Assembly: GCA_020628865.1 (NCBI GenBank)
Contig: JAHDEJ010000022.1
Coordinates: 48,710 to 92,525 of the forward strand
Source: Acidimicrobiales bacterium
GTDB taxonomy: Bacteria > Actinomycetota > Acidimicrobiia > Acidimicrobiales > SHLQ01
Reading direction: 5' to 3'
Length of the DNA: 43,816 nucleotides
A model generated the notes under the pieces. The model worked only from the letters and a program-made list of their open reading frames with translations, ran no database searches and had not been told where the DNA came from. The position numbers and the translations under genes were made by a program. Each line of letters starts with the position of its first letter. The stretch's first letter is position 1. Positions 1 through 43,816 of this stretch are shown in pieces.

Positions 1-16
1 GCCGTTCGCTTCGCTG

Positions 17-670
17 CTACTTCCAGCCTTTGGCGGCGAGCTCTTGTTCGAAGCCGGCGAGGAGTGTGTTGAAGCCGGCCTCGACCCGCTCGACCGGCGT
101 CCAGGCGTTGCAGCACTCCATGAAGTCGAGCACGCCGTGGAACTCCTCCGGAACATCGTCCTTGGCGAAGCTCGCACCCTGCTCGAACAGTGCCCGCATG
201 AGGGTGAGCTCGGAGCGGACCACGCCGGTCATCCAGCCGGCCACCGTGTTGAAGGCGAGCGCCGCCTCGTTCACCGGGAAGCCGGCGGACACAAACACCT
301 CGTAGCACTGCTGAAGGAACAACATCTTGGTGACCGATGGAATCGGACGGTCGAGGATGATGGCCACCACGTTCGGATGCTCCATCGCCACGTCCCAGAA
401 CGCGAAGACCAACGCTCGGGCGTTGTCCTTCCAGTCTGCGTCGGGGTTCTGCTCATAGCGGCTGAGGACATCGCTGTAGAGCAGATCGCCCACAGCGTCG
501 AGCAGGTCGTCTTTGTTGCCCACATGGTTGTAGAGCGACATTGCTTCCACGCCGAGGGAGGCGCCGACCTTGCGCATCGACAGCTTGTCGAGCCCTTCGT
601 CGTCGCCGAGCAGCAACGCGGCTTCGGCGATGCGCTGACGAGTCAGCGGGAGGCGTTCGATCGTGGACAT
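17..670 (-). CDS. TetR-family transcriptional regulator
   Basis: A 217-residue DNA-binding repressor. The N-terminal helix-turn-helix lies around residues 15-55, with the family signature ending in SLYNHVGNKDDLLDAV. The rest resembles the tetracycline-repressor-type ligand domain (TetR_C_1 style), so a small hydrophobic effector is likely. The start at 670 is preferred over an in-frame ATG at 679 because a perfect -10 box, TACAAT (678-683 on the minus strand), sits 7 nt upstream of the ATG, which gives a leaderless start as seen at many genes here. The longer start would overlap that box. The nearest gene is the RTX-type CDS ending at 714; no target operon is obvious, and the true target may lie before position 1. 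The family call is firm, the ligand unknown. Confidence 0.88.
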   Translation of the reverse strand: MSTIERLPLTRQRIAEAALLLGDDEGLDKLSMRKVGASLGVEAMSLYNHVGNKDDLLDAVGDLLYSDVLSRYEQNPDADWKDNARALVFAFWDVAMEHPNVVAIILDRPIPSVTKMLFLQQCYEVFVSAGFPVNEAALAFNTVAGWMTGVVRSELTLMRALFEQGASFAKDDVPEEFHGVLDFMECCNAWTPVERVEAGFNTLLAGFEQELAAKGWK

Positions 671-713
671 CGTGCCCATTGTATCGGCAGGTACGCACCC
701 GAACCGGAGTCGG

Positions 714-2051
714 TCAGCCCAGGATCGCCTGAATCGTCAGCTCGATGAGGTCGGGCCGGTCGACGGCCGCAACGATGGCGTCGATGGTTTGCCGATCGAT
801 GGCAACCACATCCGCCGCCACCGCGTCTCTGGTGATTCCGTGCCCCAACAATCCGGGGATGCGAAGGGCTTCCAACTGCTGCTGCGCTGTGGTGATCTCG
901 GTTTCGGTGAACGATACGGAGACGAGGCATGGCGACGCCTCGTCGGTCGTGAGTTCGGCTCGGATCTCCTCGAGTCGAGCGCCGCTCGCCTTCACCTGCA
1001 TTGCGGGGACGCCGCGCTCGCCAGGTCCAGCTCCAGCGGTGAAGATGCCGCCGTATTCATCGGGGTGTGCATCTCCCCACGCCTGGAACTCGTCGAAGCC
1101 CACGGCCGCCCTTCGATCGAGCCCGACGCAGTCCTCCGGTCGTTTGAAGTTGTCGAGCGAGAACGACGAAAGCCCGGGCAAAAATATCGACGCGAACCGC
1201 ATGGCCGGCCGCTCACTCACCAGTTGCACCCGGTTGTCAACAGGCGGCCAGGAGACCTCAACCAGGCGGGTTCCCATACGCTCGCCGAACTGTTCAGCCG
1301 CCCACGGGTGCTCAAGAGTGAGGCCCTCGATGATTGGCCCCGGACAGTTGGGTGTCAGCGTTGATGCGCCGAGGCACATGGTCGGCCCGTCCTTGCGGTC
1401 GGCGATCAGCACCGAGATCCAGATCGTGCTCGGACTCGTTGGGACCTCAGCCGTCTCGCCGACGAACCGGATGCTGACGCCGTCGACATCGACCACGCGA
1501 ACGCCAGCCTCCCAGCGACCAGACTCGCAACCAGATCCGACCGCGTCATACCCAGCGTCGCCGGAACACCGGTCGCGGCCAGGGCCGCCGTCAAGCAGGT
1601 CGGCGCCCTTTCCACCGCGAAGGAGGTCGTTGCCCACGTCATCGATGAGTACGTCGCTTCCCGGGCCGCCGGATGAGCGGTCGGTGGCGCTTCCGCCGGT
1701 GAGGATGTCTGCACCAGGACCACCTCGAAGCGAATCGCGCCCCGAATCACCGGAAAGCACGTCGGCTCCAGCCCCACCAATCAGGCGGTCTCGGCCCGCT
1801 CCGCCGCAGATCGTGTCGCTGCCACCGCGCCCGAAGACGACGTCGTTGCCGTCCAGGGCCATGATCACATCATCGCCGGGCGCGCCCTCGATTCGGTCGT
1901 CTCCCGAGGTGCCCACGATGGTGGGCGGCTTGCCGTCGCAGAGGAGGCGGTCGTCGGCCTGCGCTCCCGCCGGTACAGACGCCGCGAAGGTGCCGCCCGC
2001 GAGCAGGACCGCAATCCAGAACTTCGAGTGCGTGAGCGCAAGCCGACTCAC
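714..2051 (-). CDS. Secreted RTX-repeat (calcium-binding) protein, third of three tandem paralogs
   Basis: A 445-residue protein with an N-terminal Sec signal (hydrophobic stretch ending in PAGAQA). Then comes a block of nonapeptide repeats of the GGxGxDxLx type (about residues 30-165), which in RTX proteins bind calcium and fold into parallel beta rolls. A C-terminal domain of about 270 residues is shared with the next two genes upstream; it has paired cysteines and a closing DRPDL segment. The GTG start at 2051 overlaps the TGA stop of the previous paralog (GTGA), so translation is probably coupled. Longer in-frame starts would run through the neighbour's coding region. Role unknown; probably exported by Sec to the surface or medium, since no type I secretion genes are nearby. 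Confidence 0.82.
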   Translation of the reverse strand: MSRLALTHSKFWIAVLLAGGTFAASVPAGAQADDRLLCDGKPPTIVGTSGDDRIEGAPGDDVIMALDGNDVVFGRGGSDTICGGAGRDRLIGGAGADVLSGDSGRDSLRGGPGADILTGGSATDRSSGGPGSDVLIDDVGNDLLRGGKGADLLDGGPGRDRCSGDAGYDAVGSGCESGRWEAGVRVVDVDGVSIRFVGETAEVPTSPSTIWISVLIADRKDGPTMCLGASTLTPNCPGPIIEGLTLEHPWAAEQFGERMGTRLVEVSWPPVDNRVQLVSERPAMRFASIFLPGLSSFSLDNFKRPEDCVGLDRRAAVGFDEFQAWGDAHPDEYGGIFTAGAGPGERGVPAMQVKASGARLEEIRAELTTDEASPCLVSVSFTETEITTAQQQLEALRIPGLLGHGITRDAVAADVVAIDRQTIDAIVAAVDRPDLIELTIQAILG

Positions 2052-3376
2052 TCGAACCCTCCGACGATGCCGATGACCCGGACCTCGACGAGGTCGGGGC
2101 GGTCGACGGCGTCGATGATCGCCTGCACGCCCTCGCCATCGATCATGAACAGGTTGATCTCGACCCTTCCGCTGATGATGTTCGATCCCCAACTCGACCA
2201 ACCATCCTGGCGGGCGGCAGTCACCTGGGCCTGCGTTGCGTTCAGCTCGGCCCGGGTGAAATCCACCCCGATGATGCACGGCGCTCGGCCGTCGCCAGAC
2301 AGTTCCGCCGTGATCTCGGCAATGCGTTCGGGCGTTGCCTTGACCTGCAGAACGGCCACGCGATCGGAGAGCCAGAAGTCCGCGTACTCATCCGGATTGT
2401 CCCGTCCCCAGAACACAAGGTCTCTCCGGGTGGTCGACGTATCGAAGGTGAGGTCTTCACAGCCGGCCGGGCGGGCAAACAGATCGGGGTCGTAGGTGGA
2501 CATTCCCGAGAGCGAGTTCGTTCCTACCGGGAACGGCGTCCGCTCTGCGAGCAGCTGCACTTCCCTGTCTGCAGTCATCGGCCAGGTGACCGTGACCAGC
2601 CGGCTCCCCTCGACCACTCCGAGCCGGGGCCGGGCCCAGGCAGGATCCATCTCGAGCCCTTGGACCCGGGGGCCGCCGCAACCCGGCGGATCAGACGTCG
2701 CCACGAGGCCGATGCACATCACGGGTCCGTCTCCGTAGTCGATGAAGCCTGTGCTGAAGGCGACGGTGTCGACCCGCTCCGGTAGTTCGGGCGAGGTTCC
2801 CACGTAGTGCACCTGCAAGCCGTCGATGTCCTGGGTGTGCGGCCGGATCTCGATGCTCACCTGTCGCTCACAGTCGACGCCGGCCCCGTCGAAGCCGGCA
2901 TCACCATCACACCGGTCGGTGCCTGCACCGCCGTCCAACAGGTCGGCACCCTTCCCGCCGCGAAGGACATCGTTCCCGCCGATGTCGGCGATCCAGTCAT
3001 TGCCCGGCCCACCACTGCTCCGGTCGTGGCTCTCGCCTCCCCACAGCCAGTCGGCGCCCGGCCCGCCGCGAAGCTTGTCTCGTCCGGGGCCTCCGTCGAG
3101 GCGATCGCTCCCCGAGCCACCAACCAGGCGGTCACGACCCGTGCCGCCGCAGATGACATCGTTGCCGCCCCGACCGAAGACCACGTCGTTGCCGCCCAAC
3201 GCGTGAATGACGTCGTCCCCGGGCGTTCCGATTATGCGGTCGTTCCCTTCCGTTCCGAGAATGGTGATCGGATCCCAGCCGCACTGGGGTTCGTCTTCTT
3301 GGGCTGCAACCGGCGACGAGAACGCCAGCAAGGAGCCGAGAACCGCACAAGAACCGAGGATCGCCATTCGCCGCAT
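2048..3376 (-). CDS. Secreted RTX-repeat (calcium-binding) protein, second of three tandem paralogs
   Basis: A 442-residue paralog with the same plan: a signal peptide (MRRMAILGSC up to about PVAAQ), an opening TILGTEGNDRIIGTPGDD that starts the repeat block, GGxGxD repeats to about residue 165, and the shared C-terminal domain with two cysteines (VMCIG, then PGCGGP). The start at 3376 (MRRMAIL) is preferred over 3493 because it places the signal peptide at the N terminus and lies 8 nt from a TACCAT box (3385-3390 on the minus strand). The upstream region is a near copy of the one before the first paralog. It overlaps the next gene by 4 bp. Calcium binding is inferred from the repeats; ligand or enzyme activity is not evident. 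Confidence 0.84.
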   Translation of the reverse strand: MRRMAILGSCAVLGSLLAFSSPVAAQEDEPQCGWDPITILGTEGNDRIIGTPGDDVIHALGGNDVVFGRGGNDVICGGTGRDRLVGGSGSDRLDGGPGRDKLRGGPGADWLWGGESHDRSSGGPGNDWIADIGGNDVLRGGKGADLLDGGAGTDRCDGDAGFDGAGVDCERQVSIEIRPHTQDIDGLQVHYVGTSPELPERVDTVAFSTGFIDYGDGPVMCIGLVATSDPPGCGGPRVQGLEMDPAWARPRLGVVEGSRLVTVTWPMTADREVQLLAERTPFPVGTNSLSGMSTYDPDLFARPAGCEDLTFDTSTTRRDLVFWGRDNPDEYADFWLSDRVAVLQVKATPERIAEITAELSGDGRAPCIIGVDFTRAELNATQAQVTAARQDGWSSWGSNIISGRVEINLFMIDGEGVQAIIDAVDRPDLVEVRVIGIVGGFE

Positions 3377-3384
3377 GGGTCCCG

Positions 3385-3439
3385 ATGGTACGGCAGCCCG
3401 GCGACGTGCTCTGCGCGTCGAGACCATCAGTGTGACGTC
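3385..3439 (-). promoter_or_regulatory. Promoter region of the second RTX paralog, duplicated from 4811-4861
   Basis: On the minus strand a GACGTCAC block (3432-3439) is followed 41 nt later by TACCAT (3385-3390), 8 nt before the ATG at 3376. The segment CTGCCGTACCATCGG recurs with the same spacing to the ATG before the first paralog. The GACGTCAC block is also conserved there, so both copies probably bind the same regulator. The transcript is likely leaderless. Confidence 0.6.
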
Positions 3440-3470
3440 CTGTACATCCGAAGTCTCTGATGGTGCCGAA

Positions 3471-4802
3471 TCAGCCCTCGACCGCGTAGGCATTCTCGAT
3501 GTCGATGGACAGAAGGTCAGGTCGATCGCCGGCCGCGGCGACCAGCGATGAGATCAGCGCGCCGTCCGGAGCCGGCAACGTCACGTTGACGTGGCTTCGG
3601 ACCAGCTTCGCATCAACGGTGCCAACCAACGGCCGCACGGCCTGTTGCACGGCATCGATTTCGTCCTTGGTGAAGTTCACGGTCTCGATGCAGGGCACCC
3701 TTCCCGTCTCGTTTCGGAACTCGTCTCGCAGGGCCTCGACTTCCGCCTCGGACATCTTGACCTGCAACACCGGAATGCCCAGATCATCGTCGCGGGTGAG
3801 CACGGTGCCGCCGAATCGGTCGGGATTCTCGGCCCCCCAGTCGAGATAGGCGCTCTCGGCCACCGTCAGTCTGGGACCGACGCCTTGGCACTCGGGAACC
3901 GTCATGTACAGGTCGGCGCGGAACCGAATCGAATCTGTGACAGGAAGAACGTCGGGGGCAAGGGGTCGCTCGCGGACGAGCTCCACCTGCCCATCGACTG
4001 GGGGCCACGAGGTCGTGACGCTTCGAAGCGTGTAGCGGTCACCGTCGGCTCCGAACGTGGAGGGCCACGCCTCGTCGATCATCAGACCGAGCACCTCCGG
4101 TCCGTCGCAGACGTTGTCCGTGTCCTCCGGATCCGAAGCGAATCGCAAACACAGCGAGGTTGTTTCGCCGAGCTCCGCAAGGAACCCGTTCGTGGTGATC
4201 GCCGTTGCCCCATCGAGCGTGGGAGCGCTGGCAACTCCGTGCACGAACGCACCGCCAACCATCAGACGGAAGGCGGCGTACTCGGTTCGGTGGACCTCGC
4301 ATCGGCCGGCCGTGTCGAGGCCCGAGTCGCCGATGCATCGATCGTCCGCCCGACCACCGTCGAGAACGTCGTCGCCCTTCCCGCCCTTGACAACGTCACG
4401 GCCGTTGCCGCCCTCGATGAAATCGCTGCCAGGGCCTCCAGTGAGCCGGTCGTGGCTGTCGCCGCCAACCAGCACGTCGCCACCGCGACCCCCGCGAAGT
4501 GTGTCCCGGCCGGCTTCGCCGAACAAGATGTCGTCGCCCGCGCCGCCGATGATGCGGTCACGACCAGCGCCGCCGCAGATGATGTCCCCGCTGGCAAGCC
4601 CCAGGATCACGTCGTTGCCTCCAAGGGCATGGATCACGTCGGGGCCGGACGTGCCGACGATTCGGTCGTTGCCTTCGGTGCCGACGATGGTCGCTGTCCT
4701 CGAGTGGCATTCGGGCGGCACGAGCTGGGCGCTGGCCGGGGAACCCAGCGCAACCAGGGTCGCAAGAATCGCACAACAACAGAGGATCGCCAGACGCCGC
4801 AT
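3471..4802 (-). CDS. Secreted RTX-repeat (calcium-binding) protein, first of three tandem paralogs
   Basis: A 443-residue paralog of the two following genes. The signal peptide begins MRRLAILCCC and ends near SPASAQ. The repeat block starts TIVGTEGNDRIVGTSGPD and includes GGAGRD, GEAGRD, GGRGGD and GGKGDD units. The C-terminal domain again has two cysteines and ends in a DRPDLLSIDI segment. An upstream extension to 5375 would cover the divergent MFS gene and is rejected. The start at 4802 puts the signal peptide first and lies 8 nt downstream of TACCAT. The array is oriented first to third paralog with a 94-bp gap, then a 4-bp overlap, so the second and third paralogs are certainly one transcript. 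Confidence 0.84.
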   Translation of the reverse strand: MRRLAILCCCAILATLVALGSPASAQLVPPECHSRTATIVGTEGNDRIVGTSGPDVIHALGGNDVILGLASGDIICGGAGRDRIIGGAGDDILFGEAGRDTLRGGRGGDVLVGGDSHDRLTGGPGSDFIEGGNGRDVVKGGKGDDVLDGGRADDRCIGDSGLDTAGRCEVHRTEYAAFRLMVGGAFVHGVASAPTLDGATAITTNGFLAELGETTSLCLRFASDPEDTDNVCDGPEVLGLMIDEAWPSTFGADGDRYTLRSVTTSWPPVDGQVELVRERPLAPDVLPVTDSIRFRADLYMTVPECQGVGPRLTVAESAYLDWGAENPDRFGGTVLTRDDDLGIPVLQVKMSEAEVEALRDEFRNETGRVPCIETVNFTKDEIDAVQQAVRPLVGTVDAKLVRSHVNVTLPAPDGALISSLVAAAGDRPDLLSIDIENAYAVEG

Positions 4803-4810
4803 GGGTGCCG

Positions 4811-4861
4811 ATGGTACGGCAGCACCACCGTCCGGTCTGCGTATGCAGACACTGTGACGTC
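4811..4861 (-). promoter_or_regulatory. Promoter region of the first RTX paralog
   Basis: TACCAT (4811-4816, minus strand) lies 8 nt before the ATG at 4802. A GACGTCAC block (4854-4861) lies 37 nt further upstream. Both elements are repeated before the second paralog. On the plus strand a TAGGGT box (4897-4902) followed by an AGGAGC ribosome site serves the divergent MFS gene. Confidence 0.6.
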
Positions 4862-4917
4862 CACCCCACGGACATCCGTCGTGAAGCAAGCACTCGTAGG
4901 GTGAGATACAGGAGCGA

Positions 4918-6210
4918 ATGGCTGTGACACAGGTGCAACGCAGAGGAACCGCACGCGATGTGCTCGGTGTGCCTGCGTTCCGACGCATCTTCATTGCCAC
5001 GTTCATCTCGAACGCCGGACGGTGGATGCAGATGACGTCGCTGGGTGTGCTCGGTTGGGAGCTGACCGAGTCGCCGACGTACCTGGGTCTGCTGATCTTT
5101 GCGCAGCTCGCACCGATGTCCGTGCTCAGCCTGATCGGCGGTTCGCTGGCCGACACGTCGAACCGGCGGAACCTGCTGCTCGGTACGCAGAGCTGGCAGA
5201 TGGCGTGGACGCTCGTGCTCGCTGCGCTGGTGATCGACGATGTGATCGCCGAGAACCTGCTGCTGCTTCTGGTGTTCATCATCGGCATCGGACAGGGCCT
5301 GTATGCGCCGATCTTCACGTCGATCCTCCCCGTCATCGCCGGGGCGGACAACATCAAGGCTGCGGTCTCACTCAACTCGATTCAGCTCAATGCGGCTCGG
5401 GTCATCGGCCCGGCCATCGGCGGGCTGTTGGCTTCTGCGGTCGGCTTCGCCGAGGTGTTCGCGATCAACGGCGTTGCGTACCTTGCCGTGCTGTTTGCCA
5501 TCTGGCGCACCGAGATTCCGATGTCGACCGCAAAGGCGGGAGCCTCGTTCACCGACCGCGTGTTCGGCGGTTTCCGGGTGGCGTGGCGTGCGCCGCAGGT
5601 GGGGCGGCCGCTGCTGTTGATGTCGCTGTTCGCCTTCTTCTGCCTCCCATTCATCGGGCAGCTGCCGGCAATCGCCGAGCTCAATCTGGGCATCGATGCG
5701 CAAGCCACCGAGTACGGCTGGTTCTACGCCACGTTCGGGCTGGGCGGCATGGTCGGTGCGGCCCTGGTGGGAACGGTGCTCGCCAACGTTGACAGCCGGG
5801 TGATGATTCGCATCGCCCTGGCCGGCTTCGCGCTGACGCTCGCCTGGCTCGGCTCGGTTCGAGACATCACGGTCGGCTACTTCGCCATCTTTGCGGTGGC
5901 CGTCTTCTATTTCAGCCTTCCCACTGTGCTCGCCTCGGTGTGGCAGGAGCACGTGGACGAGACGGTGCGGGGCCGCGTGTCGGCGTTGTGGGTGCTGTCC
6001 TTCGGTGGAACCGTTCCGGTCTCCAACGCGATCGCCGGCCCCATCGTCGAGGCGACCTCGCTCAACACCGTCATCTACGCAGGAGCGGTTGCCGCAGTGG
6101 TGCTCGCCGTCTTCTTCCGCCTCCGAACCGGACCGGTCGTCGGCGAGGAGATCCTCAACGACGCTCCCCGGCCGGCCCCGAGCCGTCCGACGGCGGCCGA
6201 CGCCGCCTGA
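4918..6210 (+). CDS. MFS transporter (MFS_3/EntS-like)
   Basis: A 430-residue integral membrane protein with about 12 predicted helices. The loop between helices 2 and 3 carries the MFS motif A (GGSLADTSNRRNLLL). The overall pattern, including the opening VLGVPAFRRIF and the GLYAPIFTSILPVIA segment, matches the MFS_3 group of drug and siderophore exporters. It therefore probably exports a small molecule using the proton gradient; the substrate cannot be told. The start is supported by AGGAGC 5 nt upstream and a TAGGGT box at 4897-4902. It is divergent from the RTX cluster, and its stop lies only 3 bp from the end of the convergent hydrolase gene, so it stands alone. Confidence 0.88.
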   Translation: MAVTQVQRRGTARDVLGVPAFRRIFIATFISNAGRWMQMTSLGVLGWELTESPTYLGLLIFAQLAPMSVLSLIGGSLADTSNRRNLLLGTQSWQMAWTLVLAALVIDDVIAENLLLLLVFIIGIGQGLYAPIFTSILPVIAGADNIKAAVSLNSIQLNAARVIGPAIGGLLASAVGFAEVFAINGVAYLAVLFAIWRTEIPMSTAKAGASFTDRVFGGFRVAWRAPQVGRPLLLMSLFAFFCLPFIGQLPAIAELNLGIDAQATEYGWFYATFGLGGMVGAALVGTVLANVDSRVMIRIALAGFALTLAWLGSVRDITVGYFAIFAVAVFYFSLPTVLASVWQEHVDETVRGRVSALWVLSFGGTVPVSNAIAGPIVEATSLNTVIYAGAVAAVVLAVFFRLRTGPVVGEEILNDAPRPAPSRPTAADAA

Positions 6211-6213
6211 GCC

Positions 6214-7203
6214 TCAGTCGACGAACCGGTCGGCGATGAGGGACAGGATCTCGAACATCACGGCCATCGACCGGTAGCTCGTGATCTGGTTCGGCGAGTC
6301 GACCGTCGGCATCAGGCAGACGACGTCGCCCCCGATCACGTTCTTGCCCCGGACCGACCGGATCAGCTCCATCACCTGGTTGATGCCGAAGCCCTCGATC
6401 CCGGCCTCGATGTTGGCGACGCCCGGGGCGACCATCGGGTCGAGGCAGTCGAGGTCGAACGTGATGTAGAGGGGCCGGTCGCCGATCGTCTCGTCGATGA
6501 TCTCCATCGCCCGTTCGGCACCCATCTCGTCGTATTCGGTCTTCTTGATGACCGTGTAGCCCAGGTCGTAGCTGGGGTCGAGCCAGTTGAGGGAGCGGAC
6601 GTTGCCACGGATCCCGATCTGCACCGAGTGCTCGGGGTCGACGTGGCCCTGGGTGACGAGGTAGCTGGCCCAGTGGGCGGCGCTCTTCTTGGCACCCATG
6701 AAGTGGTCGACGTTGTGGAAGGCATCGGTGTGTGCGTCGAAGTGCAGCAGGCACGCCTTCTCGCCGTTGGTGATCTGTCCGCCGTCGCCGCCGAGCGCCT
6801 GAAGGATGCCACCGGTGATCGAATGATCGCCGCCGATGGATACCGGTCGGCAGCCGGCGGCGTCGAGCTCGTTGTAGTAGTCGGTGATCATCTCGATCGA
6901 CCGTTCGTTGTTGTTGCCCTCGGAGAGGGGCACGTCGCCGAGGTCGTGGATGCGGCACGCCTCCCACGGGTCGATCCCGAACTCGTTGTGCACGCGCCTG
7001 CCGATGGCGGACACGTTTCGCACGGCTCGCGGGCCGAGATGCTGGTCTCGCTGGGTGGTGCCGTTGCCGGTGCTGTGGGGCACGCCCACCAGACCGATGT
7101 CGGCGTTGTTCGGATCGGCGTCGTGGGGCGCCCGGAACAGCGTCGGAATCCCGTACCAGTAGATGCCGTCCATGAGTCGTTCTTGGTCACTGCGCTCGGT
7201 CAT
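6214..7203 (-). CDS. Ureohydrolase-family protein (arginase/agmatinase fold), altered substrate site
   Basis: A 329-residue protein of the binuclear-manganese ureohydrolase fold. Metal ligands are intact: GGDHS (His127), DAHTD (Asp156, His158, Asp160) and DLDCLDP (Asp250, Asp252). Family members hydrolyse guanidino compounds to urea. Two features are unusual: the loop after DLDCLDP reads MVAPGVANIEAG instead of the agmatinase-like GTGTPEPGG, and the late GxDVVExxP motif reads GGDVVCLMP, with Cys296 where arginase uses a glutamate to hold the guanidinium. The substrate is therefore unlikely to be plain arginine or agmatine. The start at 7203 is supported by a TATCGT box (7211-7216, minus strand) 7 nt upstream. 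It lies after the WYL regulator gene but has its own promoter. Confidence 0.85.
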   Translation of the reverse strand: MTERSDQERLMDGIYWYGIPTLFRAPHDADPNNADIGLVGVPHSTGNGTTQRDQHLGPRAVRNVSAIGRRVHNEFGIDPWEACRIHDLGDVPLSEGNNNERSIEMITDYYNELDAAGCRPVSIGGDHSITGGILQALGGDGGQITNGEKACLLHFDAHTDAFHNVDHFMGAKKSAAHWASYLVTQGHVDPEHSVQIGIRGNVRSLNWLDPSYDLGYTVIKKTEYDEMGAERAMEIIDETIGDRPLYITFDLDCLDPMVAPGVANIEAGIEGFGINQVMELIRSVRGKNVIGGDVVCLMPTVDSPNQITSYRSMAVMFEILSLIADRFVD

Positions 7204-7234
7204 GGCGGAGACGATAGAACGGCGGGGCCGTCCG

Positions 7235-8230
7235 TCAGCAAGCGGACAAGCGCGCTGCGAGCGCCACCAACTCCTGCCGGACCGAATCTGCGGTGTCAGA
7301 CGCGCCGCCGACCGTCGTGTCGTACCGCATGGCGAGACGGGAGACCTGCGCGGTGAGCTGGCTGATCGTGCGGCCGCGAACGGCAACGGTCGTGGAGGTA
7401 TCGCCGGCAAGGATCACACGGTCCTCCAGCCAGTGCATCTCGGCGAGCAGCTCGTCGGTTCCGACGGCGAGGTGGGCCTCGATCTCGAAGGGCTGTGGCA
7501 CCCGACCGAGGTTCTTGGCGACGAAGGAGGCGGGGTCGTCGTCGGGAATCGGGCGGCGCTCGAAGCGGACTCCGGCCCGGCGGGGCTCGGTGAGGCGGTC
7601 GAGCCGGAACGTTCGCCAGTCGTCTCGGCGGACGTCCCAAGCCAGCAGATACCAACGCTCATCGACGGCGACGAGGTGATGCGGTTCAACGAGCCGCCGT
7701 GTGGGCTGCCCTTCCTTGTCGACGTAGTCGAATCGGAGCTGCTCGGCATCGCGGCACGTGTCGGTGAGTTCGGTGACCGACTCGATGTCGATCGACGCCT
7801 CGTCGCCGTACCAGCGATAGGCCGTCATGTTCGTGGTGATCGCCTGCGTACGCCGACGGACGCGGTCGGGCAAGAGGGACTCGATCTTGGCGAGCGCCCG
7901 GAGCGCCGTCTCCTCGATGCCCTCGAGTGGCGCCGCCGTGGCAGACCACAGACCGACGGCGATTGCGACCGCTTCGTCATCGTCGAACATGAGCGGCGGG
8001 AGATGGCTCCCGGCAGCGAGGCGGTAGCCGCCCTCGCGCCCGGGGATCGCATCGACGTCGTAGCCGAGAAGACGGAGGCGATCGATATCGCGACGGACCG
8101 TGCGTGCGGTCACGCCGAGCTCATCTGCGAGGTCGCCGCTACTCCATCGGCGATGTGTCTGCAGCAACGACAGGAGGCGCAGGACCCGGCCGGTGGGGTC
8201 GGCCAGGTCGGATTCCTCGAGAAACGACAT
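7235..8230 (-). CDS. WYL-domain HTH transcriptional regulator (YafY type)
   Basis: A 331-residue regulator: an N-terminal HTH_11-type winged helix (about residues 10-65, with VTARTVRRDIDRLRLLGY) and a WYL ligand-sensing domain from about 140 (YRWYGDEASIDIE, then a DERWYLLAWDVRRDDWRTFRLDR segment). WYL proteins sense small molecules or nucleic acids and often regulate the adjacent divergent gene. The start at 8230 is preferred to 8272 because a TACGAT box (8237-8242, minus strand) lies 6 nt upstream and a longer protein would read through the operator. The neighbouring inverted repeat at 8248-8274 and the divergent ABC exporter suggest it controls itself and the exporter. Confidence 0.87.
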   Translation of the reverse strand: MSFLEESDLADPTGRVLRLLSLLQTHRRWSSGDLADELGVTARTVRRDIDRLRLLGYDVDAIPGREGGYRLAAGSHLPPLMFDDDEAVAIAVGLWSATAAPLEGIEETALRALAKIESLLPDRVRRRTQAITTNMTAYRWYGDEASIDIESVTELTDTCRDAEQLRFDYVDKEGQPTRRLVEPHHLVAVDERWYLLAWDVRRDDWRTFRLDRLTEPRRAGVRFERRPIPDDDPASFVAKNLGRVPQPFEIEAHLAVGTDELLAEMHWLEDRVILAGDTSTTVAVRGRTISQLTAQVSRLAMRYDTTVGGASDTADSVRQELVALAARLSAC

Positions 8231-8247
8231 TTTCTGATCGTACGCGA

Positions 8248-8274
8248 CAATGCGGACGGATACTGTCCGCATTG
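8248..8274. promoter_or_regulatory. Perfect inverted repeat, probable WYL-regulator operator
   Basis: CAATGCGGAC (8248-8257) and its exact complement GTCCGCATTG (8265-8274) are separated by 7 bp. The element sits in the 62-bp divergent region between the WYL regulator and the ABC exporter. It is upstream of the regulator's -10 and just before the exporter's TAGGGT box (8280-8285), a position suited to controlling both genes. Confidence 0.7.
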
Positions 8275-8292
8275 CTGACTAGGGTTTCTCCC

Positions 8293-9288
8293 ATGACCAC
8301 CGCACCTCTTGCCATCGAGGCGACCGGCTTGGCGAAGCGCTTCGGCGACGTCGAAGCCCTGGCCGGCCTCGACCTCACCGTCCCGACCGGCGGCGTCCTC
8401 GGTCTGCTTGGCCCGAACGGCGCCGGAAAGACGACGGCCGTCTCGATCCTCACGACCCTGCTCGAGCCGGACGCCGGCGAAGCGACGGTCGCCGGCGCCG
8501 ACCTGCGCACCGAGCCCGAGCTCGTCCGCCAACGCATCGGACTGTCCGGCCAGTACGCGGCCGTCGACGAGATCCTCACCGCCACGGAGAACCTCGTGAT
8601 GGTCGGCCGCCTCTACGGCCTCGACAAGTCGACGGCCCGACAGCGTGCCGAGGCACTGCTCGACCGGTTCCGTCTGGATGAAGCCGCCCACCGACCGGTG
8701 AAGGGCTTCTCCGGCGGCATGCGACGACGGCTCGATCTCGCCGCCGCACTGGTGGCCTCTCCCCCTGTGCTCTTTCTCGACGAACCGACGACCGGGCTCG
8801 ACCCGCGGAGCCGACTGGAGCTGTGGGACGTGATCCGGGAGCTCGTCGCCGAGGGATCGACCCTGCTGCTCACGACGCAGTACCTGGAGGAAGCCGACCA
8901 GCTCGCGGACGAAATCGTCGTGATCGACAAGGGCCGTGCGATCGCCAAGGGCACGGCCGACGAGCTGAAGGGCCAGGTCGGTGGCGAGCGCCTCGAGGTC
9001 ACCACCGCCACACCGGAGGGGCTCGAGCGGGCGGTTGCCCTGGTGACGCCGCACACGGCCACCGGCGACGCCGACGACATCGAGGTACGACCGGCCACCC
9101 GCACACTGCTTGCGCCGGTGTCCGGTGGCATCGCCACGATGGCGGCCGTGGTGGAGGCGCTTGATGGCGCCGAGCTCACCGTGACCGACATCGGTCTGCG
9201 CCGCCCGACGCTCGACGACGTCTTCCTCACCCTCACCGGCCACGACACCACCGAATCCGACACCGAGACCACGGAGGCATCCGCATGA
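8293..9288 (+). CDS. ABC transporter ATP-binding protein, DrrA type
   Basis: A 331-residue nucleotide-binding subunit of a two-component exporter. Walker A is GPNGAGKTT (about residues 40-48), the signature is FSGGMRRRLDLA, and Walker B is VLFLDEPTTGLD. The C-terminal extension ending in LRRPTLDDVFLTLTGH is typical of daunorubicin-resistance DrrA proteins. With the next gene it should form an ATP-driven exporter for a hydrophobic compound. The start at 8293 lies 7 nt after a TAGGGT box, giving a leaderless transcript. It overlaps the permease gene by 4 bp (ATGA), so both are translated together, probably under the divergent WYL regulator. Confidence 0.93.
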   Translation: MTTAPLAIEATGLAKRFGDVEALAGLDLTVPTGGVLGLLGPNGAGKTTAVSILTTLLEPDAGEATVAGADLRTEPELVRQRIGLSGQYAAVDEILTATENLVMVGRLYGLDKSTARQRAEALLDRFRLDEAAHRPVKGFSGGMRRRLDLAAALVASPPVLFLDEPTTGLDPRSRLELWDVIRELVAEGSTLLLTTQYLEEADQLADEIVVIDKGRAIAKGTADELKGQVGGERLEVTTATPEGLERAVALVTPHTATGDADDIEVRPATRTLLAPVSGGIATMAAVVEALDGAELTVTDIGLRRPTLDDVFLTLTGHDTTESDTETTEASA

Positions 9289-10121
9289 GCGACTCCAGCA
9301 CCATCACCATCCCGCAGCGTTCCGGCCTGAGCCGGACGCTGTCCGACATCGCCGTGGTCGCACGCCGCAACGTGATCAAGATCGGCCGGGTGCCAGAAGT
9401 GCTCGTCTTCGTGCTCCTCTCCCCGATCATGTTCGTGCTGCTGTTCGCCTACGTGTTCGGCAACTCGATCGAGATTCCCGGCGGCAGCTACCGGGAGTTC
9501 CTCATCGCCGGCATCTTCGCCCAGACGGTGGCCTTCGGCGCCACGTTCACGGGCGCCGGCATCGCCGAAGACATGCAGAAGGGCATCATCAACCGGTTCC
9601 GGTCGTTGCCCATGTCGCGTGTCGCCGTGCTCGCCGGACGAACGCTCAGCGACGTGATCTACAACTTCCTGTCGCTCCTGATCATGTCGCTCACCGGCCT
9701 GCTGGTGGGTTGGCGAATTCGGGGCTCACTGCTCGAAGCCCTGGGAGGGTTCCTGCTCCTGCTGTTGTTCGCCTACGCCCTGTCGTGGGTGATGGCGTAC
9801 GTGGCGCTCAACGTTCCGAGCGTCGAGGTCATCCAGAACGCGTCGTTCCTCGTGATCTTCCCGCTCACGTTCATTGCGAACACGTTCGTGCAGGAGAGCG
9901 CCCTTCCGGGTCCGCTCCGGGTCTTCGCCGAGTGGAATCCGGTCTCCTCGGTGACGCAGGCGTCACGAGAGTTGTTCGGCAACATTCCGGCGGGCACGCC
10001 GGAGCCGGGCTCATGGGCGCTCCAGAATCCGGTGCTCTACACGATCATCTGGTCGGTCGTGATCGTGGCCATCTTCGCCCCGCTCGCCGTACGAAAGTAC
10101 GCAAGCGCAGCGAAGAACTGA
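9285..10121 (+). CDS. ABC-2 type permease, DrrB type
   Basis: A 278-residue membrane subunit with about six helices. A cytoplasmic N-terminal segment is followed by helices from about residues 43, 75, 125, 155, 185 and 250. The conserved ABC-2 motif DMQKGIINRFRSLPMSR, which couples to the ATPase, is present near residues 97-113. Its start overlaps the stop of the ATPase gene. Together they make a DrrAB-like exporter; in known systems this confers resistance to a drug or exports a self-made compound, but no biosynthetic genes are nearby, so the cargo is unknown. Confidence 0.92.
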   Translation: MSDSSTITIPQRSGLSRTLSDIAVVARRNVIKIGRVPEVLVFVLLSPIMFVLLFAYVFGNSIEIPGGSYREFLIAGIFAQTVAFGATFTGAGIAEDMQKGIINRFRSLPMSRVAVLAGRTLSDVIYNFLSLLIMSLTGLLVGWRIRGSLLEALGGFLLLLLFAYALSWVMAYVALNVPSVEVIQNASFLVIFPLTFIANTFVQESALPGPLRVFAEWNPVSSVTQASRELFGNIPAGTPEPGSWALQNPVLYTIIWSVVIVAIFAPLAVRKYASAAKN

Positions 10122-10131
10122 TCGCTTCGGT

Positions 10132-11451
10132 TCAGCAGCCGCCGTCCGAGTACGGGTTGTCGTCAGAGGCGTAGCCGAAGAGCACCTCGTTGGTGTGGCT
10201 GGTGGAGCAGTAGCCGCCGAAGAAGTCGGCGAGGCCGCCGGCCAGCTCGTACTTGTCGGGCGAGGCGACGATGGCGCTCCACGCCTGGGCACCGTTGGCG
10301 AAGGTGGCCGTGAACCAGGCGGGATCGACCCCAGACAGGCCAGCCGCCAACACGGCTTCGTCGTCGGCGCTCGGCGTGGCCGGCACTCCAGCGCAGTTGC
10401 GCCAGTACGGCAGGTAGGCGTCGGGCTTGGCCAGGTGGAGCATGGCGTCGGCGATCAGCTCTGCAGACGGGCAGGACGAGTCCGGGTACGTCTCCTCGAT
10501 GTAGAGGAGCGCCACGGCGAGGGCCGACCGGTTGGTGGGAAGGTCGGTGGTGCGCTCGTACACGTGGGCGAGCTCGTGGATGATGACGTCGGCGGTCATG
10601 GCGTTTTTGCCGATGGTCATGGTGAGTGCTTCACACTTGGTGAAGCTGTTGAACGAGGTGGTGCGACAGGTGGTCTCGACGTAGCCGCCGGGAAAGGTCT
10701 GGTCGACGGCGACGGTTCCGTTGGCGTCGATGTAGTTCCACGCCTCGACGATCCACGGGTTGTTCGCTCCCCAGTTCGGGAGGATCTGGCCTTCGATGAT
10801 CGAGTAGAGCTGGGCCAGGTCCGGGTCCTGGGGCGGGTCATCGCTTCCCCCGCCGCCGCTGGAATCGCCTCCACCGTCGTCGGTTGGCGTTCCGTTGAGA
10901 TCCAGCTCGCAGCGCTTGCCGTCGTCGTCGGCCTCGACCGCACAGCGGTCGTTGCCGGACCCGCCGTTGAGCGTGTCGGCGCCCGGTCCGCCTTCGATGC
11001 GCTTGTCGTTGCCGCCACCGGCACTGATGTCGTCGTTGCCGCCGCCTCCGAGAAGCGTGTCCCGGCCCGGCCCGCCAGAGATGATGTCGGCGCCTGCCTG
11101 CCCGAGGATCCGGTCGTTCTGTCCTTCGCCGAAGATCACGTCGGCGCCGCGGCCGGCGTAGATGCGGTCCCGACCCTCGCCACCGCAGATCGTGTCCTTG
11201 CCGTCGAAGCTCCGGATGATGTCGATCCCGCCGAGCGCAACGATCACGTCATCGCCGTCGGTGCCGTAGATCCGGTCGTTGCCTTCCGTGCCGACGATCG
11301 TGGCGACCTTGCCGTCGCACGTGAGTGCCTGGCCGGACGCCGCCGCGCTCAGGACGGTGGCCAGCAGCGCCAGGCAGAGGGTGATGCCGGTGCCCATTCG
11401 GGCGAAGGGGCTGCGCTTGGACAGGGGCTGAGTGTGGGGGAATCCCGCCAT
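10132..11451 (-). CDS. Secreted RTX-repeat protein with a zinc-metallopeptidase-like domain
   Basis: A 439-residue exported protein. Residues 1-42 form a long-n-region signal peptide (basic KRSPFAR, hydrophobic core, then SAAASGQA). RTX-like repeats span about 50-172, closely similar in their first units to the tandem paralogs at 714-4802. A Gly/Ser/Asp-rich linker (about 186-210) leads to a C-terminal domain with IIHELAHVYE (His292, Glu293, His296) and a downstream AELIAD whose Glu331 could be the third zinc ligand, as in gluzincins. This suggests a calcium-stabilised extracellular peptidase. The start is uncertain: 11451 gives a sensible signal peptide, 11397 is an alternative, and 11559 looks too long. 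The gene is convergent with the ABC permease gene. Confidence 0.78.
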   Translation of the reverse strand: MAGFPHTQPLSKRSPFARMGTGITLCLALLATVLSAAASGQALTCDGKVATIVGTEGNDRIYGTDGDDVIVALGGIDIIRSFDGKDTICGGEGRDRIYAGRGADVIFGEGQNDRILGQAGADIISGGPGRDTLLGGGGNDDISAGGGNDKRIEGGPGADTLNGGSGNDRCAVEADDDGKRCELDLNGTPTDDGGGDSSGGGGSDDPPQDPDLAQLYSIIEGQILPNWGANNPWIVEAWNYIDANGTVAVDQTFPGGYVETTCRTTSFNSFTKCEALTMTIGKNAMTADVIIHELAHVYERTTDLPTNRSALAVALLYIEETYPDSSCPSAELIADAMLHLAKPDAYLPYWRNCAGVPATPSADDEAVLAAGLSGVDPAWFTATFANGAQAWSAIVASPDKYELAGGLADFFGGYCSTSHTNEVLFGYASDDNPYSDGGC

Positions 11452-11606
11452 CTGGATACCGAATCGATTCTGCGACCCCGGGGTCACGTCGTGCTTGATC
11501 GTTGAGTGACCGCTCGCAGAACCAGTGCCACCGACGGTAGGCACATGACGAGCCGCCACTCAAGGCGTGATCGGCGATTCTTCGGTTTTCCTTGAACAGG
11601 TGATGG

Positions 11607-13040
11607 TCAGGCGTCGACGGCGACGCCGACCTGCTCGGCCACCCAGTCCCACAGCGCAGCCCGTCGTTCGGCCGTGTCGGTCTTTCGAGTGGTGGGGAGT
11701 TTGTGGATCGACCGGTTCACGCGGTCGTGCCAGAAGCCGCCGTTGGTTTCGAGGGCGGCGTCGTCGGCGGCCAGCCAAACGAGTGTGTCGGCGCCTTCAT
11801 CGGGGGTGCGCAGCAGCGGCCCCATGATCTTGGAGAATCCGGGTAGCGCGTCGTCCACGCCCGGTGTGTCCGCCCAGCCCGGATGGAGGGCGTGGAACCG
11901 AATGCCCTTGGCTCCGTGGCGGTCGGCCCACATTTCGTTGAGGGTGACCTGGGCGCGCTTGGCTCGGGCGTACTGTTCGGCGCCCTTGTAGTCCTCGGCT
12001 TCCATCTGCAGGCGGGAGACGGTGAGTCCGGACGTGTACATGCCACCGGAGGACATGGTGAGCACGCGAGAGTCCTCGGTTGCGGCGAGCCGGTCCAGCA
12101 GGAGGTTGGTGAGCAGGAAGGGGCCGAGCACCTGGCTGGCGACGGTGGATTCGATGCCGGAGGATGCGTCGGTGCGCTTGGCGGTGAGTGCGCCTGCGTT
12201 GTGGATGAGCACGTCGAGCCGGTCGTGGTTGGCAAGCACGTGGTCGGCGAGCTCGCGGACCTGGTCGAGTTCGCCCATGTCGGCCGGCGCCTGGGTGATG
12301 TTCGGGTTGCCGGTGGCCTCGATCAGTTCGGCGACGACGGTTTCGTTCCTCGACGCACTGCGGCCGACGACGACGAGCGTTGCGCCGGCGCTGGCGATCC
12401 ATTCGGCAGCGGCTCGCCCGAGCCCGGAGGTGGCGCCGGTCAGGACGACGACCTTGCCGCTGAGCTCGTAGCTCTCGAGCGATGCCCACCCTTCGAGCTG
12501 TTTGCGGACGAGGTAGCCGATGCGGGTGAAGCTCGGGACGATCGGTGCTTCGAGGGCGGAATCGACGATGCCGGACACGCCGTCGGGCCCGCCGTCTTCC
12601 AGACGCTCACCCTCCAGCGCGTCGATCAGACCGACCGTGGCTCGGTCTCCGATGCGGTCGAAGCCGAGGCTGAGGGCCGGGTCGGCGAAGCCGAGGACGC
12701 CGTTGAGGAGGAGTTCGGCGTCGTAGGTGACGATCGCTCCGCCGTCCTCGTCGGGTTCGACCGTGATCTCGTCGCGGGAGGTGAGCCGCTCGCTTCGGGC
12801 GATGGCGAGGAAACGGTGGGGGGCATCGAATTCGGTCTGCGTGTACCGCAGGGTCAGTGGACCGCCGATGGCCTTGACGTCGACATCGAAGCTTGCGTCG
12901 AGACCGGGAGCGTTTCCGTCGACCGGTTCGGAACGGAGCACGCCGGCATCCCACTCAGCGAAATTGGCGAGATCCGCCATGTACTCGAAGGCCGACTCGG
13001 GCGACTTCGGCGTGCGGATGCGAACGACATACCTGGCCAT
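11607..13040 (-). CDS. SRPBCC-SDR fusion oxidoreductase (DHRS12-like)
   Basis: A 477-residue two-domain protein. Residues 1 to about 145 are an SRPBCC (START-like) lipid-binding domain. Residues from about 193 are a short-chain dehydrogenase/reductase with the cofactor motif TGATSGLG (201-208), the NAG motif (IHNAG), an active-site serine in MSSGGMYTS and the catalytic pair in YARAK. A function on a hydrophobic carbonyl or alcohol held by the SRPBCC domain is plausible, but the substrate is unknown. No clear -10 box or ribosome site marks the start, so it is accepted because residue 1 begins the SRPBCC fold. A strong hairpin separates it from arsI upstream, so it is probably transcribed alone. 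Confidence 0.85.
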   Translation of the reverse strand: MARYVVRIRTPKSPESAFEYMADLANFAEWDAGVLRSEPVDGNAPGLDASFDVDVKAIGGPLTLRYTQTEFDAPHRFLAIARSERLTSRDEITVEPDEDGGAIVTYDAELLLNGVLGFADPALSLGFDRIGDRATVGLIDALEGERLEDGGPDGVSGIVDSALEAPIVPSFTRIGYLVRKQLEGWASLESYELSGKVVVLTGATSGLGRAAAEWIASAGATLVVVGRSASRNETVVAELIEATGNPNITQAPADMGELDQVRELADHVLANHDRLDVLIHNAGALTAKRTDASSGIESTVASQVLGPFLLTNLLLDRLAATEDSRVLTMSSGGMYTSGLTVSRLQMEAEDYKGAEQYARAKRAQVTLNEMWADRHGAKGIRFHALHPGWADTPGVDDALPGFSKIMGPLLRTPDEGADTLVWLAADDAALETNGGFWHDRVNRSIHKLPTTRKTDTAERRAALWDWVAEQVGVAVDA

Positions 13041-13069
13041 GAGACCGGTTTAGTCGCCGTGGACGCGAA

Positions 13070-13098
13070 ATGGTGGACGGACCGGGTCCGTCCACCAT
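13070..13098. terminator. Strong hairpin terminator between arsI and the SDR gene
   Basis: ATGGTGGACGGACC (13070-13083) and its exact complement (13085-13098) flank a single base, giving a very stable stem. It follows the arsI stop on the minus strand and is trailed by a short T run there. It probably ends arsI transcription. Confidence 0.75.
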
Positions 13099-13129
13099 CT
13101 TCGGGAAAGTTCACTCAGCGGCAGTCAGC

Positions 13130-13543
13130 TCATGGGCAGCAGCTGCCGTTGGCTCCGCTGACGACGACGTTTTCGAGCTGATCGGCTTCGCCGGTCTTGA
13201 CGTACCACTCCCAGCGATTCGTGTCGGGCGAGTGGACCCATGTTTCGGTCTTCTCGGCGTAGCAGCAGATGGTGTCGTCGACGCCGGTGGTCTCGATGCC
13301 CTCGCCGGAGATGCGGGCTTCGGCGGCGATGACCTGCTCGGAGGTCTCGGTTTCGACACCGAGGTGGTTGAGCGAACCGTTGGGTCCGGCGCCTTCGAAG
13401 AGCACCAGCTTGAGCGGCGGGTTCTCGATGGCGAAGTTGGCGTAGCCCTCGCGGCGCTTGTTGACCGGGGTGTCGAACATCTTCGTGTAGAAGTCGACGG
13501 CTTCGTCGAGGTCATCCACGTTGAGGGCAAGTTGCAGGCGCAT
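13130..13543 (-). CDS. arsI: ArsI-type organoarsenical C-As lyase (VOC fold; CadI family)
   Basis: A 137-residue vicinal-oxygen-chelate protein. ArsI uses non-haem Fe(II) and O2 to cleave the carbon-arsenic bond of trivalent methyl- and phenyl-arsenicals. The diagnostic vicinal cysteine pair is present in DDTICCYAEKTETWV (Cys93-Cys94). The N-terminal LQLALNVDDLDEAVDFY is the usual VOC opening and HLGV carries a metal-ligand histidine. The protein ends in a second Cys-Cys pair (GSCCP). The start at 13543 is supported by GGAAGG upstream. It is divergent from arsR across a region with two ArsR-type sites, so induction by arsenite is expected. CadI (cadmium-induced) is the alternative name for the same family. 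Confidence 0.88.
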   Translation of the reverse strand: MRLQLALNVDDLDEAVDFYTKMFDTPVNKRREGYANFAIENPPLKLVLFEGAGPNGSLNHLGVETETSEQVIAAEARISGEGIETTGVDDTICCYAEKTETWVHSPDTNRWEWYVKTGEADQLENVVVSGANGSCCP

Positions 13544-13580
13544 CGGGCACCTTCCTTTCGAAACGTTCTCGAACATCACA

Positions 13581-13625
13581 TTGATGTTTGTCGATACGAT
13601 ACCCAGACGCTTCGATATCTGTCAA
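13581..13625. promoter_or_regulatory. Paired ArsR operator-like sites
   Basis: TTGA-N6-TCGA occurs at 13581-13594 on the plus strand and again, on the minus strand, at 13612-13625. Their centres are 31 bp apart (three helical turns). They lie between arsI and arsR; the second overlaps the start of the arsR -10 box TATGTT (13626-13631), consistent with repression of both directions. Confidence 0.6.
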
Positions 13626-13638
13626 TATGTTTCTTGCC

Positions 13639-13974
13639 ATGGCCACCACCGAAACCGACACCCGCTTCTGCTGCCAACCGCTGATGGAGAACGTCCTCAC
13701 CGAGGACGCCGCCGCCGACCTCGCGGTCCTCCTCAAGGCGCTCGCCGACCCGGTCCGGCTGCGCATCATGTCCATCATCGCCGCCGCACCGAACAGCGAG
13801 ATCTGCACCTGCGACCTCCCCGACCTGTTGGACCGCAGCCAGCCGACGGTGAGCCACCACCTGTCGCAGCTCACGAAGGCCGGGCTCGTGGAGCGCGAGC
13901 AGCGAGGCAAGTGGGCCTGGTTCCGCATCGCCCCTGAGCGGCTCGAAGCCGTCGCCAAGGCCCTGCACGCCTGA
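13639..13974 (+). CDS. arsR: ArsR arsenic-responsive repressor
   Basis: A 111-residue winged-helix repressor. The recognition region reads DRSQPTVSHHLSQLTKAGLVERE. Metalloid-binding cysteines are visible: Cys11-Cys12 near the N terminus and Cys56/Cys58 in EICTCDL, the classical ArsR signature before the DNA-binding helix. The start at 13639 (MATTETD) is chosen over 13588 and 13627 because TATGTT lies exactly 7 nt upstream; an earlier start would cover the operators. It is followed 19 bp later by the aquaporin gene, forming an arsR-aqp operon divergent from arsI. Confidence 0.9.
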   Translation: MATTETDTRFCCQPLMENVLTEDAAADLAVLLKALADPVRLRIMSIIAAAPNSEICTCDLPDLLDRSQPTVSHHLSQLTKAGLVEREQRGKWAWFRIAPERLEAVAKALHA

Positions 13975-13993
13975 GGCAGAGTCAACCCTCACG

Positions 13994-14680
13994 ATGTTCC
14001 GCGACACCCACCCCGACCTGCCGCGCCGCATGCTGGCCGAATTCGTCGGCACCGCATTCCTGCTCGCCGCCGTGGTCGGCTCGGGCATCATGGCCGAACA
14101 GCTGAGCGACGATGTCGGACTGCAGCTGCTCGAGAATGCGTTCGCCACGGCCGGCGCGCTCGTCGCGCTGATCCTGGCGTTCCAGGCGGCATCCGGCGCA
14201 CACTTCAATCCCGCCGTCTCCCTGGCGGACCGCCTGTTCGGCGACATGGACAACACCGAACTGGCCGGCTACGTGCTCGCCCAGGTGGCGGGCGGGATCA
14301 CGGGCGTCGTCACCGCCAACCTCATGTTCGACCTCGATCCGGTGACCTGGTCGACCAAGGATCGCTCGGCCGCACATCTCGTGCTGGCCGAAGGCGTGGC
14401 CACGCTGGGCCTGCTGCTCGTGATCCATGGCGTGGTTCGGGCCGGCCGGCCGACGCTGGCTGCGTTCTCGGTGGGCGGCTACATCGCCGGCGCGTACTGG
14501 TTCACGTCGTCCACCAGCTTTGCGAACCCTGCGGTCACGCTCGCACGAACGTTCTCCGACACGTTCGCGGGCATTGCCCCGGCAAGCGCGCCGGGCTTCC
14601 TGATCGCGCAGCTGGCGGCGACGCTGCTGGGCGTGGCCCTCATTCGCATCATCTTCCCGAAGGCGACCAGCGACGACTGA
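13994..14680 (+). CDS. Aquaporin-family channel, AqpS-like
   Basis: A 228-residue major intrinsic protein with six helices and both pore motifs: HFNPAVS in the first half and FANPAVTLAR in the second, the arginine being the selectivity-filter residue. Placed directly after arsR and opposite arsI, it fits the AqpS-type channels of ars operons, which let arsenite or methylated arsenicals leave the cell down their gradient. Plain water or glycerol transport is the alternative. No arsenate reductase, arsenite pump or ArsM is present nearby. Confidence 0.88.
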   Translation: MFRDTHPDLPRRMLAEFVGTAFLLAAVVGSGIMAEQLSDDVGLQLLENAFATAGALVALILAFQAASGAHFNPAVSLADRLFGDMDNTELAGYVLAQVAGGITGVVTANLMFDLDPVTWSTKDRSAAHLVLAEGVATLGLLLVIHGVVRAGRPTLAAFSVGGYIAGAYWFTSSTSFANPAVTLARTFSDTFAGIAPASAPGFLIAQLAATLLGVALIRIIFPKATSDD

Positions 14681-14704
14681 ACCGGGGTCGGGCACGAGCG
14701 AAGC

Positions 14705-14733
14705 GACCGGGGCTGCGACGCAGCTCCCCGGTC
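14705..14733. terminator. Bidirectional hairpin between convergent genes
   Basis: GACCGGGG (14705-14712) pairs with CCCCGGTC (14726-14733), with a further inner stem CTGCG/CGCAG and a 2-nt bulge. It lies between the end of the aquaporin gene and the end of the convergent SRPBCC gene, so it can serve both. Confidence 0.6.
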
Positions 14734-14749
14734 ACCTCGAACGGTCGGA

Positions 14750-15238
14750 TCAGCTGGCGAGCGCGGCCTCGAGCTTGTCGATGGCCATGCCCCAACCCAT
14801 GCCTCCGGGAGAGCCGGCGGGAACACCGACGTGCGTCATCTTCATGGTGGTCGAGCCATCGGCTTCGCTGAGCTCGACGACGACCTGTGTCGTCATGTCG
14901 TGATCATCCGGCATGCCCATCGCCGAGGGCGGAAGCGGGTTGCCGTCGGCGTCCGCAACCAGTTCGGTGTAGACGAACCGCTCGTTCTCGACGATCTCGA
15001 GCACTTCGCCGACGAACCACATCTGCATCGGTCCGTTCGGGGTCTCCATCTCCATGCAGACCTTGCGCTTGCCGCCGACCTGCAGGTCGAGCTCAGACGT
15101 GGAGATCGTGGCCCCCATGGGGCCGTACCAGGAACCGAAGTGCTCGCCGCTGGTCCACATCTGCCAGACGAGGCTGACTGGTGCGGCGAAGGTGCGTTCG
15201 ATCTCGACCCATTCGGGTGCGTTGTTGCTGTCACTCAT
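14750..15238 (-). CDS. SRPBCC (AHSA1-like) domain protein
   Basis: A 162-residue single-domain protein of the AHSA1/START-like group. It opens with EWVEIERTFAAPVSLVWQMWT, has the typical FGSWYGP turn, and continues with alternating strands to a C-terminal helix (GMAIDKLEAALAS). These proteins bind hydrophobic ligands and are very often encoded right after a small ArsR-type repressor, as here: the start (15238) overlaps the end of the regulator gene by 8 bp, so the two are one translational unit. Ligand unknown. Confidence 0.87.
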   Translation of the reverse strand: MSDSNNAPEWVEIERTFAAPVSLVWQMWTSGEHFGSWYGPMGATISTSELDLQVGGKRKVCMEMETPNGPMQMWFVGEVLEIVENERFVYTELVADADGNPLPPSAMGMPDDHDMTTQVVVELSEADGSTTMKMTHVGVPAGSPGGMGWGMAIDKLEAALAS

Positions 15239-15590
15239 GTGTGTCCCTCCCGGGCGCTTGTTGCAGTTGATGAAGGTAGGCGTCCATGCGGTTGAAGCTC
15301 GCCTCCCAGACCTCGCGGATCTGTTCGGCCCACTGCTCGATCTGATCGAGTGGGGTGGTGTTGAGCGTGCATGGCCGGTACTGCGCCCGCTGACCCTGCT
15401 CGATGAGCCCCGCACGTTCCAACACGCGAATGTGGCGGGAGATGGCCGGCAGGGTCATGTCGAAGGGTTCGGCGAGCTCCTTCACGCTCGCTTCGCCCTC
15501 CGCCAGGCGCACGAGGATGGCACGACGAGTCGGGTTCGCCAGTGCGGCGAATGTTTCGTCGAGCTGTTCCTCGCGCAGTTCAGCGGTCAC
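15231..15590 (-). CDS. ArsR-family HTH regulator paired with an SRPBCC protein
   Basis: A 119-residue winged-helix protein. The core reads TFAALANPTRRAILVRLAEGE, and the recognition helix is TLPAISRHIRVLERAGLI. It has no metal-site cysteine cluster, unlike the arsR at 13639, so it belongs to the non-metal ArsR group that accompanies SRPBCC proteins. The GTG start at 15590 is preferred over GTG 15599 because TAAGGT (15598-15603, minus strand) lies 7 nt upstream. A 12-bp palindrome just upstream is a likely autoregulatory site. Confidence 0.86.
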   Translation of the reverse strand: MTAELREEQLDETFAALANPTRRAILVRLAEGEASVKELAEPFDMTLPAISRHIRVLERAGLIEQGQRAQYRPCTLNTTPLDQIEQWAEQIREVWEASFNRMDAYLHQLQQAPGRDTHE

Positions 15591-15614
15591 AGGGACCACC
15601 TTACTTCACAATCC

Positions 15615-15626
15615 TGTTAATTAACA
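15615..15626. promoter_or_regulatory. TGTTAATTAACA palindrome, probable operator
   Basis: A perfect 12-bp palindrome that stands out from the GC-rich surroundings. It is 12 bp upstream of the regulator's -10 box (15598-15603), in the -35 region on the minus strand. It is a plausible binding site for the ArsR-type regulator. Confidence 0.5.
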
Positions 15627-15650
15627 AGTAGGTAAATCAACCACGGGCCA

Positions 15651-16067
15651 TCAGCGCGCCCGAATGTGGTTGTTGCGAGCGTTGTGCTCGACCTCGGCCA
15701 GACCGAGCACTTCGAGCACCGGCGGAACGTAGTTCCCGAAGCGTCCTCGCAGGCCCTTCTTGAACCCGTACCAACCGCCGACCGGGTTCGACTCGGACCG
15801 ACCCCACGCTTCGAACGTGCCGCCCTTGGCTTCCTTCTGCTCGTCGGCGTTGCCGAGGGGCATCCAGTCGCCGTGCTCGGTGAGCATGGCGTGTGCATCC
15901 TCGATGCACGACAGGTGGTAGCGGAGCTGTGTGGACTTCACCTGCACGACGAGCGCCGGTGGTTCGGCGTCGGGCTCGCGCCAGGCTTCGAACGCACTCT
16001 TGCCGGGTGGCGTCGTGAGCTGCCACGGGTCGTCTGGGGTTCCGGATCCTTCGATGTCATCAAGCAT
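15651..16067 (-). CDS. Conserved hypothetical protein (DUF6855-like), divergent from a WYL regulator
   Basis: A 138-residue soluble protein with no signal or membrane segment. It opens MLDDIEGSGTPDDPWQL and contains GGWYGFKKGLRGRFGNYVP and a closing HNARNNHIRAR. I recall a conserved actinobacterial family of this shape (the DUF6855 name is from memory); its function is unknown. The start at 16067 is a choice: an in-frame ATG at 16097 would add 10 residues but would lie inside the inverted repeat at 16088-16110, and neither start has a clear -10 or ribosome site. The divergent WYL gene and shared operator imply that the WYL protein controls it. Confidence 0.7.
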   Translation of the reverse strand: MLDDIEGSGTPDDPWQLTTPPGKSAFEAWREPDAEPPALVVQVKSTQLRYHLSCIEDAHAMLTEHGDWMPLGNADEQKEAKGGTFEAWGRSESNPVGGWYGFKKGLRGRFGNYVPPVLEVLGLAEVEHNARNNHIRAR

Positions 16068-16087
16068 GGGGGCATCCAACCAGCCCA

Positions 16088-16110
16088 AACCTGACATCTA
16101 CTGTCAGGTT
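16088..16110. promoter_or_regulatory. Perfect inverted repeat, probable operator of the second WYL regulator
   Basis: AACCTGACA (16088-16096) and TGTCAGGTT (16102-16110) are exact complements around TCTAC. The element sits between the hypothetical gene and the divergent WYL gene, 3 bp upstream of the latter's TACATT -10 box (16114-16119). Confidence 0.7.
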
Positions 16111-16126
16111 CCCTACATTCGTTGTC

Positions 16127-16816
16127 ATGCGCGCCGCCCGCATCCTGAACATGCTTCTCGTGCTGCAGCGACGCGGAAAGCTGACTGCGGCCGAGCTGAG
16201 CGAGGCACTCGAGGTGTCCCAGCGCACCGTGCTTCGAGACGTGGCGGCGCTCAGCGAGGCCGGCGTACCGATCTACACGGTGCAGGGCCACGAGGGCGGC
16301 ATCGAACTGCTCGATGGGTTCGAGACCCGGTTGACCGGCCTCGAAGAGGAGGAGGCGGGTGCGCTCTTCCTTGCCGGTCAGCCTGAGGTCGCCCATCGAC
16401 TCGGGCTCGGTGTGGCGGCTCGCACGGCTCGGGCGAAGCTGCTCCACGCCCTGTCCCCCACCGGGGCGCGGGCGGCCGAGCAGCTGAGCGACTGGTTCGT
16501 GCACGATCCGGATCCGATCGACGGCCACCGCATTCCGCACGGCGAACTGCGCCGGATCGCCGATGCGATCGAACGGCGTCGTCAGATCGAGCTGCACTTC
16601 GACGATCGTCCGATGATCTCGTGTGCCCCGTTGGGTCTCGTCCTCAACGCCGGCGTCTGGTGGATCGCGTCAGCGCACGAGGGGAAGGTCGGCTTGCTCG
16701 ACCTCTCGGAGTTGCGCGGCACGCGGATCACGCGGCATCCGTTCGACCGGCCGGACGGGTTCGACCTCGGAGCCCTGTGGGCCGCCCATCGGACGGACGG
16801 TTCGGGTCAGCCCTGA
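16127..16816 (+). CDS. YafY/WYL-type HTH regulator, short form
   Basis: A 229-residue regulator. Residues 1-60 form an HTH_11 winged helix (RAARILNMLLVLQRRGKLTAAELSEALE, then a QRTVLRDVAALSEAGVPIY recognition segment). The middle is the usual YafY linker, and a WYL-like region begins near residue 145 (IERRRQIELHFDD). At 229 residues it is shorter than the common 310-330, so the C-terminal effector part is reduced. TACATT at 16114-16119 lies 7 nt before the ATG, so it is leaderless. Its 3' end overlaps the convergent mgsC-like gene by 10 bp. Probable target: the divergent gene ending at 15651. Confidence 0.83.
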   Translation: MRAARILNMLLVLQRRGKLTAAELSEALEVSQRTVLRDVAALSEAGVPIYTVQGHEGGIELLDGFETRLTGLEEEEAGALFLAGQPEVAHRLGLGVAARTARAKLLHALSPTGARAAEQLSDWFVHDPDPIDGHRIPHGELRRIADAIERRRQIELHFDDRPMISCAPLGLVLNAGVWWIASAHEGKVGLLDLSELRGTRITRHPFDRPDGFDLGALWAAHRTDGSGQP

Positions 16817-18126
16817 CCGGGAATCCATGAGGTCCCGGCAATCGGGACCTTGGCCATTGCGGCGGCTTCGACGGTGAGCGCGGCGAGGTCTTCGGGTTCG
16901 AGGTTGTGCACGTGGCTCTTGCCGCACGCCCGGGCGATCGTCTGCGCCTCCACCGACAGCACCTTCAGGTAGTTGGCGAGTCGACGGCCGCCGATGACCG
17001 GGTCGAGGCGGGCGGACAGCTCGGGGTCCTGGGTGGTGATGCCGGCCGGGTCGTTGCCGGCCTGGAAGTCCTCCCAGTAGCCGGCACTCGTTCCGAGCGC
17101 GTTGTAGTCGGCCTCGTACTTCGGGTCGTTGTCGCCGATGGCGATGAGCGCCGCCGTGCCGATGGAGACGGCGTCGGCACCGAGGGCCAGCGCCTTGCCC
17201 ACGTCGGCACCCGAGCGGATGCCGCCGGCAGCGATGAGCTTGACCGAGCCGCGGTGGACGTCGAGATCCTGCAGCGCCCGCACCGCTTCGGGGATGGCGG
17301 CGATGGTGGGGATGCCGACGTGTTCGATGAACACGTCCTGGGTGGCGGCCGTGCCGCCCTGCATGCCGTCGACCACGACGGCGTCGGCACCGGCCTTCAC
17401 CGCGAGCGCGGTGTCGTAGTACGGCCGGGCGGCCCCGACCTTCACGTAGACGGGAACGCGGTGTCCGGTGATCTCGCGGAGCTCGATGATCTTGATCTCG
17501 AGGTCGTCGGGTCCGGTCCAGTCCGGGTGGCGGCACGCGGAGCGTTGGTCGATGCCTTCCGGGAGGGTGCGCATCTCGGCGACCCGTTCGGTGATCTTCT
17601 GTCCCATGAGCATGCCGCCGCCGCCGGGCTTCGCTCCCTGACCGACGACCACTTCGATGGCGTCGGCCTTGCGGAGGTCGTCCGGGTTCATGCCGTAGCG
17701 GCTGGGCAGGTACTGGTAGACGAGCTTGGTGGAGTGGCCGCGCTCTTCGGGCGTCATGCCGCCGTCGCCGGTCGTGGTGGACGTGCCGACGGCGCTGGCG
17801 CCGCGGCCGAGCGCTTCCTTTGCGTTGGCGGAGAGCGACCCGAAGCTCATGCCGGCGATGGTGATGGGGATGTCGAGCTGCACCGGGTTCTCGGAGGTGT
17901 CGGCGCCGATGGTGACGTCGGTACCGCAGGCTTCGCGGTAGCCCTCGAGCGGATAGCGGCTCATCGAGGCACCCAGGAAGACGAGGTCGTCGAGGGTGGG
18001 CAGTTCGCGTTTCGCTCCCCAGCCGCGGATTCGGTAGATGCCGGTGTTGGCGGCCCGCCGAATCTCGGCGATGACGTTGCGGTCGTAGGTGTAGCTCTCG
18101 CGCAGGTTCCACGGTTGGTCGGTCAT
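16807..18126 (-). CDS. mgsC: Glutamate synthase-like FMN subunit (MgsC/GlxD type)
   Basis: A 439-residue FMN-binding TIM-barrel protein related to the synthase domain of GltB. Signature segments include GMSFGSLSANAKEALGRGAS, GDGGMTPEERGHS, GQGAKPGGGGML, VVDGMQGGTAATQDVF and the flavin phosphate-binding LIAAGGIRSGADVGKALALG. In N-methylglutamate synthase (MgsABC) and the related GlxBCD, this subunit combines the nitrogen donor with 2-oxoglutarate, with ammonia or methylamine channelled from the amidotransferase subunit. The start overlaps the end of mgsB by 4 bp. Fit to the family is strong; whether the product is glutamate or N-methylglutamate cannot be decided from sequence alone. Confidence 0.85.
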   Translation of the reverse strand: MTDQPWNLRESYTYDRNVIAEIRRAANTGIYRIRGWGAKRELPTLDDLVFLGASMSRYPLEGYREACGTDVTIGADTSENPVQLDIPITIAGMSFGSLSANAKEALGRGASAVGTSTTTGDGGMTPEERGHSTKLVYQYLPSRYGMNPDDLRKADAIEVVVGQGAKPGGGGMLMGQKITERVAEMRTLPEGIDQRSACRHPDWTGPDDLEIKIIELREITGHRVPVYVKVGAARPYYDTALAVKAGADAVVVDGMQGGTAATQDVFIEHVGIPTIAAIPEAVRALQDLDVHRGSVKLIAAGGIRSGADVGKALALGADAVSIGTAALIAIGDNDPKYEADYNALGTSAGYWEDFQAGNDPAGITTQDPELSARLDPVIGGRRLANYLKVLSVEAQTIARACGKSHVHNLEPEDLAALTVEAAAMAKVPIAGTSWIPGQG

Positions 18127-18821
18127 GACGCACCTCCGGCGGCGAGTTCGGCGTCGATGTCGTCGACGTGGAAGTTGTAGAGCTCGCGGGCGGAGCCGTA
18201 GCGGGTGAAGTCGGCCGGGTCGGCGTCCATCTCGGCGGCGGCCAGCAGACGGGTGAGCGTGTCGACGTGTTCGGGGCGCATCTCTTTCTCGACGCAGTCC
18301 GAGCCGAGCGAGGCGACGGAGCCGCGGACGAAGATGTCCACCTCGTAGAGGGAGTCGCCCAGGTCTTCGGCGGCGTCGCCGAGCACGACGAGGTTGCCGG
18401 CCTGGCCCATGAACGCACTCATGTGGCCGACGTTTCCGCCCACGACGATGTCCACGCCTTTCATGGAGATCCCGCAGCGGGCGCCGGCGTTGCCTTCGAT
18501 GACCAGGAGGCCACCGCAGCCGGTGGCGCCGGCGGACATCATGGCGTTGCCCGTGATTCGGACCGTGCCGGACATGATGTTCTCGGCCAGGCCGGTGCTG
18601 GCGTTGCCCTTGACGAGGACGGTGCCGGTCTTGTGCATCCCGGCGCAGTAGTAGCCGACGGGTCCGTCGATCTCGACGTCGATGGGTGCGTCGATTCCGG
18701 CGGCGAGGGCGTGGGCGCCGCGCGGGTGGGTGATGGTGAAGCTGCCGTCGGTTGCGGCGTGCAGCGTGCCGTTCACCTCGCGGAGCGTGGACGTGCTGAG
18801 GTCGAGCGTGGTGGCGGTCAT
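18123..18821 (-). CDS. mgsB: Glutamate synthase-like GXGXG subunit (MgsB/GlxC type)
   Basis: A 232-residue protein made of the right-handed beta-helix found at the C terminus of GltB (GXGXG motif). Visible turns include GNAMMSAGATGCGGLLVIEG, GNAGARCGISMKG, GGNVGHMSAFMGQAGNLVV and GDAAEDLGDSLYEVDIFVRG. In MgsABC/GlxBCD it is a separate structural subunit bridging the amidotransferase and the FMN domain. It overlaps both neighbours by 4 bp (ATGA), so the three subunits are made together. Confidence 0.86.
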   Translation of the reverse strand: MTATTLDLSTSTLREVNGTLHAATDGSFTITHPRGAHALAAGIDAPIDVEIDGPVGYYCAGMHKTGTVLVKGNASTGLAENIMSGTVRITGNAMMSAGATGCGGLLVIEGNAGARCGISMKGVDIVVGGNVGHMSAFMGQAGNLVVLGDAAEDLGDSLYEVDIFVRGSVASLGSDCVEKEMRPEHVDTLTRLLAAAEMDADPADFTRYGSARELYNFHVDDIDAELAAGGAS

Positions 18822-19717
18822 GCGGCCAGGCTCCAGGAGTAGATGCGCCCGGGTTCGGGCTCGAACAGTTCTGCGTCTTCGATCCCCGGCAGGCCGGCGA
18901 GCGAGCGGTACTCGGACGACATGGCGACCCAGTCGTCGGTCTCGGCGACGAGCGCGGGTTTGCAGGCGATGGGGTCGCGCAGGATGGCGAAGCCGGACTC
19001 GATGCCGATCGCCAACGTGTAGAAGCCATCGAGGTCTTCGAGTGCGGCCATGAGCGCTTCGTCGATCGTGTCGCCTTCGCGGAGCCGCCAGCTGAGGTAG
19101 CCGGCGGCGACCTCGGTGTCGTTCTCGGTCTGGAAGCTCTCGCCGGCCCGTCGGAGCTGGCGGCGAAGCTGGTTGTGGTTGCTGAACGACCCGTTGTGCA
19201 CGAGGCACGTGTCTGCGCCGGTTGCGAACGGATGCGACCCGTTGGTGGTGATCGCCGACTCGGTTGCCATGCGGGTGTGGCCGATGGCGTGGGTGCCGGT
19301 GCGGGAGGCGAGGTCGTAGCGTTCGGCGACGAGGTCCGGGTCGCCGACGGCCTTGTAGAGCTCGATTTGGCGGCCGTGGCTGAGCACGTCGAGGTCGGGC
19401 ACGTTGTCGATGATCCACTGGCGGGCACGGCGGCCGTCGCCGGCGGTGCTGAACACGGCGTGGTCGAGGGTTCGGCGCACGGCGACCTCTGCGTCGAGCA
19501 CGGATTCGAGCGCGGCGGCGGTGGCCGCCCAGTCGTGTTCGGCGCCTTCGGAAAGCAGCGTCAGCCGCGTCTCACCGGGCGTTCCTTCGTCGTAGACGGC
19601 GAAGCCGGCGCTGTCCGGTCCACGGCTTCGCATCTCGTGGAGCATGGCGGCCGTGAGCCGCCCGAGATCGGGCCGATATCGCTCGGTCTTCAGGAACAGA
19701 CCGACGATTCCACACAT
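18818..19717 (-). CDS. mgsA: Class II glutamine amidotransferase subunit (MgsA/GlxB type)
   Basis: A 299-residue Ntn-type amidotransferase. It begins MCGIVGLF; Cys2 becomes the N-terminal nucleophile after removal of Met, which fixes the start at 19717, and GGGAGGA lies upstream at ribosome-site distance. Further conserved features are GHTRMATES, THGSHPF-like TTNGSHPFATG and HNGSFSNHNQLRR, then NDTEVAAGYL. It releases the amino group from glutamine or a gamma-glutamyl amide and passes it to the FMN subunit. It is the first gene of the mgsABC-like operon. TAGTCT at 19750-19755 is a possible -10. Confidence 0.88.
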   Translation of the reverse strand: MCGIVGLFLKTERYRPDLGRLTAAMLHEMRSRGPDSAGFAVYDEGTPGETRLTLLSEGAEHDWAATAAALESVLDAEVAVRRTLDHAVFSTAGDGRRARQWIIDNVPDLDVLSHGRQIELYKAVGDPDLVAERYDLASRTGTHAIGHTRMATESAITTNGSHPFATGADTCLVHNGSFSNHNQLRRQLRRAGESFQTENDTEVAAGYLSWRLREGDTIDEALMAALEDLDGFYTLAIGIESGFAILRDPIACKPALVAETDDWVAMSSEYRSLAGLPGIEDAELFEPEPGRIYSWSLAA

Positions 19718-19749
19718 GGACACATCCTCCCGGGGCGAGTGGTTGCCAG

Positions 19750-19770
19750 AGACTAGCGAGCAGTGCTCGC
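19750..19770. promoter_or_regulatory. mgsA promoter box with adjacent 15-bp palindrome
   Basis: On the minus strand TAGTCT (19750-19755) could be the -10 for mgsA. Next to it GCGAGCA-G-TGCTCGC (19756-19770) is a perfect palindrome in the spacer, a typical repressor position. On the plus strand TATGGT (19851-19856) can serve the divergent synthetase gene. Confidence 0.5.
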
Positions 19771-19887
19771 CGGACACGAGCCGCAGTCGTCGCGGCTGTC
19801 TCGAAGACACACTCCGGAAACACGACTCGGATCGGGCGGCGTTCGCCCCCTATGGTTGCCGCAACAAATCGAGACCACGGGGGAATC

Positions 19888-21255
19888 ATGAGCGCCTACG
19901 ACGACGTGAAGGCACGAGTGGAGAACGACGGTGTGGAGTTCATCTACGCGATGTTCGTGGAGATGCATGGCAAGCCGTGCGCGAAGCTCGTCCCGGTGGA
20001 GGCACTCGAGGGCCTCATGTCCGACGGTGCCGGCTTCGCCGGTTTTGCGTCGGGGCCGATGGGCCAGAACCCGTCGGACCCGGACATCCTCGCCATTCCC
20101 GACCCGGCCTCGTACACCCAGTTGCCGTGGCAGCCGAACGTTGCCGCCATGCAGTGCGACCCCACGGTCGAGGGCGAGCTGTGGCCGTTTGCGCCCCGGG
20201 TGATTTTGAAGCGGGCGCTCGCCGAGTTGGCCGAGAAGAACCTCGTGATGAAGACCGGGGTCGAGGCCGAGTACAGCCTGGTCATGAAGGACGAGTCCGG
20301 GGCGATTCGTGTGGCCGACGAGCGCGACACCGACACGCTCCCCTGCTACGACGCCCGAGCGTTGACCCGGTCCCTCCCGCACCTCACCGCCGTCTCGAAG
20401 AACATGAACGCCATGGGCTGGGGCAACTATGCGAACGACCATGAGGATGCCAACGGCCAGTTCGAGCAGAACTGGCAGTACGCCGATGCGTTGACGACGG
20501 CGGACCGGCTGATCGTGTTCCGGCTCATGATCCACACGATGGCGCAGCAGTCCGGTGTGTGGGCCACGTTCATGCCGAAGCCGTTCAGCGACAAGACCGG
20601 CAACGGCCTCCACGCGCACATCAGCCTGTGGTCGGCGGACACGGACGAAGCGTTGTTCGTCGGTGGCAGTGGTGGTGGCGCCGACACGAAGGGCCTGGGC
20701 CTGTCGGAGATGGCGTACCAGTTCGCCGCCGGGCTGATCGAGCATGCGTCGTCGTTGGTGGCAATCGCCTGCCCGATCGTGAACAGCTACAAGCGAATGG
20801 GTGTTGGCGCACCCACGTCTGGCGCCACGTGGGCTCCCGCCTATGCGGCGTTCGGCGGCAACAACCGCACCCAGATGATTCGCGTGCCGGAGCCGGACCG
20901 ACTCGAGGTGCGCCTGGCCGACGGTGCAGCGAACCCGTATCTCACGTTTGCGGCCATGTTGGCCTGCGGCATGGACGGCGTGGACCGGTCGCTCGACGCG
21001 GGCGAGCCGAACACGGCGAACCTGTTCGAGCTGGACCCGGCGGAGATCGCCGCCCGCGGCATCGAGACGCTGCCGCCCACGCTGCTGCATGCGGCCGAGA
21101 ACCTTGCGGCGAACGACATGCTCCGGGGAGCGCTCGGCGACACCCGGAGCGGGCCGTACAGCGAGTACTTCGCCCAGGTGAAGCGGGACGAGTTCCTCGC
21201 CCATCATCACGAGGTCACCGCCGGAGAGATCGGCCAGTACCTGACGCTGTTCTAG
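19888..21255 (+). CDS. Glutamine synthetase-family ligase, GlnT / gamma-glutamylmethylamide synthetase type
   Basis: A 455-residue ligase of the glutamine synthetase superfamily, in the GlnT/GMAS branch. Active-site segments: EAEYSL (Glu metal ligands), NANDHEDANGQFEQNW-like YANDHEDANGQFEQNW, KTGNGLHAHISLW and KRMGVGAPTSGATWAPAYAA followed by NNRTQMIRVP. It joins glutamate to ammonia or an amine using ATP. The start at 19888 has GGGGGAA 3 nt upstream; the earlier ATG at 19852 is inside a TATGGT promoter box. Being divergent from mgsABC, it likely makes the gamma-glutamyl amide those subunits use (methylamine assimilation in known systems). The mgdABCD dehydrogenase genes are absent here. Confidence 0.86.
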   Translation: MSAYDDVKARVENDGVEFIYAMFVEMHGKPCAKLVPVEALEGLMSDGAGFAGFASGPMGQNPSDPDILAIPDPASYTQLPWQPNVAAMQCDPTVEGELWPFAPRVILKRALAELAEKNLVMKTGVEAEYSLVMKDESGAIRVADERDTDTLPCYDARALTRSLPHLTAVSKNMNAMGWGNYANDHEDANGQFEQNWQYADALTTADRLIVFRLMIHTMAQQSGVWATFMPKPFSDKTGNGLHAHISLWSADTDEALFVGGSGGGADTKGLGLSEMAYQFAAGLIEHASSLVAIACPIVNSYKRMGVGAPTSGATWAPAYAAFGGNNRTQMIRVPEPDRLEVRLADGAANPYLTFAAMLACGMDGVDRSLDAGEPNTANLFELDPAEIAARGIETLPPTLLHAAENLAANDMLRGALGDTRSGPYSEYFAQVKRDEFLAHHHEVTAGEIGQYLTLF

Positions 21256-21312
21256 GACGCCGGGCGGGGTGACGGAGTCGCTCGGCCGCCGTCCGAACGA
21301 CTTCGCAGGAGA

Positions 21313-21329
21313 CTCACAGAGTTCTCACA
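21313..21329. promoter_or_regulatory. Direct repeat CTCACA-N5-CTCACA, candidate OmpR-type response-regulator site
   Basis: CTCACA at 21313-21318 and 21324-21329 repeat with an 11-bp period, the spacing that OmpR/PhoB regulators use. It lies just before the YHYH lipoprotein gene; the response regulator is encoded just downstream of that gene. Confidence 0.5.
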
Positions 21330-21344
21330 AGGTCGGCCGTCACG

Positions 21345-22628
21345 ATGGTCGGCATGCACACCAACCAACGCGCACTCCACACTCGTCTTCTGGCGATGAT
21401 CGCGGCAATCCTGCTGCTCGCCGCCGCCTGCAGCTCGTCCAGCACCGACACCGGCTCGGCCGTCTCGGACGCCGAGGATGCATCCACCGAAGAGACCTCC
21501 ACCGACGACACCTCGACGGAACCCGCCGCAGAAGCCACCGAGGACGCTCCGGCCGAAGCCTCGACCGACGCTGACGACGAAGCCGGCGCCGAGCCGGACG
21601 AGGCCGCGGACGAAGCGGCCCCACCGGCCGACGCCGGCGATTCCACCACCTCGACTGTGGTCGCGTCCGACTACCTCGGTTCGTACGAACTGGCCGACGA
21701 GGAGTTCGGCACGATGGTCACCGTGACGGTCGAGGGAACGACGCGGACGATTGCGTCGAACTCGCTGCCGAACCACGAGACGGGCGACTTCCCGAACGCC
21801 GGCAACCCGAACGAGATCACCGAGCAGGAGCTCAACTACGAGTTCACGACGGCGCCGGTCTACACCGGCAACGCGACCTTCGCCCAGACCTCCGGTGTCG
21901 GGGTGAACGGCATTGCGATGGAGCCGGGCACCGGCGAGACCGTGTCGTGTGAGAGCGGCGAGAACTACCGCATCGAGGCACTGCAGGACCTGTACAACCT
22001 GGGCCTCGACGTGAACAACGCCCACGTGCAGCCGGGCGGCCAATACCACTACCACGGCCTGTCGCAGTTCCTGGTTGCCGCCTTCGACTCGGATGCGGAC
22101 CTGGTGCACGTGGGCTTCGCCGCCGACGGCTTCCTCATGTACTACTCCAAGTCCGGAGCCTTCGACACCGGCTACTCACTGGCGACGGAACCCCGCACCG
22201 GTACGAACTGCACGTACCGCGGCGAGACGGTCGAGATCGACGGGACGATGCCCGACGGCACCTACGTTTCCGACTGGGTCCACTCCGACGCCGGCGACCT
22301 GGACGAGTGCATGGGCACCGAGGTCAACGGCGAGTACATCTACGTGATCGGTGAGCAGTACCCGTACATCTCCCGCTGCCTGAACGGCGAGGTCACCGGC
22401 GGAGGCCCGGGCGCCGGCGGCGCTCCGCCCGAAGGCGCTGAAGGTGCCGCGGGCCAAGGTGCGGCCGGACCGCCCGACCTCGATGCCGCCGCCGCTGAGC
22501 TCGGCATCAGCGTCGACGAGCTGATGGCGGCCCTCGGCGGACCGCCGCCGGATCTGGATGCCACTGCGGCAACGCTTGGCATCAGCGTGGAAGAACTCGC
22601 TGCTGCGCTCGGCGTTCCCACCAACTGA
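21345..22628 (+). CDS. Secreted YHYH-domain lipoprotein
   Basis: A 427-residue exported protein. A signal sequence with a lipobox-like LLAAACSSS puts a modified cysteine near residue 26. An acidic Asp/Glu/Ala/Thr-rich linker runs to about residue 100. A YHYH domain follows, named for the motif in GGQYHYHG, with flanking GVNGIAMEPGTG, VGFAADGFLMYY and DECMGTEVNGEYIY. The C terminus carries two about 25-residue repeats with LGISVDELMAALG and LGISVEELAAALG after a Gly/Pro linker. YHYH proteins are poorly characterised and are suspected to bind metals. An alternative start is at 21354. It lies just upstream of a two-component system, with a terminator between. Confidence 0.8.
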   Translation: MVGMHTNQRALHTRLLAMIAAILLLAAACSSSSTDTGSAVSDAEDASTEETSTDDTSTEPAAEATEDAPAEASTDADDEAGAEPDEAADEAAPPADAGDSTTSTVVASDYLGSYELADEEFGTMVTVTVEGTTRTIASNSLPNHETGDFPNAGNPNEITEQELNYEFTTAPVYTGNATFAQTSGVGVNGIAMEPGTGETVSCESGENYRIEALQDLYNLGLDVNNAHVQPGGQYHYHGLSQFLVAAFDSDADLVHVGFAADGFLMYYSKSGAFDTGYSLATEPRTGTNCTYRGETVEIDGTMPDGTYVSDWVHSDAGDLDECMGTEVNGEYIYVIGEQYPYISRCLNGEVTGGGPGAGGAPPEGAEGAAGQGAAGPPDLDAAAAELGISVDELMAALGGPPPDLDATAATLGISVEELAAALGVPTN

Positions 22629-22642
22629 TCACCCCTCCGCGC

Positions 22643-22671
22643 CGCCCCCTCGCTCCCACCGCGAGGGGGCG
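22643..22671 (+). terminator. Hairpin terminator after the YHYH lipoprotein gene
   Basis: CGCCCCCTCGC (22643-22653) pairs perfectly with GCGAGGGGGCG (22661-22671) around a 7-nt loop. A new promoter-like TACGAT (22676-22681) follows for the response regulator, so the two transcription units are separate. Confidence 0.72.
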
Positions 22672-22703
22672 TGCGTACGATTGACGACAACCTCGAGGTT
22701 CAC

Positions 22704-23396
22704 ATGAGCACGCAAGAGTCCCCATTGGTCCTCGTCGCCGACGACGAGGAGAACATCCGCTTTCTCGTCGAGTCCGGCCTGCAGTTGGCCGGGCTTCGCA
22801 CGGTTGGTGCGAGCGATGGCCGGGAAGCGCTGACGAAGGTCGCGTCGGAGCGGCCGGATCTGGTGATCCTCGATGTGATGATGCCGGAGCTGGATGGTTT
22901 CGATGTGCTGCGGCGAATGCGCGAAGGCGGTGACCGGACGCCGGTGATCTTCCTGTCTGCTCGCGATGGAACCGAGGACCGGGTGCGTGGCCTCACGACC
23001 GGCGGCGACGACTACATGGTGAAGCCGTTTGCGATCGCCGAGCTGGTCGCCCGGGTTCAGCTGCGTTTGGCGCAGCGGGGTGCCGCCGCCAAGAGCACCG
23101 TGTTCCGCTGCGCCGATCTGGAGGTCGACATCGAGGCGCACCGGGTCACGCGGGCCGGCAGTTCGATCGACCTGTCCCCCACCGAGTTCCGACTGTTGGA
23201 GATGCTCATCTCGAACACCGGTCGGGTCCTCAACCGGGCACAGCTTCTCGATCATGTGTGGGACTACGACTTCGACGGCGACAGCTCGGTGGTGGACACG
23301 TACATCAGCTATCTGCGCAAGAAGGTCGACACGACACCACCGAAGCTGATCCACACGATTCGTGGCGTGGGCTTCTGCATGCGGGTCGACGAGTGA
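22704..23396 (+). CDS. OmpR/PhoB-family response regulator
   Basis: A 230-residue regulator. The receiver domain (1-120) has the acidic pocket Asp13-Asp14, the phosphoacceptor Asp57 in VILDVMMPELDG, and the MVKPF lysine. The C-terminal winged helix (about 135-228) has LSPTEFRLLEMLI and a VDTYISYLRKKVD segment. The start at 22704 has GAGG upstream. GTGA overlap with the kinase gene shows they are one unit. A direct-repeat site before the adjacent lipoprotein gene is a likely target. Confidence 0.93.
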   Translation: MSTQESPLVLVADDEENIRFLVESGLQLAGLRTVGASDGREALTKVASERPDLVILDVMMPELDGFDVLRRMREGGDRTPVIFLSARDGTEDRVRGLTTGGDDYMVKPFAIAELVARVQLRLAQRGAAAKSTVFRCADLEVDIEAHRVTRAGSSIDLSPTEFRLLEMLISNTGRVLNRAQLLDHVWDYDFDGDSSVVDTYISYLRKKVDTTPPKLIHTIRGVGFCMRVDE

Positions 23397-24826
23397 CGCT
23401 TCGCACCCGAATTCTGAGTGGGTTCGGCTTTCTGCTGATCATCTTCGCCGCGCTCGCTGCCGTGGTGATCCTGGTGCAGCGGAACCAGCTCGTTGACCAG
23501 GTCGATGCGCAGCTTGCGGCGGCAACTCCACTGGGTCGGCCGCCGGCGGCCCGGCCTGGTGCGGCACCGGGGGCTGTGCCTGGAGCAGGAGATGCGCCGG
23601 CGGGTGCACGACCCGCGATTCCGGAACCGCCGATCCCGGAGCAGCAGGTTCCCGAGGAACCGGTTTCCGACCTGTGGCTCGGCGTGATCGCGCCGGACGG
23701 CACGGTCGAGACCATGTCGGTTGGTTTGCTCCTCCCGGCGCTTCCGGACGTGTCGTCGGTCGATGCTTCGGCGACGGCGGTGGAGACGGGGGACCTGTCG
23801 GCGGCGGATGGCGATGTGAGCTTCCGTTTCCGGGCGGAGCCTCGTGAGCCGGGTGACGGCGTGCTCGTGGTGGCGACCCCGCGAACGGATGTGGATCAGG
23901 CCGTCCAGCGCCTGTTCCTGTCGTTCCTGCTCGGCGGCCTTCTGCTGGTGGCGACGCTTGGTGCGCTGGCCGTGTGGCTGTTCCGGTTGGGGTTGTGGCC
24001 GATCTCGGCCGTGACGGAGACGGCGCGGGCGATTCGGTCGGGCGATCGGTCGCAGCGGGCGCCGGAGTTGGATCCGCACACGGAGGCGGGCGAGCTGGCG
24101 TTGGCCTTCAACCAGATGCTGGACGATCGGGACGAGGCGGAGGATCGGCTCCGTCGGTTCGTGTCCGATGCGTCGCACGAGCTCCGAACGCCGCTCACGT
24201 CGGTGCGCGGCTACCTGGACTTGTGGGAGCAGGGCGCCTTCCGGGCCGATGGGGCGACGGAGGACGCGGTGCGGCGGATGCAGTCCGAGTCCGGTCGCAT
24301 GGCCACGCTCGTCGACGACCTTCTGCAGTTGGCTCGGCTGGACGAGGGGCAACCGCTCGAGACGAGCGAGGTGGCTATCGCTCAGCTGTTGGAGGATGTG
24401 GCCGCGGATGCTCGGGCAGCTCGCCCGACTGCGCGGATCGCGATGGCCGATGTGGTCCCACCGGATCTGCGGGCCGAGCTGGACCATCAGCGGGTGCAGC
24501 AGGTGTTGGCCGGCCTGGTGAGCAACGCACTCAGCCACAACGACGATCCGAACGTGTGGCTGCGGGCGACGAGCGACGAGACCCACGTAGAGCTCGCCGT
24601 GGTCGACGATGGCCGGGGCATGTCGGCCGAGGATGCCGCTCGGGCGTTCGACCGGTTCCATCGGGCCGACGGCTCACGGGCGCGGTCGACCGGCGGGTCG
24701 GGGCTCGGCCTGTCGATTGCGAAGGCGGTGGCCGATCGCCACGGCGGAACGATCGAGTTGGTGACCGCGCCGGGTGAGGGTTGCACGTTCACGCTGCGGC
24801 TGCCTCGGACGGTTTCCGAAAGCTGA
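23393..24826 (+). CDS. Sensor histidine kinase
   Basis: A 477-residue membrane kinase starting at a GTG that overlaps the regulator's stop. Membrane helices lie at about 9-29 and 173-197. The extracytoplasmic part between them is short and has a striking Pro/Ala-rich stretch (about 46-90) ahead of DLWLGVIAPDGTVE. HAMP follows the second helix. HisKA has ASHELRTP with the phosphorylated His262, and the ATPase domain shows DDGRGM and GSGLGLSIAKAVADRHGG. The Pro-rich stretch is unusual; the stimulus is unknown. Partner: the regulator at 22704. Confidence 0.92.
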   Translation: MTLRTRILSGFGFLLIIFAALAAVVILVQRNQLVDQVDAQLAAATPLGRPPAARPGAAPGAVPGAGDAPAGARPAIPEPPIPEQQVPEEPVSDLWLGVIAPDGTVETMSVGLLLPALPDVSSVDASATAVETGDLSAADGDVSFRFRAEPREPGDGVLVVATPRTDVDQAVQRLFLSFLLGGLLLVATLGALAVWLFRLGLWPISAVTETARAIRSGDRSQRAPELDPHTEAGELALAFNQMLDDRDEAEDRLRRFVSDASHELRTPLTSVRGYLDLWEQGAFRADGATEDAVRRMQSESGRMATLVDDLLQLARLDEGQPLETSEVAIAQLLEDVAADARAARPTARIAMADVVPPDLRAELDHQRVQQVLAGLVSNALSHNDDPNVWLRATSDETHVELAVVDDGRGMSAEDAARAFDRFHRADGSRARSTGGSGLGLSIAKAVADRHGGTIELVTAPGEGCTFTLRLPRTVSES

Positions 24827-24831
24827 GCCGG

Positions 24832-25404
24832 TCAGTCCGTCATCCACTCCAGGAGCTGCACGGCCACGACGGTCGGCAGGGCTCGGGCACCGCCCACACG
24901 GCTCATGAGGAGCGAGCCTTCGAGGGCGGCGAGCATGGACCGGGCCGCGGTGTCGATGTCGAGGCCGGCTGTGAACTCGCCGGCGTCGATGCCCATGCGG
25001 ATCTGGGTGCGGAGCCAGGCGACCTGATCGGCGAAGAACTCCTCCACCTCGGCGCGGGGCAGTTCGCCGACGGCGTACCAGTCGGCGGCGACCGCGCCGC
25101 ACAGGCAGAGCTGGTTCTCGGCCGAGCGGCCGGTGAACAGGGCCGAGTAGCCGGTGATGCGGTCGGAGGCACGCCGGCCGGGCAGATCGTCTCGTTGGGC
25201 GGCGAACGCGGCCCGATAGCGGCGGGCGACTTCGGCGAGGAGGTCCTGCTTGGTGCGGAAGTGGTGATGGATGGAGGGCGCCTTGACGCCCAGGTCCTTG
25301 GCGAGATCGCCGTAGCTGAAACCGTTGACGCCGCGTTCCTGCACGAGGCGTGTTGCGCTTTCGACGATCTCTTCGCTCAGGTTGCGTCCGGACGGGCGGG
25401 CCAT
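24832..25404 (-). CDS. TetR-family transcriptional regulator
   Basis: A 190-residue repressor. The HTH runs to about residue 55 (GVNGFSYGDLAKDLGVKAPSIHHHFRTK). The ligand domain contains the cysteine pair QLCLCGAVAADW, which might make it responsive to thiol-reactive compounds (inference). The ATG at 25404 is preferred over GTG 25410, because TAGACT (25411-25416, minus strand) lies 6 nt upstream. It is divergent from a small membrane protein, with an inverted repeat between them, so autoregulation and control of that gene are likely. Confidence 0.88.
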   Translation of the reverse strand: MARPSGRNLSEEIVESATRLVQERGVNGFSYGDLAKDLGVKAPSIHHHFRTKQDLLAEVARRYRAAFAAQRDDLPGRRASDRITGYSALFTGRSAENQLCLCGAVAADWYAVGELPRAEVEEFFADQVAWLRTQIRMGIDAGEFTAGLDIDTAARSMLAALEGSLLMSRVGGARALPTVVAVQLLEWMTD

Positions 25405-25411
25405 GCCCACA

Positions 25412-25429
25412 GTCTACGGGGAGGTAGAC
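25412..25429. promoter_or_regulatory. Inverted repeat, probable TetR operator
   Basis: GTCTAC (25412-25417) and GTAGAC (25424-25429) are exact complements around GGGGAG. The left arm overlaps the TetR gene's -10 box, and the element lies upstream of the TAGGGT box (25454-25459) of the divergent gene. Confidence 0.55.
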
Positions 25430-25467
25430 ATCCGGTTCCGAGTGGACGTTCGGTAGGGTCTCGATTC

Positions 25468-26001
25468 GTGACCGAGACGGAGCACGATTCGGGCGAGCAG
25501 TCGTCGACCACACGAACCTTCATGGTGGTGACGATCGCCGCGGCGCTGGTGGCGTGGGACATCGGTTTCGACCTGGGTGCGTTCGAGACCGTGTCGTACC
25601 GGCGGGTGTTCACGGTGTTCGTGGTGTCGACCGTCGTGCTACTCACCACGTTCGTGCGCAACGACGAGACGCTGGCGACGTCGCCATTCAGCCGGGTGAT
25701 CCTGGGCTTGCCGCTCGCGTACCTCTTCGCCGACATGACGTTCCTGACCGTCTCGCAGAGCGTGGTGGACGCATTGAACCTGGCGATCATCGCAACGTTC
25801 CCGTGGACCCTCTACGTCATCGCCCGTCTTGTCGATCGGGACTATTTCAGCCTTCCCCGTCGGGAGCAGATCATTGCCGTCGTCGCCGTGCTGTTGATCG
25901 GCCTGGCCGGCCTGTACGTGGGCAACGGCCACGACCGCTTCCTGAGCTGCGACGACTTCGCCCGCAGCGGCGACTTCGTCCCCGACGACTGCACTCCCTG
26001 A
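25468..26001 (+). CDS. Small polytopic membrane protein, unknown function
   Basis: A 177-residue protein with four likely membrane helices (about 15-33, 42-62, 72-108 and 132-152). A hydrophilic N terminus and a C-terminal tail with two cysteines (SCDDFARSGDFVPDDCTP) flank them; the tail is probably outside. The GTG start lies 8 nt after TAGGGT (25454-25459). Not recognised as a named family. The divergent TetR gene and shared operator suggest that it is the regulated target, perhaps a minor membrane adaptation or export component. Confidence 0.75.
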   Translation: MTETEHDSGEQSSTTRTFMVVTIAAALVAWDIGFDLGAFETVSYRRVFTVFVVSTVVLLTTFVRNDETLATSPFSRVILGLPLAYLFADMTFLTVSQSVVDALNLAIIATFPWTLYVIARLVDRDYFSLPRREQIIAVVAVLLIGLAGLYVGNGHDRFLSCDDFARSGDFVPDDCTP

Positions 26002-26018
26002 CGCCGCCGATGGCGGCG
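26002..26018 (+). terminator. Short GC hairpin after the membrane protein gene
   Basis: CGCCGCC-GAT-GGCGGCG immediately follows the stop codon. There is no T run, so termination is only probable. Confidence 0.45.
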
Positions 26019-26130
26019 GTTCGAACATGTTGAGACGATCTGTGCCGTCGTTCGACTGGCGCGAGACCGTACAGGTGTGATTGGTTGAGTGTGTCGCTCG
26101 TCACGTGAGCGCCAGCAGGGGGACAATCGA

Positions 26131-26364
26131 ATGCCGATCGAGTCATCGGGCCACAGCGCGGGGAACCCCCGCCTGTATGAGCTCATTGCCGATTCACCAA
26201 AAGAGGGCGACAGCCCGACGGTGTGGGCCTGGCCGCAGTTCGTCGACTTCTTGAAGGTTGCCGGTCAGCCCGTGCAGGGGCCGTGGCCGCCGCATCAGGA
26301 GAAGCGTCCGGACCCGGATCCGGATGGGATGCCCCGGGCCGTGCCCGACCCCGAGGGCCAGTAG
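26131..26364 (+). CDS. Small hypothetical protein upstream of coxM
   Basis: A 77-residue soluble, Pro/Asp-rich protein (NPRLYELIADSPKEGDS, VWAWPQFVDFLKVAG, then a DPDPDGMPRAVPDPEGQ tail). AGGGGGA lies upstream of the ATG. It is 60 bp ahead of coxM in the same direction and may be the first gene of the CO dehydrogenase operon. It is not recognised; the tryptophan-containing core suggests a real fold rather than noise. Confidence 0.5.
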   Translation: MPIESSGHSAGNPRLYELIADSPKEGDSPTVWAWPQFVDFLKVAGQPVQGPWPPHQEKRPDPDPDGMPRAVPDPEGQ

Positions 26365-26424
26365 CCCGCGTTCGCCGCTCGATTCATTCGCACGTCAGCC
26401 ATTCGCAGAACAGGAACCCGGACC

Positions 26425-27297
26425 ATGTATCCATCCCGCTTTCAGTACGAAGCGCCAACGACTCTCGCTGAGGCGATCGCCATCCTTGCGGCGAACGACG
26501 ATGCGAAGGTGTTGGCCGGCGGCCAGAGCCTCATTCCGATGATGAAGCTTCGGTTCGCCAGCCCGGCCACGTTGGTCGACATCAACAACATCCCGGGTCT
26601 CGACTTTCACGGGGCCGACGCCGACGGCACCTACCGCATCGGCGCCTTGTGCCGGCATGCGCACCTGGAGAAGTCGACGACGTTGGCTGAGCATCAGCCG
26701 CTGCTCGCTTCGTGTGCGCCGCTGGTGGCGGATCCGATCGTGCGGACACGGGGCACGTTCGTCGGGTCGGTGTGTCACGCCGACCCGCAGGGCGATTGGG
26801 CGTCGTGCATGGTGGCGCTCGATGGTTCGATCACGGCGGTGGGGCCGAACGGCAAGCGTTCGATTCCGGTGAAGGAATTCGTGGCCGGGCCGTTCACGAC
26901 GGTGCTGGCGAAGGACGAGATTGCGATCGAGGGGGTGATCGCTCCGGCGAAGGGAACCCGGGCCGGCGGTTACCTGAAGCTCGAACGGCGGGTGGGCGAC
27001 TTCGCCACCGCCGGTGTGGCGATTGCCCTGGACATGTCGGGCGGTGTGGTCACGAACGCCGGCATCGGCCTGACGGGCGTGGGTGCGCAAACGGTCGACG
27101 CGGCGGACGCGGCAGCGGCGCTGATCGGCTCGAGCCTGGACCCGGATGCGATCGAGCAGGCGGCGACTCTGGCGGCTGAGGTGTCGAAGCCCCGGTCGGA
27201 TCATCGGGGAAGCGCGAGCTACAAGCGGCACATCGTGTCCACGTTCGTGACCCGAATTCTTGGCAACGTCCAACGAGCAGAAATGCAGGTGGCCTGA
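26425..27297 (+). CDS. coxM: CO dehydrogenase medium subunit (FAD)
   Basis: A 290-residue flavoprotein that passes electrons from the CoxS iron-sulfur clusters to the quinone side. FAD-binding segments are AGGQSLIPMMKLRFASP (about 32-48) and TRGTFVGSVCHADPQGDW (about 108-125). The C-terminal half has the CO_deh_flav_C fold. AGGAA lies upstream of the ATG. Gene order coxM-coxS-coxL is the usual order of form I clusters. The stop is 1 bp from the coxS start, so the two are coupled. Confidence 0.93.
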   Translation: MYPSRFQYEAPTTLAEAIAILAANDDAKVLAGGQSLIPMMKLRFASPATLVDINNIPGLDFHGADADGTYRIGALCRHAHLEKSTTLAEHQPLLASCAPLVADPIVRTRGTFVGSVCHADPQGDWASCMVALDGSITAVGPNGKRSIPVKEFVAGPFTTVLAKDEIAIEGVIAPAKGTRAGGYLKLERRVGDFATAGVAIALDMSGGVVTNAGIGLTGVGAQTVDAADAAAALIGSSLDPDAIEQAATLAAEVSKPRSDHRGSASYKRHIVSTFVTRILGNVQRAEMQVA

Positions 27298-27298
27298 C

Positions 27299-27823
27299 AT
27301 GACGAGCCTCTTCGAAGAAGTCCCGGTCTCGATCGATGGAGACATCCCGACGACGCGGGTGGAGGTGAAGGTCAACGGTGAACGTCGGGCGGCCGAGATC
27401 GAGCCTCGACTGCTGTTGGCGCACCTGTTGCGCAACGGCTTCAAGCTGACGGGTACACACACCGGTTGCGACACGACGAACTGCGGGGCCTGCACAGTGC
27501 TGTTGGACGGCGAGCCGGTGAAGAGCTGCACGGTGTTCGCGGTACAGGCCAACGGCCACGAGGTCACCACCGTGGAGGGGCTGGCCAGCTCGGAGCAGTT
27601 GCATCCGGTGCAGGAGGGCTTCAAGGACGAGCACGGCCTGCAGTGCGGGTTCTGCACGCCGGGCATGATGCTCAGCGCGGTGGCGCTGCTGAACGAGAAC
27701 GACAATCCGACCGAGGACGAAGTGCGCTGGGCGCTGTCGGGGAACCTGTGCCGCTGCACGGGGTATCAGAACATCGTGAAGGCCGTCATTTGGGCCGGCG
27801 CCAAGATGCGGGGAGAAGCCTGA
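27299..27823 (+). CDS. coxS: CO dehydrogenase small subunit (2Fe-2S)
   Basis: A 174-residue protein with two [2Fe-2S] domains. The N-terminal plant-ferredoxin-type cluster uses CDTTNCGACTVLLDG plus a following Cys (SCTVFAV). The C-terminal helical domain has CGFCTPGMM and CRCTGYQNI. An extra N-terminal segment of about 20 residues precedes the usual start of the family; the position one base after the coxM stop supports it. It carries electrons from the molybdenum site in CoxL to FAD in CoxM. Confidence 0.94.
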   Translation: MTSLFEEVPVSIDGDIPTTRVEVKVNGERRAAEIEPRLLLAHLLRNGFKLTGTHTGCDTTNCGACTVLLDGEPVKSCTVFAVQANGHEVTTVEGLASSEQLHPVQEGFKDEHGLQCGFCTPGMMLSAVALLNENDNPTEDEVRWALSGNLCRCTGYQNIVKAVIWAGAKMRGEA

Positions 27824-27824
27824 T

Positions 27825-30209
27825 ATGGCACTTGATGAAGTGAAGATCGGTGGCCTGGGGGCCAGCCGTCGCCGGGTCGAGGACAACCGGTTCATTCGGG
27901 GCAAGGGCAACTACGTCGACGACGTGGTGCTGCCCGGCATGCTCTACATGGAGATCCTGCGCAGCCCGTTGGCGCACGCGAAGATCAACTCGATCGATAC
28001 GAGCGCGGCGTATGCCATTCCGGGTGTTCGCATGGTGATGACGGGCGAGATGATGGCGGCCCGCAACCTGGCGTGGATGCCGACGCTGTCGTACGACACG
28101 CAGGCCGTGTTGGCGACGGACAAGGTCCGTTTCCAGGGGCAGGAAGTGTGCGCGGTCATTGCGGACGATCCGTACATCGCTCGTGATGGTGTCGAAGCGA
28201 TCATCGTGGACTACGAGCCGCTGCCGCCGATCGTCAACCCGGAGCAGGCGATGGCGGCGGATGCGCCGTTGATCCGCAACGACAAGGTCGGCCAGGACAA
28301 CAACGTGATCTTCGATTGGGAGGTCGGCGATCGGGAGGGCACGGATCGGGCGTTCGCCGAGGCGGACAAGGTCTCCGAGATCTCGATGCACTACCCGCGG
28401 TCGCATCCCTCCCCCATCGAGGCGTGCGGTTCGATCGCCGATTACGACCGGTCCACGTCGAAGCTGACCGTGTACATGACGTCGCAGGCGCCGCACATCG
28501 TGCGGGCGGCGGTGTCGCTGGTGGCGGAGATTCCGGAGCACATGATTCGGATCATCGCTCCGGATCTCGGTGGCGGGTTCGGCAACAAGGTGCCGGTGTA
28601 TCCGGGTTACGTGATTTCGATTCTGGCGTCGATCCTGCTGGAGAAGCCGGTCAAGTGGATCGAGGACAAGACCGGCAACCTGATTTCCACCGGCTTCGGG
28701 CGTGACGTCTACCTGAAGGGTGAGATGGCGTTGCGCAACGACGGCAAGATCCTGGGTGTGCGCATGCACACCGATTCGGATCATGGCGCGTTCTTCAGCG
28801 ATGCGCAGCCGTCGAAGTTCAAGATCGGCCTGATGCATTCGACGTTCGCCTGTTACGACGTGCCGTCGGCGCATCTGACGGCTCGGGGCGTGTACACGAA
28901 CAAGGCGCCGGGTGGTGTGGCGTATCGCTGTTCGTTCCGGGTGACGGAGGCCATGTACTTCCAGGAGCGCATGGTGCAGGCTGCGGCCGACGATCTGGGG
29001 ATGGATCAGGCGGAGTTCCGCCGGGTGAACCTGGTGAAGGACGACGACTTCCCGAAGCGCACGCCGTTCGGGTTCCTGACGGATTCGGGCCAGTACGAGA
29101 AGTGTTTGCAGATCGGCCTCGATGCCATCGGCTACGACGACTTCAAGAAGGAGCAGGAGGAGGCCCGCAAGCGGGGCCGCCTGCTGGGTATCGGCATCTC
29201 GACGATGACGGAGCCGTTGGGTGCCGGCAACAGTCGGGAGTACGACATCCTCGGCATCAAGATGTTCGACTCGGCCGAGCTGCGGGTCCACATGACCGGC
29301 AAGGCGATCCTCCGGACCGGAGCGAAGACGCAAGGCCAGGGCCACGAGACCACGTGGGCGCAGATCGTCGCCCACGAGCTCGGCATTCCGGCCGAGGACA
29401 TCATCGTCGAAGAGGGCGACACCGATACCGCCCCGTTCGGCATGGGCACCTACGCCTCTCGCTCCACTCCGGTGGCGGGCGCGGCGGTGAGCATGGTGAG
29501 CCGCAAGATCCGGGCGAAGGCCCGGAAGATCGCGGCGCATCTGCTCGAGGTGAGCGACGAGGACATCGAGTGGGAGCTCGGCCGGTTCTATGTGCGGGGT
29601 GCGCAGGATCGTGGGGTCACGATTCAGGAGTGCGCCATGGCGGCGTACAGCAACGTGCCCGACGGCATGGAGCCGGGCCTCGAGAACAACGCCTACTACG
29701 ACCCGCCCAACCTCACGTGGCCGTTCGCCTGCTACATCGCCACGGTCGAGGTGGACCCGGAGACGGGCGTGTGGGACGTGCTGCGCCTGGTGGCGGTTGA
29801 CGACTGCGGTGTGCGCATCAACCCGATGATCGTCGAAGGGCAGATCATGGGTGGCCTCACCGAGGCGTATGCGATGGCGAACATGCAGTTCATCACGTTC
29901 GACGAGGACGGCAACTGCGTCGGTTCGAACTACATGGACTACCTGCTGCCGACCGCCTGGGAGACGCCGGGCTTCGAGCTGCACGAAGTGGTCACCCCGT
30001 GCCCGCATCATCCGATTGGCGCCAAGGGCATCGGCGAGTGCGCCACGGTGGGCGGCCCGGCCGCCTTCGTGAACGCCGTGATGGATGCGCTGAAGCACAC
30101 GGGTGTCCGCAACATCGACATGCCGCTCCTCCCGGATCGGGTGTACGAGGCGGTCCAGACCGGCAACGACATCAGCGGCATGCCGCCGGTGAAGACGACG
30201 GACGAGTGA
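27825..30209 (+). CDS. coxL: Form I CO dehydrogenase large subunit (Mo-Cu)
   Basis: A 794-residue molybdopterin subunit of aerobic CO dehydrogenase. The form I active-site loop AYRCSFR is intact, with the copper-binding cysteine at residue 369 (codon 28929-28931); form II proteins have AYRGAGR. Molybdopterin-binding segments such as DLGGGFGNKVP, GQGHETTWAQ and GAKGIGECATVGGPAAFVNAV are present. It oxidises CO to CO2, which in actinobacteria supplies energy from trace atmospheric CO. It begins 1 bp after coxS and is followed by maturation and membrane genes. Full length and undamaged. Confidence 0.95.
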   Translation: MALDEVKIGGLGASRRRVEDNRFIRGKGNYVDDVVLPGMLYMEILRSPLAHAKINSIDTSAAYAIPGVRMVMTGEMMAARNLAWMPTLSYDTQAVLATDKVRFQGQEVCAVIADDPYIARDGVEAIIVDYEPLPPIVNPEQAMAADAPLIRNDKVGQDNNVIFDWEVGDREGTDRAFAEADKVSEISMHYPRSHPSPIEACGSIADYDRSTSKLTVYMTSQAPHIVRAAVSLVAEIPEHMIRIIAPDLGGGFGNKVPVYPGYVISILASILLEKPVKWIEDKTGNLISTGFGRDVYLKGEMALRNDGKILGVRMHTDSDHGAFFSDAQPSKFKIGLMHSTFACYDVPSAHLTARGVYTNKAPGGVAYRCSFRVTEAMYFQERMVQAAADDLGMDQAEFRRVNLVKDDDFPKRTPFGFLTDSGQYEKCLQIGLDAIGYDDFKKEQEEARKRGRLLGIGISTMTEPLGAGNSREYDILGIKMFDSAELRVHMTGKAILRTGAKTQGQGHETTWAQIVAHELGIPAEDIIVEEGDTDTAPFGMGTYASRSTPVAGAAVSMVSRKIRAKARKIAAHLLEVSDEDIEWELGRFYVRGAQDRGVTIQECAMAAYSNVPDGMEPGLENNAYYDPPNLTWPFACYIATVEVDPETGVWDVLRLVAVDDCGVRINPMIVEGQIMGGLTEAYAMANMQFITFDEDGNCVGSNYMDYLLPTAWETPGFELHEVVTPCPHHPIGAKGIGECATVGGPAAFVNAVMDALKHTGVRNIDMPLLPDRVYEAVQTGNDISGMPPVKTTDE

Positions 30210-30216
30210 GCTGACG

Positions 30217-31143
30217 ATGGATTTGAGCCGTGCCGTCGAGGGTTGGGGTGTGCTGGAGCGCGCCGTCGACCTGGCGCGGCGCGGCGAGCCGTTCGTGCTC
30301 GCCACCGTCGTGTGGCGGGAGGGTCCGAGCTCGGGTCAGCACGGCAGCCGGGCCATCTACACGGCAGCCGGCGAGATGTACGGCTGGATCGGTGGCGCCT
30401 GCGCCGAGCCGGTGTTCAAGCGTGAGGCCGTCAAGACGTTGCAGGCCGGCGTGCCACGGCTGTTGGCTCTGGGGGCGAGCGAGCGCTTCGGCGATCTGCC
30501 ACAGGGAACGATGGCGGTGGAGATGTCGTGCCAGAGCGAGGGTGCCCTGCAGATCTATTTGGAGCCGGTGATGTCGATGCCTCATCTCGTGATCGTCGGC
30601 GATTCGCCGATGGCCCAGACGCTGTCCGAGCAGGCGTCCCAGCTGGACTGGAACGTGGAGCTGGTGGGCGGGCCGGACTTTGGCGAAGGCCTGTTGTCCA
30701 GCCATTCGGTCGTGGTGATCGCCACGCAGGGCCACGGCGATGAAGACATCCTCACCGCTGCGCTGAAGGCGGCACCCGCCTATGTGGGTGTGGTGGCGTC
30801 GGCGAAGCGGGGCGAGGCGATTCGTTCGTTCCTCGCCACCCAGTCGATCGATGAAGCGCAACTCCATGCGCTGCGCATTCCGGCCGGGCTGGACCTTGGC
30901 AGCACCACGCACAAGGAGATGGCGGTCGCCATCCTGGCCGAGCTGGTGCAGCGCCGGGCGGCCGGCGAGTTCACGGGTGCCGTCGAGGTGCAGGCACCAA
31001 AGATCGAAACGGCCATCGACCCCATCTGCGGGATGACGGTGGACGCGGTCGACACGAGCCATCCGCTCGATGTCGGCGACGAGACGTACTACTTCTGCTG
31101 TCCGGGTTGCCGGGCGGCCTTCGAAAGCCAACAGGGGGCCTGA
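30217..31143 (+). CDS. XdhC/CoxF-family maturation factor fused to a YHS domain
   Basis: A 308-residue protein. The N-terminal XdhC domain (PFVLATVVWREGPSSGQHGSRAIY, GWIGGACAEP) and the Rossmann-like XdhC_C domain (HLVIVGDSPMAQTLSEQA, RIPAGLDLGSTTHKEMAVAILAEL) match factors that bind molybdenum cofactor and insert its sulfido group. The last 41 residues form a YHS domain (DPICGMTV, then YYFCCPGCRAAFE), a small metal-binding module often linked to copper. In CO dehydrogenase the active site needs both S and Cu, so the fusion may join the two steps (inference). It overlaps coxG by 1 bp (TGATG). No coxD or coxE homologs are in the window. Confidence 0.85.
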   Translation: MDLSRAVEGWGVLERAVDLARRGEPFVLATVVWREGPSSGQHGSRAIYTAAGEMYGWIGGACAEPVFKREAVKTLQAGVPRLLALGASERFGDLPQGTMAVEMSCQSEGALQIYLEPVMSMPHLVIVGDSPMAQTLSEQASQLDWNVELVGGPDFGEGLLSSHSVVVIATQGHGDEDILTAALKAAPAYVGVVASAKRGEAIRSFLATQSIDEAQLHALRIPAGLDLGSTTHKEMAVAILAELVQRRAAGEFTGAVEVQAPKIETAIDPICGMTVDAVDTSHPLDVGDETYYFCCPGCRAAFESQQGA

Positions 31144-31736
31144 TGCTCATAACTGACGAGTTCGAAGTCGACCATCCCATTTCACGGGTGTGGGAGTTCT
31201 TCGAGGACATTCCCGGAGTGGCCAAGTGCCTGCCGGGCACCGAGTTGAACGAGGAGATCGGCCCCGACCATTACGGCGGCGGCGTGGTGATCGGCCTCGG
31301 TCCGGTGAAGTTGGAGTTCGACGGGAACGCCAAGATCCTCGAGCGCAACGTGGACGATCGCACGATCAAGATCGATGCGGCCGGCGCAGAGAAGAAGGGT
31401 CGGGGTCAGGCGCAGATGATGGTCGACGCCGGCCTCGCCGAAACCGCCGGCGGCACCAAAGTGAGCGTGGCCATGGACCTCAACCTGTCGGGCGCCGCCG
31501 CCCAATACGGGCGAGGCCTGGTGAGCGACGTGACCGCCGTGCTGCTGAAGGACTTCGCCGGCAACGCCGAGGCTCGCCTCGATGCGATCGCCGAAGGCCG
31601 CAACCCGGACGACGTGCAGGCGACGAGCTCGTCGCCGAGCGGCTTCGCCATCGGCCTGTCGGCCGCCAAGTTGGCGCTGGCCCGGGTGTTCCGCCGGTTC
31701 TTCGCCCCGTACGACCCTGCGACTGTTGGGAGCTGA
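31143..31736 (+). CDS. coxG: CoxG, SRPBCC quinone-linked accessory protein
   Basis: A 197-residue SRPBCC protein starting MLITDEFEVDHPISRVWEFFEDIPGVAKCLPG, the standard CoxG opening. A conserved GLGPVKLEFDG strand and a GRGLVSDVTAVLLKDFAGN helix follow. The C-terminal 40 residues (GFAIGLSAAKLALARVFRRFF) are amphipathic and probably touch the membrane. CoxG is known to recruit CO dehydrogenase to the membrane and to supply menaquinone. The start overlaps the preceding stop; the stop is 2 bp before the first of five small membrane genes. Confidence 0.9.
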   Translation: MLITDEFEVDHPISRVWEFFEDIPGVAKCLPGTELNEEIGPDHYGGGVVIGLGPVKLEFDGNAKILERNVDDRTIKIDAAGAEKKGRGQAQMMVDAGLAETAGGTKVSVAMDLNLSGAAAQYGRGLVSDVTAVLLKDFAGNAEARLDAIAEGRNPDDVQATSSSPSGFAIGLSAAKLALARVFRRFFAPYDPATVGS

Positions 31737-31738
31737 TC

Positions 31739-31993
31739 ATGTTGTGGTGGATTGGAAACATCCTGTTGTTGGTGGCGGCTCTGGTGGCGGTTGCGCTGCT
31801 GAGCCGGCTGCTGGGTGCGGTGGAACGCATCCGCAAGGCGAGTGACGACATCCTGGCCGGCGGCGTTGCCGCCATCGGCCAGCTGGACTCGACGCCCGAC
31901 CTGTTGGCCCAAACCGATTCGACCGTTGCCGACGTGGCCGATGGCGCTGTGCGCTACGCCGGGTCGGTCGCCAAGTTGCTTCCGCCGGAATAG
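31739..31993 (+). CDS. Small single-pass membrane protein 1 of 5, cox operon
   Basis: An 84-residue protein: a short start MLWW, one membrane helix (about 4-24, LLLVAALVAVALLSRLL), then a helical tail ERIRKASDDILAGGVAAIG and LLAQTDSTVADVADG. It starts 2 bp after coxG. The tail pattern (basic residue after the helix, Ile and Leu spaced for a coiled coil, then a Thr/Asp-rich turn) recurs in the next four genes. I do not recognise it as a named family; a membrane-anchored helper of the CO dehydrogenase-CoxG complex is a reasonable guess from context. Confidence 0.72.
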   Translation: MLWWIGNILLLVAALVAVALLSRLLGAVERIRKASDDILAGGVAAIGQLDSTPDLLAQTDSTVADVADGAVRYAGSVAKLLPPE

Positions 31994-32005
31994 AGGAGAA
32001 GACAC

Positions 32006-32233
32006 ATGCCATTTGTTGCCTGGGTGACGTTGATTCTCGCCTTCCTCATCATCTTCTTCGCCGCCGTCGGCCTGTTCCGGGTGGTGCTCCACCTGAAGTC
32101 GGTCGACTCGACGCTCGAGGCGCTGACCGGAGGTGTGGGCGTGATCGCCGACAAGACCTCGACGGTGCCGTCGGTGGTCGATTCGGTGAACGCAAACCTG
32201 AAGCCCGTTCGAGACTTCGCAGAGGGGATCTGA
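32006..32233 (+). CDS. Small single-pass membrane protein 2 of 5, cox operon
   Basis: A 75-residue protein: an N-terminal helix (about 3-25, WVTLILAFLIIFFAAVGLF), then HLKSVDSTLEALTGGVGVIA and a VPSVVDSVNANLKPVRDF tail. A strong ribosome site, GAGGAG, lies 7 nt upstream. The tail shares the helix-Gly-Thr-helix layout of its neighbours and looks DUF948-like in general shape (one helix, then a heptad-patterned soluble part), but the resemblance is by eye only. It is 12 bp after gene 1 and 2 bp before gene 3. Confidence 0.72.
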   Translation: MPFVAWVTLILAFLIIFFAAVGLFRVVLHLKSVDSTLEALTGGVGVIADKTSTVPSVVDSVNANLKPVRDFAEGI

Positions 32234-32235
32234 CC

Positions 32236-32484
32236 ATGCTGCTTGCCACTGGATGGACCATCGGTTTCTGGATCGGAAGCATCGTCGTGTTGGCCGTGGT
32301 GGCCCTCGTCGTACCGATCCTCATGCTCGCCCGTTCGATCGGGAACCGGGCGTCGGACATCAATGCCTCGTTGGAGCAGTCGGTGACGAACACCGCTGCG
32401 CTGGCGGGCCTGCAAACCACGATCGACTCTGCGAGTGCGATCACGGACGGATTGGCTCGGGGTCGAGCCAAGTTGGGGGGTTGA
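32236..32484 (+). CDS. Small single-pass membrane protein 3 of 5, cox operon
   Basis: An 82-residue protein: a membrane helix at about 9-32 (FWIGSIVVLAVVALVVPILML), a basic step ARSIGNR, then ASDINASLEQSVTNTAAL and TTIDSASAITDGL. The SDIN element is closest to the SDDI of gene 1, and the NT turn to that of gene 4. It is joined to its neighbours by 2-bp gaps on both sides. Confidence 0.72.
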   Translation: MLLATGWTIGFWIGSIVVLAVVALVVPILMLARSIGNRASDINASLEQSVTNTAALAGLQTTIDSASAITDGLARGRAKLGG

Positions 32485-32486
32485 TC

Positions 32487-32774
32487 ATGCTGCTTGCACT
32501 GACGGAACGGAACGAGGAGCTGTGGTGGATTGCCATCGTCCTCGGGTTCGTGGTGATCGTTGCGGTGGTGGCCTTGTTGTCGCTGCTGGTGGTGTTCGTT
32601 CGCACGATCGAACAGCGGGTCACGACCATCAAGGCCACGCTGGAAGCGGCGGCCGCCAACACCGACGACACGAAGCTCATCGGTGAAACGGCCCTCGGAG
32701 TCGAGGGTGTGTTGAACGAAGGCCTGAACCATCACCTGTTCTTGGGCCGTGTGCTGGAGAAGGTGCGCTCATGA
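32487..32774 (+). CDS. Small single-pass membrane protein 4 of 5, cox operon
   Basis: A 95-residue protein: a short hydrophilic N terminus (MLLALTERNEELWW), a membrane helix at about 14-37, then RTIEQRVTTIKATLEAAAANTDD and a helical tail (GVEGVLNEGLNHHLFLGRVLEKVRS) with two adjacent histidines. Its stop overlaps the start of gene 5 (ATGA), so the two are translationally coupled. Orientation is probably N-out with the tail inside, by the positive-inside rule. Confidence 0.72.
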   Translation: MLLALTERNEELWWIAIVLGFVVIVAVVALLSLLVVFVRTIEQRVTTIKATLEAAAANTDDTKLIGETALGVEGVLNEGLNHHLFLGRVLEKVRS

Positions 32775-33133
32775 CCACACTCGTCACGCTTTCCGTCATC
32801 GCCATCACCCTGCTCATCGCAGGGCTGGCCTTCTTCCCCTGCGTGCTCGGCAGCCAACTCGGCCGCATTGCCACGCTGCTGGAGGAGTGCGCCGAGCTCG
32901 TGTGGAAGATCAAGGGCGACACCGAAGCCATCGCCCCCGGCCTCCAGAGCATCAACAACACCGGAGGCGTCGTCGCCGGCGCCCTCCCCCTCCTCTACGG
33001 ATTCGCCGAAGACATCGTCAAGGGCGCCACCTACGAACCAAGGCCCGACGACTACGAAGCCCCACCTGCGGTGCCTGCGATGGGCACGCGGCGTTCACGG
33101 CTCATGGAGGGTGTGGGCTACCGGCCGGAGTGA
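32771..33133 (+). CDS. Small single-pass membrane protein 5 of 5, cox operon
   Basis: A 120-residue protein, the longest of the set: a helix at about 4-27 (LVTLSVIAITLLIAGLAFFPCVLG), then RIATLLEECAELVWKIKGDTEAIAPGLQ split by the usual layout, an INNTGGVVAGALPLLYGFAEDIVKG segment and a Pro-rich charged tail. It has two cysteines (Cys24 and Cys40), one at the membrane edge. It is the last gene of the probable CO dehydrogenase operon; the following 313 bp hold no convincing gene. Confidence 0.72.
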   Translation: MTTLVTLSVIAITLLIAGLAFFPCVLGSQLGRIATLLEECAELVWKIKGDTEAIAPGLQSINNTGGVVAGALPLLYGFAEDIVKGATYEPRPDDYEAPPAVPAMGTRRSRLMEGVGYRPE

Positions 33134-33446
33134 GGCGCTGCGACCGGCGGGCGTGGGTATCGGCGCCCGAGAGCGCCATTGAGTACAGAGGGGGCGCCTG
33201 GCCTCAATAGTTCTATCGGTGTCGGGTTGGACTAGTCCCAGCTGCTGTGGGCACGCTTGTTGCGCCGGCGGTGGAACGCCAGATGGCCCGACTTCGCCCC
33301 GAAAAACGCCCGGCTCGGTGCAAGGATCGGTGTCACCGAACGAGCGTTGCGCGCCCTGCCTACGCCGGGCGTCTGATTAGCCGAACGTGTGCACGGTCGC
33401 CTCAAGGACCACGACCACGCTGGCCTTCCCCGCCCTCCAGCCGACC
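33134..33446. other. Non-coding region with a long inverted repeat
   Basis: No gene is convincing in these 313 bp. An outer inverted repeat ACGCCCGGC (33306-33314) / GCCGGGCGT (33364-33372) encloses an inner one, TCGGTG (33315-33320) / CACCGA (33334-33339). It could fold in RNA as a terminator-like or structured element, or mark the left edge of the AT-richer patch that begins at 33447. A plus-strand frame at 33247-33507 is open but has no family features and overlaps the next gene. Confidence 0.4.
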
Positions 33447-36400
33447 TCAGGCTTGTTCTTCCGGGCGTGCGGGCACCCGGAAGTTCATCGCTCCGGCAGC
33501 TAGCTGAAAATCGGCAATCGCTTCGACGTCGCCCTGCAGGCCGAGCTGGTTACTGTGATCAGCGGCCAGCTGTACGACGGTTTGTGCGCTGCTCTCCCAG
33601 CTTCGGGGATAGCGTGCTGCCTTCGGTGGCCTGCTCATCTTGGCCATGCAGCGGGCACAATGTGCAATCAGTCCCGAACTAGAGGAAGCGATATCAGCCA
33701 GTCGAAGCGCGACGCCCCTCTCTTCTTGGGGCGGACCGATATGTGTGAGGTAGGTGTCGAGCAACGCAAGCGCAACATCTGGCGTCAACAGCGTCGAGCC
33801 AAACCAGCGATCGAAGGAAACGCCAAAGAAGCGTCGACCGTTACCACTTAGCGTTTCGAGGTTGTCAAAGACGAAGTCCCAGAAGTCCTCCAGGCGCGCG
33901 ACCAATCGTGCGTCTATGGTTTCGAGACGACCAAGGTGCCATCCGATACTTCTGAGGAGCGCCTCGGAGGTCGAGACGTCCGCCGCAGCGAACGCTGAAA
34001 CGGTGGTGTCGAGATCGATCACCTCGGTGACGTAGAGCCTCCACACATGTCGAAGAAGTTCTTGATCTTCCTCTGCATCAGCATGGGGAAGGCAGTCAAG
34101 CGCCTCTTGGTAGAACGGCTGCAGGCTGAAGAACAGCTCCTTGCTAGCAGTAACGTTTCGCAGAAAGACCCTCCAGGCCTCAGCCGACCAGTTCTCCTCT
34201 GGCTCGAAGATCCGCTGCAGGATCGATAGAAGAAGATCATCGTCGTAGTACGCGAGCCGGTCTAGGTATTGGGCAACTGCCGCTGCATTCGCACGCAAGT
34301 CGCTTCTGGTTGGCCTGAGAGCCTCATCGAGTAGCTGTTCGGCGATCTTCCGATCTAGAACGGCGTCAGCCGAATGGCCTCGCACGATCTCAAGCATTGC
34401 GATGTGGCACGCCAGCCCACCAGGAGAGTTCAGCGCGGCAGCCTCCCCGGAGCGATCATCGAACCAGTCAAGATCTCGATCGGACGAAGCAGCTAGCAGG
34501 GCCACTATGGCAGAGCCCACAGCTTCAGCCTCGTCCTCGGAGACCCTTCGATGCTGAACCGAGTCGAGGATTAACCTTGCCGCCGCTATACGCGTCCTTG
34601 ACCAGCTCCATTCCTGCCGCGGACCCTGCGAATCGACTTGACTAGCAGTCCAGACACAAAGATCTCGAACACCTGCCCAAGCTTCGGCTCCGAGATGGGC
34701 TTCCGAATACCGCAAGCCTTCTAGGAAGATCGCGATTGTGGCTGGTTCAGCGTCTACCAAGTTACCGGCAAGCTCAGCGAACTCCGTCGCTCGCGCCGCG
34801 ATTGCGCTTGATGCACTGGTGTCGTCGACCATTGACAGCGATCCGTCCGTCGCCCGGAACGATATCCGTACGAGCACCTCCGCAGGCTCCATCAGTTCGT
34901 AGTTGTCCGACTCATTTAGAGTTGGGGTGGGAACCCAGTCAGTCGCTGACCAAAACATGAACTCTGGGTGGTCGGGTTGGCCAAACTGTTCAACCAGACT
35001 CTGAAGTACCCTGCTGCGCGAACCGTCCAGCCCGTCACGCGCGTAACTGTACCAGTCCCTCCTGCGCCGTCCGACAGACTCGCTGCTCCCTTCGAGAGAA
35101 TTCAAATACTCATCGATAACTTCCATGACTACGGCGCGTTCAGCCTCTGGAATTGACGAGAACTTTGCTCGCATGAGCTCAGCAACCTCACGGCGATACC
35201 GGAAGTCCTCTAGGGTGCTTCTCTGAGCAAGCGCTTCGACGATCTTACCGGAGGGTACTTGCCGTACCGCGAGCACATGGAGATAGATCCTTCGACCAAT
35301 CACGGACTTTCGAATACGAAGGTGTTCACCAAGTACCTCTGCCGAGGCACCGATATCGTCACATGCCAAGGCCAAGTCTCTGAGTAGCACGATAACGTCG
35401 TTGCTGAGATCAGTCGATCGATTCTGGGCATGGTCTCCGATCGAGGGCCGAACGTGCACCGATGTTTCCTGGGTCCGCAGTTCATTAGGATCGTAAGACG
35501 GCTCATGGCAACAACGTTCGGCCTGCTGGAGCAGAATTCGGAGCGCAGAAAGCATCCCAAGTTTGTTGCCGCTAAGTGCAGAAACTAGACGCGACACGAC
35601 GGACTCATAGTGGTAATCGTGTAGCCGCGCGAAAGGCCCCCGACTCACTTGAAATCTGCGCTGATCGTCAATCTTCGAGACCTCTGCTTGTCTCACTCGC
35701 ACAACTTGCTCAAAGACTCGGAGACTGGCCTCTGAGTCGAGCTCAACTAGCCGCAAGAAGAGCTCCTCGGCCTCTTCAGAGACGGAGTCCAACGAGTCAG
35801 CTGAGGTTAGCCACCCATCTAGTTCGGGCGTGAACGAAAGAAGATCCTCATCGGTCAACTGGAGCGAACAAGCCAAGACGGTCTGCAGTACGGACGTGTT
35901 CTTTGAGTACTGGACGCTCAACAGCGCTTCTAGAACCTCAGCGGAGTTCACCTGCGCATGCCGCAGCAAGTAATAGCCTTCCTGCCACAGCGGGAAGCTC
36001 CTCGCACCATCTTGCTCGACTACGTCTGGCGGGGTCGAGAAGAAGGACCGGTCCCGCAATGCTCCGATCCACTCACCCCCCGGCAGAGTCCTGCACGCAT
36101 GCGCCCTCAGCTCAGGCCGAAGTGTTAGTCGGAGAACCTCGTCGACTAAGAGCGGATCCAGTTGTGACGACGCGATTTCCTCGATTCTGTCGAATCCAAC
36201 CGAGGTTCTACTCGCCAGGACTCCCAGCATCTTCTCGAACCTCGGAAAGTGGGTTTCGAGCCAGTCGACAGGTGGAGGTCCCGACAGGCCCACATGCATG
36301 TGTCGCTCTACCCAGTCGAAAGACTCGCTCCAGGTTCCGTAGACGTGCCCCGGGGGTTCGGAACCGTCGAAGGAAACTGCGCGAAGTACGCTCTGAATAC

Positions 36401-36755
36401 GGCCTGACCGCGACCACTCTGAGGCATCCCGATGTTCAGTGACGAGCGCCTGCACCTGTGACCAGGTTTCAGCCGGAATAGTCATGACGTCTTGCCCGAA
36501 CTCAAGCGACGGCCAAGACTCAAGTGACTGAGCGATCGACTCAGTGCGGTCAAAGTACTGAACGCGTGGCGGGGCGCTGCTATCGACTAGTTCAGCGAGG
36601 AGACGATTGCGTATCTCGCGAACAGCATGCGAAACCAAAAGGACCCGTGCTGGGGCCGCCTTGTCGTCATATAGCGCCGTCGCAGCCTGATAGACCTCTT
36701 CAACCTCGGGCGAGACTCGCGCAAGCCATCTAGCTATCGCCGTTCGATCCGCCAT
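33447..36755 (-). CDS. Large helical-repeat protein of unknown function (1,102 residues)
   Basis: A soluble, almost wholly alpha-helical protein without signal peptide, membrane helix or recognisable catalytic motif. It begins MADRTAIARWLARVSPEVEEVY, with a VLLVSHAVREIRNRLLAEL segment near residue 40; the rest is a succession of Leu/Ala-rich helix pairs with acidic turns, like HEAT/armadillo-type scaffolds. Base composition is clearly lower in GC than the cox and nad genes on either side and codon choice is more relaxed, which suggests horizontal origin. GAGAGG lies upstream of the ATG. It is divergent from an HNH-like gene, and proteins of this kind are common in defence islands, but no defence family was recognised. 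Confidence 0.8.
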   Translation of the reverse strand: MADRTAIARWLARVSPEVEEVYQAATALYDDKAAPARVLLVSHAVREIRNRLLAELVDSSAPPRVQYFDRTESIAQSLESWPSLEFGQDVMTIPAETWSQVQALVTEHRDASEWSRSGRIQSVLRAVSFDGSEPPGHVYGTWSESFDWVERHMHVGLSGPPPVDWLETHFPRFEKMLGVLASRTSVGFDRIEEIASSQLDPLLVDEVLRLTLRPELRAHACRTLPGGEWIGALRDRSFFSTPPDVVEQDGARSFPLWQEGYYLLRHAQVNSAEVLEALLSVQYSKNTSVLQTVLACSLQLTDEDLLSFTPELDGWLTSADSLDSVSEEAEELFLRLVELDSEASLRVFEQVVRVRQAEVSKIDDQRRFQVSRGPFARLHDYHYESVVSRLVSALSGNKLGMLSALRILLQQAERCCHEPSYDPNELRTQETSVHVRPSIGDHAQNRSTDLSNDVIVLLRDLALACDDIGASAEVLGEHLRIRKSVIGRRIYLHVLAVRQVPSGKIVEALAQRSTLEDFRYRREVAELMRAKFSSIPEAERAVVMEVIDEYLNSLEGSSESVGRRRRDWYSYARDGLDGSRSRVLQSLVEQFGQPDHPEFMFWSATDWVPTPTLNESDNYELMEPAEVLVRISFRATDGSLSMVDDTSASSAIAARATEFAELAGNLVDAEPATIAIFLEGLRYSEAHLGAEAWAGVRDLCVWTASQVDSQGPRQEWSWSRTRIAAARLILDSVQHRRVSEDEAEAVGSAIVALLAASSDRDLDWFDDRSGEAAALNSPGGLACHIAMLEIVRGHSADAVLDRKIAEQLLDEALRPTRSDLRANAAAVAQYLDRLAYYDDDLLLSILQRIFEPEENWSAEAWRVFLRNVTASKELFFSLQPFYQEALDCLPHADAEEDQELLRHVWRLYVTEVIDLDTTVSAFAAADVSTSEALLRSIGWHLGRLETIDARLVARLEDFWDFVFDNLETLSGNGRRFFGVSFDRWFGSTLLTPDVALALLDTYLTHIGPPQEERGVALRLADIASSSSGLIAHCARCMAKMSRPPKAARYPRSWESSAQTVVQLAADHSNQLGLQGDVEAIADFQLAAGAMNFRVPARPEEQA

Positions 36756-36847
36756 CGGTTCCTCTCGTACTCGGCGTCGGCAATCTCGAGGCTACAGGAG
36801 ACAGCATCTTGTTTCGAACGCTGGTTCCGTCGAGCTAGATCCTCCAT
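36734..36847 (-). CDS. Possible 37-residue ORF coupled to the large helical protein
   Basis: MEDLARRNQRSKQDAV begins a short basic reading frame that ends 22 nt inside the start of the 1,102-residue gene. The overlap would allow translational coupling. Not recognised, with no independent support beyond position; it may be chance. Confidence 0.25.
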   Translation of the reverse strand: MEDLARRNQRSKQDAVSCSLEIADAEYERNRWRIERR

Positions 36848-36942
36848 TGCCGGAAGACTCGTCCGACCTCTACCAAAATGCCTGAAGGAAATCGCCAATA
36901 CCTGCCCGCAGTACCCGCGGAGGGGTGAGGTACCGTACGAGC

Positions 36943-37860
36943 GTGAGCTCGACGCGACCGGCCGACAGAAGGCAACGCCTCTTCGATCTTCAGAAACGCC
37001 TCTTTGAACTTGAAGGGCATGACGACGGTGAGGAGAACTCACGCTGGCTCGTCCTGTGCCCAATCTGCCGGGTGCCATACGACTGGCGACATCTTCAGAA
37101 GGGGCTTTGTCAGTGCGGGAAGCTACTGACCGCAGAAGATGCCCCACAGCAACAGTTTAGAAGCCGGGGTCTTGGCTCACTACTTCCAGGAAGGTGGATT
37201 CGATGCTTGACATGCTCGAGCTGCAACGGCTCCGCATCGGGTAGAACCTATGAGAACTTCCATGCACGCGAGTTCGATCTTCGAGCAGGAGCGACGAAGG
37301 TCGATCCGGAGTCGTTGGCCCTTGCCTTCGCAATGAAGGCGGCCGCTGCACGCACCCTCGGCATAGACTTTCGAGTTGAGTTCAAAAAGCTGGACGACAC
37401 ACCGTTTCTGATGGCTCAGAGGAAGCTGGAGCTGAAGTCAGCATACATCCTTGCGTTTTCAACACTCGGCTACTCATATACAGAGCGTCCTCACCTTGAC
37501 TATGTTCGGTCCCTGCTTCTTGATCCGAACTCAAGTCTTGAATTTTCTGCTTGCGCACTAGCACCCAAGAACTCCATTAGAGCCGGCAAGATCATCATCA
37601 TTACTTCACCCTTTAGTGCTGTGGCAGTGACCTTGCCGACACTGCACAGCGTCGACTCAAATGACCATCTGGTCTACCTTCCGTTCGATGGACTACAGGG
37701 TCGAGATTTTTACGCGTTCCTGTCTGGAAAGTCCTTCGACGTTTCTGAACTAGTGATTGCCGCCGCCTACGACTGGCCAAAGAGCGGGCATCCAACCTTC
37801 ACGTGGGATTCGATTGATGGGAACGACGTAACCTTCGGCGTACGTATCAGCCAGACGTAG
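36943..37860 (+). CDS. Cysteine-rich, HNH-like zinc-binding protein
   Basis: A 305-residue protein. Two cysteine pairs near the N terminus (LCPIC, Cys39/Cys42; CQC, Cys56/Cys58) precede CLTCSSCNGSASG (Cys88, Cys91, Cys94). The latter resembles the second half of HNH_5-type endonucleases, though the expected catalytic histidine before it is not evident. The remaining 200 residues are mixed alpha/beta and unrecognised. The GTG start at 36943 is preferred over GTG 36925 because TACCGT (36931-36936) lies 6 nt upstream. It is divergent from the 1,102-residue gene in the same lower-GC patch. It is either a nuclease-like effector or a zinc-ribbon DNA-binding protein; not certain. Confidence 0.7.
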   Translation: MSSTRPADRRQRLFDLQKRLFELEGHDDGEENSRWLVLCPICRVPYDWRHLQKGLCQCGKLLTAEDAPQQQFRSRGLGSLLPGRWIRCLTCSSCNGSASGRTYENFHAREFDLRAGATKVDPESLALAFAMKAAAARTLGIDFRVEFKKLDDTPFLMAQRKLELKSAYILAFSTLGYSYTERPHLDYVRSLLLDPNSSLEFSACALAPKNSIRAGKIIIITSPFSAVAVTLPTLHSVDSNDHLVYLPFDGLQGRDFYAFLSGKSFDVSELVIAAAYDWPKSGHPTFTWDSIDGNDVTFGVRISQT

Positions 37861-37913
37861 AACTCGATGGAGCGACGACCTTCGGTATCAGACCTGGGCA
37901 CGAGTTCGTCGAA

Positions 37914-37991
37914 CTAGTGCGCTACCTTGAGCCGCTCGCCCGCTTCCTCAGCGGATAGCAGGTCGTCGTAGGTCCACACTCTCGGGCTCAT
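37914..37991 (-). pseudogene. Truncated helix-turn-helix remnant after kptA
   Basis: A 25-residue frame, MSPRVWTYDDLLSAEEAGER plus five more residues, starts in an ATGA overlap with the kptA stop. It looks like the first helices of an excisionase/MerR-type HTH (a DDLL-EEAAERL pattern), then stops just where the recognition helix should follow. The break coincides with the edge of the AT-richer patch, so the rest of the gene was probably lost when that patch was inserted. Confidence 0.45.
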
Positions 37992-38557
37992 GGTTGCTCC
38001 ATTCCTGCTTGCTCGATCCATTGCGTTGGCACGGTGGCCGTCAGCCACACCCCGTTGGCGGACCGGAAGAACTTGTGGCCTGCTCGATACATCGCCTGCG
38101 CATCGACCTGCAGAATCACCGGCCGTCCGCGACGGGCGCCCACCGTGCGAGCCGTCTCGATCTCTGCGCTCAGGTGCACGTGCGTGCGGCTGCCCGGGAC
38201 AAGACCGTTCTCCATGATCGATTCGAGGAATCGCTCGACGGTTCCATGCCAGAGGACCTTCGGCGGTTCCTGCGGTTCTAGCCCGAGGTCGACATCGATC
38301 GAATGCCCCTGGGCTGCGCGGATGCGTCCGTCCACAAGCTGGAACCGCTGCTTGTCGTTCGTTTCCACGACGTGGGCGATCTGGGCCGGGTCGACGTCGA
38401 GTCCTCCGCCAACTCGGAGTCGCTCGACCAGTTCGTCGAGGTCGACCCAGCCGGCATCGTCGAGCACCAGCCCGATCGACGCCGGATTGTGGCGCAGCAC
38501 GTACGACAACCGCTTGCTCAGCCGTACACCGCTAGCGCGTTGTTCTTTCGTCATCAT
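37988..38557 (-). CDS. kptA: RNA 2'-phosphotransferase (KptA/Tpt1)
   Basis: A 189-residue enzyme that removes an RNA 2'-phosphate by transferring it to NAD+, releasing nicotinamide and ADP-ribose 1'',2''-cyclic phosphate. Conserved parts: SKRLSYVLRHNPASIGL (with the LRH histidine), DLDELVERL, a WHGT segment, and HVHLSAEIETARTVGARRGRPVIL with the basic active-site residues. It follows nrtR by 15 bp with a purine-rich AGAAGAG upstream, so the two are cotranscribed. The location in an NAD gene cluster links the nicotinamide it makes to the salvage genes opposite. A second ATG 3 nt later is an equally possible start. Confidence 0.9.
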   Translation of the reverse strand: MMTKEQRASGVRLSKRLSYVLRHNPASIGLVLDDAGWVDLDELVERLRVGGGLDVDPAQIAHVVETNDKQRFQLVDGRIRAAQGHSIDVDLGLEPQEPPKVLWHGTVERFLESIMENGLVPGSRTHVHLSAEIETARTVGARRGRPVILQVDAQAMYRAGHKFFRSANGVWLTATVPTQWIEQAGMEQP

Positions 38558-38572
38558 CTCTTCTGTTCTTCG

Positions 38573-39265
38573 TCATGCCGGGCGGACGATCGCGGGGTGG
38601 AGCGCGTCGGCGTCGCCGGCGGTGTAGGTGCGGGCCGGTCGGCCCGGCCCTGAGGATTCGGTGCGGCCGGTGGGTTCGACGAACCCGTCGGTCGCCAGGA
38701 CCTTCCGGTGGAAGTTGGCGGCGTCGAGCGTCGTGCCCCAGGCCGCCTCGTAGACCGACCGGAGCTCGGCAATCGTGAACTCGGGGCTGCAGAACGACGT
38801 GCCGAGGGTGGTGTATTCGAGCTTCGACCGGGCCCGTTCGATGCCGGTGGCCAGGATCTCGGCGTGGTCGAAGGCGAGCGCCTTCCGGTCGACGTCGTCC
38901 ACCGGCGTCCACGTTGCGTTGCCGAGCTCCGGGGCCATCGGGTCGGCCACCATCGCCAGATACGCCACACTCACGATCCGCATGCGCGGGTCACGCTTCG
39001 GCGAGCCGAACGTCTGCAGCTGCTCGAGGTGAGCTCGGTCGACGACCACGCCGGTCTTGTCGGCGAGCTTGAACTCCGCTGCCTCGACCAGATCCTGATC
39101 GGGCTTCACGAAGCCGCCGGGCAGCGCCCACGTCCCCTTCGCCGGTGCCTCCGGCCGCTTGAGCAGCAGGACCTCGAGCGCGGGCGGCCGCACCGTCAAC
39201 ACCACGAGGTCGACGGTCACGGCAAACGCCGGAAAGGCGCTCGGGTCGTAGCTGCTTGTGTCCAT
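38573..39265 (-). CDS. nrtR: NrtR, Nudix-related NAD-metabolism regulator
   Basis: A 230-residue protein: an N-terminal Nudix-like domain with a degenerate Nudix box (GGFVKPDQDLVEAAEFKLAD, where the catalytic REUXEE residues are lost), then a winged-helix C-terminal domain (FTIAELRSVYEAAWGTTLDAANFHRK, GRPARTYTAG). This combination is characteristic of NrtR repressors, whose effector is usually ADP-ribose or a related nucleotide. The start at 39265 is supported by TACTGT (39273-39278, minus strand) 7 nt upstream. It is divergent from the prs-like gene, with an inverted repeat between them as the likely operator. Confidence 0.9.
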   Translation of the reverse strand: MDTSSYDPSAFPAFAVTVDLVVLTVRPPALEVLLLKRPEAPAKGTWALPGGFVKPDQDLVEAAEFKLADKTGVVVDRAHLEQLQTFGSPKRDPRMRIVSVAYLAMVADPMAPELGNATWTPVDDVDRKALAFDHAEILATGIERARSKLEYTTLGTSFCSPEFTIAELRSVYEAAWGTTLDAANFHRKVLATDGFVEPTGRTESSGPGRPARTYTAGDADALHPAIVRPA

Positions 39266-39282
39266 GCGTTCGACAGTATCGA

Positions 39283-39323
39283 ATAAATGTCTCCTTGACA
39301 ATTATCGGCTCTGTTCGTACCGT
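39283..39323 (+). promoter_or_regulatory. prs-nadV promoter with overlapping NrtR-like operator
   Basis: A perfect -35 TTGACA (39295-39300), a 17-bp spacer and TACCGT (39318-39323) lie 6 nt before the ATG at 39330. An inverted repeat ATAAATGTC (39283-39291) / GACAATTAT (39297-39305), one mismatch and a 5-bp centre, covers the -35, as expected for repression by NrtR. Confidence 0.72.
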
Positions 39324-39329
39324 GCAATT

Positions 39330-40184
39330 ATGGTCACTACGACAAGAACTATCAGAGACGCACTGCTGCCCACCGGCTACGTCACGTTCGAATCACTATT
39401 CGACATCACCCAGTACCCGGCCGGTGAACGACACGTGTACCTCTGCGCCGGCGTCGAACCCGGCAGCGTTCGCACGGTCGAGGCGACCGTGCACAACTTC
39501 GACGACCTGGGTTTGCTCGTCACCGCCGACCGGATCCTGCGGCGCCTCGGCCACACCGTCGAGTGGTTCGTCCCCTACTTCCCGTTCGCCCGCCACGACC
39601 GCCGGGTCGACCCACTCGACGGGCTCGAACTCGAGGTGGCTCTCGAACAAGTTCGAGACGTTCGGATCGTCATTGCCGACCCCCACAGCGAGATGACCGC
39701 CCAGCTCCGCCACTTCCCCCAGGCCGAAGTCGTCCGCCTGTTCGAGAAGATGGGCCTCTTCGACGAGGACCCGATCGTCGTCGTCCCCGACGCCGGCGCC
39801 GCCAAGAAGGCCCACAGCTGGGCCGGCAACCGCACCGTCGTCCAGGCGCTCAAGACCCGCGACGTCCACACCGGCCGCCTCAGCGGATTCCAGGTCCTCG
39901 CCGACGACCTCGGCGGACGCCCCTGCATCATCGTCGACGACATCTGCGACGGCGGAGGCACCTTCCTCGGCCTCGCCGAAGAGCTCCGCAACGCCAACGC
40001 CGGCCCGCTCACCCTCGCCGTCACCCACGGCCTGTTCACCAAGGGCACGAGCCGTCTGCGCGACGAGTTCGACACCATCGCCTGCCTCACTCCCACCGAG
40101 CCGCACCCCTGCCGCGAGCTGAACGGCCGCGGCGTACAGACCATCCCCTTCGCCGACCTCTACACCCAAGGAGCCATCACATGA
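39330..40184 (+). CDS. PRPP synthetase-like pyrophosphotransferase (Prs or Adps type)
   Basis: A 284-residue ribose-phosphate pyrophosphokinase homolog, shorter than canonical Prs (about 310-320). The ATP-binding segment is VPYFPFARHDRRVDPLDG (81-98), and the PRPP loop is IIVDDICDGGGTF (200-212); VVPDAGAAKKAH corresponds to the metal/ribose region. Leaderless start at 39330. The ATGA overlap with the NAMPT-like gene is the arrangement of nadV-associated Prs proteins and also of the phage NARP1 pair (Adps/Namat), in which the first enzyme makes ADP-ribose pyrophosphate instead of PRPP. Sequence alone does not settle which substrate is used. Confidence 0.85.
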   Translation: MVTTTRTIRDALLPTGYVTFESLFDITQYPAGERHVYLCAGVEPGSVRTVEATVHNFDDLGLLVTADRILRRLGHTVEWFVPYFPFARHDRRVDPLDGLELEVALEQVRDVRIVIADPHSEMTAQLRHFPQAEVVRLFEKMGLFDEDPIVVVPDAGAAKKAHSWAGNRTVVQALKTRDVHTGRLSGFQVLADDLGGRPCIIVDDICDGGGTFLGLAEELRNANAGPLTLAVTHGLFTKGTSRLRDEFDTIACLTPTEPHPCRELNGRGVQTIPFADLYTQGAIT

Positions 40185-41638
40185 GCACACCCCTCACCCT
40201 CATCGACTTCTACAAGGCCGACCACCGGTCGCAATACCCCAAGGGCACGACGACCGTGTTCTCCAACTGGACACCCCGCAAGTCACGCATCGACGACATC
40301 GACTCGGTCGTCTTCTTCGGGTTGCAGTACTACGTGAAGGAGTACCTGATCACCCGGTGGAATCGAGACTTCTTCGACCGCCCCAAAGACCAGGTCGTCG
40401 ACCGGTACCGCCGCCGAATGCGCAACGCCGGCATCGACATCGACGTCGAGCACATCGAAGCGCTCCACGACCTCGGCCACCTCCCCATCGAGATCCGGGC
40501 GCTGCCTGAAGGCACCGAAGTTCCCATCGGCGTGCCCATGTTCGTCCTCTGGAACACCGAACCCGACTTCTTCTGGATCACCAACTACCTGGAGACCTCG
40601 CTGAGCTCCATCATCTGGGGACCCAGCACCGCCGCCACCATCGCCCGCAAATACCGGCGCATCCTCGACCACTGGATCGCTACAACCGGCGGCGACCCCG
40701 ACTTCGTCGACTGGCAAGGCCACGACTTCAGCTACCGCGGCATGTACGGCACCGAAGCCGCCATGCTGTCCGGCGCCGGCCACCTCCTCAGCTTCACCGG
40801 CACCGACACCGTCCCCGCCATCGACTTCCTCGAAGACCACTACGGCGCCAACAGCGACACCGAACTCGTCGGCGGATCCGTGCCCGCCACCGAGCACTCC
40901 GTCATGTGCATGGGCACCAAAGACGACGAGATCGCCACCTTCCACCGGCTCATCACCGAGACCTACCCCACAGGCATCGTCTCGATCGTCTCCGACACCT
41001 GGGACTACTGGAAGGTGTGGACCGACTACCTGCCGGCACTGCGAGAGGAGATCCTCGGACGAGACGGCGTGGTCACCATCCGCCCCGACAGCGGCGACCC
41101 CGTCAAGATCCTCGTCGGCGACCCCGACGCACCCGCCGGCTCCCCCGCCCACCGCGGCAGCTACGAACTGGCCTGGGAGGTCTTCGGTGGCACGGTGAAC
41201 GACGCCGGCTACCGGCTGCTCGACCCGCACATCAACCTGATCTACGGCGACTCCATCACCCCCGAACGATGCGAAGCGATCTGCGCCGGCCTCGCCGCCA
41301 AAGGCTTCGTGCCGAAGAACATCTTCGGCATCGGCAGCTACACGTACCAGTACAACACCCGAGACACCTTCGGCTTCGCCATGAAGGCAACCGCCGGCGA
41401 AGTCGACGGCGAACTGCGGGAGATCTTCAAGGACCCCGTCACCGACGACGGCACCAAACGCTCCGCCCGCGGCCTGCTCGCCGTGTTCCGGGACGACACG
41501 GGTGTCCTGCGGTTGGAAGAACAGACGACATGGGAGGCCGTTCGGGGCTGCGCCTTCGAGCCGGTGTTCCGCAACGGCGAACTCCTGCGAGACGAAACCC
41601 TCGCCGCCATCCGGCGGCGACTGCGGGAGGCGGCATGA
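40181..41638 (+). CDS. nadV: Nicotinamide phosphoribosyltransferase-like enzyme (NadV/NAMPT or Namat type)
   Basis: A 485-residue NAMPT-family protein. Key segments: LIDFYKADHRSQYP at the N terminus, FFGLQYYVKEYL, SDTWDYWKVW, the phosphoribosyl-binding IRPDSGDPVKILVG, and IYGDSIT followed by GIGSYTYQYNTRDTFGFAMK, close to the human NAMPT pattern. It joins nicotinamide to PRPP (or to ADP-ribose pyrophosphate in the Namat branch). It overlaps both neighbours by ATGA. It is regulated by the nrtR operator through the shared promoter. Full length. Confidence 0.88.
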   Translation: MSTPLTLIDFYKADHRSQYPKGTTTVFSNWTPRKSRIDDIDSVVFFGLQYYVKEYLITRWNRDFFDRPKDQVVDRYRRRMRNAGIDIDVEHIEALHDLGHLPIEIRALPEGTEVPIGVPMFVLWNTEPDFFWITNYLETSLSSIIWGPSTAATIARKYRRILDHWIATTGGDPDFVDWQGHDFSYRGMYGTEAAMLSGAGHLLSFTGTDTVPAIDFLEDHYGANSDTELVGGSVPATEHSVMCMGTKDDEIATFHRLITETYPTGIVSIVSDTWDYWKVWTDYLPALREEILGRDGVVTIRPDSGDPVKILVGDPDAPAGSPAHRGSYELAWEVFGGTVNDAGYRLLDPHINLIYGDSITPERCEAICAGLAAKGFVPKNIFGIGSYTYQYNTRDTFGFAMKATAGEVDGELREIFKDPVTDDGTKRSARGLLAVFRDDTGVLRLEEQTTWEAVRGCAFEPVFRNGELLRDETLAAIRRRLREAA

Positions 41639-42117
41639 ACCCGTGGCGCCGAGAGCCCTATGCCCGGGTGATCGTGACCGGGGCGACCACCTGGACCGAC
41701 GCTGCGCTGATCGAAACCGTGCTCGGCGAGCTCGCTCATCACGCCGGTACTCGAGGCCACGGTCTCACGGTGCTGACGGGGATGGCCGACGGTGCCGATG
41801 CCATCGGCCGGCGGTGGGCCCGTTGCCGCGAGGTCGACCTCTACGCAGAGCCGCTCGGCCCCGGCGAGTACCCGGATCCGATGCACGACTACAACGAGCA
41901 ACTGCTCCGCCTCGAACCCGACATCGTCGTCGCCTTCAAGGATCCCTTCGACGAGGCGTGGGCGTCCGACACGTGCATCGCCGGAACGGAGCACATGTGC
42001 CGAATCGCCGCCCAACCCGGCCTGCCCGTCTACCTCAACGGCTGGCACCGCCTTGTTGCGTCCGGGTTTGCTGGCGGTTCCGCGGAACCGCCGCCGGTTT
42101 CGCTGTCACAGCAGTGA
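41635..42117 (+). CDS. SLOG (YspA/DUF2493-like) nucleotide-binding protein
   Basis: A 160-residue protein with the SLOG Rossmann-like fold: VIVTGATTWTDAALIETVL, VLTGMADGADAIGRRWAR and VAFKDPFDEAWASDTCIAGTEHMCRIA, in the order strand-loop, GxADGAD loop, and C-terminal helix. SLOG proteins bind nucleotide derivatives, including NAD-derived molecules in some bacterial immunity systems. Its ATGA overlap with the NAMPT-like gene places it as the third component of the NAD unit, perhaps a sensor of or enzyme on ADP-ribose compounds (inference). A promoter motif for the following module overlaps its 3' end. Confidence 0.75.
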   Translation: MNPWRREPYARVIVTGATTWTDAALIETVLGELAHHAGTRGHGLTVLTGMADGADAIGRRWARCREVDLYAEPLGPGEYPDPMHDYNEQLLRLEPDIVVAFKDPFDEAWASDTCIAGTEHMCRIAAQPGLPVYLNGWHRLVASGFAGGSAEPPPVSLSQQ

Positions 42118-42125
42118 GGTACGTT
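42103..42125 (+). promoter_or_regulatory. Promoter/operator A of the first toxin-antitoxin-like module
   Basis: CTGTCACAGCAGTGAGGTA (42103-42121) is followed by TACGTT (42120-42125), 7 nt before the ATG at 42133. The 19-bp block recurs with two changes at 42662-42680. It overlaps the stop of the SLOG gene. Confidence 0.6.
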
Positions 42126-42132
42126 TGACGTC

Positions 42133-42318
42133 ATGGAACCCCATCCGCACGACACAGCTGCACAGGTTGATCCTGTTGGTGACCTCGTGAACGAAGACTC
42201 GCCTACCGAGGACCGATCCGTCCGCATCATTCCCGAGAACCTCGTGCCGGATGGCGTGATCAGCCGCCTTTCGCCCGAAGAACTGGAGCAGCGCCGCCTC
42301 CGTGCACTCGGCAAGTGA
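42133..42318 (+). CDS. Small antitoxin-like protein, module 1
   Basis: A 61-residue acidic protein starting MEPHPHDTAAQVDPVGDLV and ending in a helical LSPEELEQRRLRALGK. Leaderless from TACGTT. The GTGA overlap with the next gene and the size pattern (small acidic protein, then a about 100-residue basic or mixed partner) are those of type II toxin-antitoxin pairs. It has no recognisable DNA-binding domain. Family not recognised. Confidence 0.6.
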   Translation: MEPHPHDTAAQVDPVGDLVNEDSPTEDRSVRIIPENLVPDGVISRLSPEELEQRRLRALGK

Positions 42319-42611
42319 GCCGGCCGGTCCGAGTGGCCGCAACCGTCGACGACGATGTCGCAACCCAACTCGACTCGCGCCGCTCAGCCGAGTTCTGGCG
42401 CCGTGACCTACCTGCCGCCGTCGAGCTGCTCTCATTCGATGCCACATGGGAGTCGCTGCCGGTCCACGGCGGTGGGAAGCGGATGACCCTCGAAGGTCTG
42501 AGCGTCGGCGCATTCCATGTCTTCGTTGCGCTCGACGACCTCGACGCAAGGCCCGGCGCGTTGGTCGTCTACGCAGTCGACATTTGGCCCGACGGCTTCC
42601 CCGAGGCCTGA
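42315..42611 (+). CDS. RelE/ParE-like toxin candidate, module 1
   Basis: A 98-residue protein beginning VSRPVRVAATVDDDVATQLD, with an internal AEFWRRDLPAAVELLSFD and ATWESLPVHGGGKRMTLEGLSVG, closing in an LVVYAVDIWPD strand. Its outline resembles that of the protein in the second module (the matching stretches are A-F, DLP-E and LP-V-G-R). RelE-superfamily assignment is from general layout only. GTG start overlapping the partner's stop. Confidence 0.55.
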   Translation: MSRPVRVAATVDDDVATQLDSRRSAEFWRRDLPAAVELLSFDATWESLPVHGGGKRMTLEGLSVGAFHVFVALDDLDARPGALVVYAVDIWPDGFPEA

Positions 42612-42661
42612 AGACACGGCGCCGCTGGCAAGGGTCCATCGGGACTCGCCAAGAGATCGAT

Positions 42662-42684
42662 CTGTCACAGTGGTGAGGTAACGT
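42662..42684 (+). promoter_or_regulatory. Promoter/operator B of the second toxin-antitoxin-like module
   Basis: CTGTCACAGTGGTGAGGTA (42662-42680) matches motif A at 17 of 19 positions and is followed by TAACGT (42679-42684), 6 nt before the ATG at 42691. The shared block is the likely operator for both modules. Confidence 0.6.
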
Positions 42685-42690
42685 CTCACT

Positions 42691-42858
42691 ATGTCGTCGG
42701 ACCGGATCTGGAGCGCCGAAGAACTGCTCGAACTCTCTCCAGCGGAGCGTGACGAGATCATTCGCGCTGGTATCACGTCCGACCTCTCTGCGGCTCCGCC
42801 GCACCTTCTCGAACAGGCGCGTGCCGATGTTTCGGCGCACCTGAACTCCGCCGACTGA
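42691..42858 (+). CDS. Small antitoxin-like protein, module 2
   Basis: A 55-residue acidic protein, MSSDRIWSAEELLELSPAER followed by DEIIRAGITSD and LLEQARADVSAHLNSAD: all helix, no domain recognised. Leaderless from TAACGT. It ends 2 bp before the GTG of its partner frame. Confidence 0.58.
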   Translation: MSSDRIWSAEELLELSPAERDEIIRAGITSDLSAAPPHLLEQARADVSAHLNSAD

Positions 42859-42860
42859 CG

Positions 42861-43199
42861 GTGTCCCAACGCCGGGCCGTTCGGGTCGACGAGCGCTTCT
42901 TCGAGCTGCTCGACCTTCAACTCCCACCCGAACGCGGACCAAACGGGGAACCGTCCGCAACCGACTTCCTGCTGATCGACCTCCCACCGATCGCAGAGCG
43001 ATTTGCCACAGACTTCGAGAACCTCGGAGCACCAGTCGCCGGGCAGCCTCGCTATCGGTCGCTCCTCACCGTCGGGCTCGTGGTGCCACGTGCGCTTGTT
43101 ACTGGCCACCTCGGCGAAGAAGTCGTCGGCCGCAACAAACGTCACCCGGGTCACGCCCGTATAGGGCCAATTCTCCCACCACGGGTACCCTCGGAGGAC
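42861..43199 (+). pseudogene. Toxin-like frame of module 2, no stop before the SARP gene
   Basis: From the GTG at 42861 a frame reads VSQRRAVRVDERFFELLDLQ, then NGEPSATDFLLIDLPPIAER and RSLLTVGLVVPRALVTGHLG, similar in layout to the module 1 partner. After about residue 90 it turns low-complexity (GRNKRHPGHARI) and continues without a stop, in frame, into the SARP regulator. A one-base shift near 43125-43140 would instead end it at TAG 43162-43164 with a normal strand (NVTRVTPV), so a small frameshift is the simplest reading; a real toxin-SARP fusion is the alternative. Confidence 0.4.
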
Positions 43200-43816
43200 G
43201 TGGTGGGGACCATGGAGGACTCCCTGCGTCTTCGGGCGCTCGGCGAGGTCCGTATCGAACAGAACGGCCAGCAGGTCGACAATCGCATTCCGGCGAAAGC
43301 CGTTGCGTTGATCGTGTACCTCGCCGACGTCGACGAGCCGGTCTCTCGGAGCGCCTTGGCCGGACTGTTGTGGTCGGAAGTCTCGGAGGATGCGGCTCGG
43401 CGGAACCTGCGCGTGGTCCTCTCCCGGGCGAGAAGCGAGCTCGGTCACTTCTTGCAGGCGGATCGGTCGTCCGTCTGGCTCGAGCCCGGGTACCGCTACG
43501 ACGTCCGCGAGATCGAGGCGGGTTCTGTCCCGTGGCACGGCTCGGTCGGACCGTTCCTCAGCCGAATCGACGTGCCCGGTGCTCCCCTGTTCGAGGATTG
43601 GGTCTATGCCCGTAGCGCCGAGCTGCGCAAGGTGATCGGCGATCAAGTGTGGCTGCTTGGCTCGGAAGCCATGACCGCAGGCCACCAGGCCGACAGCCTC
43701 GACCTCGCCAACGAATGGCTGGCCGTCGACCCTTGGCGCGAGGACATCCATCGGCTGCGGCTCGAGGCGCTCGTCGCGACGAGCGGACGAACGCACGCGT
43801 TGACGACACACGATGC
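43200..43816 (+). CDS. SARP/BTAD-type transcriptional regulator, partial at the window end
   Basis: At least 205 residues, cut by the window end. From MEDSLRLRALGEVRIEQNGQ it has the OmpR-like winged helix of SARP proteins (RSALAGLLWSEVSEDAARRN, then RVVLSRARSEL), and from about residue 130 the bacterial transcriptional activation (BTAD) region (ANEWLAVDPWREDIHRLRLE). Such proteins activate secondary-metabolite or stress operons and often carry NB-ARC or TPR domains, which would lie beyond the window. GTG 43200 is 8 nt after TACCCT (43186-43191); ATG 43212 is the alternative start. Confidence 0.75.
   Translation, partial: MVGTMEDSLRLRALGEVRIEQNGQQVDNRIPAKAVALIVYLADVDEPVSRSALAGLLWSEVSEDAARRNLRVVLSRARSELGHFLQADRSSVWLEPGYRYDVREIEAGSVPWHGSVGPFLSRIDVPGAPLFEDWVYARSAELRKVIGDQVWLLGSEAMTAGHQADSLDLANEWLAVDPWREDIHRLRLEALVATSGRTHALTTHD

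Follow-up and report, generated by a model that had tools for sequence, protein, structure and literature searches.

A co-inherited set of five small single-pass membrane proteins in a form I CO dehydrogenase operon, with homologous sets beside [NiFe]-hydrogenases

Five short genes (s1 to s5), each predicted to encode a protein with a single membrane helix, were found directly after coxG in the operon for a form I Mo-Cu CO dehydrogenase (CODH) of an Acidimicrobiales bacterium. Comparison of sequences suggests that this set is a module like HylTM, the short transmembrane proteins of certain [NiFe]-hydrogenase clusters, and that it was taken up by a distinct clade of form I Mo-CODHs. The five proteins would then be a mobile, co-inherited membrane module, not a CODH invention. 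The best explanation of its role, held with slightly more confidence than doubt, is that it forms a stalk in the membrane, facing the cytoplasm, by which a soluble gas dehydrogenase is docked to the quinone pool.

The DNA analysed (hereafter the window) was a stretch of 43,816 nucleotides. The operon order in the window is coxM-coxS-coxL-xdhC/coxI-coxG, followed by s1 to s5. The features are as follows.

26131..26364, + strand: conserved soluble open reading frame (ORF) of 77 aa upstream of coxM, with homologues in other cox loci.
26425..27297, + strand: coxM, FAD subunit of Mo-CODH (Pfam FAD_binding_5, CO_deh_flav_C).
27299..27823, + strand: coxS, [2Fe-2S] subunit (Pfam Fer2_2).
27825..30209, + strand: coxL, form I Mo-CODH large subunit (TIGR02416, 1112 bits for a cut-off of 991; PDB 8uem; AYRCSFR loop).
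30217..31143, + strand: XdhC/CoxI-type maturation factor with a C-terminal YHS/TRASH domain (Pfam XdhC_C, XdhC_CoxI, TRASH).
31143..31736, + strand: coxG, SRPBCC protein (Pfam COXG, 4.6e-15), no C-terminal transmembrane anchor by C-terminal hydropathy.
31739..31993, + strand: s1, single-pass membrane protein of 84 aa, subfamily A (92% identity to sister-genome orthologues, dN/dS about 0.05).
32006..32233, + strand: s2, single-pass membrane protein of 75 aa, subfamily B (ORF; AlphaFold helix 4-52, turn, helix 59-74).
32236..32484, + strand: s3, single-pass membrane protein of 82 aa, subfamily A (ORF).
32487..32774, + strand: s4, single-pass membrane protein of 95 aa, subfamily A (AlphaFold helix 2-58, turn N58-T59, helix 63-94).
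32771..33133, + strand: s5, single-pass membrane protein of 120 aa, subfamily B (ORF with a CODH-type C-terminal extension).

CoxL was assigned to form I by the AYxCSFR loop, which reads AYRCSFR, and by a score above the cut-off of the CO_dehy_Mo_lg model. Three further observations were made on the genes around it. A YHS/TRASH metal-binding domain is fused to the C-terminus of the XdhC/CoxI-type protein (30217-31143) and may possibly help to handle copper or sulfur for the Mo-Cu site. The 77-aa ORF is Pro-rich (MPIESSGxxxGNPRLYELI...WAWPQ...LKVAGQPVQGPWPPHQE); of the 65 cox loci that extend upstream of coxM, 62 have a homologue, and it is missing from all three loci in which the module lies upstream of coxM. 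A coxE orthologue is located away from the cox operon in the source genome (G000:C52:52518-53630) and matches at 70% the coxE of locus L037, which sits downstream of the module.

The five genes of 75-120 residues were located after coxG with the tight spacing that the original prediction had described (12 bp at most, or an overlap): the successive gaps from coxG to s4 are 2, 12, 2 and 2 bp, and s4 and s5 overlap by 4 bp (ATGA). Spurious ORFs are plentiful in high-GC DNA, and s1 to s5 might be chance frames or members of five unrelated families. However, orthologues in sister genomes keep the gene order at 79-92% amino-acid identity, dN/dS values against these genomes (0.045-0.20, comparable with 0.09-0.22 for coxG) indicate purifying selection, and the proteins match one another in profile-profile comparisons. 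Chance frames or unrelated families were refuted on these three counts and are given practically no probability; the genes are real, as had been claimed. In Pfam and NCBIfam, no family was matched above its curated cut-off by any of the five, and the matches below the cut-offs were composition-driven.

A single N-terminal membrane helix was predicted in each protein. In s1 to s4 it is preceded by almost no K/R and directly followed by two to three, and the tail is therefore predicted to be cytoplasmic by the positive-inside pattern; in s5, the K/R count is blurred by uncertain start codons. In the AlphaFold models of s4 (mean pLDDT 80) and s2 (83), a helix of some 50-57 residues is joined by a turn to a second helix, and the turn of s4 falls at the conserved N58-T59. 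These models agree with the layout originally proposed, one N-terminal membrane helix and a helix-turn-helix tail. Hydropathy periodicity in the tails was 98-108 degrees in nine of ten segments (p < 0.06 in each), as in amphipathic helices. Each protein is thus predicted to be one membrane helix leading into a cytoplasmic amphipathic hairpin. A Foldseek search with the s4 model gave no significant fold match in the PDB. PDB profile matches of s5 and s2 to designed antiparallel coiled coils and chemoreceptors were put down to composition and rejected as kinship.

Five membrane helices could also line a pore, and the partner enzymes always handle dissolved trace gases; the set might on that account be a channel or relay for protons, ions or gas, coupled to the dehydrogenase for energy conservation or local substrate supply. 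This is considered very unlikely: no conserved charged residues were seen inside the membrane helices in the s1 to s5 alignments, CO and H2 pass freely through membranes, and no similarity to known channels was found in the Pfam and NCBIfam scans or by Foldseek with s4.

The five proteins had been taken for diverged paralogues. Profile comparison bears this out clearly for s2 and s5 (2.6e-13; 3.8e-11 for the tail only, hhalign 97% without the membrane helix) and moderately for s3 and s4 (1.7e-10; 4.9e-5 for the tail only, hhalign 68% without the membrane helix). The link of s1 to s4 (5.5e-8 with the membrane helix) is weak by the tail alone, and s1 appears to group with s3 and s4 mainly through the membrane helix. 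The set therefore comprises two subfamilies, A (s1, s3, s4) and B (s2, s5), rather than five equivalent copies. The CODH-type proteins carry C-terminal motifs, EGLxHHLFLGRV in s4, which is invariant in 49 sequences, and PAMGxRRSRLxExVGYxPE in the extension of s5.

The GTDB genome collection was searched with CODH-type s4 as the query; 157 relatives were obtained and 80 named genome loci were kept, low-GC loci being scored by tblastn and six-frame HMM search. All five genes occur in the order s1-s2-s3-s4-s5 in 76 of the 80 loci, and CoxL is present in 71 (82-97% identity), so that a conserved set linked to CODH, as expected, was recovered. Among the nine loci without CoxL, eight have the module 3 kb or less from a contig end and the ninth is a remnant (L158). 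Cultured carriers include Amycolatopsis rubida DSM 44637 (L186), Nocardioides soli DSM 105498 (L215), Nocardioides mangrovi GBK3QG-3 (L226) and Kineosporia (L228, L229). Some lineages carry, next to the small set, extra single-pass proteins that are about 190-280 aa long and have s1-like or s5-like N-terminal parts (L044, L048, L118, L126, L129, L133, L135, L138, L140); here the module takes an extended form.

In a phylum sample of 396 genomes, s1 was detected in 38; a close CoxL or hydrogenase large subunit (HydL) is encoded as well by 35 of these, and the association is strong by Fisher's test (p 2e-21, relatedness not corrected for). An s1 gene was found within 15 kb of all eight CoxL genes with at least 85% identity to that of the window, beside none of 23 at 60-66% identity and beside 3 of 26 below 60%. 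Canonical form I CODHs are therefore mostly without the module, which agrees with the earlier statement that canonical cox clusters contain no such set. For HydL in the same sample, s1 was adjacent in 15 of 29 cases at 51% identity or more and in 1 of 40 below.

Three of the 38 genomes with s1 have no close CoxL or HydL, and several sets (L119, L134, L136, L137) are separated on their contigs from any CODH or hydrogenase genes. This might indicate an accessory role off the electron path, for instance in spacing, regulation or envelope stress, for a set carried along with trace-gas operons. Such a role is regarded as quite unlikely given the 35 genomes that do encode a close partner, the invariant motifs of the CODH-type tails and the remnant L158. 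In this close relative, the cox operon has been lost up to mid-s3 and the set has decayed to a truncated form. In L158:9823-10657 (window 32308-33144), DNA identity of 92.7% resumes at window position 32308 and the s4 and s5 ORFs are intact; a fragment of s1 is found at another place in the matching genome (L046).

A second set is present in the source genome (L008), with the order s1-s2-DUF1059-s3-s4-s5, downstream of a [NiFe]-hydrogenase operon. The closest PDB entry to the large subunit of this hydrogenase is the group 1h enzyme 5AA5. The cluster encodes NifU, two HycI-type proteases, a TPR protein, a BirA C-terminal domain and DUF1059. The published group 1m cluster has content of this type, including two single-TM proteins of 82-92 aa (Ray et al. 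2022, PMC9561532), and the hydrogenase cluster of L008 is accordingly 1m-like. The s1, s2 and DUF1059 genes of L008 fit the two small single-TM proteins and DUF1059 of group 1m (PMC9561532), whereas L008 also has s3 to s5, and the window operon has no DUF1059 and serves another enzyme.

The company of maturation genes (NifU, HycI, TPR, BirA-like and DUF1059) at hydrogenase loci, and the position of the CODH set after an XdhC-type gene and coxG, would also suit a membrane-localised assembly or maturation platform that recruits cofactor-insertion factors to the apoenzyme, outside the working electron path. However, the [NiFe] and Mo-Cu enzymes that share the module are not related in their cofactors or in their maturation factors, which makes it difficult to point to a maturation step that both would have, and no metal motif occurs in the small single-pass helices of s1 to s5. 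A maturation platform is therefore thought unlikely. What hydrogenase and CODH both need is to deliver electrons to quinone, whereas cofactor maturation is not a shared need, and docking is favoured for that reason.

Five short transmembrane proteins, HylTM1-5, are encoded between the small and large subunit genes in clusters of group 1l [NiFe]-hydrogenases (PMC9561532). The layout HydS-s3-s4-s5-s1-s2-HydL, whole or cut by contig ends, was found in seven loci (L147-L151, L153, L154), in which most members match the window families with HMM E-values of about 1e-9 to 1e-19; in L147, the last gene is B-type (s5 54 bits, s2 48 bits), not cleanly s2. These loci are called HylTM-like because their layout agrees with the published one. 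Like HylTM1-5, the window set consists of five short single-TM proteins encoded one after another in the operon of a trace-gas dehydrogenase, and it is homologous to the five TM proteins between the hydrogenase subunits of these seven loci. It differs in standing after coxG in a Mo-CODH operon, in its order s1 to s5 and in its CODH-specific C-terminal motifs. It does not lie between hylS and hylL and is a homologous module, not part of the Hyl system.

In a tree of the modules, all 27 CODH-downstream sets formed one clade (99) and the Hyl-like sets a second one (100); L139 and L142, in which the set precedes coxM, fell in a third place. As these two are apart from the CODH-downstream clade, the module met CODH at least twice. 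It had been held against the original prediction in advance if homologues occurred mostly away from cox genes; this proved half the case, homologues being split between CODH and hydrogenase loci. All of these loci encode trace-gas dehydrogenases, and the case for a general role in docking or quinone coupling is stronger for it. The topology suits the scaffold first proposed, a membrane support for a cytoplasmic enzyme; a ring specific to CODH and CoxG is too narrow, since homologous sets accompany group 1l-like and 1m-like [NiFe]-hydrogenases. A module of this kind has already been named in hydrogenase clusters. No report of it in CODH operons was found in the searchable literature, a scope outside which most subscription papers fall; its occurrence there appears new, and a prior mention is possible.

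In the docking model, each of the five proteins would cross the membrane once, N-terminus outside and C-terminus inside, with the amphipathic hairpin reaching into the cytoplasm. Three A-type and two B-type proteins would assemble into a hetero-oligomeric stalk, held together by their membrane helices and hairpins. This stalk would keep the cytoplasmic gas dehydrogenase (in the CODH version together with CoxG) at the membrane, where electrons of the docked enzyme could reach menaquinone. Catalysis does not require the module: most form I CODHs function without it, and so do the canonical group 1h hydrogenases.

CODH must contact the membrane, and CoxG was proposed as its recruiter in Oligotropha (PMC4240915); CoxG has also been described as menaquinone-binding (PMC13240472). 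The module resembles CoxG in the proposed membrane recruitment and quinone coupling of CODH (PMC4240915, PMC13240472), but CoxG has an SRPBCC fold, and the module does not replace it, the coxG gene being retained next to the set. By C-terminal hydropathy, none of 95 CoxG proteins beside a module has a C-terminal transmembrane anchor, and their C-terminus is an amphipathic helix; in operons without the module, five of ten have a strong transmembrane tail and five have none. The missing anchor in module operons agrees with docking and, with few independent lineages, is suggestive only. Anchored forms were seen solely in operons without the module (L240-L243, L250). The idea that the module is a simple substitute for the CoxG tail anchor was weakened, several CoxGs of operons without the module being unanchored as well.

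The Huc hydrogenase (group 2a) reaches menaquinone through a helical hydrophobic tube formed by HucM (PMC10017518). The likeness to the proposed stalk is one of concept, a helical scaffold between a cytoplasmic gas dehydrogenase and membrane menaquinone, and HucM differs in being one protein of 188 aa that forms a homotetramer peripheral to the membrane (PMC10017518). The s1, s2, s4 and s5 profiles matched no Huc chain, and Foldseek with s4 gave no significant match. A bolder form of the docking model is offered tentatively and with more doubt than belief: a hetero-oligomeric barrel of five single-pass helices may be a plug-in quinone adaptor, swapped in the course of evolution between soluble gas oxidases as unrelated as [NiFe]-hydrogenases and Mo-Cu CODH, that routes cytoplasmic enzymes to menaquinone without cytochrome b or a HucM-type subunit.

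A module common to H2 and CO enzymes points to one shared answer on electron transfer to quinone, a question that, outside Huc/HucM and CoxG, concerns many Mo-CODHs as well as the aerobic group 1h, 1l and 1m hydrogenases. The cultured hosts of the module make the shared quinone route testable, and in trace-gas surveys the module is a gene marker separating two kinds of form I CODH operon.
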